Virus record (IMG/VR): IMGVR_UViG_3300049791_000030
Location: 1-51,862 of that record
Source: a virus
Strand: one strand, 5' to 3'
DNA length: 51,862 nucleotides
Shown here: positions 1 through 51,862 of the stretch, in pieces
How positions within the stretch are numbered: position 1 is the first letter of the stretch
Layout: the number at the start of each line of letters is the position of its first letter
Notes under the pieces: model-generated
Database searches by the model: none
What the model was told of the DNA's origin: nothing
Seen by the model: the letters and a program-made list of their open reading frames with translations, nothing else
Program-made: the position numbers and the translations under genes

Positions 1-23
1 TAAACTAATCTTGGAGAAATGAG

Positions 24-218
24 GTGAAGAAATTTATAGGGTACACACTTTCGTGGAGCTTGTATTATCTAGGCCATTGGATAAGCATCCTTATGGATAA
101 AGTTAATGCTTGGTGGTTATACGACATTTACAACTGGTTTATGGTATCTAGTCATAACGTGCAGGAGTGGTCTGTGGTGAGTAATGGGCCTTGGACTGTA
201 GTAAATAAAGGAGAATAA
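24..218 (+). CDS. Small phage protein with aromatic, membrane-like N-terminus
   Basis: 64 residues with a GTG start. GGAG at 13-16 lies 7 bases upstream of it, and the ATG at 19 gives only a two-codon frame. The first 25 residues are hydrophobic and aromatic (a YYLGHWIS stretch), followed by a WLYDIYNWFM stretch and a terminal GPW. Short proteins of this shape recur in phage genomes without known function; a membrane-associated role is inference. The next gene starts three bases after the stop. Confidence 0.65.
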   Translation: MKKFIGYTLSWSLYYLGHWISILMDKVNAWWLYDIYNWFMVSSHNVQEWSVVSNGPWTVVNKGE

Positions 219-220
219 CA

Positions 221-634
221 GTGACTATAAATAAACAAGAATATCTAAACATCCTAACTGAAATCGAACAATCTCTGACACAAATAGACACACTAGAATC
301 AGCAGCTATCTCAGCAGATAGTGCATATGGATTTGAAGAAGTTTTCATTCAGATTGAAAATAATCTGTCCCTTATCCAAGCTTGGGCACAACAGAAAGTA
401 GATGAAGCCAATCAAGAGGAAGCTGAGAGTGGTGTTATGAATAATTTCATGGTTGAGACGAAGGCTGTGTTTGATAAGTATGCTGCACAGATAGAAATTG
501 CTCAGTTTGAGAGTGGTTATGGGGTTAGTTATGGTGAACCGGGTGTAGGGTTTGTCTTGACAGCTAGCTTTGATGGGGTAAGCTCTACTAAAGAGATTAA
601 GAAGTCTGTTATTGTATCTGAGGATCTTGTATGA
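221..634 (+). CDS. Hypothetical protein
   Basis: 137 residues, GTG start behind an AAAGGAG ribosome site. The first half is acidic and looks helical, the C-terminal half is richer in Gly, Val and Ser. No family recognised. Its stop overlaps the start of the methyltransferase gene (ATGA), so the two are probably translationally coupled. Confidence 0.65.
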   Translation: MTINKQEYLNILTEIEQSLTQIDTLESAAISADSAYGFEEVFIQIENNLSLIQAWAQQKVDEANQEEAESGVMNNFMVETKAVFDKYAAQIEIAQFESGYGVSYGEPGVGFVLTASFDGVSSTKEIKKSVIVSEDLV

Positions 635-1626
635 ATGTTTTGAGTTTGTTCGATGGGCTAGGTGGTGCTCGTATTGCTTTGGATCGTCTTGGCTTTAAGG
701 TGGATAATTATTACGCTTCTGAAGTTGATAAACATGCAATCAAAGTTGCTAAACACAATTGGGATGACATTCAACACATTGGAGATGTAACTAAAGTTAG
801 TTTTGATAATGGATTTCTTACAACTGAAGTTGGTGTGTTCTATGTTGGTAAGATTGACTTGTTGACAGGAGGAAGCCCCTGCCAAGACTTCAGTACAGCT
901 AAAGCTTTTGGTCAACACGGAGTAACACCACAAGGCTTGGAAGGCACAAAGAGTGGTTTGTTTTATCACTTCCTACGCATCAAAAAAGAAACTGAGGCTC
1001 ATAACCCAGACTTAATCTTTCTCCTTGAGAATGTTAAGATGAAGAAAGAAAGTAAAGAACAGTTGGATGAATACTTGGGTGTTAAAGGTATTTATATTAA
1101 CTCTGAACTTGTAAGCTTTCAGAAGCGTGCTCGTTATTATTGGTCTAATCTATCTTTTGATATTCCTAAAGATAGGGGTATTTCCTTTCAAGACTCTAAA
1201 GAGAGTGGTGATTTAAGCCAATACAAACTTAATCCAACACCTTCCAGGATTCGTATGTGGGGAGAAGGCAAAGGGAACAATGGGGTGCAATCTTGTGCTA
1301 ATGTTACCAATGCAAATAAAGTATATTGCTTGACAACAAAACAAGATCGATGCCCTAACAGTGGATTAGTTGAGTATGAGGATTTCTGTCGATTCTTAAC
1401 GCGGAGAGAGCTTGAGGCTGCACAGACTATTGATCTTGGGTATACAGATTGTTTAAGTTATAATCAAGCCTGTGCGGTGCTGGGGAATGGTTGGACTATC
1501 GCGACTATCTGTCACATTCTTAAGAATATTCCTCAATCTGTTCTGGTAGAAGATGAAGAAATCTCGCAAAAAGAACCTTGTGGTGCTAAGGTTCAAGAAT
1601 ATAATAACTATGTGGGAGTGTACTAG
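631..1626 (+). CDS. DNA (cytosine-5-)-methyltransferase
   Basis: 331 residues, the usual size for a solo C5-methyltransferase. It transfers a methyl group from S-adenosylmethionine to C5 of cytosine. Visible motifs: I (LSLFDGLGGAR, residues 4-14), IV with the catalytic Cys84 (GSPCQDFS), VI (LLENV, 131-135), VIII (QKRAR, 164-168) and C-terminal IX/X (TRRELEAAQ, then AVLGNGW). The region between VIII and IX is short, so the target site cannot be guessed. In phages such enzymes usually protect the genome against host restriction; no partner endonuclease is seen here. Start ATG overlaps the preceding stop. Confidence 0.95.
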   Translation: MNVLSLFDGLGGARIALDRLGFKVDNYYASEVDKHAIKVAKHNWDDIQHIGDVTKVSFDNGFLTTEVGVFYVGKIDLLTGGSPCQDFSTAKAFGQHGVTPQGLEGTKSGLFYHFLRIKKETEAHNPDLIFLLENVKMKKESKEQLDEYLGVKGIYINSELVSFQKRARYYWSNLSFDIPKDRGISFQDSKESGDLSQYKLNPTPSRIRMWGEGKGNNGVQSCANVTNANKVYCLTTKQDRCPNSGLVEYEDFCRFLTRRELEAAQTIDLGYTDCLSYNQACAVLGNGWTIATICHILKNIPQSVLVEDEEISQKEPCGAKVQEYNNYVGVY

Positions 1627-1875
1627 TTGAAAGAACAAGAGAAAGAAAAACTACGCCAACTTGATAAGGATGGCTTGAACGGAACCTTGCAATCGGTTAT
1701 GCTGGACCCTAACATCAACCAAGCTCATTATGCAGATGTATTGTATTATTTGTTGGTGAAGCATATTGAAGAGAAATCTTATTTTGAGCGAACTACTAAC
1801 AATATGATGCGTGTGTTGAAAGGAGCTGGTTTGCTAAAGGAACTTAATGAGTGTTTGGAATTGGAGGAGAAATGA
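1627..1875 (+). CDS. Hypothetical helical protein
   Basis: 82 residues with a TTG start immediately after the methyltransferase stop. Rich in Glu, Lys and Leu and predicted helical. No family recognised. The stop overlaps the next start (ATGA). Confidence 0.5.
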   Translation: MKEQEKEKLRQLDKDGLNGTLQSVMLDPNINQAHYADVLYYLLVKHIEEKSYFERTTNNMMRVLKGAGLLKELNECLELEEK

Positions 1876-2042
1876 CTATTGCAGAGGAAGACAAGAAGCT
1901 CATCTATACAGCGTATATGGCTTGGTGTAGTGCTGTGGCAGACGACCTTGATAATAAGACTTGGTTTACGGCTGAGGAGTTGGTGATGAAAGTACTGTCC
2001 CTAGTGGAACAAGTGTGTCAGCCTAAAGGTGTACAAATTTAA
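1872..2042 (+). CDS. Hypothetical acidic protein
   Basis: 56 residues. The ATG at 1872 is chosen because GGAGGAG lies at 1862-1868; a longer in-frame start at 1851 has no ribosome site. Acidic, helical, no family recognised. About 150 bases without a gene follow. Confidence 0.6.
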   Translation: MTIAEEDKKLIYTAYMAWCSAVADDLDNKTWFTAEELVMKVLSLVEQVCQPKGVQI

Positions 2043-2194
2043 GGTAAACGTTAGATTATAGGGAGACAAATAAAGTTTAAAATTTATTTTAATAAAGGGT
2101 TGTAAAATTGGTGGGAATGTGAGATTGTGGTGGCGTAGGTTGATGGGATGTAGAGAAAGGGTTGTTTTTATTTAATTGAGAAAGGAAATACTAA

Positions 2195-2995
2195 ATGGGT
2201 GGTCATGCTCGTGGTTTCATCGAAGTAGTGGATGGTGTTGAAGTGATTCAGCCCCGTAAAAAGACTCGTCGCACAAGGCAGGGTGGGAAACCAGAAGCAA
2301 CAGTTAGCACTGCGAAGTTTAAAGAGGAGCGGGAACACGTTCAAAAGTTGGCACCACTGAAACCAATGAATGAAAAACAAGCTGAATACATTCGGTTGCT
2401 CATTGAAAAGGATATGGTTATAGCGACAGGACTGCCGGGCACATCGAAGACCTTTATCCCAACTATGATGGCTTGTGATTTGTTTCGTTTGGGTAAGATT
2501 GATCGCATCATTTTTAGTCGTCCAAATATTTCAAATAGTAAGTCGTTGGGTATGTTCAAAGGTTCTGCTGAAGAGAAGATGACTCAATGGCTTGCACCGG
2601 TAATTTCCATCCTGAACGAGCGTATTGGTGTTGCTGCACTTGAGATTGCTTTGAAGCACGGACAAATTATTTTCCTCCCGCTCGAAACGATAAAGGGGTT
2701 CAGCGCAGAATCCTGTTGGTTCATACTTGATGAGGCCGAGGATATCTCACGAGACGAAGCTAAAAAACTCGTAACTCGCCAAGGAAAAAACTGCAAACTT
2801 ATTCTTGCCGGTGATGTGGGACAGAGCGAGTTAAATGAACATAGTGGTTTGCGTCATTTGACAGATATGGTTCAGAAACATCCACATCTTGATGTTGGAT
2901 TTGTGGACTTCGATAATATTAATGATATTGTGAGGAGCAAACAGTGCAAAGACTGGATCATCGCATATCGTAAGGAAGAGAAAGGAGAGGTTTAG
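2195..2995 (+). CDS. PhoH-like ATPase
   Basis: 266 residues. Walker A GLPGTSKT (79-86), Walker B FILDEAED (176-183) and a GDVGQ motif (206-210) identify the PhoH family, P-loop ATPases related to superfamily 1 helicases and very common in phages. The N-terminal 50 residues are basic and phage-specific (RKKTRRTR), possibly nucleic-acid binding. The role in infection is unsettled; RNA or phosphate-stress functions have been proposed for the family. ATG preceded by GAAAGGAAA. A gene for a putative homing endonuclease follows with a one-base overlap. Confidence 0.9.
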   Translation: MGGHARGFIEVVDGVEVIQPRKKTRRTRQGGKPEATVSTAKFKEEREHVQKLAPLKPMNEKQAEYIRLLIEKDMVIATGLPGTSKTFIPTMMACDLFRLGKIDRIIFSRPNISNSKSLGMFKGSAEEKMTQWLAPVISILNERIGVAALEIALKHGQIIFLPLETIKGFSAESCWFILDEAEDISRDEAKKLVTRQGKNCKLILAGDVGQSELNEHSGLRHLTDMVQKHPHLDVGFVDFDNINDIVRSKQCKDWIIAYRKEEKGEV

Positions 2996-3771
2996 TGGGT
3001 ACATTTCTAACTACTGTAAAAGCTGGGGATAAGTTCAGGACTAATGAGGGATACGAGATTGAAGTTCTTGAATACCAATCTTATGATAAAGTCAAAGTAA
3101 GGTTCACTGAAGAGGATAATTGCGTAAAATACTTTACACTTAAAAATATCCTGCGAGGTAGTCCTAAAAATCCATATCATCCGGTTGTGAGGGGTAAAGG
3201 TTTTATCGGAGAAGGTCCACATAAGTCAAAAGTACGGGGAAACAGTAGTAAGACAACAGCCGAGTATGTACACTGGTCTAGTATGATGACAAGGAGTTAC
3301 TACGAGGAGTACCACCGGAGGTTTCCTACCTACATTGGGTGTTCTGTTGAGGAACAATGGTATAATTTTCAAGAGTTTGGAGAGTGGTGTCAGTGGCAAC
3401 CCGGCTTCAATATGGGATATGTACTTGACAAAGATATAATACTACAAGGGAATAAGGTTTACGGGCCAGAAACTTGTGTCTTTATTCCCCCAGAGCTTAA
3501 TTCTATTATTGTCACACAAGTAAAACCGGGTAAAACTGTCCCTGCTGGCATTTCTTTCCAAAATGGTTGCCAGAAGTATATCGTATCTTGTGCTATTGAC
3601 GGGAAGAATAAGAATCTTGGTAGGTTTGCATGTCCAGATGAAGCCTTTAAGGTTTACAAAAGCTTCAAAGAAGACTTGGTAAAAGAAAGGGCTGAAAAGT
3701 ACAAAGATACTCTAGATGTACGTGCCTATCAGGCGTTTATGAATTTTACTGTACCGGAGATGGCACTATGA
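2995..3771 (+). CDS. Putative homing endonuclease (LDK-GN-Y family) with AP2-like C-terminus
   Basis: 258 residues, GTG start overlapping the PhoH stop. The centre carries the pattern W..M..R, then C.V...W..F..F, then LDKDI..GN..Y.P..C..IPP..N (about residues 86-165), the layout of the phage His-Me-finger/AP2 endonuclease group. Residues about 195-230 (YIVSCAIDGKNKNLGRF, then DEAFKVYK) resemble an AP2 DNA-binding domain. It sits between PhoH and ClpP-like genes with overlaps on both sides and no visible disruption of either. It is similar to the protein at 48890-49573. Nuclease activity is inferred. Confidence 0.7.
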   Translation: MGTFLTTVKAGDKFRTNEGYEIEVLEYQSYDKVKVRFTEEDNCVKYFTLKNILRGSPKNPYHPVVRGKGFIGEGPHKSKVRGNSSKTTAEYVHWSSMMTRSYYEEYHRRFPTYIGCSVEEQWYNFQEFGEWCQWQPGFNMGYVLDKDIILQGNKVYGPETCVFIPPELNSIIVTQVKPGKTVPAGISFQNGCQKYIVSCAIDGKNKNLGRFACPDEAFKVYKSFKEDLVKERAEKYKDTLDVRAYQAFMNFTVPEMAL

Positions 3772-4523
3772 GCGAAGATACTTTTATCCCGATGTTCCCA
3801 CCAAAAAATATCTTTACAACTGAAGTGCGTGGTCAACAACATACATACTACCTCACTGGTCATATCACAGAACCTGAGAATTACGTAGACTTGTGTAATA
3901 TTCTACGCTCTAGCGGCCCACAGGACGAAATCCTAATCCGCATAAATTCTAGAGGGGGCTCCGTTGCCAGCGAACGTATGATTATCAATGCTGTACAAGA
4001 GTCTGATGCAAATGTTGTAGGATTTATTGAATATGATTGTATGAGTGCTGCAACAGGTATATTTTTGGCCTGTAAACAGCACGGCTGGGCAGAACACATT
4101 CAGTTCATGGCGCATTGTGCGTTTTGGGGTTCCGTGGGTAAGAATCCCGATGTAAAATCTCAGACAGAGTTTGGCATTAAACAACTTGAAGAGGAAATTA
4201 CGTCCACCTACAAAGGTCTGTTATCGGACGAAGAAATTCTTTTGTGTAACGACGGTAAGGAATTCTGGTTTGGTGCAAAAGAACTTGCAACTCGTATGGA
4301 AAACTTCTACGAATATCAGAAGTCTCTTCCTTGTGATTGCGGAAGCCCTGAATGTGAACAGAATCAACGCCTTGCTGAAGAAGAACTCTACGAAGACGAA
4401 CCTGAATTTTCTTTGGAAGATATCATTGAAAAAGCTGTACAAGCGGGTGTAACCAAGGTTCTGGCTGCTCGTGATGCTAAGGAAAAGAAAGCCTCAAAGA
4501 AAATTGTAGAAAAGGTCGAATAA
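3768..4523 (+). CDS. ClpP-like serine protease (S14 family)
   Basis: 251 residues. ClpP fold signature: INSRGGSVASE (59-69), a CMSAATG turn with candidate nucleophile Ser93, MAHCAF with His116, and Asp162 in NDGKEFWF as third triad member. The C-terminal 60 residues are additional: a CDCGSPEC cluster that may bind zinc, then a charged helical tail. Phage ClpP-like proteases often mature capsids, but no head genes are nearby here, so a regulatory role or a distant substrate is equally possible. Start overlaps the upstream stop (ATGA). Confidence 0.88.
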   Translation: MSEDTFIPMFPPKNIFTTEVRGQQHTYYLTGHITEPENYVDLCNILRSSGPQDEILIRINSRGGSVASERMIINAVQESDANVVGFIEYDCMSAATGIFLACKQHGWAEHIQFMAHCAFWGSVGKNPDVKSQTEFGIKQLEEEITSTYKGLLSDEEILLCNDGKEFWFGAKELATRMENFYEYQKSLPCDCGSPECEQNQRLAEEELYEDEPEFSLEDIIEKAVQAGVTKVLAARDAKEKKASKKIVEKVE

Positions 4524-4528
4524 ATTCA

Positions 4529-4558
4529 TTGACAACCACCATGTGTGACGCATACAAT
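4529..4558 (+). promoter_or_regulatory. Sigma70-type promoter
   Basis: TTGACA at 4529-4534, an 18-base spacer and TACAAT at 4553-4558, just after the ClpP-like gene and ahead of a run of small genes. Confidence 0.65.
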
Positions 4559-4567
4559 GGTCACACA
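4542..4567 (+). promoter_or_regulatory. Inverted repeat over the -10 box, candidate operator
   Basis: Perfect 8-base arms TGTGTGAC (4542-4549) and GTCACACA (4560-4567) separated by 10 bases that contain the -10 box of the promoter at 4529. The placement is typical of a repressor operator. No regulator gene can be assigned. Confidence 0.55.
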
Positions 4568-4588
4568 TAAACAGAGGAGACGACTAAA

Positions 4589-4753
4589 ATAAACAAGAAA
4601 ATTGAAACTCAAGATTCAGACATAGAATCTCTAATGTGTTATGTTGATAACAAAGAAGGTTTTAGAAGTATTTGTATTACTTTGAAAGACCAGACAGAAA
4701 TATTTCTAGACTACTATGAACTTAAGGAGATCATGGATTTCCTAGAGAACTGA
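4589..4753 (+). CDS. Hypothetical protein, possible ATA start
   Basis: The reading frame is open for 54 codons from ATA at 4589, which lies 9 bases after GAGGAG (4574-4579). The first in-frame ATG (4634) has no ribosome site. The product is acidic (…SICITLKDQTEIF… in the middle). Either a non-standard AUA start is used or a shorter 39-residue protein is made from 4634. First gene behind the operator-like promoter. Confidence 0.45.
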   Translation: MNKKIETQDSDIESLMCYVDNKEGFRSICITLKDQTEIFLDYYELKEIMDFLEN

Positions 4754-4770
4754 TAAAGGAGAATAATCAA

Positions 4771-4974
4771 ATGTATTCACAACTTACTATAAAAGATCTT
4801 GAACTAGTCTACCACGACACTGCTGCAAGCTTGAGTTACTTTAATAGTGCCGAAGGAGATAGTTGGAAAGCTGAAGCAGCTCCTCGTGGAGCCTGTCAGG
4901 CAACATACAAAGAAATCTGCCAAGAATATAAAGAACGTGGTTTGGATGTTCCTAAAGGCAATTACTTAATTTAA
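4771..4974 (+). CDS. Hypothetical protein
   Basis: 67 residues, ATG after AAAGGAGAATAATCAA. Small soluble protein with an Ala/Glu-rich middle; no family recognised. Confidence 0.65.
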   Translation: MYSQLTIKDLELVYHDTAASLSYFNSAEGDSWKAEAAPRGACQATYKEICQEYKERGLDVPKGNYLI

Positions 4975-4985
4975 GGAGAAATAAA

Positions 4986-5081
4986 ATGTTGAGTTATGAA
5001 GAGATCGAAGAGCTTAGTAAAGAATATCAAGAAGACCTTGAGAAAGCTGATAGCGAGAATAACAACGAAGAGGAAGAATAA
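4986..5081 (+). CDS. Very small acidic protein
   Basis: 31 residues beginning MLSYEEIEEL and ending in EEEE; nearly half the residues are Glu or Asp. A good AGGAG site precedes the ATG and the next ATG follows directly. Extreme acidity could suggest nucleic-acid mimicry, but this is speculation. Confidence 0.5.
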   Translation: MLSYEEIEELSKEYQEDLEKADSENNNEEEE

Positions 5082-5210
5082 ATGAATATCTTTGATTCAC
5101 TATTTGAACTGGACGATCACCATGAAGACTTCTTAGGGTTGATTGAGCCTTCCTTTGAAGTAGAACCAGACTTCTGGCTTGAACTTGATATTGAATCAAT
5201 GGCACTTTAA
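5082..5210 (+). CDS. Very small acidic protein
   Basis: 42 residues, begins MNIFDSLFEL; acidic with regularly spaced Phe, Leu and Trp. The start adjoins the preceding stop. No family recognised. Confidence 0.5.
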   Translation: MNIFDSLFELDDHHEDFLGLIEPSFEVEPDFWLELDIESMAL

Positions 5211-5224
5211 TTTAGGAGAATAAA

Positions 5225-5395
5225 ATGAACGTATTTACAGTAATCAAATCTGATTTTGGTCAGAAAGAGAATATGGCTACCTTTGATACATCTGAGAAAG
5301 CATCAGCATATGTATCTTCACTTGAAATAGCTCAGTTTGATAGAGGTAATCTTTGTGGTATTTCTTTTCATATTGAAGAGGCTCTTGTACAATGA
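5225..5395 (+). CDS. Hypothetical protein
   Basis: 56 residues, ATG after TTTAGGAGAATAAA. Begins MNVFTVIKSDF, alternating hydrophobic pattern compatible with a small alpha/beta fold. Stop overlaps the next start. Confidence 0.6.
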   Translation: MNVFTVIKSDFGQKENMATFDTSEKASAYVSSLEIAQFDRGNLCGISFHIEEALVQ

Positions 5396-5568
5396 AAGGA
5401 TTAGCAACTTTAGCACTACTTAGACTACCATCCTGTATTTGTTTCCTAGGTGCAGTTTATATCATGTCATTAGGTATCACAGCAGGATGGGGCTGGTTAA
5501 TCTTTGCAGGCATTCTTTGCTGTGGTAGTAGTTTCAGCTACAAAGAAAATGATAAGGATGAGAAATGA
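5392..5568 (+). CDS. Small membrane protein, two transmembrane segments
   Basis: 58 residues. Hydrophobic stretches at about 4-26 and 29-46 separated by a Gly turn (TAGWGW), then a charged tail ending KENDKDEK. Probably an inner-membrane hairpin. Overlaps both neighbours by ATGA. Confidence 0.6.
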   Translation: MKGLATLALLRLPSCICFLGAVYIMSLGITAGWGWLIFAGILCCGSSFSYKENDKDEK

Positions 5569-5702
5569 ATTACGAACAAGACCAGATTGAAGGTTTGGAA
5601 AGTTCTATTGAGCATTGGATGCTATCAGATGAACAAGATATGCGTGAAACATTTGGGGATGATCTGGTAATCGCAGTCAAGGAGGCTTTAGTAGATGACT
5701 GA
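5565..5702 (+). CDS. Hypothetical acidic protein
   Basis: 45 residues, helical and acidic (MNYEQDQIEGL start). ATGA overlap with the upstream gene. No family recognised. Confidence 0.5.
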   Translation: MNYEQDQIEGLESSIEHWMLSDEQDMRETFGDDLVIAVKEALVDD

Positions 5703-5865
5703 TATAGATAATGGACCTAAAGATTTCCTTTTGGACTGTATAGAACAATGCAAGATAATGTACCCTGATCCGAGTACAGAAGATCGGCTCTACACCATAA
5801 TTGTCCAGTTGACTAGGAAAGTGTTTGAACTAGAGGAGCAGATCAGGGAGTTTAAAAATGAGTAA
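5695..5865 (+). CDS. Hypothetical protein with coiled-coil tail
   Basis: 56 residues; the C-terminal half (QLTRKVFELEEQIREF) has heptad spacing of a short coiled coil. Overlaps both neighbours. Confidence 0.55.
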   Translation: MTDIDNGPKDFLLDCIEQCKIMYPDPSTEDRLYTIIVQLTRKVFELEEQIREFKNE

Positions 5866-6010
5866 TAACGCTTACGATTATTTTCTTGATGTAGAGCTTG
5901 AGAAATATTACGAAGAAGTAGAAGATCTTGAAGTACCTTGGCCAGATGAACCTGTAGTAGAGCCAAATAATGATTACGACAACTATGACGGCTGGGATGA
6001 CATGCAATGA
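5858..6010 (+). CDS. Very small acidic protein
   Basis: 50 residues, strongly acidic, ending in a NDYDNYDGWDDMQ tail. Overlaps the genes on either side. No family recognised. Confidence 0.5.
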   Translation: MSNNAYDYFLDVELEKYYEEVEDLEVPWPDEPVVEPNNDYDNYDGWDDMQ

Positions 6011-6192
6011 TGGGAGTAATTAAGGTCATTCCCCATATCCCTTACTATTTAGCTGATGGAAATGTTGTTCTGAGTAAGTGGAGAGAGTCTTTTGTAGATC
6101 GTATGGGGAATAAGGCAGAGCTTATGAAAGTGTTGTTCAGGACGAAGAAGGGTAAAGAGAGTGTTGCGGTTATTGTTGTTAAATGGGAGTAG
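6007..6192 (+). CDS. Hypothetical protein
   Basis: 61 residues, ATG overlapping the previous stop. Unlike its acidic neighbours it is basic, with a beta-strand-like C-terminus (ESVAVIVVKW). No family recognised. Confidence 0.55.
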   Translation: MMGVIKVIPHIPYYLADGNVVLSKWRESFVDRMGNKAELMKVLFRTKKGKESVAVIVVKWE

Positions 6193-6197
6193 AGAAG

Positions 6198-6485
6198 ATG
6201 GCTGAGAAGAAGAAAGAGATTGTTTCTGTAGTTGTTTCTTATGAAGAGTTTACAAGTTACGACCACGTACCGATTGGTAACTTCTACTTCAAAAATGCTC
6301 TGGGGGATATAATCTATCTAAAGACTTCTCAACGTGAATTGGCTCAAGCTTGGATTGATGATTACTCGGGTGTGAAGGGAAAGTATCTGGCAATACCATC
6401 TAAAGTATTTAAAACTAAATCTAGACAAGAGAATGGACTTAGTACGGCAACAGGAACTAGCACCAGACGCGGACAGTCTAAATAG
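6198..6485 (+). CDS. Hypothetical protein
   Basis: 95 residues from the ATG at 6198; an in-frame ATG at 6183 would add five residues and cannot be excluded. Basic at both ends, Thr/Ser/Arg-rich tail. No family recognised. Confidence 0.55.
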   Translation: MAEKKKEIVSVVVSYEEFTSYDHVPIGNFYFKNALGDIIYLKTSQRELAQAWIDDYSGVKGKYLAIPSKVFKTKSRQENGLSTATGTSTRRGQSK

Positions 6486-6494
6486 GAGAATAAT

Positions 6495-6755
6495 ATGTCA
6501 TTCAGTTTTGCACAATTCGTTCTGAACACAACACAAGAATATAACTGGCACAAAGCTTGTGAAGTGAACGGCCTATCAGTTGAACAAGGGTTGGATATTT
6601 GCAGGGAACTTGAAGAACTGACTAACAAGACACATTCGTTTGTTTTAGAGCTGTACACTGATGGTGGGTTTAGTTTGCATAGGAAGGATTTTTGGAAGAA
6701 AGACCAACACCCTCTTGGGCATCTAGACCAATTGATTCTGTCGGTGACTCCGTGA
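6495..6755 (+). CDS. Hypothetical protein
   Basis: 86 residues, ATG after AGGAGAATAAT. Helical N-terminus and an aromatic C-terminal part. The stop overlaps the GTG start of the deaminase gene, suggesting coupled translation. Confidence 0.6.
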   Translation: MSFSFAQFVLNTTQEYNWHKACEVNGLSVEQGLDICRELEELTNKTHSFVLELYTDGGFSLHRKDFWKKDQHPLGHLDQLILSVTP

Positions 6756-7153
6756 AGTATGACCAAATGTTTATGGACTATGCCGTTAGGACTTCTCAAG
6801 AAAGTAAGTGCCCACGTAAACAAGTTGGTTGTATTGTGGTGGCTGAGTCTGGTATGATTGCACCGGGGCTGAATGGCATGGCATCAGGTGGCCCTAACGA
6901 ATGGGATTACTCAGAAGATGGGAATGATGAAGTTGTACATGCAGAAATGCAAGCACTCGGGAAAATGTTAGAGCAAGGTGTCAGCGCTAAAGGTTCAACT
7001 GTCTACCTAACTTTGTCCCCATGTATTCATTGCAGTAAGCTGTTAGTACGTGCAAGAGTAAACCGAGTGGTTTACTTAGAGAGTTATCGTAAGACAGACG
7101 GCCTAGACTACCTCAAGAAATATAACATTCAGGTGGAGCAATATGAGAAGTGA
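6752..7153 (+). CDS. Deoxycytidylate (dCMP) deaminase
   Basis: 133 residues from GTG at 6752, which overlaps the preceding stop (GTGA). Zinc site: His63 and proton-shuttling Glu65 in HAEMQAL, Cys91 and Cys94 in SPCIHC. This is the cytidine/deoxycytidylate deaminase fold; the GGPNEWDYS insertion before the HAE motif resembles dCMP deaminases. It converts dCMP to dUMP, the substrate of the ThyX encoded at 39783-40493, so the two genes supply thymidylate for replication although they lie in different operons. Confidence 0.88.
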   Translation: MKYDQMFMDYAVRTSQESKCPRKQVGCIVVAESGMIAPGLNGMASGGPNEWDYSEDGNDEVVHAEMQALGKMLEQGVSAKGSTVYLTLSPCIHCSKLLVRARVNRVVYLESYRKTDGLDYLKKYNIQVEQYEK

Positions 7154-7226
7154 CGTACCACACGAAGTGTTACTGAAACACTACACTTCTCAGAAGACCT
7201 TACCCCCAACAAATATCTTTGAATAA
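7143..7226 (+). CDS. Possible very small protein
   Basis: 27 codons from an ATG overlapping the end of the deaminase gene. Length alone is weak evidence; position and overlap are the only support. Confidence 0.3.
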   Translation: MRSDVPHEVLLKHYTSQKTLPPTNIFE

Positions 7227-7294
7227 TTTTAAGTCCTTGGTCTTGATGGACTGGAGGCTTTCTGGCCTAATGGGTTTACTAATCAGGAGGAAAC

Positions 7295-7477
7295 ATGGAA
7301 CAAGATAAACTGAAGAAACAACTGGAACTACTGCACTCAGACTTGAAGAAATGCAATAACCGCTGTAACAAGATAGCTAAGCAACTAGATATTGAACCAA
7401 ACAATCTTATCCAGTATGCTATGGAACAAACTAAAGAGATTCTAGATTATATTGAATCATTGAAGAATGAGGAGTAA
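7295..7477 (+). CDS. Hypothetical coiled-coil protein
   Basis: 60 residues, ATG after a strong AGGAGGAAAC site. Begins MEQDKLKKQLELL with heptad spacing over the first 35 residues, then an acidic end. No family recognised. Confidence 0.65.
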   Translation: MEQDKLKKQLELLHSDLKKCNNRCNKIAKQLDIEPNNLIQYAMEQTKEILDYIESLKNEE

Positions 7478-7496
7478 CCACAACATCTTGTGGTTT
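7477..7496 (+). terminator. Hairpin, possible weak terminator
   Basis: ACCACAA (7477-7483), loop CATC, TTGTGGT (7488-7494), then an interrupted T-rich stretch. It starts in the stop codon of the preceding gene. Confidence 0.4.
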
Positions 7497-7540
7497 AATG
7501 GTTGTTTATTGAGATTAGACACAACATATGGGAGTTATAA

Positions 7541-7732
7541 ATGAACCAAGAACAATACGCAACACTAGACAGGTTACGAACACATTTGCTAGATGCAGCA
7601 TCTGAGCTAGAGCTTCTAGGAGGGACAAGTGTTGTCCGCCTTCCAAGGTTTGTCCAGAATATTGATTGGATGCTGGATGAACTTGATCAATATATTAATT
7701 TACAGAAAGAATTAGGGGCAGTTAGAGAATGA
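7541..7732 (+). CDS. Hypothetical protein
   Basis: 63 residues, begins MNQEQYATLDRL; helical. The ATG follows GGGAG. Overlaps the next gene by ATGA. Confidence 0.6.
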   Translation: MNQEQYATLDRLRTHLLDAASELELLGGTSVVRLPRFVQNIDWMLDELDQYINLQKELGAVRE

Positions 7733-7932
7733 AACATCTAGGAACACGTTGGGAAGTGATTGAAGATGAGGACAGGGCTGAGAGTATTTACAAAGCCGTT
7801 GAGGTTTTAGTCTCTTATGAAGAAGCTCAATCTCTTCATCTTTGGGAACGAAGATATGTAATAGATCAAGTTTGCTATATGATACTGGGGAACTTTTCAA
7901 ATGATGAATATATTGTGGAGGAATTGGTGTGA
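7729..7932 (+). CDS. Hypothetical acidic protein
   Basis: 67 residues, acidic, helical. No family recognised. The next gene starts with a GTG overlapping its stop. Confidence 0.6.
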   Translation: MKHLGTRWEVIEDEDRAESIYKAVEVLVSYEEAQSLHLWERRYVIDQVCYMILGNFSNDEYIVEELV

Positions 7933-8300
7933 AACTTGAAAGTTTAACTCTTGTATTTGAGAACTGTGAATCTTACAAAGTGCAAGCTGAAGATGTTGTA
8001 AGTCTTAGCCTGTTAGGCATTACTGAAAGTTTGTCAGGCAGACCTAGTGACATGCGGTTACGTCGATCAGTCAAAGATTTGCACTTATCAATTAAGAATA
8101 ATGATGTAGTCCGCACACAGAGGTTGTGTAAATATAACGACCTTACAGGTATTGAAATGTTCTTTGGCTTCAAAGCCAGTCAATTCTACACTGTAGAATG
8201 GGCACCACAGGACTCTGACTACGAGAATAGTCGCCAGAAGGTAGAGCAGCCTTGTGAAGATTTCGTTTTTATTCGTGTAGATGATGGGGAGTCAGTATGA
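7929..8300 (+). CDS. Hypothetical protein
   Basis: 123 residues, GTG start (GTGA overlap with the upstream gene). Regular alternation of short strands suggests an alpha/beta fold. No family recognised. Confidence 0.6.
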   Translation: MKLESLTLVFENCESYKVQAEDVVSLSLLGITESLSGRPSDMRLRRSVKDLHLSIKNNDVVRTQRLCKYNDLTGIEMFFGFKASQFYTVEWAPQDSDYENSRQKVEQPCEDFVFIRVDDGESV

Positions 8301-8647
8301 ACACCAGTTTCAAACCAATGACAGAAGAACAACGAGAAGCTGTACGACTTAAACGAGTAGCTGACCAAGAGTGGGCAAAACAGAATATAGTCTTAGATAG
8401 ACCAGATGAACCTTACTGGAAAGCTATGGCCTCTGAAAAAGGAATCCGTATGCCCCAGTGGCATATTCTCGGGACGGAAGTTAAATACATTAAACGGGCT
8501 TGTAAAAAGCTTGGTATTGATGTAAAAGAGTACACAGAATCAACAGGCTTTAAAACGCTGAAAGAGTTTGCTGAAACTAACCATAAATTCAATGCGGTTG
8601 CGATGGTTGGGTTGGTTATTGAGTATGCAGCCGATAAAGGCTTATAA
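8297..8647 (+). CDS. Hypothetical protein
   Basis: 116 residues, ATGA overlap with the gene before. Basic, helical, with a conserved-looking W-K-A-M-A-S segment in the middle. No family recognised. Last gene before an intergenic gap with a strong promoter. Confidence 0.6.
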   Translation: MNTSFKPMTEEQREAVRLKRVADQEWAKQNIVLDRPDEPYWKAMASEKGIRMPQWHILGTEVKYIKRACKKLGIDVKEYTESTGFKTLKEFAETNHKFNAVAMVGLVIEYAADKGL

Positions 8648-8733
8648 ATCGTGACGAAACGGGGTAAGTTAGCGTAGTTTTTACCCCTAGAATCAACGAT
8701 CTGTTTAAACCCAAGCGCATATACAGGGTAGGC

Positions 8734-8762
8734 TTGACAGGCACCTTAACACCCTATAAAAT
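8734..8762 (+). promoter_or_regulatory. Strong sigma70-type promoter
   Basis: TTGACA (8734-8739), 17-base spacer, TAAAAT (8757-8762). It opens the operon that contains the PhaZ-like gene. Confidence 0.75.
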
Positions 8763-8794
8763 ACGCAGGAAACCTAAATCAAAGGAGAAATAAA

Positions 8795-8971
8795 ATGTTA
8801 GTTCTTATCTACCTCATCGTCACACTTGTCGTAATGTATATCCATGCACACGGATGCTATATCAAAGGGATTAATTATCCTTGGAAATCAGATATTATTC
8901 TATGTTTTCTGTGGCCTATTGTTCTTCCATTTGGTATTTGGATGATTGTCTCCTCGGAGAAACGCCCATGA
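8795..8971 (+). CDS. Small membrane protein, two transmembrane segments
   Basis: 58 residues after AAAGGAGAAATAAA. Hydrophobic segments at about 2-17 and 33-51 joined by a polar loop. First gene behind the promoter at 8734; overlaps the next start by ATGA. Confidence 0.6.
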   Translation: MLVLIYLIVTLVVMYIHAHGCYIKGINYPWKSDIILCFLWPIVLPFGIWMIVSSEKRP

Positions 8972-9342
8972 AACTAAATGAAGCGTTACTTAAGAAACAA
9001 TGTGTAACAGAGGACGAAGAATTTGGTCTTCTGAATGCTTATGCTGAGCTTAAAGATCTTCTAGAGAATCCAGAACTGTATGAAAATCCTGTCCAGATGA
9101 TTGAAGAGTTGGAATTTGAACTCCAGGAGTTGTGGCATTTCCCACAAGACAGGAATTACCACCGCTATTGGAAACGTATTAAGGGTTGTTGCTGCCCATC
9201 CCACGATAACGAAGATCCTATGTACTTTGGTAGACGTATTACTGTTAGCGACTGTCCGTACCATTGGAAATGTGTAGAATGCGGTAACACAGGAACTGTT
9301 GGTCACAAGCTGTCTTGCTCAAAGAGGGATTATTCAAAATGA
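8968..9342 (+). CDS. Hypothetical protein with Cys-rich zinc-ribbon-like C-terminus
   Basis: 124 residues from the ATG at 8968. The N-terminal half is acidic and helical. The C-terminal half has CCCPSH, then CPYHWKCVECGNTG and a final HKLSC, a pattern compatible with one or two zinc sites. No family recognised. Confidence 0.6.
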   Translation: MKLNEALLKKQCVTEDEEFGLLNAYAELKDLLENPELYENPVQMIEELEFELQELWHFPQDRNYHRYWKRIKGCCCPSHDNEDPMYFGRRITVSDCPYHWKCVECGNTGTVGHKLSCSKRDYSK

Positions 9343-9539
9343 ATTATGACTACACTAAATCTCTAGAAGAACTCTTCAAAATGTTCATTGTCTTAGCTAA
9401 ATCTAATGGTATGGATGTGCAGTTACATGATAAAGTAGCTCAATACTTTGATAATGTAGATACACAAGCGGCTTTTATCTTGTTCACAGGTGCGTATTGG
9501 ATGGGGATTAAGGATGCTGATAAGGAGAGGTGGTCATGA
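9339..9539 (+). CDS. Hypothetical protein
   Basis: 66 residues from the ATG at 9339 (ATGA overlap); helical, with an aromatic C-terminal part. No family recognised. Confidence 0.6.
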   Translation: MNYDYTKSLEELFKMFIVLAKSNGMDVQLHDKVAQYFDNVDTQAAFILFTGAYWMGIKDADKERWS

Positions 9540-9697
9540 GTGATGGTAAACAAATAATCCTAGACTTCCTCACTTGGGCTCGATACAGTAAGAGTGTACA
9601 GCTACAAGAAATGCCTGAATGGACAGAAGATTATTGTTGTGTTGATGAAGATCAATTAATTGATGATTATTTAGAGACGTTAAAGGAGATAGTGTGA
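9536..9697 (+). CDS. Hypothetical acidic protein
   Basis: 53 residues, ATG overlapping the stop before it; ends in an acidic helical segment. Its stop overlaps the GTG start of the PhaZ-like gene, so both are probably co-translated. Confidence 0.55.
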   Translation: MSDGKQIILDFLTWARYSKSVQLQEMPEWTEDYCCVDEDQLIDDYLETLKEIV

Positions 9698-10527
9698 ATA
9701 TTCAGACGGTAGTTCTGGGCAACCAAACGATACGGGTGTGTATTAAGCCCGGTAAGGCTGGCACTATACCATTGCTCTGTTTTAATGGGATTGGTGCTGG
9801 GTTGGAGTTGTTAACACCTTTTGTTGAAGCGTTACATGAGTCAAATCCTGATCTTGAGGTAATAACTTTCGATGTGCCGGGTTGTGGTGGTAGTTCTACA
9901 CCTACTCTCCCATACCGCTTTAGTAGCCTAGCACATACAGTTACTCAACTTCTAGATTATTTGAACTATGCACAAGTTAATGTACTAGGCTTATCGTGGG
10001 GTGGATTCATAGCTCAACAGTTCGCATATGACTTCCCTCACCGAGTAAAGAAACTAATTCTGTGTGCCACAGCTACAGGAGTCACATCAATCCCACCCAG
10101 CATGAAAGTACTTTCCCTGATGGCTTCTCCTAGACGCTATACTGATCCTGCCTATATGGCTGAGATTGCTCCACTCATCTACGGCGGAAAATTCAGAACA
10201 TCCCCTGAGTTGGCAACCAAATATGCAGAGAAGATGTCAGCTAACAAGTCTGAAAATAAAGCTAATGGCTTAGGGTACAAGTTTCAGCAGTTGGCCATTT
10301 GTTGGTGGAGTTCGTTGTGGATGTTACCAATTATCAAACAACCAACACTTTTGTTGGCAGGCGGTGACGATCCTATTATTGATGTACGAAATATTGAAAT
10401 TATGAATAAATTAATTCCCAACTCGGAGCTTCGTGTGTTTGAGACTGAGGGGCATTTATTCCTCCTCACGAGTCTGGAAGAGGTTGTTCCGATTGTTGTT
10501 GAGTTTTTGGAGGGTGGTGAAGTATGA
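9694..10527 (+). CDS. Alpha/beta hydrolase resembling intracellular mcl-PHA depolymerase PhaZ
   Basis: 277 residues, GTG start coupled to the gene before. Alpha/beta-hydrolase triad visible: nucleophile Ser101 in GLSWGG, Asp225 (or Asp226) in LAGGDDP, His254 in EGHLFL; the oxyanion loop is FNGIGAG. Beyond the fold, several stretches match what is known of Pseudomonas PhaZ: FDVPG.GGSSTP, PYRF, QVNV.G.SWGG..AQQFA, MASPRRY, IYGG.FR..PELA, and the triad spacing is almost the same as the published Ser102/Asp221/His248. PhaZ cleaves medium-chain-length polyhydroxyalkanoate in cytoplasmic granules to hydroxy acids. Substrate here is inferred; another esterase activity is possible. No PHA synthase or phasin gene is nearby. 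Confidence 0.82.
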   Translation: MNIQTVVLGNQTIRVCIKPGKAGTIPLLCFNGIGAGLELLTPFVEALHESNPDLEVITFDVPGCGGSSTPTLPYRFSSLAHTVTQLLDYLNYAQVNVLGLSWGGFIAQQFAYDFPHRVKKLILCATATGVTSIPPSMKVLSLMASPRRYTDPAYMAEIAPLIYGGKFRTSPELATKYAEKMSANKSENKANGLGYKFQQLAICWWSSLWMLPIIKQPTLLLAGGDDPIIDVRNIEIMNKLIPNSELRVFETEGHLFLLTSLEEVVPIVVEFLEGGEV

Positions 10528-10892
10528 GGGTTAGGTGTCAGTGTGGAAAGATTGCAGGATACTGGTATGGCCCTATTATCTATCGGAAGCTTAACTTTGA
10601 ACAATACCTAAACAACCATGCATTCTGTGAAGAACATGCTGATACAGACAATTGGGCTGAATACCAATATGTGGGATTTCATAAGAAACACTGGAGATGG
10701 CTGAAGAAGAAAGAAACTGAATTGTATTTGATTGGAAGGAATGAAAGATTGTCCTTACCATATTATGATGTGAGTCATGTTAAAGAAGATGGAGTACGTT
10801 GGGCACTTGGGAGGTATCACAGTATGGAGAGTGTTTTGAGGGAGACGGAAGGTTTGGATTATGTTGAAATTAAAGAGGTATGGTATGAGTAA
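10524..10892 (+). CDS. Hypothetical protein
   Basis: 122 residues, ATGA overlap with the PhaZ-like gene. Starts with a CQCG motif and is rich in Trp and Tyr; a second Cys and His lie at about residues 34-38, so one metal site is conceivable. No family recognised. Confidence 0.6.
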   Translation: MRVRCQCGKIAGYWYGPIIYRKLNFEQYLNNHAFCEEHADTDNWAEYQYVGFHKKHWRWLKKKETELYLIGRNERLSLPYYDVSHVKEDGVRWALGRYHSMESVLRETEGLDYVEIKEVWYE

Positions 10893-10906
10893 AATAGAGG
10901 GGTTGT

Positions 10907-11440
10907 ATGGCACGATTAGCAAAGAAGACTGATAATGAGATTGTAGCTGAATGGCTTATTGAGAATAGATGGCGTAACAGCCTGAATACCGATACCAAAC
11001 AAAAGATGCCTGCCTTTGTAGACGATGCTGTTATGGCTGCCGTATACATTGTTGCAGGCACTTCCAATGGACAAGTTAATATCAGTCCTAAGTTGGTGTT
11101 TAAGTGCCTCATGTTGAATTCAATTACTTCTGAACTTGTAAAGACAAGAGAAGTTGGATATGAGATGAGTGACAGACAGGCTAGACGGTTAGCACAAACT
11201 GTTAGATTTGCACTAGATGGAATCAGACACCGAATACAAGAATATGAAAGTCAAATATCAGATGAAGAGAAGGAGAATACAGCAATGGAAAAAGAGTTTA
11301 TTAGAGACTACTACCAAGGACGACAGAGTAAGCTACACTCCCCAGCAATGGCAGAAATACCTTCTGAAATACTAGCATTGCGTGAGGAAGGGAAATATCT
11401 GGAGTATGGCTTGGCTGTACAGGCGTTTCGAAGTAAGTAA
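10907..11440 (+). CDS. Hypothetical protein, possible DNA-binding helices
   Basis: 177 residues. Basic N-terminus (MARLAKKTDNE) and a middle segment SDRQARRLAQTVRFAL that could be a recognition helix. The C-terminal half is a long charged helix. No family recognised. Confidence 0.6.
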   Translation: MARLAKKTDNEIVAEWLIENRWRNSLNTDTKQKMPAFVDDAVMAAVYIVAGTSNGQVNISPKLVFKCLMLNSITSELVKTREVGYEMSDRQARRLAQTVRFALDGIRHRIQEYESQISDEEKENTAMEKEFIRDYYQGRQSKLHSPAMAEIPSEILALREEGKYLEYGLAVQAFRSK

Positions 11441-11451
11441 TTACGGTCGGA

Positions 11452-11457
11452 GTATAA
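11452..11457 (+). promoter_or_regulatory. Consensus -10 box without a clear -35
   Basis: TATAAT in the gap between two genes. No recognisable -35 at 16-18 bases, so this is a weak promoter call. Confidence 0.35.
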
Positions 11458-11482
11458 TAGAGATAATTAAAGTTGAGTGCGT

Positions 11483-12475
11483 ATGGCTAATTTGAAAGGT
11501 TTGATTGAAGATGGGGTAATGAAATATGATGGATTTGAAGGAACCACTTATGGAAATCTAACTGTTGTAGGTTGGAATGGTAAATCCGGCAATCCTAAGA
11601 AATATATCGTTTCTTGTTCTGTATGTAAAGAAGATCCTGAACTACATGGTGAGGGGTTGTTTGCTATGGCTAAAGGACACTTAGATAGAGACTGTAAACC
11701 TTGTGGTTGTACAGATAAACCAAACTGGACAGAAGAACAATATAGGATAAGAGCAAGACGAGCTTGTGAACAGAAGGGTATCACTTTTAAAGGTTGGTAT
11801 CTAGGCTTTAAGGGGTCTAACTTTACAAAAGTAACATTAGAATGCCCTGTACACGGGGAATACTCCGGCCCTTTACTTTGTTTTATACTAGGGAGTAGTA
11901 GACAAAGTGGTTGTATGGGTTGTAAAGCTGACAGCATGGGCAACCTAAAGAGGAAAGATGATGAAGTAATGATTAAAACATTTATGTCTTCGGGAGGTTT
12001 TGCAGAAGGAACTAAGTTTACACGAACAGACACATTAGACAAATATGGACATAAGAAGTATTGGTTAATTGAATGCCCCGAGTGCAACACTTCAGGTGAA
12101 GCTCATATGGTAGGTCTATACAAAGGGAGTAGACCTTGTGCATGCGCTAATAGTAGACCACAAGAGACATATATTAATCTTCTTAAGGATGGTGAAGATG
12201 TGGTTGCAATCAAGTTTGGAGTAGCTAATTTATCACATGAAAGGCTTAAAACACAACACTCTAGGTCTGTATATCAAATAGAAAACTATGGTGTATGGAG
12301 CTATCCAACTATCATGGACTGTAAGAGTGCTGAAAGAACTTGTATGCACTCAATGGAAACAGGAGTTATTAGTAAAGAAGAAATGAAAGATGGTTATACT
12401 GAAACTACTTTCCCCTCAAACATTGATCTAGTGATTAGTATCTTTGAGAGGTATGGTGGAACTAGAAATATCTAA
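11483..12475 (+). CDS. Multi-zinc-ribbon protein with T5orf172/GIY-YIG-like C-terminus
   Basis: 330 residues from the ATG at 11483; a GTG at 11477 would add two. Three Cys clusters: C45..C48 with C71..C74.C76, C121..H124 with C144..C147, and C198..C201 with C219.C221, resembling repeated treble-clef zinc fingers. Residues about 228-310 (ETYINLL, IKFGVANLSHERLKTQH, then SAERTCMH) resemble the T5orf172 branch of the GIY-YIG nuclease superfamily. A putative mobile endonuclease is the best guess. It is the last gene of the plus-strand block and is followed by a terminator and a long gene-free interval. Confidence 0.6.
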   Translation: MANLKGLIEDGVMKYDGFEGTTYGNLTVVGWNGKSGNPKKYIVSCSVCKEDPELHGEGLFAMAKGHLDRDCKPCGCTDKPNWTEEQYRIRARRACEQKGITFKGWYLGFKGSNFTKVTLECPVHGEYSGPLLCFILGSSRQSGCMGCKADSMGNLKRKDDEVMIKTFMSSGGFAEGTKFTRTDTLDKYGHKKYWLIECPECNTSGEAHMVGLYKGSRPCACANSRPQETYINLLKDGEDVVAIKFGVANLSHERLKTQHSRSVYQIENYGVWSYPTIMDCKSAERTCMHSMETGVISKEEMKDGYTETTFPSNIDLVISIFERYGGTRNI

Positions 12476-12490
12476 ACCCCCGTAAAATTT

Positions 12491-12525
12491 GAGGTCTTGC
12501 TTCCTTAGAAGACCTCTTTCTTTTT
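12491..12525 (+). terminator. Intrinsic terminator
   Basis: GAGGTCTT (12491-12498) pairs with AAGACCTC (12509-12516), followed by TTTCTTTTT. Ends the plus-strand block. Confidence 0.85.
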
Positions 12526-13148
12526 GTCCAGAATATCTGTAAGCCTTTATTTATAAGGTGTCTAGTTCTAAAAACCACTCAGAGTTTTAGCTGACCGTCT
12601 TAACTCGCTAGTAGCTCTTGATTTTGACCTGCTCCATCTTATAGAAATATCCTATCAAACTCTGTCAACCCATGTAGACTACCTATCAACCATGCCTCAT
12701 GCATATCCCGTACCAACTCCTTCGAGGATAGTAACAATCAATCCACAGGCGTTACTTAACTACTCGACTGTCATAATGGATATTATGCGTAGTGTTACCT
12801 TATAGACTAGACCTATGGTCGTCCTATGCTACCTTGCAACATAACTCACGTTCATCACTCTATGTCAAGCAATAGTATATGTGACAGGTAGGGATACGCA
12901 ATGAATTGCTAATAGACTGTGGTTAGGATGTGTGTTCATATATTGGGATGTGGTAAAGCTAGCGACAAGAAGTCATGTGCTTAGCCATCAGAGACGTCTT
13001 CGCTTATTGAATAGTGACTAGAAAGTACACTGACAAGTGCATATTAGACAAGCTTGGACACTAGATGTTGTGTAGCTTAGAAGGATTTGAACACAAGATG
13101 TAGGAAGGTATTAGAAGAATGTCTATATGTAGTGTTACAGACACAAGA
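12526..13148. other. Gene-free interval between convergent operons
   Basis: About 620 bases with frequent stops in all frames, no plausible ribosome site plus frame, and no tRNA-like T-loop with a pairing stem. Local hairpins are visible, for example CTAAAA/TTTTAG around 12569-12591 and CACT-GACA-AGTG near 13029-13040. In an otherwise tightly packed genome this is unusual. It could be a non-coding RNA, a replication or recombination site, or a decayed gene; the sequence does not decide. Confidence 0.6.
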
Positions 13149-13170
13149 AAGCCACTAGATATAGTGGCTT
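13149..13170 (-). terminator. Hairpin ending the minus-strand block
   Basis: Nine-base arms AAGCCACTA (13149-13157) and TAGTGGCTT (13162-13170) with a four-base loop, 22 bases beyond the last minus-strand stop. The T tract on the minus strand is short (CTTTCTT). Confidence 0.65.
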
Positions 13171-13192
13171 GAGTTTCCTGCTACTTAGTAAC

Positions 13193-13459
13193 TCAGAATT
13201 TCCAGTTAGCTACACACCAGACCAATACAGGGGCTGTATTCTTCAGGATGCCTGTAGTTTGTTTGGCTTTGATAAGGAATTCTTTCTTGTTAGAAGACTC
13301 TCTTTTAGCTTGCATCAAAGCAGCTCTCATATGTTTGTTAGCCTTATCCCAAGCATTCATGTTGCCGTGTTCAATGATGCTCTGAGCAATGTTACCGAAG
13401 GTTTGAATAGCTTCGTTGGAGAGGTTGCCTTTGAAGTTGTTTGCGTGGGAGAGGTTCAT
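13193..13459 (-). CDS. Hypothetical basic protein
   Basis: 88 residues from the ATG at 13459, which follows AAAGGAAAATCTC; a longer in-frame start at 13564 has no comparable site. Helical, basic (QAKRESSNKKEFLIKAK in the middle). Last gene of the early block. No family recognised. Confidence 0.6.
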   Translation of the reverse strand: MNLSHANNFKGNLSNEAIQTFGNIAQSIIEHGNMNAWDKANKHMRAALMQAKRESSNKKEFLIKAKQTTGILKNTAPVLVWCVANWKF

Positions 13460-13496
13460 GAGATTTTCCTTTAATGTTTTCTGTTTCGGTAGGGTA

Positions 13497-13502
13497 AGTA
13501 TA
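13497..13502 (-). promoter_or_regulatory. -10-like TATACT
   Basis: TATACT on the minus strand, about 40 bases upstream of the start at 13459. No good -35 at the right distance. Confidence 0.35.
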
Positions 13503-13623
13503 ACACCTTTACGAAGTTGTGCCTGTCTAATCAATACCATTCGTCGTCTGTTCAGATCTTCCACTCATGTACATACAGAGACTCGATGTAGAATTCAGAG
13601 AGGTATTCTTTCAGACAAAACTA

Positions 13624-13643
13624 AAGGGCTCATTTGAGCCCTT
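13624..13643 (-). terminator. Intrinsic terminator
   Basis: AAGGGCTC/GAGCCCTT stem with a four-base loop; on the minus strand it is followed by TAGTTTTG. Lies just after the stop at 13661. Confidence 0.75.
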
Positions 13644-13660
13644 GTGATGTTCTCTAAACA

Positions 13661-13849
13661 CTATTCTTTAACAAGCCAACCTGCATTCAATGCCTTCTCC
13701 ACTTGCCAAGCATAAAGAACTGTTCCACCTCCTGTCTTCCTGTTCTGGAAATGCATATCTTTCTTCCCTTCAAGTGTGACAGTGTAGTGTGTGTCAGCTG
13801 AGAGATAGTCGAAAGCTTTGCTAACATATACATTGAATTGAATGGTCAT
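13661..13849 (-). CDS. Hypothetical protein
   Basis: 62 residues, ATG behind AAGGAAACTCTATC. Begins MTIQFNVYVSKAF; alternating hydrophobic strands and a Gly-rich turn (TGGGTVLYAW). No family recognised. Confidence 0.6.
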   Translation of the reverse strand: MTIQFNVYVSKAFDYLSADTHYTVTLEGKKDMHFQNRKTGGGTVLYAWQVEKALNAGWLVKE

Positions 13850-13864
13850 GATAGAGTTTCCTTA

Positions 13865-14077
13865 TCAGAAGTTATTAGGCAATCCAGCCAACCTTTTAAT
13901 GTATTCGATTTGACTTGTGTATTGTTCTTTAGAGTCTTCTATCTCTTCCCAGACAGACAGAGATTCAATCTCCTCAATCAACTCCTGAAGCTTCGCATTC
14001 ATAGCCTTGACAAGATCATTGTTAGACTCAGATGCACAACGGTCAAGTTCAGAGATTGTCATAAGAGAGAAGTTCAT
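13865..14077 (-). CDS. Hypothetical helical protein
   Basis: 70 residues, acidic and helical with coiled-coil spacing in the middle (KLQELIEEIESL). Preceded by AAAGGACTATAGTC. No family recognised. Confidence 0.6.
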   Translation of the reverse strand: MNFSLMTISELDRCASESNNDLVKAMNAKLQELIEEIESLSVWEEIEDSKEQYTSQIEYIKRLAGLPNNF

Positions 14078-14100
14078 GACTATAGTCCTTTAAGAGAGTC

Positions 14101-14238
14101 TTAGACGTGTTTGAGGGTAGAGACAGTGTAGCGACCAGCAAGACCATCGTTCAGCTTCTTAGCCCAAGTACGAGCTGCGGCAAGGGTTTTGCGAGTGGCT
14201 ACAACTTCTTGAGTGGTGGTATCAACGATGGTGAACAT
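14101..14238 (-). CDS. Hypothetical small protein
   Basis: 45 residues from the ATG at 14238, behind AAAAGGAATACAGAC; begins MFTIVDTTTQEVV. A longer frame from 14292 would run into the promoter. Basic C-terminus. Confidence 0.6.
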   Translation of the reverse strand: MFTIVDTTTQEVVATRKTLAAARTWAKKLNDGLAGRYTVSTLKHV

Positions 14239-14282
14239 GTCTGTATTCCTTTTAGCTAGTGGTGTTTCTTTCTCTTGATGTA

Positions 14283-14310
14283 AGAATAGCACACTGAGCT
14301 AGACATGCAA
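14283..14310 (-). promoter_or_regulatory. Sigma70-type promoter
   Basis: On the minus strand TTGCAT (14310-14305), 16-base spacer, TATTCT (14288-14283). Drives the gene at 14101-14238. Confidence 0.65.
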
Positions 14311-14340
14311 GGGGCTTTTCAAAAGAAAAGCAGTATTCTT

Positions 14341-14369
14341 CAAATAAATTGAAAAGAATTTAGTCAAAG
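14341..14369. repeat. 29-base direct repeat, copy 1
   Basis: Identical except for one base to 16626-16654. AT-rich; lies upstream of the -35 box at 14305-14310 on the minus strand, where an UP element would be. Confidence 0.7.
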
Positions 14370-14373
14370 AAAA

Positions 14374-14387
14374 GCGCCCGAAGGCGC
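14374..14387 (-). terminator. Intrinsic terminator
   Basis: Minus-strand stem GCGCC/GGCGC with a TTCG loop, followed by TTTTCTTTG. Ends the unit at 14410. Confidence 0.8.
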
Positions 14388-14409
14388 CTGGAATGTATAA
14401 CATAAATCT

Positions 14410-14610
14410 TTACTTCACCATTTGTTTAGCTGTCCCAACAGCATCTTCCAAATCATCTGTGTGATAGGTGGCTTCTTTTTGGTATTTCTTATCTACCCAA
14501 AGCTTCACTTGGAACCCTGACCACTCTTCATCCCACAGCACCTTAGCCACTTTAGAGCCATCTTCAGAATTGTATTTTGTTGCAAAGGTTGTCTCGTGTG
14601 TGGTGGCCAT
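14410..14610 (-). CDS. Hypothetical protein
   Basis: 66 residues, begins MATTHETTFATKY, charged throughout with two Trp-containing strands. No family recognised. Two bases separate it from the gene upstream. Confidence 0.6.
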   Translation of the reverse strand: MATTHETTFATKYNSEDGSKVAKVLWDEEWSGFQVKLWVDKKYQKEATYHTDDLEDAVGTAKQMVK

Positions 14611-14612
14611 GA

Positions 14613-14810
14613 TTACAATACCTCCACTACAAAGACTTCACGTTCATCGCCAAGGTTGTAAGCATTAACTTGGTAGATCTTGCATAGCTTTTCAGCAATC
14701 TCTTTGCTACCACACTTGACAACCAAACGTTCACTTACTACACAATTGCCGCCTGCGATGGTTTGTTTTACGACTTTATGAGTACAAGGCTGAATGGTTG
14801 CGAATTTCAT
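14613..14810 (-). CDS. Hypothetical protein
   Basis: 65 residues from the ATG at 14810 behind AAGGAACACCAAC. Contains three Cys and a basic middle; no family recognised. Confidence 0.6.
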   Translation of the reverse strand: MKFATIQPCTHKVVKQTIAGGNCVVSERLVVKCGSKEIAEKLCKIYQVNAYNLGDEREVFVVEVL

Positions 14811-14889
14811 GTTGGTGTTCCTTGTGTGGGTTGTTTGCTTCTTGACACAGCTCATAAATCTCTTCAAAGAAGTCTATATTGTCTTCCAT
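14776..14889 (-). CDS. Possible very small acidic protein
   Basis: 37 codons, begins MEDNIDFFEEIYEL, ATG behind AAGGGTGACAACTAT. It overlaps the next gene by 35 bases in another frame, more than is usual here. Confidence 0.4.
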   Translation of the reverse strand: MEDNIDFFEEIYELCQEANNPHKEHQHEIRNHSALYS

Positions 14890-14922
14890 ATAGTTGTCAC
14901 CCTTATAGTTTAATCATTTATT

Positions 14923-15081
14923 TTACACCCTCTCAAACAATACAGGACTGTACCACCCATAATCGCCCATCATCAGGAACACTTCATAATCATAAGCTCG
15001 GAATGAATAGTTCCACAATACCATCGTTCCATGAACAGTGGTGTTAATAATCAGTGGTACAGAGACATTAAGCTTTTTCAT
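14923..15081 (-). CDS. Hypothetical protein
   Basis: 52 residues from the ATG at 15081, which follows TTGGAG by 8 bases; longer in-frame starts lack a ribosome site. Aromatic-rich, no family recognised. A strong hairpin lies just upstream of its ribosome site. Confidence 0.55.
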   Translation of the reverse strand: MKKLNVSVPLIINTTVHGTMVLWNYSFRAYDYEVFLMMGDYGWYSPVLFERV

Positions 15082-15094
15082 TTGATTAGCTCCA

Positions 15095-15114
15095 AGAGCC
15101 TCCCAAGAGGCTCT
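15095..15114 (-). terminator. Hairpin without T tract before a ribosome site
   Basis: Perfect 8-base stem AGAGCCTC/GAGGCTCT with a four-base loop. On the minus strand it is followed directly by TTGGAG, the ribosome site of the gene at 14923-15081, instead of a T tract. It may be an attenuator or an mRNA-stabilising element. Confidence 0.5.
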
Positions 15115-15130
15115 ATGGTTGTGTAAGGGG

Positions 15131-15385
15131 TTAGTTATAAACGATGTAGTAGCATGTATCAATATACACGTCCACTTCATTGATATCATCCCTCACAAGA
15201 AAGACTTTATTGGTTACTTTACCCAGCTTGATAGCTTCTTGCTGACATTCCAGTACAAGAGAATCAACGTAGTGGGTGGCATTCTCCTCGGAGCATTGAT
15301 TCACCACTTTTACGAAAGAGATTGCATCTTTACGGCATACCGAGTTAGTAGCGAATTTACGGTCGGGGTTGGTGTAGATGCTCAT
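15131..15385 (-). CDS. Hypothetical protein
   Basis: 84 residues, begins MSIYTNPDRKF, ATG after GGAGTACACGAA. Mixed alpha/beta pattern; no family recognised. Confidence 0.6.
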   Translation of the reverse strand: MSIYTNPDRKFATNSVCRKDAISFVKVVNQCSEENATHYVDSLVLECQQEAIKLGKVTNKVFLVRDDINEVDVYIDTCYYIVYN

Positions 15386-15423
15386 TTCGTGTACTCCAGT
15401 AGGGGTTTCGTTTCAGTAAGGTA

Positions 15424-15452
15424 ATATTAGCCCATACAAGAAGGTTACACAA
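15424..15452 (-). promoter_or_regulatory. Sigma70-type promoter
   Basis: Minus strand TTGTGT, 17-base spacer, TAATAT. The -35 region and upstream flank (AAAATAAAGCTTGTGTAA) are shared with the promoter at 17307-17335 apart from flanking differences. Confidence 0.6.
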
Positions 15453-15483
15453 GCTTTATTTTGATCTATTTTCAGATAAAACT

Positions 15484-15501
15484 AAGCCCCGAAAGGGGCT
15501 T
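15484..15501 (-). terminator. Intrinsic terminator
   Basis: AAGCCCC/GGGGCTT stem with a four-base loop; minus strand continues AGTTTTATC. Follows the stop at 15505. Confidence 0.75.
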
Positions 15502-15504
15502 TTG

Positions 15505-15714
15505 TTAGTTCAGGTTGTTAAGTTTCTGTGTAGGATACATGCAAAGGGGGTTGGAAGAATTCAGAGTAATGAACCCAAGGTCGTAAGCCTTTTTCAGATA
15601 AGCTTCAGCATCTGAAGGGGCCACACCTTTGAAGAAGGGGATAACATCGAGGATAGTGAAACCGCCAGTAAGGGCTGATGCTTTGATTTTCAAGAAAGCT
15701 TCTTTACGGTTCAT
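15505..15714 (-). CDS. Hypothetical protein
   Basis: 69 residues from the ATG at 15714 behind AAAGGATACACAAA. Begins MNRKEAFLKIK; helical, possibly a small DNA-binding protein (PSDAEAYLKKAYDLGF), but no motif is definite. Confidence 0.6.
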   Translation of the reverse strand: MNRKEAFLKIKASALTGGFTILDVIPFFKGVAPSDAEAYLKKAYDLGFITLNSSNPLCMYPTQKLNNLN

Positions 15715-15751
15715 TTTGTGTATCCTTTGAGTGGTTTGTGTCGGTAGGGTT

Positions 15752-15779
15752 AGTATACAACACACAACAGCCAATGCAA
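15752..15779 (-). promoter_or_regulatory. Sigma70-type promoter
   Basis: Minus strand TTGCAT, 16-base spacer, TATACT, 38 bases upstream of the start at 15714. Confidence 0.7.
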
Positions 15780-15802
15780 TGGTTTTCTTGGAGAAAATGG
15801 AT

Positions 15803-16063
15803 TTATTTCATGTTTTCTTTTAGAGTCTTGCCTATCAGAATCTTTAGGCTTTCGAAGTCAGTATCCACAAGGTGGCTCATCTTATGCATCAATACCACCA
15901 TACAAGCCCTATGTTGTTGCTCTGTAATGAGTGGCAACATAGCCCCTATCCTACCATACCGACTCATCTCTAGCAGTTCTGGATAGGGCCCCTCTAGATT
16001 GCCTGTGTAGGTGACACTACTATTTTCATCTAGGTATGCAAAGGCTACTGGAATGATGGACAT
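15803..16063 (-). CDS. Hypothetical protein
   Basis: 86 residues, begins MSIIPVAFAYLDE, ATG after AGAGGTATCAAA. The C-terminal half is helical with Met-rich stretches. No family recognised. Confidence 0.6.
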   Translation of the reverse strand: MSIIPVAFAYLDENSSVTYTGNLEGPYPELLEMSRYGRIGAMLPLITEQQHRACMVVLMHKMSHLVDTDFESLKILIGKTLKENMK

Positions 16064-16073
16064 TTTGATACCT

Positions 16074-16280
16074 CTATTTTGATTTGTTTTCTACCACGTA
16101 GCAATCTGACGCTTTGTACGTCCCAATAACATTAGACATGTATTTACGTTCTTCTTTAGCACAAGCCTCAAGATCTTTGTTCAGCTCAGCTACAGAAGAG
16201 GCTTTCCACGTTTGTGGTTCTGTAGCTACACAGTCAGTAGAAGAGAAGCAAAGAGATACGTATAAGATAGTGGTAAACAT
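16074..16280 (-). CDS. Hypothetical exported small protein
   Basis: 68 residues. The first 15 residues are hydrophobic (MFTTILYVSLCFSS) and resemble a short Sec signal; three Cys follow in the mature part. Possibly periplasmic. Preceded by AAGGAATACTCTA. Confidence 0.55.
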   Translation of the reverse strand: MFTTILYVSLCFSSTDCVATEPQTWKASSVAELNKDLEACAKEERKYMSNVIGTYKASDCYVVENKSK

Positions 16281-16312
16281 TAGAGTATTCCTTAGCTGTT
16301 TGGTATGTACAG

Positions 16313-16341
16313 ATTATGGGCTCCTTTCAGAGCCCTGTCAA
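16313..16341 (-). promoter_or_regulatory. Sigma70-type promoter with a hairpin in its spacer
   Basis: Minus strand TTGACA (16341-16336), 17-base spacer, CATAAT (16318-16313). The spacer is almost entirely an inverted repeat (GGGCTC/GAGCCC, the last C of the right arm starting the -10 box). Confidence 0.7.
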
Positions 16342-16348
16342 ACCTTTC

Positions 16349-16546
16349 TTACAAAGAATCACAGAATTCAATAAACTCTTCTTCACTAATCATCCCTTCC
16401 AAAGCATTCAGCATTGTGTCAAACACTACAGTTGGAAGCTCAGGATTGATAGAGTCTTCGGTAAGGACACGCTTCAACTCTTCAACAGTCAGGGTAGAAG
16501 CTTTAGCTACCATTTGTTCGAAGACTGCTTTGGCTTGAGTGTTCAT
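16349..16546 (-). CDS. Hypothetical acidic helical protein
   Basis: 65 residues, begins MNTQAKAVFEQM. Acidic, helical, with an EF-hand-like acidic end but no calcium motif. ATG after AAAGGATTACAAA. Confidence 0.6.
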   Translation of the reverse strand: MNTQAKAVFEQMVAKASTLTVEELKRVLTEDSINPELPTVVFDTMLNALEGMISEEEFIEFCDSL

Positions 16547-16587
16547 TTTGTAATCCTTTTGAGGGGGTTGTTTGCTTCAGTAACTAA

Positions 16588-16615
16588 ATAATAGCACAAC
16601 CACTGGAGGAATCAA
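16588..16615 (-). promoter_or_regulatory. Sigma70-type promoter
   Basis: Minus strand TTGATT, 16-base spacer ending TGTGC, TATTAT. The second copy of the 29-base repeat lies just upstream. Confidence 0.65.
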
Positions 16616-16625
16616 GGAGTTTATT

Positions 16626-16654
16626 CAAATAAATTGAAAAGAATTTAATCAAAG
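16626..16654. repeat. 29-base direct repeat, copy 2
   Basis: One mismatch to 14341-14369. Located 11 bases upstream of the -35 box at 16610-16615 on the minus strand and overlapping the last codons of the gene at 16645. Confidence 0.7.
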
Positions 16655-16881
16655 AGTTCATTAAGGAGGTCATCATCTGACAGGGTGTTCTCTCTAGTTA
16701 CGTAGACACTGATGCCCTTAGACTTCAGAAACTCAACCTCAGAGGCTATTTCTTTCTCAATCTGTTTGATCCAAACTAGGCGGAGTTCTTTCTCTGATTC
16801 ATTCTTAGCCTTCTCTAAGTATGCTTGCTCGTTGCTAAGACGTACCATCAAGGTTGAGTAGTGATCAGTGTTATAAGTCAT
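16645..16881 (-). CDS. Hypothetical coiled-coil protein
   Basis: 78 residues from the ATG at 16881. Highly charged helix in the middle (KAKNESEKELRLVW), acidic end. A longer frame to 16944 would read through the promoter and is not used. Confidence 0.6.
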   Translation of the reverse strand: MTYNTDHYSTLMVRLSNEQAYLEKAKNESEKELRLVWIKQIEKEIASEVEFLKSKGISVYVTRENTLSDDDLLNELFD

Positions 16882-16915
16882 TTTGTTTATCTCTGTGTTG
16901 GTTGTGTATGTAATG

Positions 16916-16950
16916 ATTATAAAGAAGCCCTCACACGAATGCAAGGGCTT
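16916..16950 (-). promoter_or_regulatory. Terminator-promoter composite
   Basis: Minus strand: hairpin arms AAGCCC (16950-16945) and GGGCTT (16930-16925), with the -35 TTGCAT (16944-16939) inside the loop; 17-base spacer and a perfect TATAAT (16921-16916). The hairpin ends the unit at 16959-17267 and the promoter starts the next gene. Confidence 0.75.
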
Positions 16951-16958
16951 TTAGGGAT

Positions 16959-17267
16959 TCAGTTTACTTTAACTTGTGCTAGCTTGTTAACCTTCTCGGC
17001 CAATGCTATAACGAAGTTATCCTGTGTATTGTATTCAGATAAGAAGTCAATTGTGATGGATTTGTCACCACGTACTAGGCACAAGATACCGGAAGACTTT
17101 ACAGTGAGGTTCCAGCACTCATCGGCATTAGGTGAGTACAGAACCTCTTCAGACTGATAAACAGTTTCACCGTTACGTGTGTAGTTTGGAGAGTCGATCC
17201 AGTCGAAAGACAGAGCTTTAAGTTGAGCCTTGACCAGTGTGTATTTGATAGACTGTTGAGCGTTCAT
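16959..17267 (-). CDS. Hypothetical protein
   Basis: 102 residues, begins MNAQQSIKYTLVK, ATG after TTAAGGAACACAGAC. Beta-rich middle, helical end. No family recognised. Confidence 0.62.
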   Translation of the reverse strand: MNAQQSIKYTLVKAQLKALSFDWIDSPNYTRNGETVYQSEEVLYSPNADECWNLTVKSSGILCLVRGDKSITIDFLSEYNTQDNFVIALAEKVNKLAQVKVN

Positions 17268-17306
17268 GTCTGTGTTCCTTAAAGGTTTGTCTGTTTCAGT
17301 GGGATC

Positions 17307-17335
17307 ATTATCTGTCTTTCTCTCACCTTACACAA
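17307..17335 (-). promoter_or_regulatory. Sigma70-type promoter
   Basis: Minus strand TTGTGT, 17-base spacer, GATAAT. Shares its -35 region and AT-rich upstream flank with the promoter at 15424-15452. Confidence 0.6.
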
Positions 17336-17443
17336 GCTTTATTTTCACCTATTTCAAAAGAGTTTATGGCTGCTTTCCTAACGGACACTCTCGGTGTTTG
17401 CCTCTGAGCCTCCCCAGTCATTAGATTATAGACATAAACAAAA

Positions 17444-17460
17444 GGAGCCGCAAGGGCTCC
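17444..17460 (-). terminator. Intrinsic terminator
   Basis: GGAGCC/GGCTCC stem, five-base loop; minus strand continues TTTTGTTTATG. Ends a six-gene unit that begins at 19042 or further upstream. Confidence 0.8.
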
Positions 17461-17477
17461 GCAGGCTTTATTTCAAG

Positions 17478-17855
17478 TTATTTTCCACCAGACCATCCCT
17501 TCTTTAGAGCCCTTAAGTCTTCGACCTTAAACATCAGTTCAGCATTAATTATCTTATCGTCATACGTGTTGTAAAGTTCGTCCTCAGAGATTTCGAGATA
17601 CTCCGCTGCATCTTTCAGATTAAGCTCTGTTCCGATATGCCCAAACACTTCTTCGTGCGAAACCATACCTTTAGGCCCGTAGATCTTGGGTAGTGTGTCA
17701 AGATAATAGTCTAGCACATCCCGCTCTTCTTTCTCTGTAGACGTGAAATAGTGATTAGGAATCCGTATACGATGATCTTTATAAATCACAAATGTACAGA
17801 AAGTGCCTACATCAAAACTACCACCTAAGCTTACGAACTTTTCAGTCCTGTCCAT
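17478..17855 (-). CDS. Hypothetical protein
   Basis: 125 residues, ATG behind a strong AAAGGAGGCGC site. Begins MDRTEKFVSLGGSF; beta-rich N-terminus, acidic helical C-terminus. No family recognised. Overlaps the gene upstream by 14 bases. Confidence 0.65.
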   Translation of the reverse strand: MDRTEKFVSLGGSFDVGTFCTFVIYKDHRIRIPNHYFTSTEKEERDVLDYYLDTLPKIYGPKGMVSHEEVFGHIGTELNLKDAAEYLEISEDELYNTYDDKIINAELMFKVEDLRALKKGWSGGK

Positions 17856-18066
17856 CTTGTGCGCCTCCTTTCAGTTTATTTTCCAGTGTGTGAATCTTAT
17901 GTTTGAGCTTGGCACACTCTTTGATTTTCTTATCAATCTTCTTTTGCATCTTATCAATGGTTTCTAAATAGGGTTGTGCTATGGTATCAACCTTAGTAGT
18001 TCGTTCTTTGATATACAGCTCATGAGCCCTTACAGGATCTATCATAAACAAGGATAGCTTAATCAT
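17842..18066 (-). CDS. Hypothetical coiled-coil protein
   Basis: 74 residues; residues about 33-66 form a Lys-rich coiled coil (DKMQKKIDKKIKECAKLKHK). Overlaps both neighbours. Confidence 0.6.
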   Translation of the reverse strand: MIKLSLFMIDPVRAHELYIKERTTKVDTIAQPYLETIDKMQKKIDKKIKECAKLKHKIHTLENKLKGGAQDGQD

Positions 18067-18263
18067 TTATCAAAGAACCTCTCATTAGTATTGCCAGTCT
18101 GTGAGTGTAGAACATAACTGTGACCTGATTCTTTCTCATAACCTAACACTATCGTGGTCATAATACCATCTGATGAGTCGAGGCCTACACGAATCTCTAA
18201 CAGCTTACCATGAAGCTGTGACCAACTGAAAACCTCTATACCTTCCAATGGTTTGTTATTCAT
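18063..18263 (-). CDS. Hypothetical protein
   Basis: 66 residues, begins MNNKPLEGIEVF; mixed strands. ATGA overlap with the following gene. No family recognised. Confidence 0.6.
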   Translation of the reverse strand: MNNKPLEGIEVFSWSQLHGKLLEIRVGLDSSDGIMTTIVLGYEKESGHSYVLHSQTGNTNERFFDK

Positions 18264-18265
18264 CT

Positions 18266-18616
18266 CTACTCTCCTTGCCCTGTCTCGCTGTAGTAACCAG
18301 ACGGATCACCTTGTCTATGTACGCCAGTACGATCCCAAACGTCAGATTTATATTCAGACAGTGTGTTCTCTATAAGATCATAGCTTGAGAACTGTTCATT
18401 AAGTTTGTATAGCTTATTAGTCTTCCTGTTGAGCTTGTAATGGTCTGTAGAGTCTTTGGTCGTATAAGGACCATGAGCATCAAAGCCATGACTCGCTATA
18501 GTCTTAGACATAAACCAGACAGTATTATCCTCGACATACGTGCAAGTTAGCTTTATGTCGTTGTAGTAGTCGTGAGAGATCTTGTATAGATCACCCTCTT
18601 TAAATTGGATAGTCAT
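18266..18616 (-). CDS. Hypothetical protein
   Basis: 116 residues from the ATG at 18616, eight bases behind GGGAG. Tyr/Asp-rich, beta-like. The start overlaps the stop of the gene upstream. Confidence 0.62.
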   Translation of the reverse strand: MTIQFKEGDLYKISHDYYNDIKLTCTYVEDNTVWFMSKTIASHGFDAHGPYTTKDSTDHYKLNRKTNKLYKLNEQFSSYDLIENTLSEYKSDVWDRTGVHRQGDPSGYYSETGQGE

Positions 18617-18756
18617 TGTTCTAACTCCCAAACTCTTTTCATATCCCGTGCAAACTTATAAGAATCTTTCTTACAGTCCTTACGCTCTGTGTTGCTGTCA
18701 TATTGCTTAGATTTCTTAGAGAATTTCTGAAAGCTTTCTGTTGTGTACTGACTCAT
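18613..18756 (-). CDS. Hypothetical small basic protein
   Basis: 47 residues, begins MSQYTTESFQKF; Lys-rich and polar. ATGA overlaps at both ends support expression as part of the operon. Confidence 0.55.
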   Translation of the reverse strand: MSQYTTESFQKFSKKSKQYDSNTERKDCKKDSYKFARDMKRVWELEQ

Positions 18757-18863
18757 TTGACTTCCTCACAATGCCATTGTCCATCTTGTTTATAAAGCTT
18801 AGCTTGTTTCTTCTGAGACATCAACAGGAAAGCAAGCTTGAAACATTCTGATTGTGTGTTCAT
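18753..18863 (-). CDS. Hypothetical very small protein
   Basis: 36 residues, begins MNTQSECFKLAF. ATGA overlaps with both neighbours. Confidence 0.5.
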   Translation of the reverse strand: MNTQSECFKLAFLLMSQKKQAKLYKQDGQWHCEEVK

Positions 18864-19042
18864 TGTACCACCTCCAAGTCACTAACATTCCAATAACGCT
18901 TTCCATCGATAGGCGACTTCAAGCATACTTGTGACACTGGATTGCCTACGCTGCCGTAGGTTGTCAATACTTGAGCTGTCTCGTTGGAGAAAGGAGATGC
19001 ATCATGCCTGATGCGTACAAAGTCGTTTGTTTGGATGATCAT
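18860..19042 (-). CDS. Hypothetical protein
   Basis: 60 residues, begins MIIQTNDFVRIRHD; a small beta-barrel-like alternation similar to other short phage proteins that handle RNA or protein contacts, but no family is recognised. Confidence 0.6.
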   Translation of the reverse strand: MIIQTNDFVRIRHDASPFSNETAQVLTTYGSVGNPVSQVCLKSPIDGKRYWNVSDLEVVQ

Positions 19043-19044
19043 GT

Positions 19045-19212
19045 TTAATCCTCTGTGTCAATAGACCAGATCGTACCGTTAGGAAAATCGTTGTGGAAGA
19101 ATTGACGAGCATCCAATGACTTGAATGCTGCGTAAACAACTTTGTCTAGTGTATGTACAGTAACATCAAAATCATAACCCAGTTCATGGTAATAGATATA
19201 GTAGTTTTCCAT
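19045..19212 (-). CDS. Hypothetical small protein
   Basis: 55 residues, begins MENYYIYYHELGYDF; aromatic and acidic. ATG behind AAAGAGGTGTAAG. Confidence 0.55.
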   Translation of the reverse strand: MENYYIYYHELGYDFDVTVHTLDKVVYAAFKSLDARQFFHNDFPNGTIWSIDTED

Positions 19213-19213
19213 C

Positions 19214-19855
19214 TTACACCTCTTTCAACGTTTGGTAGTAGGATTTTGCTTTCTTACTGAATTGTACCGTCTTACGTACCAGTGTGCAAGCGATTTTCAA
19301 AGGCTTCTTCAAAGAATTTGTAGGGGATAATTCATTGATCCAGCTTGGATAAGAGCTACCCGCTATAGGGGTGTCAGTGTAGTCTACTGCGCACGATTCA
19401 TATGGAGTTTCACCACCATCTTGGGCATATTCTTCGCGATTATAGCTGTCTTCGTCGTCTTCATGCACAGGCTCAGATACATTGATAGCCTTCTGATACA
19501 AAACAGTTGCTCTGTTCCGTTTCGTCACCAACACCGCACGAAGAGTTGAATATTCAGAGATACCATACTCACCAGCTTTGTATGCTTTCTCTAGTTCAAT
19601 GAGTTGTTCAGTTAATACAGACACACGGCGGTACTGAGGTAAGATTCTATCGCGAAGAGGGATAGAAGTTTTTCTCTTTTCTTTGTTAGCTTCAAGTGCA
19701 GCATCAGAGAATGCCTCAACCCGTGCACGACCACCCTTAGTGAAGGTTGAAAAGTCAACAGAACGATCACCGCGATACTGGTCGTTGCCACCTGACCACA
19801 GACCATGCTCTTCGCAGCTATTTAAAAAACTTGGCTGTATGTACATGCGAGTCAT
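19214..19855 (-). CDS. Hypothetical protein
   Basis: 213 residues, one of the longest in this block. The ATG at 19855 sits seven bases after AGGAG; the ATG at 19861 is too close to it. Polar, with a basic C-terminal tail (KKPLKIACTLVRKTVQ). No family recognised. Confidence 0.65.
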   Translation of the reverse strand: MTRMYIQPSFLNSCEEHGLWSGGNDQYRGDRSVDFSTFTKGGRARVEAFSDAALEANKEKRKTSIPLRDRILPQYRRVSVLTEQLIELEKAYKAGEYGISEYSTLRAVLVTKRNRATVLYQKAINVSEPVHEDDEDSYNREEYAQDGGETPYESCAVDYTDTPIAGSSYPSWINELSPTNSLKKPLKIACTLVRKTVQFSKKAKSYYQTLKEV

Positions 19856-19891
19856 TATCATTCTCCTGAATCTTTCTGCTTTGTTGTACTA

Positions 19892-19925
19892 ATTTTAAGA
19901 CAAAAGAAAAGGCCCGTCAAGGGCC
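19892..19925 (-). promoter_or_regulatory. Terminator-promoter composite
   Basis: Minus strand: GGCCC/GGGCC hairpin followed by TTTTCTTTTG; the -35 TTGACG (19920-19915) sits in the loop and right arm, with a 17-base spacer and TAAAAT (19897-19892). Ends the gene at 19935 and starts the gene at 19855. Confidence 0.75.
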
Positions 19926-19934
19926 TGTATAACT

Positions 19935-20540
19935 TTATTTAGGACTCCAACCCGGAACACTTAGCCGTACCAATGAACGTAGGACATCTTCCATTACTGG
20001 TGTTGATTCATGCAACATTGTCACATTACCTGCATAGACTTTGTTGGCTTCTAGTGCTAGGCGTTGTAGGTTTGATAAATCTAGATGGCTACAATCACCA
20101 CCATCTTTAATCACACCGTCCCACTCTCCAACATAGGCCGCACTAGCTGATACACTGGATGCAAGAATCAACGCCTCATCAGGCCAGTCTAGAGTTTTAG
20201 GATTAGTATTCCAATAATCGCCATCCCAATAACCTTTATTCTTAGCAAAGATGTGTCCACCGGGAGCCCCACCATGCGCTTGGACTTCAGGAATCCAGTA
20301 ACCGTCAATATGTACACCTTTACGACGATGTGTGCTGTTTGCCTTAACTAACCCCTGATCAATCATTAGGTAGATTGGACCATCTGTATCTACCTCCAAA
20401 AGCATCTGGTCGATAGTTGGCTGCCAGCGTTTAAGTTCACTTGGTAGACCAGTCTCTTTGCGAAACTCTTTCATGTAGACACGTTCCATTGTGTGGAGTG
20501 GGGACGTAACAGAGCCAAGTTCTTTAACAACACTTTTCAT
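19935..20540 (-). CDS. Possible 2OG-Fe(II) dioxygenase-like protein
   Basis: 201 residues. The pattern H77-x-D79 (GVHIDGYW), then H177 about 100 residues later (MLHESTPV) and Arg192 fifteen residues after that (RSLVRLSV) is the metal and 2-oxoglutarate spacing of the double-stranded beta-helix dioxygenases. A HGGAPGGH segment follows the HxD. No family could be named, and the assignment rests on motif spacing only. If real it would hydroxylate a host or phage molecule during early infection. Confidence 0.5.
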   Translation of the reverse strand: MKSVVKELGSVTSPLHTMERVYMKEFRKETGLPSELKRWQPTIDQMLLEVDTDGPIYLMIDQGLVKANSTHRRKGVHIDGYWIPEVQAHGGAPGGHIFAKNKGYWDGDYWNTNPKTLDWPDEALILASSVSASAAYVGEWDGVIKDGGDCSHLDLSNLQRLALEANKVYAGNVTMLHESTPVMEDVLRSLVRLSVPGWSPK

Positions 20541-20716
20541 TATTTATCACCTCGATTAGCAATCCTACGCAGAAGCTGAAGCTCTTCATCCCTACGTCGA
20601 TCATCACGTTTACGACGGCTGTTACTAGCGCTTATTGCGCAGCACAACCAGACAAGGGCCCAAGGAAAGAACAGGATAGTTATTACAGCATGAACAAAAT
20701 GGCTGAATGCTGACAT
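20540..20716 (-). CDS. Small membrane protein with basic tail
   Basis: 58 residues: one hydrophobic segment (about 5-29), then an Arg-rich cytoplasmic-type tail (SNSRRKRDDRRRDEEL). Its stop overlaps the start of the next gene (TAATG). Confidence 0.55.
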   Translation of the reverse strand: MSAFSHFVHAVITILFFPWALVWLCCAISASNSRRKRDDRRRDEELQLLRRIANRGDK

Positions 20717-20847
20717 CACAACACCTCACAAAGTTTAATAGCTGCTTCAATAATTCCTATCCACATAATTGCACCTACGCAGCACCATGTCAAGAGTCTT
20801 TTTAGAGTTAATGAGCCGTGCTGGCTTCCCTCTTCAATATCGTTCAC
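20716..20847 (-). CDS. Small membrane protein
   Basis: 43 residues, GTG start behind GGAGGTGATATT. Polar first 18 residues, then a hydrophobic stretch (WCCVGAIMWIGII). TGATG junction with the following gene. Confidence 0.5.
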   Translation of the reverse strand: MNDIEEGSQHGSLTLKRLLTWCCVGAIMWIGIIEAAIKLCEVL

Positions 20848-20990
20848 AATATCACCTCCACAACATTAATAACCATAGCATCTCGCCAATCACAATTAGC
20901 CACTACACGAGCTTCTTCGCCTGTCTCTGTCATGATGTACAAGACAAATTCACCACCACTGTCTAGCATCTTTACTCTGAAAGTTTTCAT
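20844..20990 (-). CDS. Hypothetical small protein
   Basis: 48 residues, begins MKTFRVKMLDSGGEF; beta-like with a WRDAM element near the end. ATGA and GTGA overlaps with its neighbours. Confidence 0.55.
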   Translation of the reverse strand: MKTFRVKMLDSGGEFVLYIMTETGEEARVVANCDWRDAMVINVVEVIL

Positions 20991-21160
20991 GCTACCACCT
21001 CAACACGCTTCTTACCAAAGCGATAACCACCATACGCATTGTCACGTTTGTCAACAGAGCGAATAGCTGCTTTGAAAGACATTGGTTTGCTAACTACGGC
21101 ACCAGTTTGGCGGTCAAATACTACGTAGAGGTCTTTGATGGTGTCGGTTGAGGTGGTCAT
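20987..21160 (-). CDS. Hypothetical small basic protein
   Basis: 57 residues, begins MTTSTDTIKDLYVVF; basic C-terminus (GYRFGKKRVEVV). ATG after GGAGAAACAACC. Confidence 0.55.
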   Translation of the reverse strand: MTTSTDTIKDLYVVFDRQTGAVVSKPMSFKAAIRSVDKRDNAYGGYRFGKKRVEVVA

Positions 21161-21177
21161 GGTTGTTTCTCCGTTGT

Positions 21178-21381
21178 TCAGTTGTTTTGTGTTCCTGTAT
21201 GACTAATTCTAGCACCTACACCAGTCCTGTCAACACCTATCTCTAAAAGATTTTCACGATGTGTCTGCCGTGCAGCTAACCATACAAGTTCTGCAAAGTC
21301 TACAGCACTATTCTTGTCCTGTGTAAGCGAGTAGCCGTCAGCTATCCACCAAGCTTCAAATTCGTCACGTTCAACAGTCAT
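21178..21381 (-). CDS. Hypothetical protein
   Basis: 67 residues, begins MTVERDEFEAWW. A FEAWW…A..VW.AA pattern is common in short phage proteins of unknown role. The promoter at 21206 lies within its last codons. Confidence 0.6.
   Translation of the reverse strand: MTVERDEFEAWWIADGYSLTQDKNSAVDFAELVWLAARQTHRENLLEIGVDRTGVGARISHTGTQNN
21206..21233 (-). promoter_or_regulatory. Sigma70-type promoter
   Basis: Minus strand TTGACA, 16-base spacer ending GGTGC, TAGAAT. Drives the unit from 21160 leftwards. Confidence 0.7.
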
Positions 21382-21390
21382 TACTAATCC

Positions 21391-21579
21391 TTACAAACCG
21401 AAGCGGATTTCATATAGGCACATACCGTCTTCAGAATACCCTAGAAAGTTAGGCTCTTTAGATTCTTTGAGCTTGCCGTCCCAGTAAACAGACTCACGCC
21501 TTGAGAGGCCATCACACTTCTGTGCAGACTGGATCAGATCCTGAAGCTCTTGTTCTGTAACTACGATCACGTTTGGCAT
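21391..21579 (-). CDS. Hypothetical protein
   Basis: 62 residues, begins MPNVIVVTEQELQDLI; strand then helix, with a Tyr-rich end. No family recognised. Confidence 0.6.
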   Translation of the reverse strand: MPNVIVVTEQELQDLIQSAQKCDGLSRRESVYWDGKLKESKEPNFLGYSEDGMCLYEIRFGL

Positions 21580-21606
21580 GATGTCTACTCCTGTTTCGTT
21601 AGGGAA

Positions 21607-21634
21607 ATAATAGCACAGTGGAAGGCTAGGTCAA
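21607..21634 (-). promoter_or_regulatory. Sigma70-type promoter
   Basis: Minus strand TTGACC, 16-base spacer ending TGTGC, TATTAT. Same spacer ending as the promoters at 14283 and 16588. Confidence 0.65.
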
Positions 21635-21655
21635 GGACTTATTTTCAGACATGAA

Positions 21656-21678
21656 AAATCCCTCGGGTTAGGAGGGAT
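21656..21678 (-). terminator. Intrinsic terminator
   Basis: AATCCCTC/GAGGGATT stem; minus strand continues TTTCATG. It precedes the promoter at 21607 by about 20 bases. Confidence 0.75.
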
Positions 21679-21693
21679 TGAGGTAGTGCATTG

Positions 21694-22101
21694 TTACTCA
21701 GAAGGTGCTAACAGTTTCTTGCTTGACTCATGTATGAGTAGGAGCTTAGCTTTGTTCTCAATCAAGTGGTCTGTAGGTACAGCAATTTCTATGATTGCTT
21801 CTGCTAACTCTACGAAGTCTTCAAGCTTCTGTTTTAACAGAGATATCTCCTTTTCCTGCAATTCGAACAGATCATTCATAAGCTGAATGCGTTCTTGTGT
21901 GTCGTCTGTGTTCGGGAGACTTGGAGCTTCTTCTTTTAGTGGCTCCTCCTGCGCAAACTCTTCAGCATACAGACTTGATAGATGCATCGGTACAAGTGGA
22001 ACTACCTTATACTCTGGATCTTCTTCGGCCCAAGGCTGGGCCTTGTCAAACACAGTGCTTCTGCCATGACCTTCAACGAGGTATGCCTTGATGTTAGTCA
22101 T
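21694..22101 (-). CDS. Hypothetical protein with long charged helix
   Basis: 135 residues from the ATG at 22101 (GTG directly before it is an alternative). Pro/Glu-rich middle, then a coiled-coil-like helix (ELQEKEISLLKQKLEDF). No family recognised. Confidence 0.62.
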   Translation of the reverse strand: MTNIKAYLVEGHGRSTVFDKAQPWAEEDPEYKVVPLVPMHLSSLYAEEFAQEEPLKEEAPSLPNTDDTQERIQLMNDLFELQEKEISLLKQKLEDFVELAEAIIEIAVPTDHLIENKAKLLLIHESSKKLLAPSE

Positions 22102-22103
22102 CA

Positions 22104-22304
22104 CTAGTTGCTCCTTTTAATCGAAGCAAAGGCTTCAGCCAAAGTCGCTTTCATTCTTGATTTGCCATCAGTGCGCTGGATTCTGTAGCCGCCCTTGGTT
22201 TTTACAATCACGCCCAGAAAATTATTGCTTGCATCGTAGCATCTACGAACAGTGTTGCCTGCAACTGGACTAAATTCACCACGTACATTGTTTGAAATTG
22301 CCAT
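22104..22304 (-). CDS. Hypothetical basic protein
   Basis: 66 residues from the ATG at 22304. Basic with a beta-like centre (NFLGVIVKTKGGYRI) and a helical tail; AP2-like at a stretch but too short to assign. Its mRNA has a leader of about 110 bases. Confidence 0.6.
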   Translation of the reverse strand: MAISNNVRGEFSPVAGNTVRRCYDASNNFLGVIVKTKGGYRIQRTDGKSRMKATLAEAFASIKRSN

Positions 22305-22430
22305 GATACTCACCTAATAAGGATTGGACTTCTAAGTCCTAGATACCACAGGGAACTATTCCACCGTGGCTGTCTCCTTGTGCTCCAGACTTACTACCTG
22401 CTGGATGGGCCTTTCTCCTTTAGTAACTGA

Positions 22431-22459
22431 ACTATAGCCATTATCCTACACGCCGTCAA
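22431..22459 (-). promoter_or_regulatory. Sigma70-type promoter
   Basis: Minus strand TTGACG, 17-base spacer, TATAGT. The first gene starts about 120 bases downstream at 22304. Confidence 0.65.
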
Positions 22460-22490
22460 GCCCTTTTAGTAAAATAATTTCAGAATGTTT

Positions 22491-22751
22491 CTAATCCTTG
22501 TAAATCAATGAATTCATTACCAAAAATTCTTCAATTTCTCCCAATTGAATGACATATTCCATGTCAGCAGCCTCATAAGGTGCAGCGTTTTCACTCACCC
22601 AAAGCCATTTTGTCAGATGAGCCTCTAGGCTTTCCAGCGAAACATCTGCATGATTGAGGCAATCCCACAGGGCTTCCGTCGTTACTTTTCCTTCTACCTT
22701 CATTGATTCCAAAGCTTGCTTGATGCTGAAAACTGTGTTTTCTACGATCAT
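22491..22751 (-). CDS. Hypothetical acidic protein
   Basis: 86 residues, begins MIVENTVFSIKQAL; acidic, helical. No family recognised. ATG after AGGAGCTTAGAATA. Confidence 0.6.
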   Translation of the reverse strand: MIVENTVFSIKQALESMKVEGKVTTEALWDCLNHADVSLESLEAHLTKWLWVSENAAPYEAADMEYVIQLGEIEEFLVMNSLIYKD

Positions 22752-22866
22752 TATTCTAAGCTCCTACGTGTGTTTTGTGTTAAGCGTTCGTTACAGGTTG
22801 TAGTTTACAGCCTTTGGATCCTAAAGCAACAAGATTTTCACAATCATTTGTACACAATTCGCTTGA

Positions 22867-22909
22867 CTTCTACGATTTCTTCGTGACGTGTCAAGCCTTC
22901 AACAAGGCT
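22867..22909 (-). promoter_or_regulatory. Hairpin abutting a promoter
   Basis: Minus strand: AGCCTT/AAGGCT hairpin (22909-22894) immediately followed by TTGACA (22894-22889), a 16-base spacer and a weak TAGAAG (22872-22867). Another possible promoter lies further downstream, so the start site is uncertain. Confidence 0.5.
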
Positions 22910-23183
22910 GTTGCTCTCTAGTCTTCAAATTACTCATAAGCTCTGTGAAACTGAAATCAGATCCCTTATGCTTTTTCCGTAAAGCACACTCCAACCAATA
23001 TTGTGTACTTCCTTCTTCAGCACCATCTAGCCTATAAATGTAAACGTCCTTAAGAATCTCTCCTGTAGATTCATTCCTACATTGTGGAGCCAGTTTAACA
23101 TCAATTACAATATATTCTCCATTTCTTTCTGGTTGTCCTTTACTTTGTAGGATCACTAGTTCGCTTAGGTGGAATTTATTCAT
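22899..23183 (-). CDS. Hypothetical protein
   Basis: 94 residues, begins MNKFHLSELVILQSK; a beta-rich small domain (EYIVIDVKLAP, VYIYRLDG). No family recognised. Overlaps the gene upstream by eight bases. Confidence 0.6.
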   Translation of the reverse strand: MNKFHLSELVILQSKGQPERNGEYIVIDVKLAPQCRNESTGEILKDVYIYRLDGAEEGSTQYWLECALRKKHKGSDFSFTELMSNLKTREQQPC

Positions 23184-23364
23184 CTACTTTCTCCTTAAGT
23201 AATGATTTCTGCGTGATGTTCCCAATCAGGTAACCAGAAATAATAATCCCTGTCAAATTCTGAACCATATCAATTGGTACTTTACCAAACCAGAGGAACA
23301 CAAACAGGATGATTTGTACAGCGCAACAGAGTGCAAACTTACGAGATAGGAATTTATCAGACAT
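23176..23364 (-). CDS. Small membrane protein, two transmembrane segments
   Basis: 62 residues from the ATG at 23364, seven bases behind GGAG. Hydrophobic segments at about 12-28 and 36-50. Inner-membrane location inferred. Confidence 0.6.
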   Translation of the reverse strand: MSDKFLSRKFALCCAVQIILFVFLWFGKVPIDMVQNLTGIIISGYLIGNITQKSLLKEKVDE

Positions 23365-23560
23365 TTTCAATCTCCTTATTATTAAGTACATTACTCAAGA
23401 TATATTCTTCGCACCCGCTGAGCCAAGCAAATCTAGCAACCTTAAGTTCAGCCTTTGCTACAATCACTTGTAGGGGACTGCAATCTAAGGAAGAATCTGC
23501 CTTTACATAGGTACTTTTAGCATCATTAAGACGTTCTAACAGCTCGGTAAGGTGGTTCAT
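23357..23560 (-). CDS. Hypothetical helical protein
   Basis: 67 residues, begins MNHLTELLERLND; helical. Overlaps both neighbours. No family recognised. Confidence 0.6.
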   Translation of the reverse strand: MNHLTELLERLNDAKSTYVKADSSLDCSPLQVIVAKAELKVARFAWLSGCEEYILSNVLNNKEIENV

Positions 23561-23808
23561 AGGATTACCCCACTCGGGGTTCCATCTCGCAGATTATCAG
23601 CCTTAATTGCTGCATCAATAAGTTTAACAAGTTCCACAGTGGCGGTTTCAATCTCCGCCTGACCATCGAAAAACGCTAACCAAGATTCACTAAGATTTTC
23701 ATAAGGTGTGCCAGAGGCTTCAATAAAAGCAATCCAGCGATTGCTGTTCAGGATTTGGTCGTCTGATACACGTTTACTTACTACAGCTTTCTTTTTAGGG
23801 GCACTCAT
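23557..23808 (-). CDS. Hypothetical protein
   Basis: 83 residues, basic start (MSAPKKKAVVSKR) then acidic helices. ATGA overlaps on both sides. No family recognised. Confidence 0.6.
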   Translation of the reverse strand: MSAPKKKAVVSKRVSDDQILNSNRWIAFIEASGTPYENLSESWLAFFDGQAEIETATVELVKLIDAAIKADNLRDGTPSGVIL

Positions 23809-23978
23809 ACCAAATCCTCCGGATCAACAATCTTATAGATTGTTTTAGTCAGATCGATAAAAGACCAGCTTTCTCCATTACGATCAGTTGCTCTGTACTC
23901 AGAATCTTTCTGCCAAACAAAACCACAATCATCTTTAAAGAATTCACCAACCTCAATATCTTTGAATACGTATTTCAT
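23805..23978 (-). CDS. Hypothetical small protein of the FxDIxxGxxF type
   Basis: 57 residues, begins MKYVFKDIEVGEFF. The N-terminus (F.DI..G..FK.D) matches the start of the protein at 27160-27339 on the other strand, so the two are probably distant paralogues. Function unknown. Confidence 0.6.
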   Translation of the reverse strand: MKYVFKDIEVGEFFKDDCGFVWQKDSEYRATDRNGESWSFIDLTKTIYKIVDPEDLV

Positions 23979-24022
23979 AATTCTCTCCTAATATTCCTAT
24001 GTTGAAAATGATTCTAGAATAA

Positions 24023-24051
24023 ATTCTAGGCTTGTTATGGGAGGGTGTCAA
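24023..24051 (-). promoter_or_regulatory. Sigma70-type promoter
   Basis: Minus strand TTGACA, 17-base spacer, TAGAAT, 45 bases upstream of the start at 23978 and inside the end of the gene at 24035. Confidence 0.75.
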
Positions 24052-24217
24052 GCATATTTTCTGAGTTATCTATAAAGAATCTGCAATTCACCAAGTCCTT
24101 ACAGGCTACAGGCATGCATAGGTAAGCCTGATAACGTGGTAATGGACTCTGTGTAGAGCGTTTACAGGAAGTTTTGCGGTTACAGCCTGTTCCTTCGCAC
24201 ATCACAAGATTTGTCAC
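24035..24217 (-). CDS. Hypothetical Cys-rich protein
   Basis: 60 residues, GTG start overlapping the preceding stop. Six or more Cys (CEGTGCNRKTSC, then three further on) suggest a zinc-binding fold. No family recognised. Confidence 0.55.
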   Translation of the reverse strand: MTNLVMCEGTGCNRKTSCKRSTQSPLPRYQAYLCMPVACKDLVNCRFFIDNSENMLDTLP

Positions 24218-24465
24218 ACTCTAACCTCTTCAGGAATCTCACTAAGATACTGTGGATATCCTCCACGATACTCAACTACATTCTCAGTGTAATCTTCATT
24301 CACTTCAAAAGACTTAACCTCTTGGATGTGGTGATTGTTAATCAAGTCAAAGATGTCATGTGTAGGAATGCTGTGAGCTTCACAATACAGGTCATTGTCA
24401 AGATACAAACCTTCCCAATCACCCGAGCTGCATCTCACTAAAGTAATGTTTTTATACGTAATCAT
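24214..24465 (-). CDS. Hypothetical acidic protein
   Basis: 83 residues, begins MITYKNITLVRCSSG; acidic. ATGA overlap with the gene upstream. No family recognised. Confidence 0.6.
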   Translation of the reverse strand: MITYKNITLVRCSSGDWEGLYLDNDLYCEAHSIPTHDIFDLINNHHIQEVKSFEVNEDYTENVVEYRGGYPQYLSEIPEEVRV

Positions 24466-24593
24466 TCTTCATCCTCATCACTATCTTGTTTACGTTGCCA
24501 ATCAGGTGTGCGAGATAAGTCCCATCCATTTTCACCCCAGTATTTACACAGTTCACAATCACATTCTGATGGGAGGTTGCAATTCATAGCCAT
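24462..24593 (-). CDS. Hypothetical small Cys-containing acidic protein
   Basis: 43 residues from the ATG at 24593; the ATG at 24587 is an alternative. Four Cys in the first 20 residues (CDCELCKYW) and an acidic DSDEDEE tail. Confidence 0.5.
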   Translation of the reverse strand: MAMNCNLPSECDCELCKYWGENGWDLSRTPDWQRKQDSDEDEE

Positions 24594-24815
24594 TTATTCT
24601 TGCTCCGTAAAGTATTCTCGTTTATCGTTTGGATCTTCTTTAAGCCAAGCAATTACTTTCTCTGCATCTTCACCTGTAGGGCACGTTCCAGCAGCACGTT
24701 TATCACTTTGAAAACCTATACCGCTGAGCCAATTGTCTTCGTCTGGAAGGTCTACTAAGTACATCTTTTTAGTTTCGCCAAATGATTGGCTGATGTAGTG
24801 GATTGTATAGCTCAT
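24594..24815 (-). CDS. Hypothetical protein
   Basis: 73 residues, begins MSYTIHYISQSFGE; strand-rich start, acidic end. ATGA overlap with the gene upstream. Confidence 0.6.
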   Translation of the reverse strand: MSYTIHYISQSFGETKKMYLVDLPDEDNWLSGIGFQSDKRAAGTCPTGEDAEKVIAWLKEDPNDKREYFTEQE

Positions 24816-25108
24816 TTCAATCCCTCCATATAATCAAACATTTCTGAATAACTAGGACGTTCCCAAATAAGCTCCACTTCAGCATTCAAGTCAAGTGTAT
24901 CAGCAACCTTGAGTGGGGTGAACACTTTAATAATATCTTGTTCTGAATATGTGCTCAGCAAATCATTATCAAATTTAGCACTATTGTAGCAACCATTTGA
25001 GAATAGAAGAACATCTGATCGTGAATCTTTTAGTATGATGTAGCGAACACCTGCACGAGTTTCTACACGGTCACCACTTTTCAAGTCAGCCTTTGTGAAT
25101 CGTTTCAT
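24812..25108 (-). CDS. Hypothetical protein
   Basis: 98 residues, begins MKRFTKADLKSGDRVETRAG, a start typical of short phage proteins with an SH3-like barrel. No family can be named. Confidence 0.6.
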   Translation of the reverse strand: MKRFTKADLKSGDRVETRAGVRYIILKDSRSDVLLFSNGCYNSAKFDNDLLSTYSEQDIIKVFTPLKVADTLDLNAEVELIWERPSYSEMFDYMEGLK

Positions 25109-25213
25109 TTAGTACTCCAAATCGTCAGGGTTAAAATTACTCTCAGGATAATAATTCACATCAGGCATGCTGTCAAGCACGTCTTCAGGGAAATCGTATT
25201 CAAATTCTAACAT
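25109..25213 (-). CDS. Very small acidic protein
   Basis: 34 residues, begins MLEFEYDFPEDV; very acidic. Weak ribosome site and a predicted leader of only about 20 bases behind the promoter at 25242. Confidence 0.45.
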   Translation of the reverse strand: MLEFEYDFPEDVLDSMPDVNYYPESNFNPDDLEY

Positions 25214-25241
25214 CTCAACGACTACAGCAGCCTTTTGTCAA

Positions 25242-25275
25242 ATTCTAGGCAAAATAAAAGGGCCTGTCAAGGCCC
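25242..25275 (-). promoter_or_regulatory. Terminator-promoter composite
   Basis: Minus strand: GGGCC/GGCCC hairpin (25275-25271 with 25264-25260) whose loop is exactly TTGACA (25270-25265), then TTTTATTTTG, with TAGAAT (25247-25242) 17 bases from the -35. It ends the GIY-YIG gene and starts the next unit. Confidence 0.8.
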
Positions 25276-25280
25276 AATTG

Positions 25281-25931
25281 TCATGCTACGTTAAATAAAG
25301 AAAAGCCTTGTTCCTTCAAAGAGTTAATCGTCTCTCGCTCAAGAGTCATAGCTTCCTCATCAGAAAGATTTTCATGTATTTTGTCGACACTCAAAGCATC
25401 AGCACCATACTCAAACAAAGCTTGGTTTAACTGTTGATTACTGCTTGTGCCAGATATGCAGTGGAGAAGTCTTGGACCTTTCCCTTTACCAACATAAACG
25501 GGAATGCCGTTTAGACGACATACATAAACATAGTAAGGTTTAGTATAAGAGTTTTCAAGAGGTTTATAATGCGAAGGGAGGTTTTTAACTTTTAATACAA
25601 AATCAATCTCTCTTTCATCTGATGTGTAAAGAGTTGTTCCACCAACACTATAGTACTTGTAACATGTGAAGTTGTTTTCATTCTCTCTTGCTGCACCAAC
25701 CAAACCGTTCTTTATCAAACGCTTTATGGCGTAGCCTGTTGCCTTTAGATCAATTGATATTGCGTCTGCGATCTGTCGCTGTGTAACTTTTAGTGGTTTA
25801 TCACTATCTTTTGTTTGAAAGAAGATTTGATCTAACTTAATTAGAATTAACTTCTCTGTCGCTGTTAGAGATATCTTTGCATCATCAATATAGTAATGAG
25901 AGGCATGTATTAGTTTGTATGCTTGTAACAT
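25281..25931 (-). CDS. Winged-helix / GIY-YIG endonuclease fusion
   Basis: 216 residues from the ATG at 25931; a TTG at 25940 is too close to the AAGGA site. Residues about 20-85 form a winged-helix domain (TATEKLILIKL, then VTQRQIADAISI and GYAIKRLIKNGLV). Residues about 132-205 are a GIY-YIG nuclease: YVYV (134-137), VYVGKGKGPRL with Arg154, and the metal-binding Glu at 198 or 200 (LERETINSL). Such fusions are probably mobile homing endonucleases. An unusual hairpin-rich stretch of about 580 bases lies upstream, and a terminator-promoter composite directly downstream. Confidence 0.85.
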   Translation of the reverse strand: MLQAYKLIHASHYYIDDAKISLTATEKLILIKLDQIFFQTKDSDKPLKVTQRQIADAISIDLKATGYAIKRLIKNGLVGAARENENNFTCYKYYSVGGTTLYTSDEREIDFVLKVKNLPSHYKPLENSYTKPYYVYVCRLNGIPVYVGKGKGPRLLHCISGTSSNQQLNQALFEYGADALSVDKIHENLSDEEAMTLERETINSLKEQGFSLFNVA

Positions 25932-25959
25932 TGTAATCAATATCCTTGTTGATCATATA

Positions 25960-26519
25960 CAGTTCCTATAGTTCTTTATGATTTAGTTATTATTTATATT
26001 AGATTTATATACATCCAATTGAGTTTCAGATATCACTAAGCGAGATTACCCCTACCCAAAGCCATAGAAGAAACAATATTCTCCCATAAGACTTAGGTAG
26101 AGGTCACGCTTAGATCAATCTGATTCTCCATCCTGTGAAAGCGTTGTTAGACGCCATCCAATTTGAGAACAAGAAAACAGTCTTTCGACTCTATCAATAT
26201 GCACAGGTACATTTGATAGCTAAGGAAGGTCTTTAATAAGATTACCTTCTCGAATCACTTTTATAGGCCCTTACAGCCCCACTAACAAGACCTGATTCTT
26301 TCGACTAGTCTTTGCGATGTGTTAGTTCCCCGGTTCGCTTTAATCCTTGGCTGCCCGTTGCAGTTGTGTCCGCCACCAAGAACGATTGAATTCAAATGTC
26401 ATCGCTGTTAGATGAATTCAAGCTACCACTATCTCACGTTTACCACCCCAATTGCAAGCCTTTTCACATGAAATGTTTTTATCCAAAACTAAGAATTGGA
26501 TTCCTAACGGGAATAACCA
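25960..26519 (-). ncRNA. Hairpin-rich non-coding leader, candidate structured RNA
   Basis: About 560 bases with no plausible gene. On the minus strand: CTTGGTGGC/GCAGCCAAG (one mismatch) near 26380-26347; ACTAAC/GTTAGT (26326-26321 with 26286-26281); GAAGGT/ACCTTC (26249-26244 with 26230-26225); CTATCAA/TTGATAG (26219-26213 with 26197-26191); AGTC-GAAA-GACT near 26190-26178; and a 12-pair helix 26104-26093 with 26059-26048 enclosed by AAGCG/CGCTT (26111-26107 with 26042-26038). Several G-U pairs make the helices better on the minus strand, the strand of the downstream GIY-YIG gene. No known RNA class assigned. Confidence 0.45.
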
Positions 26520-26711
26520 TTACTCTTCCCCCCTCCAAACTACCTCAAACCTCGGACACACATCAGACAGCTTCCTGATCCCTGTATAATAGTCATTCAG
26601 TCCAGTGATAACAAAGAACAACCCTTGATCATTCATGACAATCATCTCTCCAGATTTTAGCTTAATCTTCTGTCCTGTGGATGTGTTGATTATTTTGAAT
26701 TTCTTTTTCAT
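26520..26711 (-). CDS. Hypothetical basic protein
   Basis: 63 residues, begins MKKKFKIINTSTGQKIKLKSG; beta-rich, SH3-like in appearance, function unknown. Starts two bases after the stop of the gene upstream; an AGAAG site precedes it. Confidence 0.6.
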   Translation of the reverse strand: MKKKFKIINTSTGQKIKLKSGEMIVMNDQGLFFVITGLNDYYTGIRKLSDVCPRFEVVWRGEE

Positions 26712-26909
26712 TTATTCTTCTCCAATAGAATCATAGGTAGTGTCAGCACTGTAAGGACGAACAATCCAGCGAGCAATCAGTTCCTTTTCATACCGATAGT
26801 CATGTCCATTACTGACATGAATGTAGGCGTCATCCTCATTAACGTCAATCACGGGATCAACCCAGTCTCTGCTACCGTCTTTAAATTCTACAACAAATTC
26901 ATTATGCAT
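26712..26909 (-). CDS. Hypothetical acidic protein, first gene of the minus-strand block
   Basis: 65 residues from the ATG at 26909, which follows GGGAGG by eight bases. A longer frame to 26954 would overlap the promoter. Begins MHNEFVVEFKDGSRDW; strand-rich. Confidence 0.65.
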   Translation of the reverse strand: MHNEFVVEFKDGSRDWVDPVIDVNEDDAYIHVSNGHDYRYEKELIARWIVRPYSADTTYDSIGEE

Positions 26910-26935
26910 TTGGTATCCTCCCATTGATTTCCCAC

Positions 26936-26964
26936 AGTATGCCTTTATCACCAACCCCTGTCAA
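26936..26964 (-). promoter_or_regulatory. Strong sigma70-type promoter, leftward
   Basis: Minus strand TTGACA (26964-26959), 17-base spacer, CATACT (26941-26936), directly upstream of the first minus-strand gene. Confidence 0.75.
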
Positions 26965-27087
26965 CACATTCTTCGAAAAATCTTCTGACAGAATGTCCAA
27001 ATACATTTTCCCTGAATAGATCGCCTAGAGCAATTCTCCTGAATTCATCCCCTTAAATAATATTTTAAATCATTGCTTGATAGGGGG
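26965..27087. promoter_or_regulatory. Divergent control region
   Basis: Lies between the leftward and rightward operons. It has an inverted repeat CATTCT/AGAATG (26970-26975 region with its partner about 20 bases on) and an AT-rich tract (AAATAATATTTTAAAT). Possible regulator site or origin; nothing decides between them. Confidence 0.4.
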
Positions 27088-27116
27088 TTGACAGGTCAAC
27101 GAATGCGTGGAAGAAT
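27088..27116 (+). promoter_or_regulatory. Sigma70-type promoter, rightward
   Basis: TTGACA (27088-27093), 17-base spacer, AAGAAT (27111-27116). The -35 is part of TTGACAGGTCAA, so a second, weaker -35 faces left. Confidence 0.5.
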
Positions 27117-27159
27117 TGGTGGTGTGAAAGCAGAACCTAAACGAAACGAGGAAATAGAA

Positions 27160-27339
27160 ATGATCAGCACAAACCTGAAATTTGCAGATATCCAAATAGG
27201 TGACTACTTTAAGGAAGATCATCCAGAAATGCCTGAGGTCTTTCAGAAGGTTACTGAGCGGGAAGCTGAGAGCTGTGATGACAAAATAATTTATGGTGTC
27301 TATCTTGACTTCCCTGTACAGATGGTTAATATGCTGTGA
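27160..27339 (+). CDS. Hypothetical small protein of the FxDIxxGxxF type
   Basis: 59 residues from the ATG at 27160 behind GAGGAAATAGAA. The start (LKFADIQIGDYFKED) resembles the protein at 23805-23978. First gene of the rightward operon. Confidence 0.6.
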   Translation: MISTNLKFADIQIGDYFKEDHPEMPEVFQKVTEREAESCDDKIIYGVYLDFPVQMVNML

Positions 27340-27344
27340 CTGGA

Positions 27345-27365
27345 TTGCTTAGCTAATGTAAGCAA
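27345..27365 (+). terminator. Hairpin, possible terminator
   Basis: TTGCTTA/TAAGCAA stem, followed by ATAAATTTG. A possible promoter (TTGAAT, 17 bases, TATGCA) lies just behind it. Confidence 0.45.
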
Positions 27366-27426
27366 ATAAATTTGAATAATTATTAATGTAATGCTATGCA
27401 GCGAAAGAAGCTGTGGGAGAGATGGG

Positions 27427-27630
27427 ATGAGAGCTACTGCTGAAATTATTCACGACTTACGCTATGAAATTGACTACATCGAACAACAATTGGACGTACT
27501 TCACGAACAGATAGAACCTTTGCAGAAAGAATATGATGCAAATATGACAAACTTGACAATGTACAAAACACAGCTAAATTACCTGATCAAAGTGCAGGAT
27601 GGTAATCCAGAAGTTAAGGGAGAAGAGTGA
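27427..27630 (+). CDS. Hypothetical coiled-coil protein
   Basis: 67 residues from the ATG at 27427. A single long helix with heptads (YIEQQLDVLHEQIEPLQK). TGATG junction with the next gene. Confidence 0.62.
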   Translation: MRATAEIIHDLRYEIDYIEQQLDVLHEQIEPLQKEYDANMTNLTMYKTQLNYLIKVQDGNPEVKGEE

Positions 27631-27812
27631 TGGACATGCAAAGCTGGGCATTTAGTATGATGGTAAGATACAACCTCTGTGTAGATTTCTATGCAAACAA
27701 GATCACTGATACTGAAGATAATGAATGGTGTTGGCAAGGTGCTGATATTGAAGATTTCTACAGTCTTCTTGAAGAAGTGGTAGCAAGCCTATCCGAAGAC
27801 GAAAATGATTGA
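27630..27812 (+). CDS. Hypothetical acidic protein
   Basis: 60 residues, begins MDMQSWAFSMMVRYN, acidic end. ATG overlaps the stop before it. No family recognised. Confidence 0.58.
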   Translation: MDMQSWAFSMMVRYNLCVDFYANKITDTEDNEWCWQGADIEDFYSLLEEVVASLSEDEND

Positions 27813-27873
27813 TGAACATATGCAACAATTAAGTGAGATGGAAAATAAATTGAATGGTTGGGAGGAATTTTGA
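27805..27873 (+). CDS. Possible very small protein
   Basis: 22 codons (MIDEHMQQLSEM start) bridging two genes with overlaps at both ends. Support is positional only. Confidence 0.3.
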   Translation: MIDEHMQQLSEMENKLNGWEEF

Positions 27874-28055
27874 TGAGCATTGAAGACTTGACAGACGAAC
27901 GTAAATCAGCCTTGGCAGCAGAGCTTCAGGCTTACATTGAACGATACCTAGATAAGCAATGGACAGTATCTGATGCTATTGATATGGTTGCTGAAGATGA
28001 CGATGAGAAACGATTCTTGCAATCTGCTGCTTATGAATTTAGGGTGTATTGGTAA
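27873..28055 (+). CDS. Hypothetical acidic helical protein
   Basis: 60 residues, ATG eight bases after GGAGG (TGATG). Acidic, helical. TAATG junction with the following gene. Confidence 0.6.
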   Translation: MSIEDLTDERKSALAAELQAYIERYLDKQWTVSDAIDMVAEDDDEKRFLQSAAYEFRVYW

Positions 28056-28267
28056 TGTCTATTGAACAAGTGGTAATGTACAAATCTTCTGACGGAACTA
28101 TGTTTGTAACGGAGAAAGAAGCTCTCCAACACGAGCTAAAGGAAAACCTATGGGACATTGCCTGTTCAGACTTTGGACGCTACGAAGAGGTTACTTTTGC
28201 CTATAAAGATGACTTCTACGGCTTTCTTAAGGATCATCGAGAGATTGTTTTGAAGCTGTTGGAATGA
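28055..28267 (+). CDS. Hypothetical protein
   Basis: 70 residues from the ATG overlapping the previous stop. Begins MSIEQVVMYKSSDGTMF, a pattern seen in short phage proteins that start with a beta-hairpin (data/KEAL region follows). Function unknown. Confidence 0.6.
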   Translation: MSIEQVVMYKSSDGTMFVTEKEALQHELKENLWDIACSDFGRYEEVTFAYKDDFYGFLKDHREIVLKLLE

Positions 28268-28506
28268 TTGATATTAGAAGTTCAAATACTCTGATGGCAT
28301 ACAGCTCTGAAGAGTTGCAAGAACATGCACGGAAAGGGTTGTTGTGTTGTGGTGGGCATGATCTGACAGAATTCCTTGAGAAGCTGCTTTCTGTAGAAGA
28401 TAAAGAAGAAGATCAATATTGTGAAAATTGTGATAGCCTAGAATCTCAAGTAGATGATGTCCGTGAAGAAGTTAGGCGAGCTATTGAGATTCTTGAAGCA
28501 ATTTGA
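28264..28506 (+). CDS. Hypothetical protein with Cys pairs
   Basis: 80 residues. CC at about 28-29, CENC at about 53-56 and a coiled-coil C-terminus (SQVDDVREEVRRAIEIL). Could bind a metal. ATGA overlap with the gene before. Confidence 0.58.
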   Translation: MIDIRSSNTLMAYSSEELQEHARKGLLCCGGHDLTEFLEKLLSVEDKEEDQYCENCDSLESQVDDVREEVRRAIEILEAI

Positions 28507-28622
28507 TTAATATTCTTTGCAGGGTGTTGGAGGGGAGAAGAGCGTGAGTACGCGAAACAAGTTCGCTGTCATTCAGGCGCCATTGGGCTTTAGAAACAAA
28601 CAACTAAATTGGAGAATTTAAA

Positions 28623-30332
28623 TTGGCATGTGTTGAGCGCGTTAAACATGATGTAGAACATTGCACATCTGACAAAGGTTTGCAGGTATTTTATGATGAT
28701 GGTAAAAATACTTTTACGGGGTATTGCTTTAGTTGTGCTGCGAAAGGATTTGAAGCGTATGTAGCTGACCCCTACAACGGCAAACAGCCTAAGCCCCCTA
28801 AGCGTAAAAGTGAAGATGAAATTGAAGAAGAGATTCAAGAGATTCGTAATCTCAAGTCCCCTCGTGAAGATCATCGGGGTATTGCAGCAGAATACTTTGC
28901 ACGCTCGGGTATCAAGCTCGCTTATAGTGAGTATGATGGTAAAACACCATTTACATTTAACTTCCCGTACACAATTGATGGGAAGTTAGTTGGTTATAAA
29001 GCCATTATGCTTGATAAGAAAGCTATGTGGTCTATTGGGGATATTAAAGGTGCTGATCTTTTTAACTGGGAGATTGCTAAAAAAGCGGGTGTTAAACGTT
29101 TGTATGTAACGGAAGGAGAATGGGACTGCCGAGCGCTAGAAATGATGCTTGAGGCTCATGCCGCCAAACGTAAAAGCCAGTGGAATAAGTTTGCAGTTGT
29201 GAGTTTGCCTCATGGTGTTGGAAGTGCTGTGACAACTCTTGGTCGTATGCGTAAAGAGATCGATAAATTCTTCACCGAGACAGTGCTAGTCCTAGATAAC
29301 GATGAAGCGGGTAAGAAAGCAGTAAAAGATGTACAAAAGATTCTTCCTGATATTAAAGTTGCCGTATATCCAACCAACGCCAAAGATGCAAATGAAGTGT
29401 TGTTGAAAGGTGACGGTGATTTGTTTGCAGATTTCTGCATTTGGAAAAGTGCAAAGCCAACAAGTGAAGGTGTGGTTGGTGTATCAACTGTACTTGCTCG
29501 TGATGATGCAGCTCCACTTCCGGGGTTTTCTTATCCTTGGCAGGCACTTACAGATATGAACTGCTCTCAACGTATGGGCGAGGCTACTTGTACTGGTGCC
29601 GGTGTTGGCCTTGGTAAGACTCTCTTGTCCCATATGAAAACTGCACACAACATTATTGAACACAAAGAAAAAGTATTTTCTGTTTTGCTTGAAGAGCCCA
29701 ACCGCTCTACTCTGTACAATATTGCAGGTAAGATTGATGGTATTCCTTATCATTTGCCAAGTGCTCATGAACTGAATCGAGAACAGTATCTTGAGACAGC
29801 TTACAGCCTTGAAGGTAAATTGTTTTTGTGGGAAAGTGACGGACAGGCAGCAGCTAATCGATTCGACATTGAGGAGATTGTAAAAGCTATCCGCTACAAT
29901 GCTATGGAGTACGGTGTTCGGTTTGTTGAGATTGACAACATGACTCGTTTGGTGGATCATCTGTCTAGTGCAGAGGCTAACGAATTTATCAACAAATGGT
30001 CTTCTGAGATTGCCAACCTTGCAGCAGAGCTTGATATTCACATTGGTGTGTACAGCCACTTGAACCCGCCAAAAGGTAAAGATGCAAAAGATCACGAGAA
30101 TGGTGGTGAGGTATTTGCTTCCCAATTCACAGGTTCTCGTGGTATTATGCGAGCATTCCCTTTGCTGATGAGTTTTGAGCGTAACAAACATGCTTCGGGA
30201 GATTTGAAGTCAAACAGCTTTATCGGGTGTATTAAAAACCGAATGTTTGGCGGTGAAGATAAGTTCAAGACTCAGTATCAATCTAATACAGGTTTGCTCC
30301 TTCAGTATGAATGGGAAGGAGATTCACTTTAA
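28623..30332 (+). CDS. T7-type DNA primase-helicase
   Basis: 569 residues, TTG start behind TTGGAGAATTTAAA. Order as in T7 gp4: N-terminal zinc ribbon (HCTSD, then YCFSC), TOPRIM primase core (YVTEGEWDCRAL with the catalytic Glu, then VLDNDEAG), and a RecA-like hexameric helicase with P-loop GAGVGLGKT (325-333) and Walker B FVEIDN. It unwinds DNA at the fork and makes RNA primers for the polymerase encoded next. Full length for the family. Confidence 0.92.
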   Translation: MACVERVKHDVEHCTSDKGLQVFYDDGKNTFTGYCFSCAAKGFEAYVADPYNGKQPKPPKRKSEDEIEEEIQEIRNLKSPREDHRGIAAEYFARSGIKLAYSEYDGKTPFTFNFPYTIDGKLVGYKAIMLDKKAMWSIGDIKGADLFNWEIAKKAGVKRLYVTEGEWDCRALEMMLEAHAAKRKSQWNKFAVVSLPHGVGSAVTTLGRMRKEIDKFFTETVLVLDNDEAGKKAVKDVQKILPDIKVAVYPTNAKDANEVLLKGDGDLFADFCIWKSAKPTSEGVVGVSTVLARDDAAPLPGFSYPWQALTDMNCSQRMGEATCTGAGVGLGKTLLSHMKTAHNIIEHKEKVFSVLLEEPNRSTLYNIAGKIDGIPYHLPSAHELNREQYLETAYSLEGKLFLWESDGQAAANRFDIEEIVKAIRYNAMEYGVRFVEIDNMTRLVDHLSSAEANEFINKWSSEIANLAAELDIHIGVYSHLNPPKGKDAKDHENGGEVFASQFTGSRGIMRAFPLLMSFERNKHASGDLKSNSFIGCIKNRMFGGEDKFKTQYQSNTGLLLQYEWEGDSL

Positions 30333-30343
30333 GGAGCTAGGAT

Positions 30344-32488
30344 TTGAAAAGTATTTATAACTGGAAGCAAGCAACAGTAGCTGACTTGGAAAGTGATAAC
30401 CTTCTTGATAAGGCAACCAAGCTTCATGTTCTTGGATTTCAGATGAACGAAAAAGATATTCAGACTTTTAGAGGTTCCTCCGAATCACAAAGGATTGTGA
30501 AGTTCTTTCAGTGGCATGTCGATAATGACATACCAATCGTTATGCATAATGGTATTTCATTTGACGTACCTTTAATGGAAAAGTTGTTTGGTATTGATCT
30601 GTCTAAGCTGATGCTTATTGATACCTTAGCCCTTAGTTGGTATTTGAACCCTGAACGAAAAACTCATGGTTTGGGAACTTTTCATGAAGAGTATGGGATC
30701 GAGAAGCCTCCTGTTGACGATTGGTCTGAGCAACCATATGAGGTGTATCAAAACCGGGTAGTGGAAGACGTTAAGATCAACCAAGCTTTGTGGAAAGACC
30801 TTAAGAAACGTTTGATTGAGTTATACACAACGGCAAAGACAGAGATTGATGCTGGTGCTGTGGGTGGTAAGCGTATCTCTGATGATGAAGTGTTGGCTAT
30901 TGATGAATTGAGAGGTTTGTCTGTAGAACAACATATTAACCGACTACTTACTTTCTTGATGTTTAAGATGGACTGTGCTCGGCTGCAAGAGAAAACTCGT
31001 TGGGAAGTTGATACAGAACTTCTTTTCAAATCAGAAAAGAAACTTGAAGCAATTGTAAACGAAACAACAGAAGCTCTAGAAGCTGTAATGCCAAAGGTTC
31101 CCCAATACACAAAGAAAGAGAAACCAAAGAAGCCTTTTAAGAAGGATGGCAGCCTTTCCGCAACAGGTGTTAAATGGAAAGAGTTGATGGAGGTTTATGA
31201 AGCAAAAGAAGTAGATGAGTACGGCACTTTGCGAGTTGAAAGTACGGAAGTTAAGGGAGTTTTTAAGGTATTAAACGGTTATGAGGAACCAAAGGCATCT
31301 TCACCTGCCCAAGTGAAAGCTCTTCTTTATTCACATGGTTGGGTGCCTACATCATTCCGTTATGAAAAGGATGAAGAAGCTTTTAACGCTTGGATTGAAA
31401 AGAAACCCAAGGAAGGTTCTCATAACAGCAAATGGACTGAATGGAAAAACAGTAAACCTGAAGAACGTGCAATTCCTCAGATCAGTGTTGGTGGAGATGA
31501 CGGTAAAGAGTTATGCGAGTCTGTATTAGAGTTGGCTGAAGATGTGCCAGCTATTCGCAAGTATGCAGAATATAACGTAGCCAAACACCGACTAGGTGTA
31601 ATCAAGGGCTTTATCCGTGACCTTAAAGATGGGAAATGGTTACAAGCTCGTATTGGTGGCTTTACTAATACTTTGCGGGTCATGCACCGTGAAATTGTAA
31701 ATTTGCCGGGGGTAGACAAGCCTCATGGAGATTTGATTCGTGGTGTTCTGGTTGCTGGGGAAGGTAAAATAAGTGTTGGTTCCGACCTTAGCAGCCTTGA
31801 GGACCGTACAAAGCACCATTTTATGTTGCCATATGACCCAGAATATGTAGCCACAATGCAGGAGGACGATTTTGACCCACATATCCTGATGGCTCTTACT
31901 GCTAAGATGGTGAGCCAAAAAGAGTACGACGATTTTAAACGTGGTGAAAAGTCAAGCAACGCTAAAGCGGCGAGGAAGAAAGGTAAGACAACAAACTACG
32001 CATCTGTGTACAATGCTGGGGCTGCCAAGATTGCTCAGGCAGCAGGCGTAAGCCTAAAAGAAGGTAAGACACTTCACGAAGCTTATTGGAAACTTAATTG
32101 GTCTGTTAAAGCTATTGCAGATGAACAGGTGGTTATTCGGGACAGCCGAGGGCGTAAGTGGTTGGTAAACCCCATTAATGGCTTTTGTTATGCTTTGCGT
32201 TCTGAGGCTGACAGGTTCTCAACATTAGCTCAAGGTACAGGTTCGTACTTTTTTGATATATGGGTTGATGAAGTTCTTGAAGAACAACAACGTCGGTATA
32301 ATAAGAAAACCTTGACCGGTGAGTTTCATGACGAAAATGTCTTTGTAATCAAGGACTTACCGAAGTACCGAGAAGAGTTTAAGGAAATTATTGGTACGTC
32401 TATTGACATTGTTAATGAAAAGTTTAAGCTACGCAGGAAGCTTGGGTGTGAGACACAGTTTGGTTATAGATATTCCCAGATCCATTGA
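30344..32488 (+). CDS. DNA polymerase, family A (T7-like)
   Basis: 714 residues, TTG start 10 bases after GGAG. N-terminal 3'-5' exonuclease with Exo I-like ADLESDNLLDKATKLH (similar to T7 gp5). Polymerase motif A SDLSSLEDR (about 480-488), motif B RKKGKTTNYAS..N.G (about 543-560), motif C FHDENV with H662-D663-E664. Length matches T7-like replicative polymerases. No separate thioredoxin gene is seen here; T7 uses the host protein, but whether this one does is unknown. Confidence 0.93.
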   Translation: MKSIYNWKQATVADLESDNLLDKATKLHVLGFQMNEKDIQTFRGSSESQRIVKFFQWHVDNDIPIVMHNGISFDVPLMEKLFGIDLSKLMLIDTLALSWYLNPERKTHGLGTFHEEYGIEKPPVDDWSEQPYEVYQNRVVEDVKINQALWKDLKKRLIELYTTAKTEIDAGAVGGKRISDDEVLAIDELRGLSVEQHINRLLTFLMFKMDCARLQEKTRWEVDTELLFKSEKKLEAIVNETTEALEAVMPKVPQYTKKEKPKKPFKKDGSLSATGVKWKELMEVYEAKEVDEYGTLRVESTEVKGVFKVLNGYEEPKASSPAQVKALLYSHGWVPTSFRYEKDEEAFNAWIEKKPKEGSHNSKWTEWKNSKPEERAIPQISVGGDDGKELCESVLELAEDVPAIRKYAEYNVAKHRLGVIKGFIRDLKDGKWLQARIGGFTNTLRVMHREIVNLPGVDKPHGDLIRGVLVAGEGKISVGSDLSSLEDRTKHHFMLPYDPEYVATMQEDDFDPHILMALTAKMVSQKEYDDFKRGEKSSNAKAARKKGKTTNYASVYNAGAAKIAQAAGVSLKEGKTLHEAYWKLNWSVKAIADEQVVIRDSRGRKWLVNPINGFCYALRSEADRFSTLAQGTGSYFFDIWVDEVLEEQQRRYNKKTLTGEFHDENVFVIKDLPKYREEFKEIIGTSIDIVNEKFKLRRKLGCETQFGYRYSQIH

Positions 32489-32513
32489 TCCAAAAAGAAA
32501 TTCAAAATAACAC

Positions 32514-32541
32514 TAGACACCCCCAACCAGTATGCTAAACT
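32514..32541 (+). promoter_or_regulatory. Sigma70-type promoter
   Basis: TAGACA, 16-base spacer, TAAACT, ahead of the small genes and the single-stranded DNA-binding protein gene. Confidence 0.5.
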
Positions 32542-32573
32542 AGACACAACGAAATAAAACTAGGAGAGAAAAT

Positions 32574-32807
32574 ATGAGTGACCAAGACGTGATTAACAAA
32601 GCTCAAGAAAATGTAGACTTTATTGTCCGGCAGTTATCGGGGTTCAAAGTCCCAGCTTTTCGAGGCTCTGCAAAGTTTCTGGAATCTGTACTGAACCACA
32701 ACGGCTTCAGTAATGTTAAAATTGAATTTGATGTAACCAATATGTACAAACCAACTGTAAAACAGGCACTTCCTACCACTGTACTTTTTGAAGGAGAAGC
32801 AAAATGA
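32574..32807 (+). CDS. Hypothetical protein
   Basis: 77 residues, begins MSDQDVINKAQENVDF, ATG behind AGGAGAGAAAAT. Helix then strands; no family recognised. ATGA overlap with the next gene. Confidence 0.6.
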   Translation: MSDQDVINKAQENVDFIVRQLSGFKVPAFRGSAKFLESVLNHNGFSNVKIEFDVTNMYKPTVKQALPTTVLFEGEAK

Positions 32808-32983
32808 GCAAATTTAAATACAGCTACGCACTGATTGAAGTTGGTACGGGTAAAGTTATGTCCACTCTAGAAACTCGCGATTGGGCACGAATTATGAAGG
32901 GTGATTACGAACACACTTATGGCTGCAAAGTTAAGATTGTACAGTCTAAATACCAACTAATTGATCAGAAATTTATTCGCTAA
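32804..32983 (+). CDS. Hypothetical basic protein
   Basis: 59 residues, begins MSKFKYSYALIEVG; basic, strand-rich. No family recognised. Confidence 0.58.
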   Translation: MSKFKYSYALIEVGTGKVMSTLETRDWARIMKGDYEHTYGCKVKIVQSKYQLIDQKFIR

Positions 32984-32993
32984 GGAGCTTGAC

Positions 32994-33161
32994 ATGAAAC
33001 TCGCATACAAATATGATGTTCACGGTGACAACGGTGTTAATCTAGTAGCTAACAGCTTGAAGGTTGCACGACAATACAAGAAAGAAATACGAGCCGCTGG
33101 CTCTGAGGCTTACATTGTGAAGCAGCAATACATGCCAATCTTTGGGAAGGTGGTTAGCTGA
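32994..33161 (+). CDS. Hypothetical basic protein
   Basis: 55 residues from the ATG at 32994 behind AAGGAGCTTGAC. Begins MKLAYKYDVHGDNG. TGATG junction with the next gene. Confidence 0.58.
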   Translation: MKLAYKYDVHGDNGVNLVANSLKVARQYKKEIRAAGSEAYIVKQQYMPIFGKVVS

Positions 33162-33367
33162 TGGGCTCCGTAACTATCCGTGATACACAATCAGTTGGTG
33201 ACAGCTTTTCAGAAGTGGAGTATACATTTGAATCATCAAGTGATTTCTTCGCTTGGGATGAATTGAAACGTGAATCCTTGAGCCAAGCTGTTAAATCCTT
33301 TGTTGGTGGCTTTGATGAGTCAGCAGTCACAGGTGTAGAAGTTAAGAAGAAAGAAACGAAGCACTAA
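33161..33367 (+). CDS. Hypothetical protein
   Basis: 68 residues, begins MGSVTIRDTQSVGD; polar. No family recognised. Lies just upstream of the single-stranded DNA-binding protein gene. Confidence 0.58.
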   Translation: MGSVTIRDTQSVGDSFSEVEYTFESSSDFFAWDELKRESLSQAVKSFVGGFDESAVTGVEVKKKETKH

Positions 33368-33443
33368 AAGAATTTAGCGAGAGCTAGATATACCCTCACA
33401 ATAATGTGAACAAAACTATACACAACTAAATAGAGAAAATTAA

Positions 33444-34172
33444 ATGACTACTTCTGTAATTGTAAAGCAACTTCCTAAGTCCGGTACTCTGGAAACTTTT
33501 AACGTCTATGTACTGAATGCTCCAGTGTTCTACGCTGCTGTACACACTACCAAGACTAAATATCAGAGCACAGATAAAGAGTTCAGCCTGACAGCGTTTG
33601 TGGATGAAGCTACTAAGGACAAATTGCTGGACGAAGTGATGCTGAACAAAGGCTTTGCTCTTGTAGGCAAAGACAAGACAACTAAGCCACCACGTCGGAT
33701 TAAGTATCCTTTGTCTAAGGATGTCGAGGAAGGTAAGACTAACTACGATGCTGTAGAAGGTATGTACGGCTTCGGTTTGGCAAAGCCTGAGTTCAGCAAG
33801 AAAGGTAATCCGATGACAGTAAATGTCATTGACAAAGAAGGTCAAGCCTTCACTCAAGATATCGGCAATGGCTCGGTCTGCACTCTGAAATTGTTCGGCT
33901 ATCGTAATCCTGAAGGTCAACTGACTGTTACATTGGACACTGTGCAAGTAGTAGAGCACATTCCTTATGAGGGCCGTACTTCCTCTGATGAAGTTGTTGA
34001 CGATGTTATGGGTAGCTACAAAGTGAAGAAGGTTGAGGCTAAGACTGTTGAAGAGGAAGCTCCGGCACCGAAGGCTAAAGCTGCTCCACAGCAACAGAAC
34101 GATGTAGATACTTCTTTCGAAGAAGATTTGCCATTCAATCGTATCAGTGATCGTCTGTTGATGATTATCTAA
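33444..34172 (+). CDS. Single-stranded DNA-binding protein, T7 gp2.5-like
   Basis: 242 residues. Context (between polymerase and exonuclease), size, an OB-fold-like beta pattern in the first 180 residues and an acidic tail after a Lys/Ala/Pro linker (EEEAPAPKAKAAP, then DTSFEEDLPF) all fit T7 gp2.5. In such proteins the acidic tip with its terminal Phe is normally the last residue; here eleven residues (NRISDRLLMII) follow it. Function is inferred from the tail and position; sequence similarity in the core is not obvious by eye. Confidence 0.75.
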   Translation: MTTSVIVKQLPKSGTLETFNVYVLNAPVFYAAVHTTKTKYQSTDKEFSLTAFVDEATKDKLLDEVMLNKGFALVGKDKTTKPPRRIKYPLSKDVEEGKTNYDAVEGMYGFGLAKPEFSKKGNPMTVNVIDKEGQAFTQDIGNGSVCTLKLFGYRNPEGQLTVTLDTVQVVEHIPYEGRTSSDEVVDDVMGSYKVKKVEAKTVEEEAPAPKAKAAPQQQNDVDTSFEEDLPFNRISDRLLMII

Positions 34173-34215
34173 AGGAACTTTGGGACACGGATGCCCACTT
34201 ATTTAAGGAGAGATT

Positions 34216-34377
34216 ATGAAAGTTGTAAATGAAGACGGCTCTCTTGCATCTTGGCTACAACAAGCACAAGATCGTGGTCTTATCACAGATGGTGAAATTC
34301 ATCTTGATCCTGAGACATATCAAATGTTTCTTGATTGGGAAGCTGAACAGAAACAAACTAAACATACTTTGCACTAA
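34216..34377 (+). CDS. Hypothetical small protein
   Basis: 53 residues, begins MKVVNEDGSLASWL, ATG behind AAGGAGAGATT. Acidic, ends with HTLH. No family recognised. Confidence 0.58.
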   Translation: MKVVNEDGSLASWLQQAQDRGLITDGEIHLDPETYQMFLDWEAEQKQTKHTLH

Positions 34378-34392
34378 TTAGGAGAAATAAAT

Positions 34393-34668
34393 ATGAGCAT
34401 CACCCTGTCGAAAGAATCCTTGTATGAACGCAGCAAGGCACTGTTCAACGAAATCGTAACACTTGAACAAGACTTGGATGCACTCTCTGAAGAATACACC
34501 TATCAGAAGAACGAGAATGAACTTGGTATTGAGAAGGCAGTAGTTAAGTCAACTCTAAAAGCCGCTGAAGTTTATGTTCGTAATAACATTGACAAAGAAG
34601 AAGATAAGATTGCAAAGGCTAAAGACTTTGTAGAGTTTTACAAAGAGATTAGTGGTGAATATAACTAA
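34393..34668 (+). CDS. Hypothetical helical protein
   Basis: 91 residues, begins MSITLSKESLYERSK; charged long helices with coiled-coil spacing. ATG behind TTAGGAGAAATAAAT. Confidence 0.62.
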   Translation: MSITLSKESLYERSKALFNEIVTLEQDLDALSEEYTYQKNENELGIEKAVVKSTLKAAEVYVRNNIDKEEDKIAKAKDFVEFYKEISGEYN

Positions 34669-34683
34669 GGTTTAAATAATATT

Positions 34684-34708
34684 GAGGGCTTTACAGCCCT
34701 CTTTGTTT
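34684..34708 (+). terminator. Intrinsic terminator
   Basis: GAGGGCT/AGCCCTC stem with a TTAC loop, followed by TTTGTTT; 13 bases before the TTG start of the next gene. Confidence 0.8.
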
Positions 34709-34720
34709 AGGAGGTGTATC

Positions 34721-35017
34721 TTGGGTGTAGATGTTGATTCAGTAATTTTCGTAGGTAAACACACGAAAGATCCTCGTGAATACTTTACAGAAGAACAACT
34801 AGAAGGTTTTGATGGTGATTGGCAAGATCATGGAATGGATAGTGAATTGGAAGTTCATCCAGTAAGTGGATATGCCGATTATGGTTGGTATGTTGGATTC
34901 CAAGTTGGTGTAAAAGATCCAGAAGCAACAATTAGGCAGATTCGTTCAGCAGTTGATGACTTTAAAACAATTACTGGTGAAGATGCAGAATTTCATAATT
35001 GGGCTTATTACTGGTAG
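34721..35017 (+). CDS. Hypothetical protein
   Basis: 98 residues from a TTG behind AGGAGGTGTATC; the longer frame would begin in the terminator. Begins MGVDVDSVIFVGK; acidic, with an aromatic GYADYGWYVGF core. No family recognised. Confidence 0.62.
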   Translation: MGVDVDSVIFVGKHTKDPREYFTEEQLEGFDGDWQDHGMDSELEVHPVSGYADYGWYVGFQVGVKDPEATIRQIRSAVDDFKTITGEDAEFHNWAYYW

Positions 35018-35026
35018 GGGGTTTAT

Positions 35027-35236
35027 ATGGGTTGGGGCGGTGGTACACAAATCTTTGATACACTTGTTGAAGCACTTCGTGAAGCTAAAGTAAGTGACAA
35101 ACAATTTAAGACTATTCTCGTTGATGTAAACGAAGCTCTTGAATGTCAAGACTGGGATAATCTTTGCGAATCAGATTATTATGATGATCCTCAAATTAAG
35201 GACATCTTTGATCTTTGGGAGGACGAGGATGAGTAA
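35027..35236 (+). CDS. Hypothetical acidic protein
   Basis: 69 residues, begins MGWGGGTQIFDTLVE, very acidic C-terminus (DLWEDEDE). The family of short MGWGGGT-starting proteins recurs in phages without known function. Overlaps the exonuclease start. Confidence 0.62.
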   Translation: MGWGGGTQIFDTLVEALREAKVSDKQFKTILVDVNEALECQDWDNLCESDYYDDPQIKDIFDLWEDEDE

Positions 35237-36149
35237 ACTCCTACTGATCGATGCGGATACGATCCTCTATGCAGCAGCCTCACAGCAACAAAATAACCAA
35301 TGTCTAGCTACAAATATTGCACAACAACGCACAAAGCTCTTCGAGTCTAAGACTGCGTTCAATGAATGGGCTAAGGAGAACAATCGTGATAAGTCAAACT
35401 ATTCATTTGAAACAATAAGTGAAGTAACTGGTGAACCACGATTTGCTTTCCATACAATCAAACAAAAGATTGATAATATTGTTGAAGTCAGTGGTTGCAA
35501 AGATTACCGTGTATGTATTCAAGGTGAAGGAAACTTCCGAAAGTTCTATGAATCAAAGTTTGTAGATTATAAGGGACAACGTACTGCGAAACCTCTGTTG
35601 TTTGCTGAATGCTTTGATTACATGGAAAAGAAATACAAATCAAAGTGTATTGTGAGCACTGGTCAGGAAACGGATGACTATGTTAACATCGTAGCTTGGA
35701 ATGCTTTAAAGGAAGGTACGAGTAAAGATTTGGTTGTCTCGTATTGCGATAAAGACATCACAGCAAATGGGCAAGGGCAGTATCTTAACTACAATAAACT
35801 TGATAAAGGTGTGTTCTGGCAAGATGAAAAAAGTCAGTACATTGAATATTGGACTCAAGTAATTTGCGGAGATTCAGCAGATAACCTGATGGGACTGGAA
35901 GCAGTTCACAAAGATACTAAAGAGAAGTATGGAATCAAAACGAATGGTGCTGGTCCTGTAGCTGCAACTAAGCTTCTAAGTGGTGTTACATCGGAGAAAG
36001 AAGCCGCTGAAAGGGTGATAGAGGCATACTCCTTGTCATGGCCTGAAGATTGGTTTGAACGCATTTCAGACAACGCTTTCTTCCTATACTTACGGCGTAA
36101 AGAGGGTGAAATGTTCAACTTTAAAGAGTATGTGGCAGGATTGGCATGA
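35229..36149 (+). CDS. 5'-3' exonuclease, T7 gp6-like (FEN/PIN fold)
   Basis: 306 residues from the ATG at 35229, which overlaps the end of the preceding gene. Metal-binding motifs of the FEN family: LLIDADTILY (5-14), QETDDYV, VSYCDKDI and ICGDSADNLMGL. It would remove RNA primers and degrade DNA ends during phage replication and recombination. Size and operon position match T7 gene 6 equivalents. Confidence 0.85.
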   Translation: MSKLLLIDADTILYAAASQQQNNQCLATNIAQQRTKLFESKTAFNEWAKENNRDKSNYSFETISEVTGEPRFAFHTIKQKIDNIVEVSGCKDYRVCIQGEGNFRKFYESKFVDYKGQRTAKPLLFAECFDYMEKKYKSKCIVSTGQETDDYVNIVAWNALKEGTSKDLVVSYCDKDITANGQGQYLNYNKLDKGVFWQDEKSQYIEYWTQVICGDSADNLMGLEAVHKDTKEKYGIKTNGAGPVAATKLLSGVTSEKEAAERVIEAYSLSWPEDWFERISDNAFFLYLRRKEGEMFNFKEYVAGLA

Positions 36150-36676
36150 AGGAACCTTGGCTCAACTACCCACACATCTGGCCTACTAAAAGTTCTTTCC
36201 TTAGTTTTCTGCGTGGTGGTATCAGGCGTGCATTATGGAATCGTTCACCAATCAAGCTTGAGTTTATTAAGAAATACAGACGTAAGATTAAGAACCCCAA
36301 CCCAAAAGGGAAAGTGAAAGAGGTCTGGGGAGGCACTTGCAATCTTTGTGGTGATGAGTTTCCAAGTAATCAATTGAACGTTGACCACCGTGAAGGACAG
36401 AATAGTTTGAGAGAACTTTCTGATTTACAATCTTTTATGGAAAGTATTGTACTTGTTCAAGAAAGTGATCTACAATTCGTTTGTCTGTCATGTCACAAGA
36501 TTAAGAATTTGCAGGAAAGAACAGGAGTAGATTTCGAGACTGCAAGGGTTGAAAAAGCTGTAATTGATATATGCAAAAAGAAACAAGACAAGCAGTGGCT
36601 CTTGGATAAAGGCATTACACCACTAGGTAATGCCAAACTAAGACGCCAACAAATTACTGAGGAGATGTTGAAATGA
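36146..36676 (+). CDS. HNH endonuclease with zinc site
   Basis: 176 residues. Zinc pairs Cys65/Cys68 (CNLCGDEF) and Cys113/Cys116 (CLSCHK) flank the catalytic LNVDH (His81). This is a classical HNH layout. Position between the exonuclease and small replication genes could mean a recombination (junction-resolving) function like the endonuclease next to gp6 in other phages, or a homing enzyme; both remain open. ATGA overlaps on both sides argue for a resident gene. Confidence 0.75.
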   Translation: MKEPWLNYPHIWPTKSSFLSFLRGGIRRALWNRSPIKLEFIKKYRRKIKNPNPKGKVKEVWGGTCNLCGDEFPSNQLNVDHREGQNSLRELSDLQSFMESIVLVQESDLQFVCLSCHKIKNLQERTGVDFETARVEKAVIDICKKKQDKQWLLDKGITPLGNAKLRRQQITEEMLK

Positions 36677-36996
36677 GTGATATGGAACACAACAAGGGTA
36701 AACTTATCCCTTTTGATCTTACAGAAGAAGTTGCCAAAGCTTTGGTTGAAAGTAAGAAAGAGGATTTAGAATATGAAACCTATCTAGAGCAAGTTGAATC
36801 AGACTACACTTGGTACGATGACGATCTTAGCTATGTTAACGGTAGATACTACAAAGCTCAGTTTGAAATCCGTAGCGGAGAGCTTTATGGTTTTGCTGAA
36901 GCTGTAGCTAACGAAGATGGTTCAATTGATTTTAATACCTACCACTACAACGGTGGTGCTCATTGGACTGAAGTAGTAGAGAGGGCTTTGAAATGA
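36673..36996 (+). CDS. Hypothetical acidic protein
   Basis: 107 residues, begins MSDMEHNKGKLIPFD; N-terminus helical, then a beta-rich part with many Tyr. No family recognised. Overlaps both neighbours. Confidence 0.62.
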   Translation: MSDMEHNKGKLIPFDLTEEVAKALVESKKEDLEYETYLEQVESDYTWYDDDLSYVNGRYYKAQFEIRSGELYGFAEAVANEDGSIDFNTYHYNGGAHWTEVVERALK

Positions 36997-37184
36997 CTAA
37001 TAAAACTAAGATGTCCAACCTTGAATCGTTTCAGGAACTAAGCATTCAAATCTCTTGTCTGGATATGAAATTGAGTAAAATTCTAGAGCTACTTAATAAG
37101 CCTGAGATTACTCCTGAAGAAGTTGTCCATGAAGTTAGTGTTAAACAAAGCCCTTACGAAGATTGGGATGAGAATTTCAAATGA
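36993..37184 (+). CDS. Hypothetical protein
   Basis: 63 residues with a short coiled coil (SCLDMKLSKILELL) and an acidic end. ATGA overlaps. Confidence 0.58.
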   Translation: MTNKTKMSNLESFQELSIQISCLDMKLSKILELLNKPEITPEEVVHEVSVKQSPYEDWDENFK

Positions 37185-37300
37185 TCAGTAAAATCAAAGA
37201 ATCTTTCCTATCCAACTGGATAAGCATTGATGAATATGATATTGCATTGGTGCAGTTTTATACTTTCTTCTTTGTCTGGATTCAACAATTGGGAATTTAG
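37181..37300 (+). CDS. Possible small hydrophobic protein
   Basis: 39 residues ending in a hydrophobic aromatic stretch (ALVQFYTFFFVWIQQ) that may span or touch the membrane. ATGA overlap with the gene before. Confidence 0.5.
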   Translation: MISKIKESFLSNWISIDEYDIALVQFYTFFFVWIQQLGI

Positions 37301-37302
37301 AT

Positions 37303-37548
37303 ATGTCCAATGAAAACGTAATTAATTTGTTCCCTAAGAAACCTTTCCAAATAAGTGAAGAGGCAGTATCAAAAGAGTTCTTACTTGAATACTGGAAAGA
37401 GAGGAATAAAACTATTTCTGAAAGCTTCCCTCAAAATTCGGTTTACCAGAAACAAGAGACACTGGATATTATTTTGAATATAAATAATGATTTGTATGAG
37501 CTTGTTTTAGAGCTAAAAGCTAAACTTAAAAATTTGAAAGGAGAATAA
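37303..37548 (+). CDS. Hypothetical helical protein
   Basis: 81 residues, begins MSNENVINLFPKKPF; a single-stranded-DNA-protein-like INLFP start motif also common in plasmid and phage proteins, followed by helices. Function unknown. Confidence 0.6.
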   Translation: MSNENVINLFPKKPFQISEEAVSKEFLLEYWKERNKTISESFPQNSVYQKQETLDIILNINNDLYELVLELKAKLKNLKGE

Positions 37549-37549
37549 A

Positions 37550-38326
37550 TTGACTCAACGAATTCTAATACTTCCCGATGCCCAAGTTAAAGAAGGCGTA
37601 GATATAGAGCATCTTGCATGGGCTGGACAATACCTTGTAGATAAGCGTCCTGACACTGTTGTTTGTTTGGGAGATTTCTGGGATTTTCCTAGTCTTTCTT
37701 TCTATGACAAAGGTACACTTGCATTTGAAGGCCGTCGTCTAATTAACGATATTGAGACTGGCAAAGCTGCAATGGAATTGATGCTTAAACCTTTGAAAGA
37801 ACTTCAAGCTAAGCAGCGAGCAGCTAAGAAGAAAGTGTACGAGCCTCGGATGGTGTTTACACTTGGCAACCACTGTGATAGGCTAATGCGAGTACCGAAG
37901 AACTCCCCAGAGTTTGAAGGTTTTATTAGTTATGATTTACTTGGCCTAGAAGCTCATGGATGGGAAGTACATGGCTTCCTTTCCCCTGTAGAAATTGAAG
38001 GTATTTACTTTGTACACTTTTTGGCTAATCCGTTTACTGGCAAGCCTTATGGTGGTACAGCAATGAACTTGCTGAAGAACGTAGGCAAGAGCTTTGTACA
38101 AGGGCATAAGCAGACTTTAGACGTGTCGGTACGTCCTACAATTGACGGCAAGATGCAGCTTGGTATTGTGGCTGGTGCATTCTATCAACACCACGAAGAA
38201 TATAAAGGTCCGGGCTTGGGGAACAATCATTGGCGTGGTATGATCATGTTGAACAATGTTAAGGATGGATATGGAGATCCATGTTTTATTTCTATTGACT
38301 ATCTGAAAAAGAAGTATGGAGAGTAA
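37550..38326 (+). CDS. Calcineurin-like metallophosphoesterase
   Basis: 258 residues, TTG start behind AAAGGAGAATAAA. Motifs of the family: first metal motif as DAQ (10-12, where DxH is usual), GDFWD (41-45), GNHCD (106-110), His156 and GHKQ (185-188). A Gln replaces the usual first His, so metal use may differ. Phosphodiester or phosphomonoester substrate unknown; related phage proteins sit beside replication genes. Confidence 0.85.
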   Translation: MTQRILILPDAQVKEGVDIEHLAWAGQYLVDKRPDTVVCLGDFWDFPSLSFYDKGTLAFEGRRLINDIETGKAAMELMLKPLKELQAKQRAAKKKVYEPRMVFTLGNHCDRLMRVPKNSPEFEGFISYDLLGLEAHGWEVHGFLSPVEIEGIYFVHFLANPFTGKPYGGTAMNLLKNVGKSFVQGHKQTLDVSVRPTIDGKMQLGIVAGAFYQHHEEYKGPGLGNNHWRGMIMLNNVKDGYGDPCFISIDYLKKKYGE

Positions 38327-38476
38327 GTGGAGAATTTCCGTTTGATTAATACTGTCAATCGCTTGAGTGATGAGGTTGACAGCCTGACTAAAGACATATA
38401 CAATCTCAAGCAACAACAGAAAGATATGCTTGCCCAAATTAAAAGATTAAAAGGAGAACAGGACGATGGGAAGTAA
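38327..38476 (+). CDS. Hypothetical coiled-coil protein
   Basis: 49 residues from GTG at 38327; a TTG at 38342 would give 44. Nearly all coiled coil (VDSLTKDIYNLKQQQKDML). Overlaps the next gene by 11 bases. Confidence 0.5.
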   Translation: MENFRLINTVNRLSDEVDSLTKDIYNLKQQQKDMLAQIKRLKGEQDDGK

Positions 38477-38921
38477 GCTAAAGTTTAGTCCGGGCGATAA
38501 AGTAATTCTCGCATATCCGGAATGTGAAGCTCATAGAGCCATTGAAGACTTTATTGGTTTTGTTGAGGAAGCTTACGAGACAGAATGCACTATTTATAAA
38601 GATGATCCCGAGGAAGGTTTCTGGGTAAAGAATAGTGAGATTGAGCTTATTCAGAAAGCCTCAGTTGTGGTAGCAATTAAGCCAGTAGAAGATGCTAAAC
38701 AGCATTCAGCACTGGACAAACAAGTGAGTGGCAATCACTATAAAGATTGCGGTATTCAACCAATTGAATATATTCATGCTAATGGTCTTTCGTACCTTGA
38801 GGGAAATGTGATTAAATACACGACCCGACACAGTAAGAAAAACGGTAAACAAGATATTCTTAAAGCTATTCATTACCTTGAACTGATCTTGGAAATGGAG
38901 TATAAAGGTGAAACAGAGTAA
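38466..38921 (+). CDS. DUF3310-family protein with extra N-terminal domain
   Basis: 151 residues. The C-terminal 70 residues carry the DUF3310 signature: GNHYKD, QPIEYIHANGLSYLEGNVIKY, TTRHSKKNGKQDILKA and a final LEL.LE helix. This small domain is very widespread in phages and of unknown function, sometimes called SaV-like nucleotide kinase. The N-terminal 75 residues are a separate beta-rich, KOW-like domain (FSPGDKVILAYPE). Confidence 0.82.
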   Translation: MGSKLKFSPGDKVILAYPECEAHRAIEDFIGFVEEAYETECTIYKDDPEEGFWVKNSEIELIQKASVVVAIKPVEDAKQHSALDKQVSGNHYKDCGIQPIEYIHANGLSYLEGNVIKYTTRHSKKNGKQDILKAIHYLELILEMEYKGETE

Positions 38922-39132
38922 GAAAGATTCAATTAAAGAGGTTGTATGCAGCACTACAATAGGTATGCTCGGAAGTTGGCTAATTACAATGGGTTGTTTG
39001 ATGTTCTTTACAACTCCTGTTGGGATTGCTACTAGTTGTACGCTAGCATGTACCGCTTGGTCATTGATTCGTGGATACTTGGTACGAAGGACATTTAATA
39101 ACATCAATCATAAAGAACAATTTGCAAACTAG
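38908..39132 (+). CDS. Small membrane protein, two transmembrane segments
   Basis: 74 residues, GTG start inside the end of the DUF3310 gene. Basic N-terminus, hydrophobic segments at about 12-34 and 37-52, then R..FN and a polar tail. Resembles a common family of short phage membrane proteins; function unknown. Confidence 0.65.
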   Translation: MKQSKKDSIKEVVCSTTIGMLGSWLITMGCLMFFTTPVGIATSCTLACTAWSLIRGYLVRRTFNNINHKEQFAN

Positions 39133-39140
39133 GGGAAAAC

Positions 39141-39620
39141 GTGAGTAAGTCAGAAGTAAAGAAGTTTAACTACGGAATCAACAACACACCGGCAATGGGT
39201 GATCAGTACGAAGTCTGGAAACAGTTGAAACTACAAGCTAAGCTAATCTTGGAGGAGGCTGAAGAGTTAGTTCAAGCTTGTGAAGAAGAAGACATGGTAG
39301 AGGCACTTGACGCTTACTGCGATGTTCAGTACCTTAACACTTGGCTTGAACATCTTCTTTACTCGTTTGGTTGTGATACAAAGAAAGCCCTAGCTTCGGT
39401 CTGTGAGAATAATACAAGTAAGATTACCACCAGCTACACTTACGCACTGATGAGTAAAGAAGTTCTTGAAGAGAACAATGTTCCATGTTACATTGATCAA
39501 ACTGTTTACGAAGGTGAAACTCTTTATTGTGTTAAACGTTCTGAAGACGGTAAAGTGATGAAGCTTGCTGATCATAAACGTCCTAATCTTGAGCAGTTTG
39601 TAAACAAGGAGTTTCTATGA
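39141..39620 (+). CDS. MazG-like nucleotide pyrophosphohydrolase
   Basis: 159 residues, GTG start behind AGGGGAAAAC. The helical core has the metal motifs of the all-alpha NTP pyrophosphatases: EEAEELVQA and EALDAYCDVQY, then KKAL..VCENN.SK. The C-terminal 60 residues are beta-rich and phage-specific. It hydrolyses (d)NTPs to monophosphates; in phages this is thought to clear unwanted nucleotides or to alter alarmone levels. Next to ThyX, a nucleotide-pool role fits. Confidence 0.78.
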   Translation: MSKSEVKKFNYGINNTPAMGDQYEVWKQLKLQAKLILEEAEELVQACEEEDMVEALDAYCDVQYLNTWLEHLLYSFGCDTKKALASVCENNTSKITTSYTYALMSKEVLEENNVPCYIDQTVYEGETLYCVKRSEDGKVMKLADHKRPNLEQFVNKEFL

Positions 39621-39802
39621 TCCATGCAACAGTGCCAACAAATCGTGTTAAGATGACGTGGCAAGACATGATCAGCACCCTTGAAGTCTATAAGGGTATT
39701 GTTTCAACAGGAATGGCCCATGTTTTGTTTGATTCATTCCCTAGTGAAGAAGAGTTTAAAGAGTTTTTGAATAGTAAGGAGAGTGAAGTTGTCGCAGATT
39801 AA
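39617..39802 (+). CDS. Hypothetical protein
   Basis: 61 residues, begins MIHATVPTNRVKMTW, acidic end. Overlaps the genes on both sides. No family recognised. Confidence 0.58.
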   Translation: MIHATVPTNRVKMTWQDMISTLEVYKGIVSTGMAHVLFDSFPSEEEFKEFLNSKESEVVAD

Positions 39803-40493
39803 AGTAGAATTGTTGGATCATATGGGTAATGATCTTGATGTAGTGAACGCAGCAAGGGTGAGTTTTTCTAAGACTAGTGAATTTGTAGATGAGGAAGGTT
39901 TTCTAGGTTTGGTTCCTGCTGACTATGTAGCCCCTCGTAAAGTATTGTCTAAGGATGATACTAAACTTATTAACTACCTCGCAAAGCACGACCACTGGAC
40001 ACCATTTGCCCACACAGCTTTGAAGTTCCGTGTAGCAGCTCCTGTTCCGATTCGTACACAATGTTTTAAGCATAAGGTGGGCATGACTGAGAACGAAGAA
40101 AGTCGTCGATATATCTCCACAACACCAGAGATTTTTATTCCTGAATTCTTTCGTGCAAAGCCTGAGGGGAGTATCAAACAAGGGAGTGGTGATAAGCACC
40201 CAGATTCAGATGCTTGGCTTTATGAATATGATTGCACAACAATGCGTTGCCTAGAAGTTTATGAGATGATGCTTGAAGATGGTGTGTGTCCTGAACAAGC
40301 TCGCTTTATTCTTCCACAAGGTGCAATTGTTAATTGGATTTGGACAGGTAATCTGGTAAGCTTCGCTAACTTCTACAACAAGCGAACTGACCCAAATGCT
40401 CAACGTGAAGCACAAGTGGTTGCTGAGTTGGTTGGTAAAGAGGTGGCGAAGATTTTCCCAGTTTCGTGGTCGGCTCTCACAAGTAAGGAGTAA
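39783..40493 (+). CDS. thyX: Flavin-dependent thymidylate synthase
   Basis: 236 residues, GTG start inside the end of the preceding gene. The ThyX motif is present at 91-110 (RTQ.FKHK, then NEESRRY), and the N-terminal SXSK-type FSKTSE and HWTPFAH segments fit. It makes dTMP from dUMP using FAD, NADPH and methylenetetrahydrofolate, without needing a ThyA. It completes a pathway with the dCMP deaminase at 6752 and the ribonucleotide reductase downstream. Confidence 0.93.
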   Translation: MKLSQIKVELLDHMGNDLDVVNAARVSFSKTSEFVDEEGFLGLVPADYVAPRKVLSKDDTKLINYLAKHDHWTPFAHTALKFRVAAPVPIRTQCFKHKVGMTENEESRRYISTTPEIFIPEFFRAKPEGSIKQGSGDKHPDSDAWLYEYDCTTMRCLEVYEMMLEDGVCPEQARFILPQGAIVNWIWTGNLVSFANFYNKRTDPNAQREAQVVAELVGKEVAKIFPVSWSALTSKE

Positions 40494-40496
40494 CAT

Positions 40497-40697
40497 ATGT
40501 CGTTTCAAAACTCAGAAGAAAATCCTATTGAATTCTTCATCCTTGAAGTAGCATTATTGATGGCAATCAGAGAAGGCATTCAGCACAGGATTGCACATGT
40601 AAGGATTCTTGAAACATTGAGTGAGTGGATCTTTTTATATGAAAGTGGTTTGAGTCCTAAAGCAGCGTTTAATAAGTTCCGGAGTAGTAATGTATGA
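40497..40697 (+). CDS. Hypothetical protein
   Basis: 66 residues, begins MSFQNSEENPIEFF; helical. ATGA overlap with the next gene. No family recognised. Confidence 0.58.
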   Translation: MSFQNSEENPIEFFILEVALLMAIREGIQHRIAHVRILETLSEWIFLYESGLSPKAAFNKFRSSNV

Positions 40698-41056
40698 GTG
40701 TAGGATTTAATTTGAGTTTGTCGGACCTCCTCCTTGTTCAAGGGTTTGCTCAGGCATTTGGGGAAGATAATAAAGAAGCAATTAATAAGTTCCTAGAACA
40801 GAACGGAATGGACACCAGCCAAGAAATTGATGAGGTAGTTTGTAAACATCGTAATCTTCGCGGACAAGTTGTTGATTGTTTGATGTACCAAGGCCATGAA
40901 CTGGAGACTAAAGCTTGGCTCGCCAGTGGGGCAGCGTCTTGGGACTGTATTGTAGATAATTGTGACCTAGACCTTCGGATTGCGCTTAAGACAATGGGCA
41001 AGTCGTATAATAATTCTGGTCATATTATTTCTGAACTAGAACGACACAGTAATTAA
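40694..41056 (+). CDS. Hypothetical protein
   Basis: 120 residues, begins MSVGFNLSLSDLLL; helical with three Cys. Located between ThyX and the reductase genes; no family recognised. Confidence 0.6.
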   Translation: MSVGFNLSLSDLLLVQGFAQAFGEDNKEAINKFLEQNGMDTSQEIDEVVCKHRNLRGQVVDCLMYQGHELETKAWLASGAASWDCIVDNCDLDLRIALKTMGKSYNNSGHIISELERHSN

Positions 41057-41067
41057 GGAGAGATGGT

Positions 41068-42063
41068 TTGGCACGTATTGAAGAACCAAAAGAAAGTTAC
41101 ACAGTTGATTACCCACAAGCAATTGAAGCAGCTAAGAAACAAACAAGTATTATTTGGTTTGCTGAAGAACTTGGTGTAGAGAAGGATGAAAATGATATTC
41201 GCACCAAATGTACAGAAGGTGAACGACATGGTATTACAACGGTATTGAAGTTGTTTACACAGTATGAATTGATGCTAGGAGGAGAAGAGTTCTGGGGCGG
41301 TAAGGTGCAAAAGATGTTCCCCCGTCCTGACATTATGAGGATGGCAACCACGTTCTCCTTTGTTGAAATTGGTATTCATGCCCCCTTTTACGACTTGATT
41401 AACAAGTCGCTTAGTATTGCAACAGATGAGTTCTACTTGTCTTGGAAAGAAGATCCAGTACTTTGTGAACGAATTGCTTTTATTAATCGTTTTGCTGACA
41501 GTGAAGATAAGCTTCGAGTTACAGCAGCATTCGCCTTCATGGAGGGTGCTGTATTGTTCTCTAACTTCGCATTCTTGAAGAGCTTCAACTGTGGTGGTTA
41601 TAATATGATCCCACACATTACTTCTGGTATCGATGCTTCAAGTAAGGATGAAGATTTTCATAGTATGGCAAGTGCTTGGTTGTTTAATCAGTTGTTGTCA
41701 GAGAAGCAAGAGGCAAAAGAGATTACAAAGAAAGAAGTTAAGGCTTTGTACGAAGATATCAAACTCATGGCAGAAGAGGTTTATCTACACGAATCTCGTA
41801 TCTGTGACATGATCTTTGAGAAGGGCGGTATCCGTACTGTAACTAAAGAAGACATGCTACACTTCGTGCGTAACCGGATTGATGTTGTATTGACTTACTT
41901 GAAAGCTAAACTTCTGTTTAAAGATGGTCAGGGTGTTGTAAGTGAGTGGTTCTATAATCAACTGTCTACCTTTAAGTACGCAGACTTTTTTAGCAACTCG
42001 CAAGTTCAGTACACACGTAATTGGAACAAAGCTAAACTTAAATTTATTGGGGAGATTGCATGA
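41068..42063 (+). CDS. nrdB: Ribonucleotide reductase small subunit (class I, R2)
   Basis: 331 residues, TTG start behind AAGGAGAGATGG. R2 ferritin-like fold: radical Tyr108 in IHAPFY, His104, Glu159 (MEGAVLF) and E195-x-x-H198 (KDEDFH) as metal ligands. The first ligand is probably Glu67 in place of the usual Asp, and the glutamate before His104 sits at H-4 (Glu100) instead of the usual H-3. It supplies the radical for NrdA, whose gene overlaps by four bases. Confidence 0.9.
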   Translation: MARIEEPKESYTVDYPQAIEAAKKQTSIIWFAEELGVEKDENDIRTKCTEGERHGITTVLKLFTQYELMLGGEEFWGGKVQKMFPRPDIMRMATTFSFVEIGIHAPFYDLINKSLSIATDEFYLSWKEDPVLCERIAFINRFADSEDKLRVTAAFAFMEGAVLFSNFAFLKSFNCGGYNMIPHITSGIDASSKDEDFHSMASAWLFNQLLSEKQEAKEITKKEVKALYEDIKLMAEEVYLHESRICDMIFEKGGIRTVTKEDMLHFVRNRIDVVLTYLKAKLLFKDGQGVVSEWFYNQLSTFKYADFFSNSQVQYTRNWNKAKLKFIGEIA

Positions 42064-43754
42064 CACAGGGCTTTGAGGATCTTAGTGCTGAACGTAAAGA
42101 GCTACAAGAGAAAGGATTGATTCCGGATTGGTTCACTACTAACTCTTGGCAGTTGTTCAAGTCTAAATATGCTGTAGCTGGTGAGTTGGGGGTTCATGGT
42201 CGTCACAAGACAGTAGCTAAAACTCTTGCTCAATATATGGTAGGTGCTGAAGCGGAGTGGGAAGATAAGTTCTTTAACCTCCTATGGAAAGGTTGGCTAT
42301 CCGCAGCGACTCCGGTACTAGCAAATACTGGGACAGATCGTGGTCTTACCGTTAGTTGTTCTGGTCAGTACGTTGGCGATAGCGTAGACAGTTTTTACAA
42401 GAATCGCCATGAGTCAGCAATGCTCGGCAAGTATGGGTTTGGTTGCTCGGGCTACTTTGGTGATATCCGCTCTCGTGGTACAAGTATCAGTGTTGGTGGT
42501 CAAGCTTCTGGTGTTGTTCCTGTTATCCTTGGTTTCTCTCAGGACGCAGCAGAGATTAGCCAAGGTAGTCAACGGCGGGGTAGTACAGCCTCTTACTTGC
42601 CGATTGATCATGGTGACTTTGATGAGTTGGTGGATACACTTGAAGCAACTCCAGACGGGCTGAATATCGGATGGGTCATTAGTGACGGGTTTATTGCTAA
42701 GCTGAAGTCTGGTGATGAAGAAGCTAACCGCCGTTTTAGTCGGGCTTTGTTTGTAAAGATGGTTACAGGCCGGGGGTATTACTTCTTCGTAGACCGGGCA
42801 AACCGTCATCGACCACAAGTATATAAAGACTTGAACTTGGATATTAAAGCTTCAAATTTGTGCTCGGAAATTATGCTTCATTCTTCAGAGAATCTCTCTT
42901 ACTCTTGTGTTTTGAGTAGTATGAATCTTTCTAAATACGAAGAATGGAAGGACACCACAGCAATCTTTGATGCAACAGTATTCTTGGATTGTGTAGTTAG
43001 TGACTTTTTGAAAGCTAGTGAGGGTATTCCGGGTCTTACTAAGGTACGCAAGTTTACAGAGAAAGGTCGTGCCGTAGGTTTGGGTGCATTGGGCTTTAGC
43101 ACATTGCTTCAGAAGAAACGAATCCCATATGAAAGTATTGAGGCACAGTTTCTTAACTCTGAAATCTTTAAGAAAATAAAAGACGAAAGTTTGAAAGCTT
43201 CACAGTGGTTGGCAGCAGAGTTTGGGGAGCCGGAATGGCTTCGTGGTTATGGTGAACGGATGACACACCGAACAGCACTTGCACCTAATAAGTCCAGTGC
43301 CCTGATTATGGGAGGTGTATCTGAATCTGTATCTCCAGATCCCGGAATGGTGTTTGAACAAGGTAGTGCAGCGGGTGGCATGTTCCGTATTGTTCCTGAA
43401 ATGTATGACATCATGGTTGAACGTGGTGTTTACAGTAAAGAAACGTTGGACGACATTATTTCTCATGTTGGTTCTGTACAGCATGTAACTTGGCTAGATG
43501 ATCATGAGAAAATGGTATTTAAGACTGCCTTTGAAGTTGATCAGAGTGTAATCTTGCGTTATGCATCACAGCGTCAGAAGCATCTTTGTCAGGGACAATC
43601 GATTAACTTCTATGTTTCTGAGGATGGTGACGAAGATCGTATCGCTGAACTACATACAAAAGCTTTCTTGGATGAAGATATTTTGAGCCTTTACTATATC
43701 TACAGTCGTTCAGGTATTATCGTTAACAATGTTTGCGTCTCATGTGAGGCATAA
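42060..43754 (+). CDS. nrdA: Ribonucleotide reductase large subunit (class I, R1), short form
   Basis: 564 residues, clearly shorter than cellular R1 (about 750): the N-terminal ATP-cone regulatory domain is missing, as in other small phage reductases. Active-site Cys100 and Cys283 (redox pair), N266-L-C268-S-E270 (NLCSE) and a C-terminal C-V-S-C relay are all present. It reduces ribonucleoside diphosphates to deoxy forms. Loss of the cone should make it insensitive to dATP overall inhibition. A terminator follows. Confidence 0.92.
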   Translation: MTQGFEDLSAERKELQEKGLIPDWFTTNSWQLFKSKYAVAGELGVHGRHKTVAKTLAQYMVGAEAEWEDKFFNLLWKGWLSAATPVLANTGTDRGLTVSCSGQYVGDSVDSFYKNRHESAMLGKYGFGCSGYFGDIRSRGTSISVGGQASGVVPVILGFSQDAAEISQGSQRRGSTASYLPIDHGDFDELVDTLEATPDGLNIGWVISDGFIAKLKSGDEEANRRFSRALFVKMVTGRGYYFFVDRANRHRPQVYKDLNLDIKASNLCSEIMLHSSENLSYSCVLSSMNLSKYEEWKDTTAIFDATVFLDCVVSDFLKASEGIPGLTKVRKFTEKGRAVGLGALGFSTLLQKKRIPYESIEAQFLNSEIFKKIKDESLKASQWLAAEFGEPEWLRGYGERMTHRTALAPNKSSALIMGGVSESVSPDPGMVFEQGSAAGGMFRIVPEMYDIMVERGVYSKETLDDIISHVGSVQHVTWLDDHEKMVFKTAFEVDQSVILRYASQRQKHLCQGQSINFYVSEDGDEDRIAELHTKAFLDEDILSLYYIYSRSGIIVNNVCVSCEA

Positions 43755-43761
43755 AGTTTAA

Positions 43762-43790
43762 GGCCCCGCTTCGGCGGGGTTATTTCTATT
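43762..43790 (+). terminator. Intrinsic terminator
   Basis: CCCCGC-TTCG-GCGGGG hairpin followed by TTATTTCTATT, directly after nrdA. Confidence 0.85.
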
Positions 43791-43802
43791 GAAGGAGATT
43801 TT

Positions 43803-44507
43803 ATGGAAGACACCGAAATTTGGAAGAAGCACCCTTTAACGAACTATCTTATTAGTAATATTGGTAGAGTAAAGAATCCTAAAACTGGTAAGTTGATTAA
43901 GTGTTTTGTAAACCAACAAGGTTATCTTGTAGTTGCGAAAAGAGTTACAACAAGGGCTAGAGGTGTTCACCGGGCTATGATGGAGGCATTCTTTGGGGTT
44001 ATACCAGAGAATTTAGTCGTTAATCACAAAGACGGTAATAAGCTTAATAATGTACTCTCAAACCTTGAAGTCGTAACCGTAAGTTATAATACCCAACATG
44101 CATATGATTTAGGTCTAGCAAAAGGTAGGAGGGGAGAGGACAACCATGGCAGCAAAATCACCGAGGTTGAGCTTTTAGAGATGTACCAACTATTTGATTT
44201 GGGATATAATAATGATTATATAGGTGAGAAGTTTAACCTTCACTCCCGCTATGTATCATTAGTTCGCCACGGTAAACGCTGGAAACACGTTTATGATAGA
44301 GAAGGTAAAGTTTTCCCAAAATCATTTACTGTTGGTGCTTACTCTATTGTTAAGATAGTGCAGGCTTGGGAGCTTATTAAGATCGGAATTACAAATAAGA
44401 AGATTGCGGATGCTCTCCAGATGGAACCTAGTTGTATTTCTAGATTGAGATCGGGCGGGATTTGGAAGGATTTTGTAGGTTTCTACGAAGGTCGCTTGAC
44501 ACAATAA
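43803..44507 (+). CDS. HNH homing endonuclease (NUMOD4-HNH-helix-turn-helix)
   Basis: 234 residues, ATG behind GAAGGAGATTTT. N-terminal NUMOD4 (WKKHPLTNYLISNIGRVKN), then HNH motif with His56, N74-H75-x-D77 and Asn83 (VNHKDGNKLNN, then NLEVVT..YN.QHA), and two C-terminal helix-turn-helix repeats (about 116-155 and 185-222). Free-standing mobile endonuclease, inserted between the nrdA terminator and the next promoter without breaking either. Confidence 0.9.
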   Translation: MEDTEIWKKHPLTNYLISNIGRVKNPKTGKLIKCFVNQQGYLVVAKRVTTRARGVHRAMMEAFFGVIPENLVVNHKDGNKLNNVLSNLEVVTVSYNTQHAYDLGLAKGRRGEDNHGSKITEVELLEMYQLFDLGYNNDYIGEKFNLHSRYVSLVRHGKRWKHVYDREGKVFPKSFTVGAYSIVKIVQAWELIKIGITNKKIADALQMEPSCISRLRSGGIWKDFVGFYEGRLTQ

Positions 44508-44558
44508 TCTGATGTGCTATATTGGCTCTATGTCTTCGGGCGCAGAGCCTTTTCTTTT
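44496..44558 (+). promoter_or_regulatory. Promoter overlapping a terminator
   Basis: TTGACA (44496-44501), 16-base spacer ending TGTGC, TATATT (44518-44523). Immediately behind it lies a hairpin GGCTCT (44524-44529) / AGAGCC (44544-44549) with TTTTCTTTT. The predicted start (about 44530) lies after the left arm, so transcripts that begin here should not form the hairpin, while read-through transcripts should be terminated. Confidence 0.72.
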
Positions 44559-44570
44559 GGAGAATTAAAA

Positions 44571-45197
44571 ATGTTCCGTTTCCACAAACGCACACGTGTG
44601 CACTATTGGTCGCTAAGCAAACTTGCAAACAACCTACGATCATCCGTAGGTATCACCAACCCTAAAGCACTCACAATGGAAGCTTGGGAAGAACACCACA
44701 GAGTAAGTAGCGCTAAAGCACCTTTCACTTATTGGCTAACAAAGAAGTTCTTCAACAAAGTACAAAACTTCATCCTTTGGCCTTCAGACCTATTCCACTC
44801 TATCAAAGTCTTCTATAAAAACTGGAAAGGTAAAACTCACGTTCTTGATTGCAATCTTCCAGTTGGACAGTGGAGCGATCTCACACACAGAATCTTCATT
44901 GGTCCCTTTACAGAGCTTGTAAAGTATATTGAAATTGAGAAAGGACTTGAGACTCTTGACTGGGAATTGGGGTTGGTGATTGATGAGCAGATGGGAGCAC
45001 TTCCCGATAACCCAAAATATGGACTACCTAGTAGTCAAGCAATAGCTGCTAGGGAACAAAAAGAACTTTACTTGTGGTTCAAGACAGAGTATCTTACACG
45101 TACAGATGAAGATTACAGCAAAGAAGATGAATGGTTTGAGGAAGATACAGAAATGTTGGTACGTCTTGTTCGAATCAGAAATTCGTTGTGGACATAA
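44571..45197 (+). CDS. Hypothetical phage protein
   Basis: 208 residues from the ATG at 44571, behind TTTGGAGAATTAAAA. Basic first third, acidic last third (YSKEDEWFEEDTE). A similar shape of protein occurs in other large-genome phages without known function. No domain named. Confidence 0.65.
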   Translation: MFRFHKRTRVHYWSLSKLANNLRSSVGITNPKALTMEAWEEHHRVSSAKAPFTYWLTKKFFNKVQNFILWPSDLFHSIKVFYKNWKGKTHVLDCNLPVGQWSDLTHRIFIGPFTELVKYIEIEKGLETLDWELGLVIDEQMGALPDNPKYGLPSSQAIAAREQKELYLWFKTEYLTRTDEDYSKEDEWFEEDTEMLVRLVRIRNSLWT

Positions 45198-45210
45198 AGG
45201 GGTAAACAAA

Positions 45211-45414
45211 ATGAAAAATTACTTAATGACAGATGTCGCAGCAGGCTTGTGTCTCCTAGCAACAATTTGTATAGGAGGCTTCACTTACATGGAATACCAG
45301 ACTAAGAGGATCGAAAAAGAGTTGAAGCAATACCCACCCGAGGTTGTTAAGAAAGGGTTGCATACTCAGGCGGAGAAGACTTTGTTTTCTAGGGTTGTAA
45401 AACATACCGAATAA
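45211..45414 (+). CDS. Small membrane protein
   Basis: 67 residues from the ATG at 45211. One transmembrane segment (about 8-26) and a basic cytoplasmic-type tail. Last gene of the plus-strand block. Confidence 0.6.
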   Translation: MKNYLMTDVAAGLCLLATICIGGFTYMEYQTKRIEKELKQYPPEVVKKGLHTQAEKTLFSRVVKHTE

Positions 45415-45433
45415 CTTTTCTACAGACGAAAAG

Positions 45434-45467
45434 AAGCCGAGGACATCCTTTTACGGAGCCTCGGCTT
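45434..45467. terminator. Bidirectional terminator
   Basis: AAGCCGAGG (45434-45442) pairs with CCTCGGCTT (45459-45467); T-rich on both sides, better on the minus strand (CTTTTCG). Separates the replication operon from the lysis operon. A second hairpin AAGCTG/CAGCTT lies at about 45483-45500. Confidence 0.8.
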
Positions 45468-45525
45468 TAGTGTTTCTGAGATAAGCTGTTGGCTCAGCTT
45501 TCTTGTCTGCAATGCAGTTGTTATT

Positions 45526-45873
45526 TTAATTATTCGTATTGTTCTGTGTTTGTATATTATTTTGAATCACTTTCTGGCCAAGTTTCTTATCAGCTTGCAG
45601 CTCTTTAACTCTAAGCTCAAGAACATAAATCCGTTGGTCAGTGCTTACCTGATAATCATCTTGTCTTTCAGAAGTTTTATTAACCCTCTGTTCCAGATAA
45701 TCTGTATTATTAGCAACTACTTTCATAATTTCTTGTTGCACTAATGTAAGCTTCTGTCCATAGTTATTAACGTTAGCATTCTCACTTGAATTAGACATCA
45801 AGATTGCTATTAGAATTGTAGATAAAATAAGATAAGCTACAGTTGCTGTTCGATCCAAAACCCGCCAGATCAT
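45526..45873 (-). CDS. Membrane-anchored coiled-coil protein
   Basis: 115 residues. One N-terminal transmembrane segment (about 10-27), then a coiled coil (about 45-95) and an Asn/Gln-rich end. Last gene of the lysis cassette. Possibly a pinholin-like or holin-regulating protein; unproven. Confidence 0.6.
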   Translation of the reverse strand: MIWRVLDRTATVAYLILSTILIAILMSNSSENANVNNYGQKLTLVQQEIMKVVANNTDYLEQRVNKTSERQDDYQVSTDQRIYVLELRVKELQADKKLGQKVIQNNIQTQNNTNN

Positions 45874-45885
45874 TGGACCTCCGAG

Positions 45886-46167
45886 TTACTTCCGTTTGTT
45901 TATCGATCCGAAATACAGGTCTAAACGAGCCAATAGATCTGAACGCATCCCTTCGATGTTAGTTACTAATCGTTGCTCTGTGTCCTTGAGTTGCTGATTA
46001 CTTACTTTGTCTGTGTAGAGGAATAACACCCTACTCTCAAGCTCTTTGTTTTGTGTCCGGATGTCTTGGATGACAAGCATACCAAGGGCCATCACCACAG
46101 AGAGAAGTCCGATGGCGAACTTTTCCCAAATAGCTGTAATACGTGTGTTAGCAGAGTCATTTGACAT
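45886..46167 (-). CDS. Membrane-anchored coiled-coil protein, holin-like
   Basis: 93 residues. Transmembrane segment at about 15-34, then a charged coiled coil (KELESRVLFLYTDKV, then LKDTEQRLV). Overlaps the outer-spanin gene. Same design as the protein at 45526; one may be a holin and the other an antiholin. Confidence 0.6.
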   Translation of the reverse strand: MSNDSANTRITAIWEKFAIGLLSVVMALGMLVIQDIRTQNKELESRVLFLYTDKVSNQQLKDTEQRLVTNIEGMRSDLLARLDLYFGSINKRK

Positions 46168-46438
46168 TCTTATATAACTCCATTTGATCAGCCTTATTCT
46201 TACGAATCTTATTCATCTGCTTTTCCCACTTACCAATACAACCAACATTGGTATTCTGAGCAATAGCTAAATCAATAAGGCTTTCACCAGCACTCACTGG
46301 CCTACAAGGGTTTACCAGCAAACTGTCCGGTGGGAAGACATTGGTCACTGTCGGGGTAGACACTACACCAGCCGTTGCGAAGCAGCCCTGTAACATTAGG
46401 ACTAAGAAGCCCATCATCAGGCAAGAAATTGCTTTCAT
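46157..46438 (-). CDS. Outer-membrane spanin (Rz1-like lipoprotein)
   Basis: 93 residues with a lipoprotein signal: LMLQGC with lipidated Cys19. The mature part has a Pro/Thr stretch (VVSTPTVTNVFPP) typical of Rz1. It lies mostly inside the inner-spanin gene in another frame, as in the classical Rz/Rz1 pair, and would fuse the outer to the inner membrane at lysis. Confidence 0.82.
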   Translation of the reverse strand: MKAISCLMMGFLVLMLQGCFATAGVVSTPTVTNVFPPDSLLVNPCRPVSAGESLIDLAIAQNTNVGCIGKWEKQMNKIRKNKADQMELYKNVK

Positions 46439-46799
46439 TTTTAATAGTCTCTTGTTTAACGTTCACTCTTAATGGAGTGGTGGTTTTCTTTACAGTAGCC
46501 AGTTCTTTGAGTTGGGTATTGATAGGAGAAATACCTTCATCAATCTTACTTTTCTCCAGAATCAATTCAGCACCAGCTTTGTCACTCAATTCACAAGACA
46601 AATACTTCAAGTTAAGGGACTTTTCCCTCTCTGCAATCGTTTCCTGAGCTTCTTTGAGTGCATATACAGCTACAGCTTTATCGTTTGATAAGGAGTAAGA
46701 AAGATAGCCAAAAGACAGGGTACTGAGAGACAATCCAAGGATGATACTGAGCGTTGCTCCGAACGTTAGGCTATTGAACATTCTCTTCTTCCATATCAT
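46302..46799 (-). CDS. Inner-membrane spanin (Rz-like)
   Basis: 165 residues from the ATG at 46799; the ATG at 46781 is an alternative. Signal-anchor segment after a basic start (IWKKR, then LTFGATLSIILGLSL), then a periplasmic coiled coil (ALKEAQETIAEREKSLNL). Overlaps the holin gene upstream and the outer-spanin gene downstream. Confidence 0.78.
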   Translation of the reverse strand: MIWKKRMFNSLTFGATLSIILGLSLSTLSFGYLSYSLSNDKAVAVYALKEAQETIAEREKSLNLKYLSCELSDKAGAELILEKSKIDEGISPINTQLKELATVKKTTTPLRVNVKQETIKNESNFLPDDGLLSPNVTGLLRNGWCSVYPDSDQCLPTGQFAGKPL

Positions 46800-47004
46800 C
46801 TTCAAACTGGGCAATAAACTTACCCAGAAATCCCAACCCAGCAACGACAGTCATAGCCAATATGATATAGACAGGGCTCAATGAAACAAGTCCCATCCCA
46901 AGCACCACACTAATCCCATAAGACAATGAGATGAACAGGTTTGCAATTAAACTTAGTGCCGAGTACGAGCGTAAATGCTTTTTCCAATCACTGATTACTT
47001 TCAT
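46771..47004 (-). CDS. Putative holin
   Basis: 77 residues with two or three hydrophobic segments (about 15-37 and 44-64) and a very acidic tail (FEDDMEEENVQ). Located directly after the endolysin gene, which is the usual place. It would depolarise the inner membrane and release the SAR endolysin. Confidence 0.7.
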   Translation of the reverse strand: MKVISDWKKHLRSYSALSLIANLFISLSYGISVVLGMGLVSLSPVYIILAMTVVAGLGFLGKFIAQFEDDMEEENVQ

Positions 47005-47515
47005 TGACTAAATCCTTCACTTCCAAGGGAACTTCTCCCATACAATATTGGTATTCTTTTGTTCGCCTAGTCACAAGCCCGTTCAACTTCTTACCTTTCG
47101 CATAAATCCAACGGGTAAGCTCCAAGCAAGCTCCTCCATAATTCCTAGCATTCAACCTTTTAAGCATTGTGCTAGAAGAGAAGTTACCAATGCCTACGTT
47201 GTAGACAAAGGAAAGCATTGCAGCATGTTGGTAATCAGATTTGAATGGAACTTTCACAACAGACATTAATTGCTTATCGTGTTTGATAAGATCTTTTGCA
47301 AATACTTCGTCACATTGATCTACAGTGAAGGTTTGCCCAAGTTTAAGCTCTGGCCCTACGTGACCTCTACAGGAAGTCACAATATTTACAGGGTCTAGGT
47401 ATGTTTTAGTTACAAGACCCTCCGAAGGTGAGACTAGGAAGGCTCCAGAAATGGCGAGTGCAGAACCCAAGCCAACTCCAAGAAGCTTTTTATACAAATT
47501 GGAGCTGGTTGACAT
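46988..47515 (-). CDS. SAR endolysin, glycoside hydrolase family 24 lysozyme
   Basis: 175 residues. The N-terminus is a weakly hydrophobic Gly/Ala-rich signal-anchor-release segment (about 11-28). The phage lysozyme triad has the exact spacing Glu32-x8-Asp41-x5-Thr47 (EGLVTKTYLDPVNIVT), and GHVG follows. It hydrolyses the glycan strands of peptidoglycan and is activated when it leaves the membrane. First gene of the lysis cassette proper. Confidence 0.9.
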   Translation of the reverse strand: MSTSSNLYKKLLGVGLGSALAISGAFLVSPSEGLVTKTYLDPVNIVTSCRGHVGPELKLGQTFTVDQCDEVFAKDLIKHDKQLMSVVKVPFKSDYQHAAMLSFVYNVGIGNFSSSTMLKRLNARNYGGACLELTRWIYAKGKKLNGLVTRRTKEYQYCMGEVPLEVKDLVNESNQ

Positions 47516-47532
47516 GTCAAACCCTCATAAAG

Positions 47533-47700
47533 TTAATTAACCGTGAACTGTAGTTTAGCCATAAAATCTAAGTACCGCTGATCCATATCCTCCACTTCAC
47601 CTAGAAACTTAATAGCTTCGGGGTCTTGTTCTCCACAGAAAACAGAAACAATAACTAGCTTCGTACTGTCCGCGAACTGCACATGCTTGAGAATAGTCAT
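47533..47700 (-). CDS. Hypothetical small protein
   Basis: 55 residues, begins MTILKHVQFADSTKL; strand then acidic helix. The ATG overlaps the stop of the tail-fibre gene (TAATG), so translation is probably coupled. No family recognised. Confidence 0.55.
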   Translation of the reverse strand: MTILKHVQFADSTKLVIVSVFCGEQDPEAIKFLGEVEDMDQRYLDFMAKLQFTVN

Positions 47701-48806
47701 TAGATAGTATACTCACTGAGGGATGCAGTGGATGTCATCGTGCCCGATGTCGCATTAGTAGTCAGATACACAATTCCTAACTCAGCAATGCTCAACTTTG
47801 AAAAGACACCGGTAACTAGAGGTGCTACAACCCCCACTGGTGGGACTACCCCCAATTGCTGAACCCCTACAGCTGCTGTCGAAGCCAATGCTACAGATAC
47901 ACTGGAAGATGTTGTTGTTGTACACGTCAGTAGTCCAGTGATGGTCTTGGTTGCTGATGGGACTAATGACGTGATGGATACAGGAGTGTTCGTCTGGTTA
48001 ACAGATGTGACAACGATAAAAATAGACGCAATGCTGATGCTTCGCCCAACTTGTGAACCAACAATAAACTGGGATGATCCGTTGGTTCGCCAAGCGCTAA
48101 CAAGCGCTGATGCAGTGTAACCACTTGGCATATTAGCACCAGAGTAGATAGTACCACTAGAGGTTGTCTGATTACAGGCCAGCAATGCAGATGCTTGAGT
48201 TGTTGGGTTATAGATCAAGTAGAGAGATACAAAACCTGATGCAGGCGCTGTACCAGTGTCCATACCACCTACACCAGTAGTGCTGAGGTTAATTGACTTA
48301 CTAACACTATTGATTTTGTAAGGTAGTCCACCTAGCGAAGATCCAACTACTACCGAATCAGCAGTCATAGAGGCTGTAGCTGAAGCTGTTGTGACAGACA
48401 TCTTTAGGTTACTAGAATCCCCTATAATAGCCCCGCCTAGAGATTGGGCAGTTACTAAAGCTGCTGGCGTAACAAACGCAATTGTCCAATAAGTGTCTGT
48501 AGCATCAGTGGTCGGATTTTGACCAACACTATCAGTAACAGCTACATAAATATTACCGTCACTGCCCTGAACATAGGAACGTTCACCAGAAGTCGTGAAG
48601 TAATATTCACCAGTGGAGGACCAAACACTAATACCCTTTTGCAAGATATGAGCAATAGCAGTATCTTGACGATTCTGACTCCAGTTTTCCCATTGGAAAG
48701 GAGGGACTTCAGCGGTCCACCCTGTTTGTACTTTTACATTACTGGGGGCTACGATAGAGCCCCCAGAGGACCACAAGTACGTGTAGTCGGGTTTAGAGAT
48801 TTCCAT
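47700..48806 (-). CDS. Tail-fibre-like protein
   Basis: 368 residues. The first 60 residues (YLWSSGGSIVAPS..K.QTGW..EVPPFQWEN) match a module found near the start of many podo- and myovirus tail proteins. Residues about 60-115 form a small carbohydrate-module-like repeat (YYFTTSGERSYVQGSDGNIYVA). The rest is a Ser/Thr/Ala/Val-rich beta structure. Likely a receptor-binding or fibre-associated component; its exact position in the tail is unknown. Confidence 0.72.
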   Translation of the reverse strand: MEISKPDYTYLWSSGGSIVAPSNVKVQTGWTAEVPPFQWENWSQNRQDTAIAHILQKGISVWSSTGEYYFTTSGERSYVQGSDGNIYVAVTDSVGQNPTTDATDTYWTIAFVTPAALVTAQSLGGAIIGDSSNLKMSVTTASATASMTADSVVVGSSLGGLPYKINSVSKSINLSTTGVGGMDTGTAPASGFVSLYLIYNPTTQASALLACNQTTSSGTIYSGANMPSGYTASALVSAWRTNGSSQFIVGSQVGRSISIASIFIVVTSVNQTNTPVSITSLVPSATKTITGLLTCTTTTSSSVSVALASTAAVGVQQLGVVPPVGVVAPLVTGVFSKLSIAELGIVYLTTNATSGTMTSTASLSEYTI

Positions 48807-48829
48807 AATTATCCTTTAGTCAAAACTCT

Positions 48830-48858
48830 TGACAGTTAGTTGTTTATAGTTCACAATA
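48830..48858 (+). promoter_or_regulatory. Sigma70-type promoter
   Basis: TTGACA, 17-base spacer, CACAAT, ahead of the plus-strand gene at 48890 inside a minus-strand region. Confidence 0.5.
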
Positions 48859-48889
48859 TTCCTTCAAAATACATAGGAGTTTTAATAAA

Positions 48890-49573
48890 ATGAAATTAGT
48901 GAAAGGTTGGGGAATTAATGACACCGAACTATCTGGGCCTTCATGCACTGTTCGGGATGAGTTTGGGAGAAAAACAGTCTACCCGGATTATGCGATGTGG
49001 TATGGAATGTTGGTAAGGTCTTTTTGTGAAAAAGAAACACAAAGAAACCCATCCACAAGTACTTCTATGTGTTCGGAACTTTGGAAATTACGTTCTGAAT
49101 TTCAAAAGTGGTACTTTAACCAAGAAACTTACCTAGATAACTCCGGTAATAGGCTTTACTTAGATAAGGACATTCTTGTTATAGGAAATAATGAGTACCA
49201 CCCAGATAAGTGCTGTTTAGTTCCTCCCTACATAAACACTATTTTAAATTGTGGTGTGTCAAAGGACAATGGTGGGCTTATGTGGGCTAGTTATTGCCCA
49301 CCTTACGTAGGAAGACCACTACTAAATAAACCTTACCAGTGTTCCCTCACAACATCTGAAGGTAAAACTAAACATGTGGCCTATTATAAAACGGAACAAG
49401 AAGCACATTTTCGAGGACAACTAGAAAAAGCCAACTACATTGAGTATGTACTAGAAAATAAATACAAACAAGAGAAGTCTTTCAATCAGAATGTCTATAA
49501 TGCACTGCTTTATAGAGTTAATTATTTACGAGATTGTAGTGAGCAACAGAAAGTCATAACTATTTTACTATGA
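48890..49573 (+). CDS. Putative homing endonuclease (LDK-GN-Y family)
   Basis: 227 residues, ATG 11 bases after ATAGGAG (48873-48879 region). The core matches that of the protein at 2995-3771: W..M..R, then LW.L..EF..W, then LYLDKDI..IGN.EY.P..C..VPP..N. The C-terminus has an AP2-like helix (KTEQEAHFRGQLEKA). Own promoter and own terminator, opposite orientation to the tail genes on both sides: a typical insertion. Nuclease activity is inferred. Confidence 0.68.
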   Translation: MKLVKGWGINDTELSGPSCTVRDEFGRKTVYPDYAMWYGMLVRSFCEKETQRNPSTSTSMCSELWKLRSEFQKWYFNQETYLDNSGNRLYLDKDILVIGNNEYHPDKCCLVPPYINTILNCGVSKDNGGLMWASYCPPYVGRPLLNKPYQCSLTTSEGKTKHVAYYKTEQEAHFRGQLEKANYIEYVLENKYKQEKSFNQNVYNALLYRVNYLRDCSEQQKVITILL

Positions 49574-49580
49574 TTTTAAA

Positions 49581-49598
49581 TAGCCCTTTAAAGGGCTA
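49581..49598 (+). terminator. Intrinsic terminator
   Basis: Perfect palindrome with 9-base arms TAGCCCTTT/AAAGGGCTA followed by TTATCTC, eight bases after the stop at 49573. Confidence 0.75.
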
Positions 49599-49848
49599 TT
49601 ATCTCACTCAATGTGGTTCTTCCTAATTAGTTGACAGGGCCAGCCGTATCATTTGCCTTTGTGCCGAAATCTTGCATGTTGAGGTGCCCCTGTTAAGTGT
49701 TTGTCAGTATACAGCATGGGCTTGCGCAATGGTCTGCGCCTCTTGGGCTTTTTCCGGATGGTGATAGAGCCCGCGAGGTTTAACCTCGCGGGGCTTCCGA
49801 GATATAATCAAGCATCCCACCGAAGCGAGCTAACGAAGGGTGAGTATT
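49599..49848. other. Gene-free interval with strong GC-rich hairpin
   Basis: About 250 bases between convergent genes. An inverted repeat CCCGCGAGG/CCTCGCGGG (49770-49778 with 49784-49792) is the only clear structure; it lacks a T tract on either strand. The interval becomes GC-rich at about 49690, as does the tailspike gene, so it may have arrived together with it. Confidence 0.5.
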
Positions 49849-51862
49849 TTACGCAGTCCAAGTACCCGGAGTACCGGCAGCAGAGCACCGCAACCCTAAG
49901 CCAGTACCAGAACTGCCGATGTTCATCTGAACGTCACCCAGCGAGTATTTGCCTGTAGTTGGTGCCGTATTGCCGCCCCAAGAAATACGCTGAAGCGCAC
50001 CGGGCTGCACAGGATCAGGACCTCGGGAAGTCACGAGCGGGTCAATATAGTAATTTGTGCCAGCCGCCATTCCAATCACTGCAAGCCGGTCAAGAAACAT
50101 CGTATTTGTACCCAAGTTCTCAACCCCATACTTAGCCACGATTGATCCGCTGGTAACCTCCCGGTTGTGCTTGTATGCACACCCCCCACCAAAGATTGTA
50201 TCAGTAGCTCCAGAGGCGACGTAAAATCCGCTGTATACACCCGTAGCGCCACAACTGGCGTTATGTACTATCGTGCTGCGAATATCCACATCATTACTAT
50301 GAATCTCAATGCCATGCCCACCAGCGCCGGAAACCACAAAGTCAGCGACTGTCAGCGCCATTGCACCCACAGCCTTGATCGCGCTGAATTGATGCGTCGT
50401 GGTGTTGATGTTCTTTAGCTTGCAAGCGTCAATGTCGAATGTACGGTAACCGTCAAGTGTGAAACCAGTCGAATCAAGATCTGCGAATGCCCCGGCAGCC
50501 CGGTTGCTTGCTAGCGCGGTAATCTCACTCTGCCCAGCGAAGCCGCGCATGATCCTCACAGTATCATCTGCGTGCCCACCAGTCACAATAAGCTCAAGTG
50601 CTTGCGAAAGAGGGTTGACATAAAACACAGAATCCACGGAAGACAGCAACCGACCCATGGAGTGGTATTTGCAGTTATGGAACTCAAATACGCGCTGATC
50701 CTCAGAGCCAACAGGCACACGTTCCATGGAAAACGCACGCTGGCTGTTTGAGAACACGCAATTATTGAAGCGTATATTACGGGCTCTGAAGTTAATAACT
50801 GACGCGCCTGCCCGAACGTATATAAATCCGACCGAATCAATGCGGGCGTCAGCGTGCCCGTCATTTAAAGTGACATCAAAGTTTAGGGCATCTTGCGTGT
50901 CATTAAGGGCTCTACCGGTGATTGCTCCTTGCAGAATCAGGCGCTCCATGGCCAAGCCACTGTGCTTTACATTAAACATCGGTACAGCGGCGTTCATGAA
51001 TTGCATAACGAACTGGTCGTATGACCCGGCGCTGTTATGGCCTCGTAGGTGTGTGCCCGCTGCGGTGATATCAAGGTTTCCGTTTAGGTACGCCATGCCG
51101 CGAGCAGGGTGTTCAATCTCTGCGCCGAATGGCAGGCCAGCTAGGATGTTCTGATAGGCCGCGTTGTTGTAAGCTGCGTCGGCTAGATCACCAGTTATGC
51201 GCAGGTAGCGACTAGCGTCGACAATCAACGGGCCAGTTTGCAGCGCGCCTGCAAGCACCGACCATGCACTCCTGTCGTACTCCTTGTCGATGGCTTCTAG
51301 TTCTGCACCAACCGTGCTGCCAGTCCCGTCTGGGGCCAATACCCCCACTACCCCGGCTCCCTTGAGCGGATCGGTAGCATTGGCGAGGTCAGTTGAATTT
51401 ACTTTAGACGCAAGTGCTGTAGCGACCGTGCCGCTTTGGTAGCCTACTAACGCCGCGCCTTTGCTCGGGTCGGTAGGGTCTGCCAGATCTACAGTACTAA
51501 CCTTAGTTGCTATCGAGGCATCAATAATATCTACAGCATCATCAAAATCAGTAGTGTCGACCTTAGTACCCAACGCTGTATCAACAGTGGTGTGATACGC
51601 CGGATCATTATTGATCGCAGTTGCCAACTCACTAAGGTTCATCTTAAGAGTTAGTGCACCACCATCAAACTGATAGACTTCACCAGTAGTTCTCAGCGTC
51701 ACCTCAAACCACTTAGGTGTAGGACTAGAATACCTTACACCTTCTGCATCAAAGTATAGGCGGTTATCAGCAGTATTAAAATAAGCTGTACCATCTGCAA
51801 TAGCTGGCAAACTTGCTACAATAGCATCAATGTTACGGTCATGGAGGTAGGAGAACTTAACC
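49849..51862 (-). CDS. Tailspike, right-handed beta-helix type (5' end missing)
   Basis: At least 671 codons; the frame is open to the right edge of the window and no ribosome site is visible, so the true start lies outside. N-terminal part: small beta domains (GTAYFNTADNRLYFD) and a repeated region with DLADPTDPSKGAALVGY and DLANATDPLKGAGVVGV, seen as a linker in capsule-degrading tailspikes. The rest has the pattern of a parallel beta-helix with IRFNNCVF- and VDIRSTIVHN-type rungs. Such proteins usually bind and cut a host surface polysaccharide; the enzymatic activity is inferred. Base composition changes along the gene (see findings). Confidence 0.8.
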   Translation of the reverse strand, partial: VKFSYLHDRNIDAIVASLPAIADGTAYFNTADNRLYFDAEGVRYSSPTPKWFEVTLRTTGEVYQFDGGALTLKMNLSELATAINNDPAYHTTVDTALGTKVDTTDFDDAVDIIDASIATKVSTVDLADPTDPSKGAALVGYQSGTVATALASKVNSTDLANATDPLKGAGVVGVLAPDGTGSTVGAELEAIDKEYDRSAWSVLAGALQTGPLIVDASRYLRITGDLADAAYNNAAYQNILAGLPFGAEIEHPARGMAYLNGNLDITAAGTHLRGHNSAGSYDQFVMQFMNAAVPMFNVKHSGLAMERLILQGAITGRALNDTQDALNFDVTLNDGHADARIDSVGFIYVRAGASVINFRARNIRFNNCVFSNSQRAFSMERVPVGSEDQRVFEFHNCKYHSMGRLLSSVDSVFYVNPLSQALELIVTGGHADDTVRIMRGFAGQSEITALASNRAAGAFADLDSTGFTLDGYRTFDIDACKLKNINTTTHQFSAIKAVGAMALTVADFVVSGAGGHGIEIHSNDVDIRSTIVHNASCGATGVYSGFYVASGATDTIFGGGCAYKHNREVTSGSIVAKYGVENLGTNTMFLDRLAVIGMAAGTNYYIDPLVTSRGPDPVQPGALQRISWGGNTAPTTGKYSLGDVQMNIGSSGTGLGLRCSAAGTPGTWTA

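Follow-up and report, generated by a model that had tools for sequence, protein, structure and literature searches.

A gene of the Pseudomonas PhaZ depolymerase family recurs in unrelated phage groups and may open the storage polyester of their hosts

The window analysed here, a whole IMG/VR virus record of 51,862 bp, carries a phaZ-like open reading frame at 9694-10527 (+), which begins with GTG and encodes 277 aa. The features in and around this gene are listed below, with PhaZKT denoting PhaZ of Pseudomonas putida KT2440.

9530..9697, +, upstream small ORF of 55 aa, overlapping the phaZ start
9683..9690, +, Shine-Dalgarno-like AAAGGAGA before the GTG start
9694..10527, +, phaZ-like gene, 277 aa, intracellular PHA depolymerase family TIGR02240
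9781..9795, +, FNGIG loop, codons 30-34, including N31 (equivalent to the essential N35); corresponds to 34-38 of PhaZKT
9994..9996, +, codon of the nucleophile S101 (G-L-S-W-G-G), aligned to PhaZKT S102 (PMC12504323)
10087..10284, +, lid domain, residues 132-197, corresponding to 133-192 of PhaZKT; helical in the model
10243..10260, +, 6-residue insertion at the lid hinge, residues 184-189, relative to PhaZKT and just past its S184 position
10369..10371, +, codon of the catalytic D226, aligned to PhaZKT D221
10453..10455, +, codon of the catalytic H254, aligned to PhaZKT H248
10524..10892, +, downstream ORF of 122 aa with no assigned function, overlapping the phaZ stop (ATGA)
11477..12475, +, CapR-domain endonuclease (PF21817, phrog_681)

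The start codon is preceded by the Shine-Dalgarno-like AAAGGAGA, a good ribosome-binding site, and both the GTG start and its GTGA overlap with the stop of the preceding reading frame, described in a preliminary description of this DNA, are present at 9694; at the other end, the phaZ stop overlaps the next frame in ATGA. These two overlaps and this ribosome-binding site place phaZ in a compact block of small genes whose translation is coupled. A promoter scan at the window phaZ gave no more matches than chance. The GC content of the gene is approximately 0.41, as compared with 0.40 in the phage group to which the window belongs.

The encoded protein matched TIGR02240 (poly(3-hydroxyalkanoate) depolymerase, NCBIfam equivalog) with 312.9 bits against a cut-off of 250.6 (E = 1.8e-93), nearly over the full length of the profile (positions 5-264 of 276), and the runner-up family reached 92 bits. 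Eight viral representatives also exceeded the equivalog cut-off. The yardstick in these comparisons was a sequence taken to be that of PhaZKT. It scored 637.7 bits over the whole TIGR02240 model and had every checked landmark at its published position (283 aa, FNGIG 34-38, N35, S102, S184, YYWQLF 190-195, D221 and H248; PMC12504323), and thus was considered reliable. Its identity to the window protein is 54% over 261 positions, and N31, S101, D226 and H254 of the latter align with the essential N35, S102, D221 and H248. Equivalents of these four residues are kept in the 49 relatives scored (48 viral and one plasmid-borne), with one partial row lacking the Asp/His region. Deletion of FNGIG (residues 34-38) inactivates PhaZKT (PMC12504323); in the relatives scored NGIG is constant, and F is substituted in some. 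The preliminary description had proposed a triad of Ser101, Asp225/226 and His254: the serine and the histidine were borne out, and the alignment to D221 places the aspartate at D226 and not at D225. The signature blocks it had named were also found, namely FNGIGA (30-35), FDVPGCGGSSTP (59-70), MASPRRY (143-149), IYGGKFR (162-168) and GHLFL (253-257), and GLSWGG occupies residues 99-104.

In the phylogenetic tree, the viral proteins, P. putida PhaZ and a gene from a Pseudomonas silesiensis megaplasmid formed one clade (support 97/94), which stood apart from other bacterial TIGR02240-like proteins. Two Pseudomonas sequences were included, the plasmid gene and, as the one chromosomal PhaZ, the P. 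putida yardstick sequence; an earlier tree with a far outgroup had been set aside for its long branches. Membership of the window enzyme in the PhaZ family is therefore, as judged from score, alignment and tree, nearly certain, and the earlier reading of an alpha/beta hydrolase closely resembling Pseudomonas PhaZ agrees both with the equivalog score and with the 97/94 clade. The placement among esterases or haloperoxidases that would have spoken against that reading was not recovered, and identity as a general esterase or haloperoxidase was ruled out by the gap between the TIGR02240 score and that of the next family together with the tree. A second candidate, the scl-PHA depolymerase family (NF050089), was likewise rejected (60 bits, where the cut-off lies at 300). 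Its members, such as Bacillus PhaZ (PDB 8ynv), share with the window protein the alpha/beta hydrolase fold and the nucleophile region, but the identity to the Bacillus structure is only about 20%. The esterase/lipase phrog_789 and a few hydrolases in INPHARED are also phage alpha/beta hydrolases, but at ≤30% identity they are not PhaZ.

Structure prediction, which the preliminary description had suggested as a check, yielded with AlphaFold2 (32 sequences) a model with pLDDT 89 and pTM 0.90, in which an alpha/beta core bears a helical lid at approximately residues 132-203; the window protein is thus confidently predicted to be a lidded alpha/beta hydrolase. The nearest solved folds were esterases (6eb3, TM 0.85), Bacillus PhaZ being another match, and in a viral structure library no match exceeded 21% identity among the matches listed. 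The window protein shares with PhaZKT the family, the triad, the essential Asn, the FNGIG loop, the position of the lid and most of the signature blocks. It differs in being phage-encoded, in the 6-aa insertion at the lid hinge, in lacking the C-terminal tail and in the absence of phaC genes from the record. The FNGIG hinge is kept, whereas the second hinge reads YKFQQL instead of YYWQLF (2/6 identical) and is preceded by the insertion. The proteins of group A (the phage group to which the window belongs, see below) have this insertion and are missing the last ~16 residues of PhaZKT. In PhaZKT, the hinge change S184F nearly abolishes depolymerase activity and raises esterase activity (PMC12504323), so, given the hinge insertion and the lost tail, the substrate of group A PhaZ could have drifted from mcl-PHA.

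It is accordingly conceivable that the phage enzyme descends from PhaZ and has become a different esterase or lipase, acting e.g. on membrane lipids, surface esters or signal lactones. The modified hinge and tail of group A, the similarity in sequence and fold to general esterases of the PDB and the swap of depolymerase for esterase activity by a single hinge substitution (PMC12504323) are all compatible with such a change. Nevertheless, the TIGR02240 score exceeds the curated equivalog cut-off, the essential positions are all kept in group A as well as in groups without the insertion, and dN/dS is low, and we consider this explanation unlikely.

Besides phaZ, the window encodes PhoH, a ClpP-like protease, dCMP deaminase, primase-helicase, DNA polymerase, exonuclease, thymidylate synthase, ribonucleotide reductase and a tail fibre. 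Its group has seven related phaZ contigs, six of them with lengths of 81-93 kb, so the window is probably a fragment of a phage of ~90 kb. Its DNA polymerase is nearest (58%) to those of phiPsa374-like Pseudomonas phages (94-100 kb), its ribonucleotide reductase matches are mostly from Pseudomonas phages (62%), and the portal protein of group B is nearest to that of a phage of Pseudomonas poae, being also close to that of a P. putida phage, among others. No tRNAs that could serve as host clues were found. From the DNA polymerase and portal affinities and the clade shared with Pseudomonas PhaZ, the host of the phaZ phages is likely to be Pseudomonas. The window also has a C-5 cytosine DNA methyltransferase gene (631-1626) and HNH endonuclease genes at 2995-3771, 36146-36676 and 43803-44507, which adjoin the genes for PhoH, exonuclease and ribonucleotide reductase.

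With the single window protein as query, a scan of IMG/VR retrieved five relatives (76-77%). Scans with alignments extended these to 49 and then to 56 loci, with 54 viral contigs at 50-78% identity. Sorted by shared neighbours, the loci fell into four multi-contig groups that have no neighbours in common, one pair and about ten singletons; as the flanks compared were ≤10 kb a side, relationships among some of the singletons may have been missed. Group A, with the window, has a GC content of 40% and genomes of ~90 kb; group B has about 52% GC and longest contigs of ~48 kb, and its phaZ lies close to the major capsid gene and is encoded on the other strand from the head and tail genes; in one contig (L029) phaZ is followed by a terminator-like hairpin. 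A third group has about 58% GC, group D carries NinB, ParA-like and terminase genes, and further phaZ contigs are 228-307 kb long. One of the source metagenomes, 3300025728, is listed as US soil (PMC9703825).

Capsid, portal, head morphogenesis and tape measure proteins are encoded around phaZ, the contigs also encode DNA polymerase, primase, endolysin and thymidylate synthase, and terminase matches were obtained in 16 of the 28 viral records searched (the plasmid record giving a weak 17th). These genes identify the phaZ-bearing contigs as phages. Misassembly or host DNA might be suspected of a Pseudomonas-type gene in metagenomic contigs, some of which are short. Against this stand the conserved phage structural and replication genes that surround phaZ, the synteny between relatives with and without it, the absence of PHA synthase from the records and the GC of the gene, which follows that of its phage group over a range of 40 to 60%; such an origin is extremely improbable, and host-contig contamination was ruled out by the phage genes and the missing PHA synthase. 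The matches to the terminase large subunit run across in-frame stops in three group A contigs, L003 (72761-73840), L004 (50666-51865) and L022 (3512-4372), as if introns or insertions interrupted the gene. Two group B copies of phaZ, L033:2724-3518 and L040:2118-2909, have in-frame stops within the matched stretch, by decay or assembly error.

PhaZ was not found in the contigs of two close relatives, L092 (PhoH 97%) and L093, and phaZ-plus and phaZ-minus relatives are syntenic. Because close relatives' contigs are without it, phaZ is accessory and not essential in these phages. The median dN/dS of group A was 0.09 and that of group B 0.07, with synonymous sites near saturation in comparisons with the window; phage phaZ is under strong purifying selection. 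This selection, the matching GC and the presence of phaZ in ~90-kb relatives uphold the earlier view of an ameliorated phage gene not recently acquired. When group A was forced outside, to other bacteria, the topology was weakly rejected (p-AU 0.032). A single viral origin, as a clade of viral sequences only, was disfavoured (p-AU 0.015), the two Pseudomonas sequences being too few to count transfers; with group D left out, one viral clade was not rejected (p-AU 0.26). The plasmid sequence in the tree is an unannotated phaZ at L084:3974-4867, from the 1.17-Mb megaplasmid pPL1 of Pseudomonas silesiensis (NZ_CP143488.1). It nests in the viral clade beside group B, which suggests that phaZ has been exchanged between phages and megaplasmids; no PhaC was found on the plasmid.

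As a host-type metabolic gene inside virus genomes, phaZ is a probable auxiliary metabolic gene. PHA is stored under a surplus of carbon when other nutrients are short. Phage PhaZ would act at the surface of the polyhydroxyalkanoate granules of the host, where its lid would admit the polymer and Ser101-Asp226-His254 would hydrolyse the ester bonds, and 3-hydroxyalkanoic acids would be released. Host acyl-CoA synthetase and beta-oxidation could then convert these acids into acetyl-CoA, NADH and ATP for phage replication. In 29 phaZ-bearing viral records searched, no PhaC, phasin or AMP-binding ligase was found, the PhaC and AMP-binding searches having matched control genomes as expected and the phasin search only two controls, which makes it a weaker negative; the PhaC_N neighbour setting of Pseudomonas phaZ, which does not itself define the enzyme, was not encountered in any of the phaZ-bearing viral records searched. 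The phages thus appear to contribute the first, committing degradative step only and to leave the rest to host enzymes. Breakdown of PHA by phage PhaZ during infection is likely, and we infer PHA as substrate, a preference for the mcl chain length, a benefit to infection and a Pseudomonas host. On an overall reading of the sequence evidence, this auxiliary metabolic gene quite probably serves to mobilise the PHA granules of the host as a source of carbon and energy.

The gain from degrading PHA might also be other than carbon. PhaF is a granule-bound phasin and nucleoid protein, and the phage might profit from freed cell volume, from the release of PhaF or from preventing carbon storage by the host. 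A gain from a single enzyme and the absence of downstream genes would fit such a benefit; however, no sequence feature points specifically to it, and the route via carbon and energy is simpler and needs no extra assumption, so we regard it as very unlikely.

Auxiliary metabolic genes are a known kind of phage gene, the carbon-metabolism genes of cyanophages being an example. In common with them, phaZ is a host-derived, accessory enzyme gene under purifying selection that covers one key step of a pathway; unlike in these genes in general, the target here is a stored polyester. It is this target and the recurrence of the gene that appear to be new. No PhaZ was detected among 50,697 INPHARED records (isolated phages, August 2025), and no paper on a phage or auxiliary-metabolic PHA depolymerase was found in the open-licence literature. 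We incline, by a narrow balance, to the broader proposal that mobilisation of PHA is a widespread strategy, acquired repeatedly, among phages that infect soil and plant-associated pseudomonads. It would extend from tailed phages of ~48 kb up to jumbo phages of 300 kb and would have escaped notice because phaZ is absent from the isolated phages of the public collection. Storage polymers form a pool of carbon in bacteria that live in soil or in association with plants, and a phage enzyme that opens PHA would tie the nutrient state of the host to the success of the phage and to the release of carbon from bacteria in soil. The recurrence of one gene across unrelated phages makes the idea directly testable. 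Furthermore, the phaZ phages offer varied candidates for mcl-PHA depolymerases, which have been described as almost confined to Pseudomonas (PMC12504323).

Homologues of the CapR endonuclease of the window were located near phaZ in some contigs of groups A and B, which are unrelated phage groups, at the following positions.

L004:13746-14738, CapR homologue near phaZ
L025:406-1503, CapR homologue near phaZ
L028:1663-2634, CapR homologue near phaZ
L042:859-2034, CapR homologue near phaZ
L043:8782-9669, CapR homologue near phaZ

The linkage is loose, as in group B a CapR homologue accompanied phaZ at 8 of 17 loci and the distance between them varied, and hitchhiking with a homing endonuclease is a possible explanation for the proximity of CapR to phaZ.
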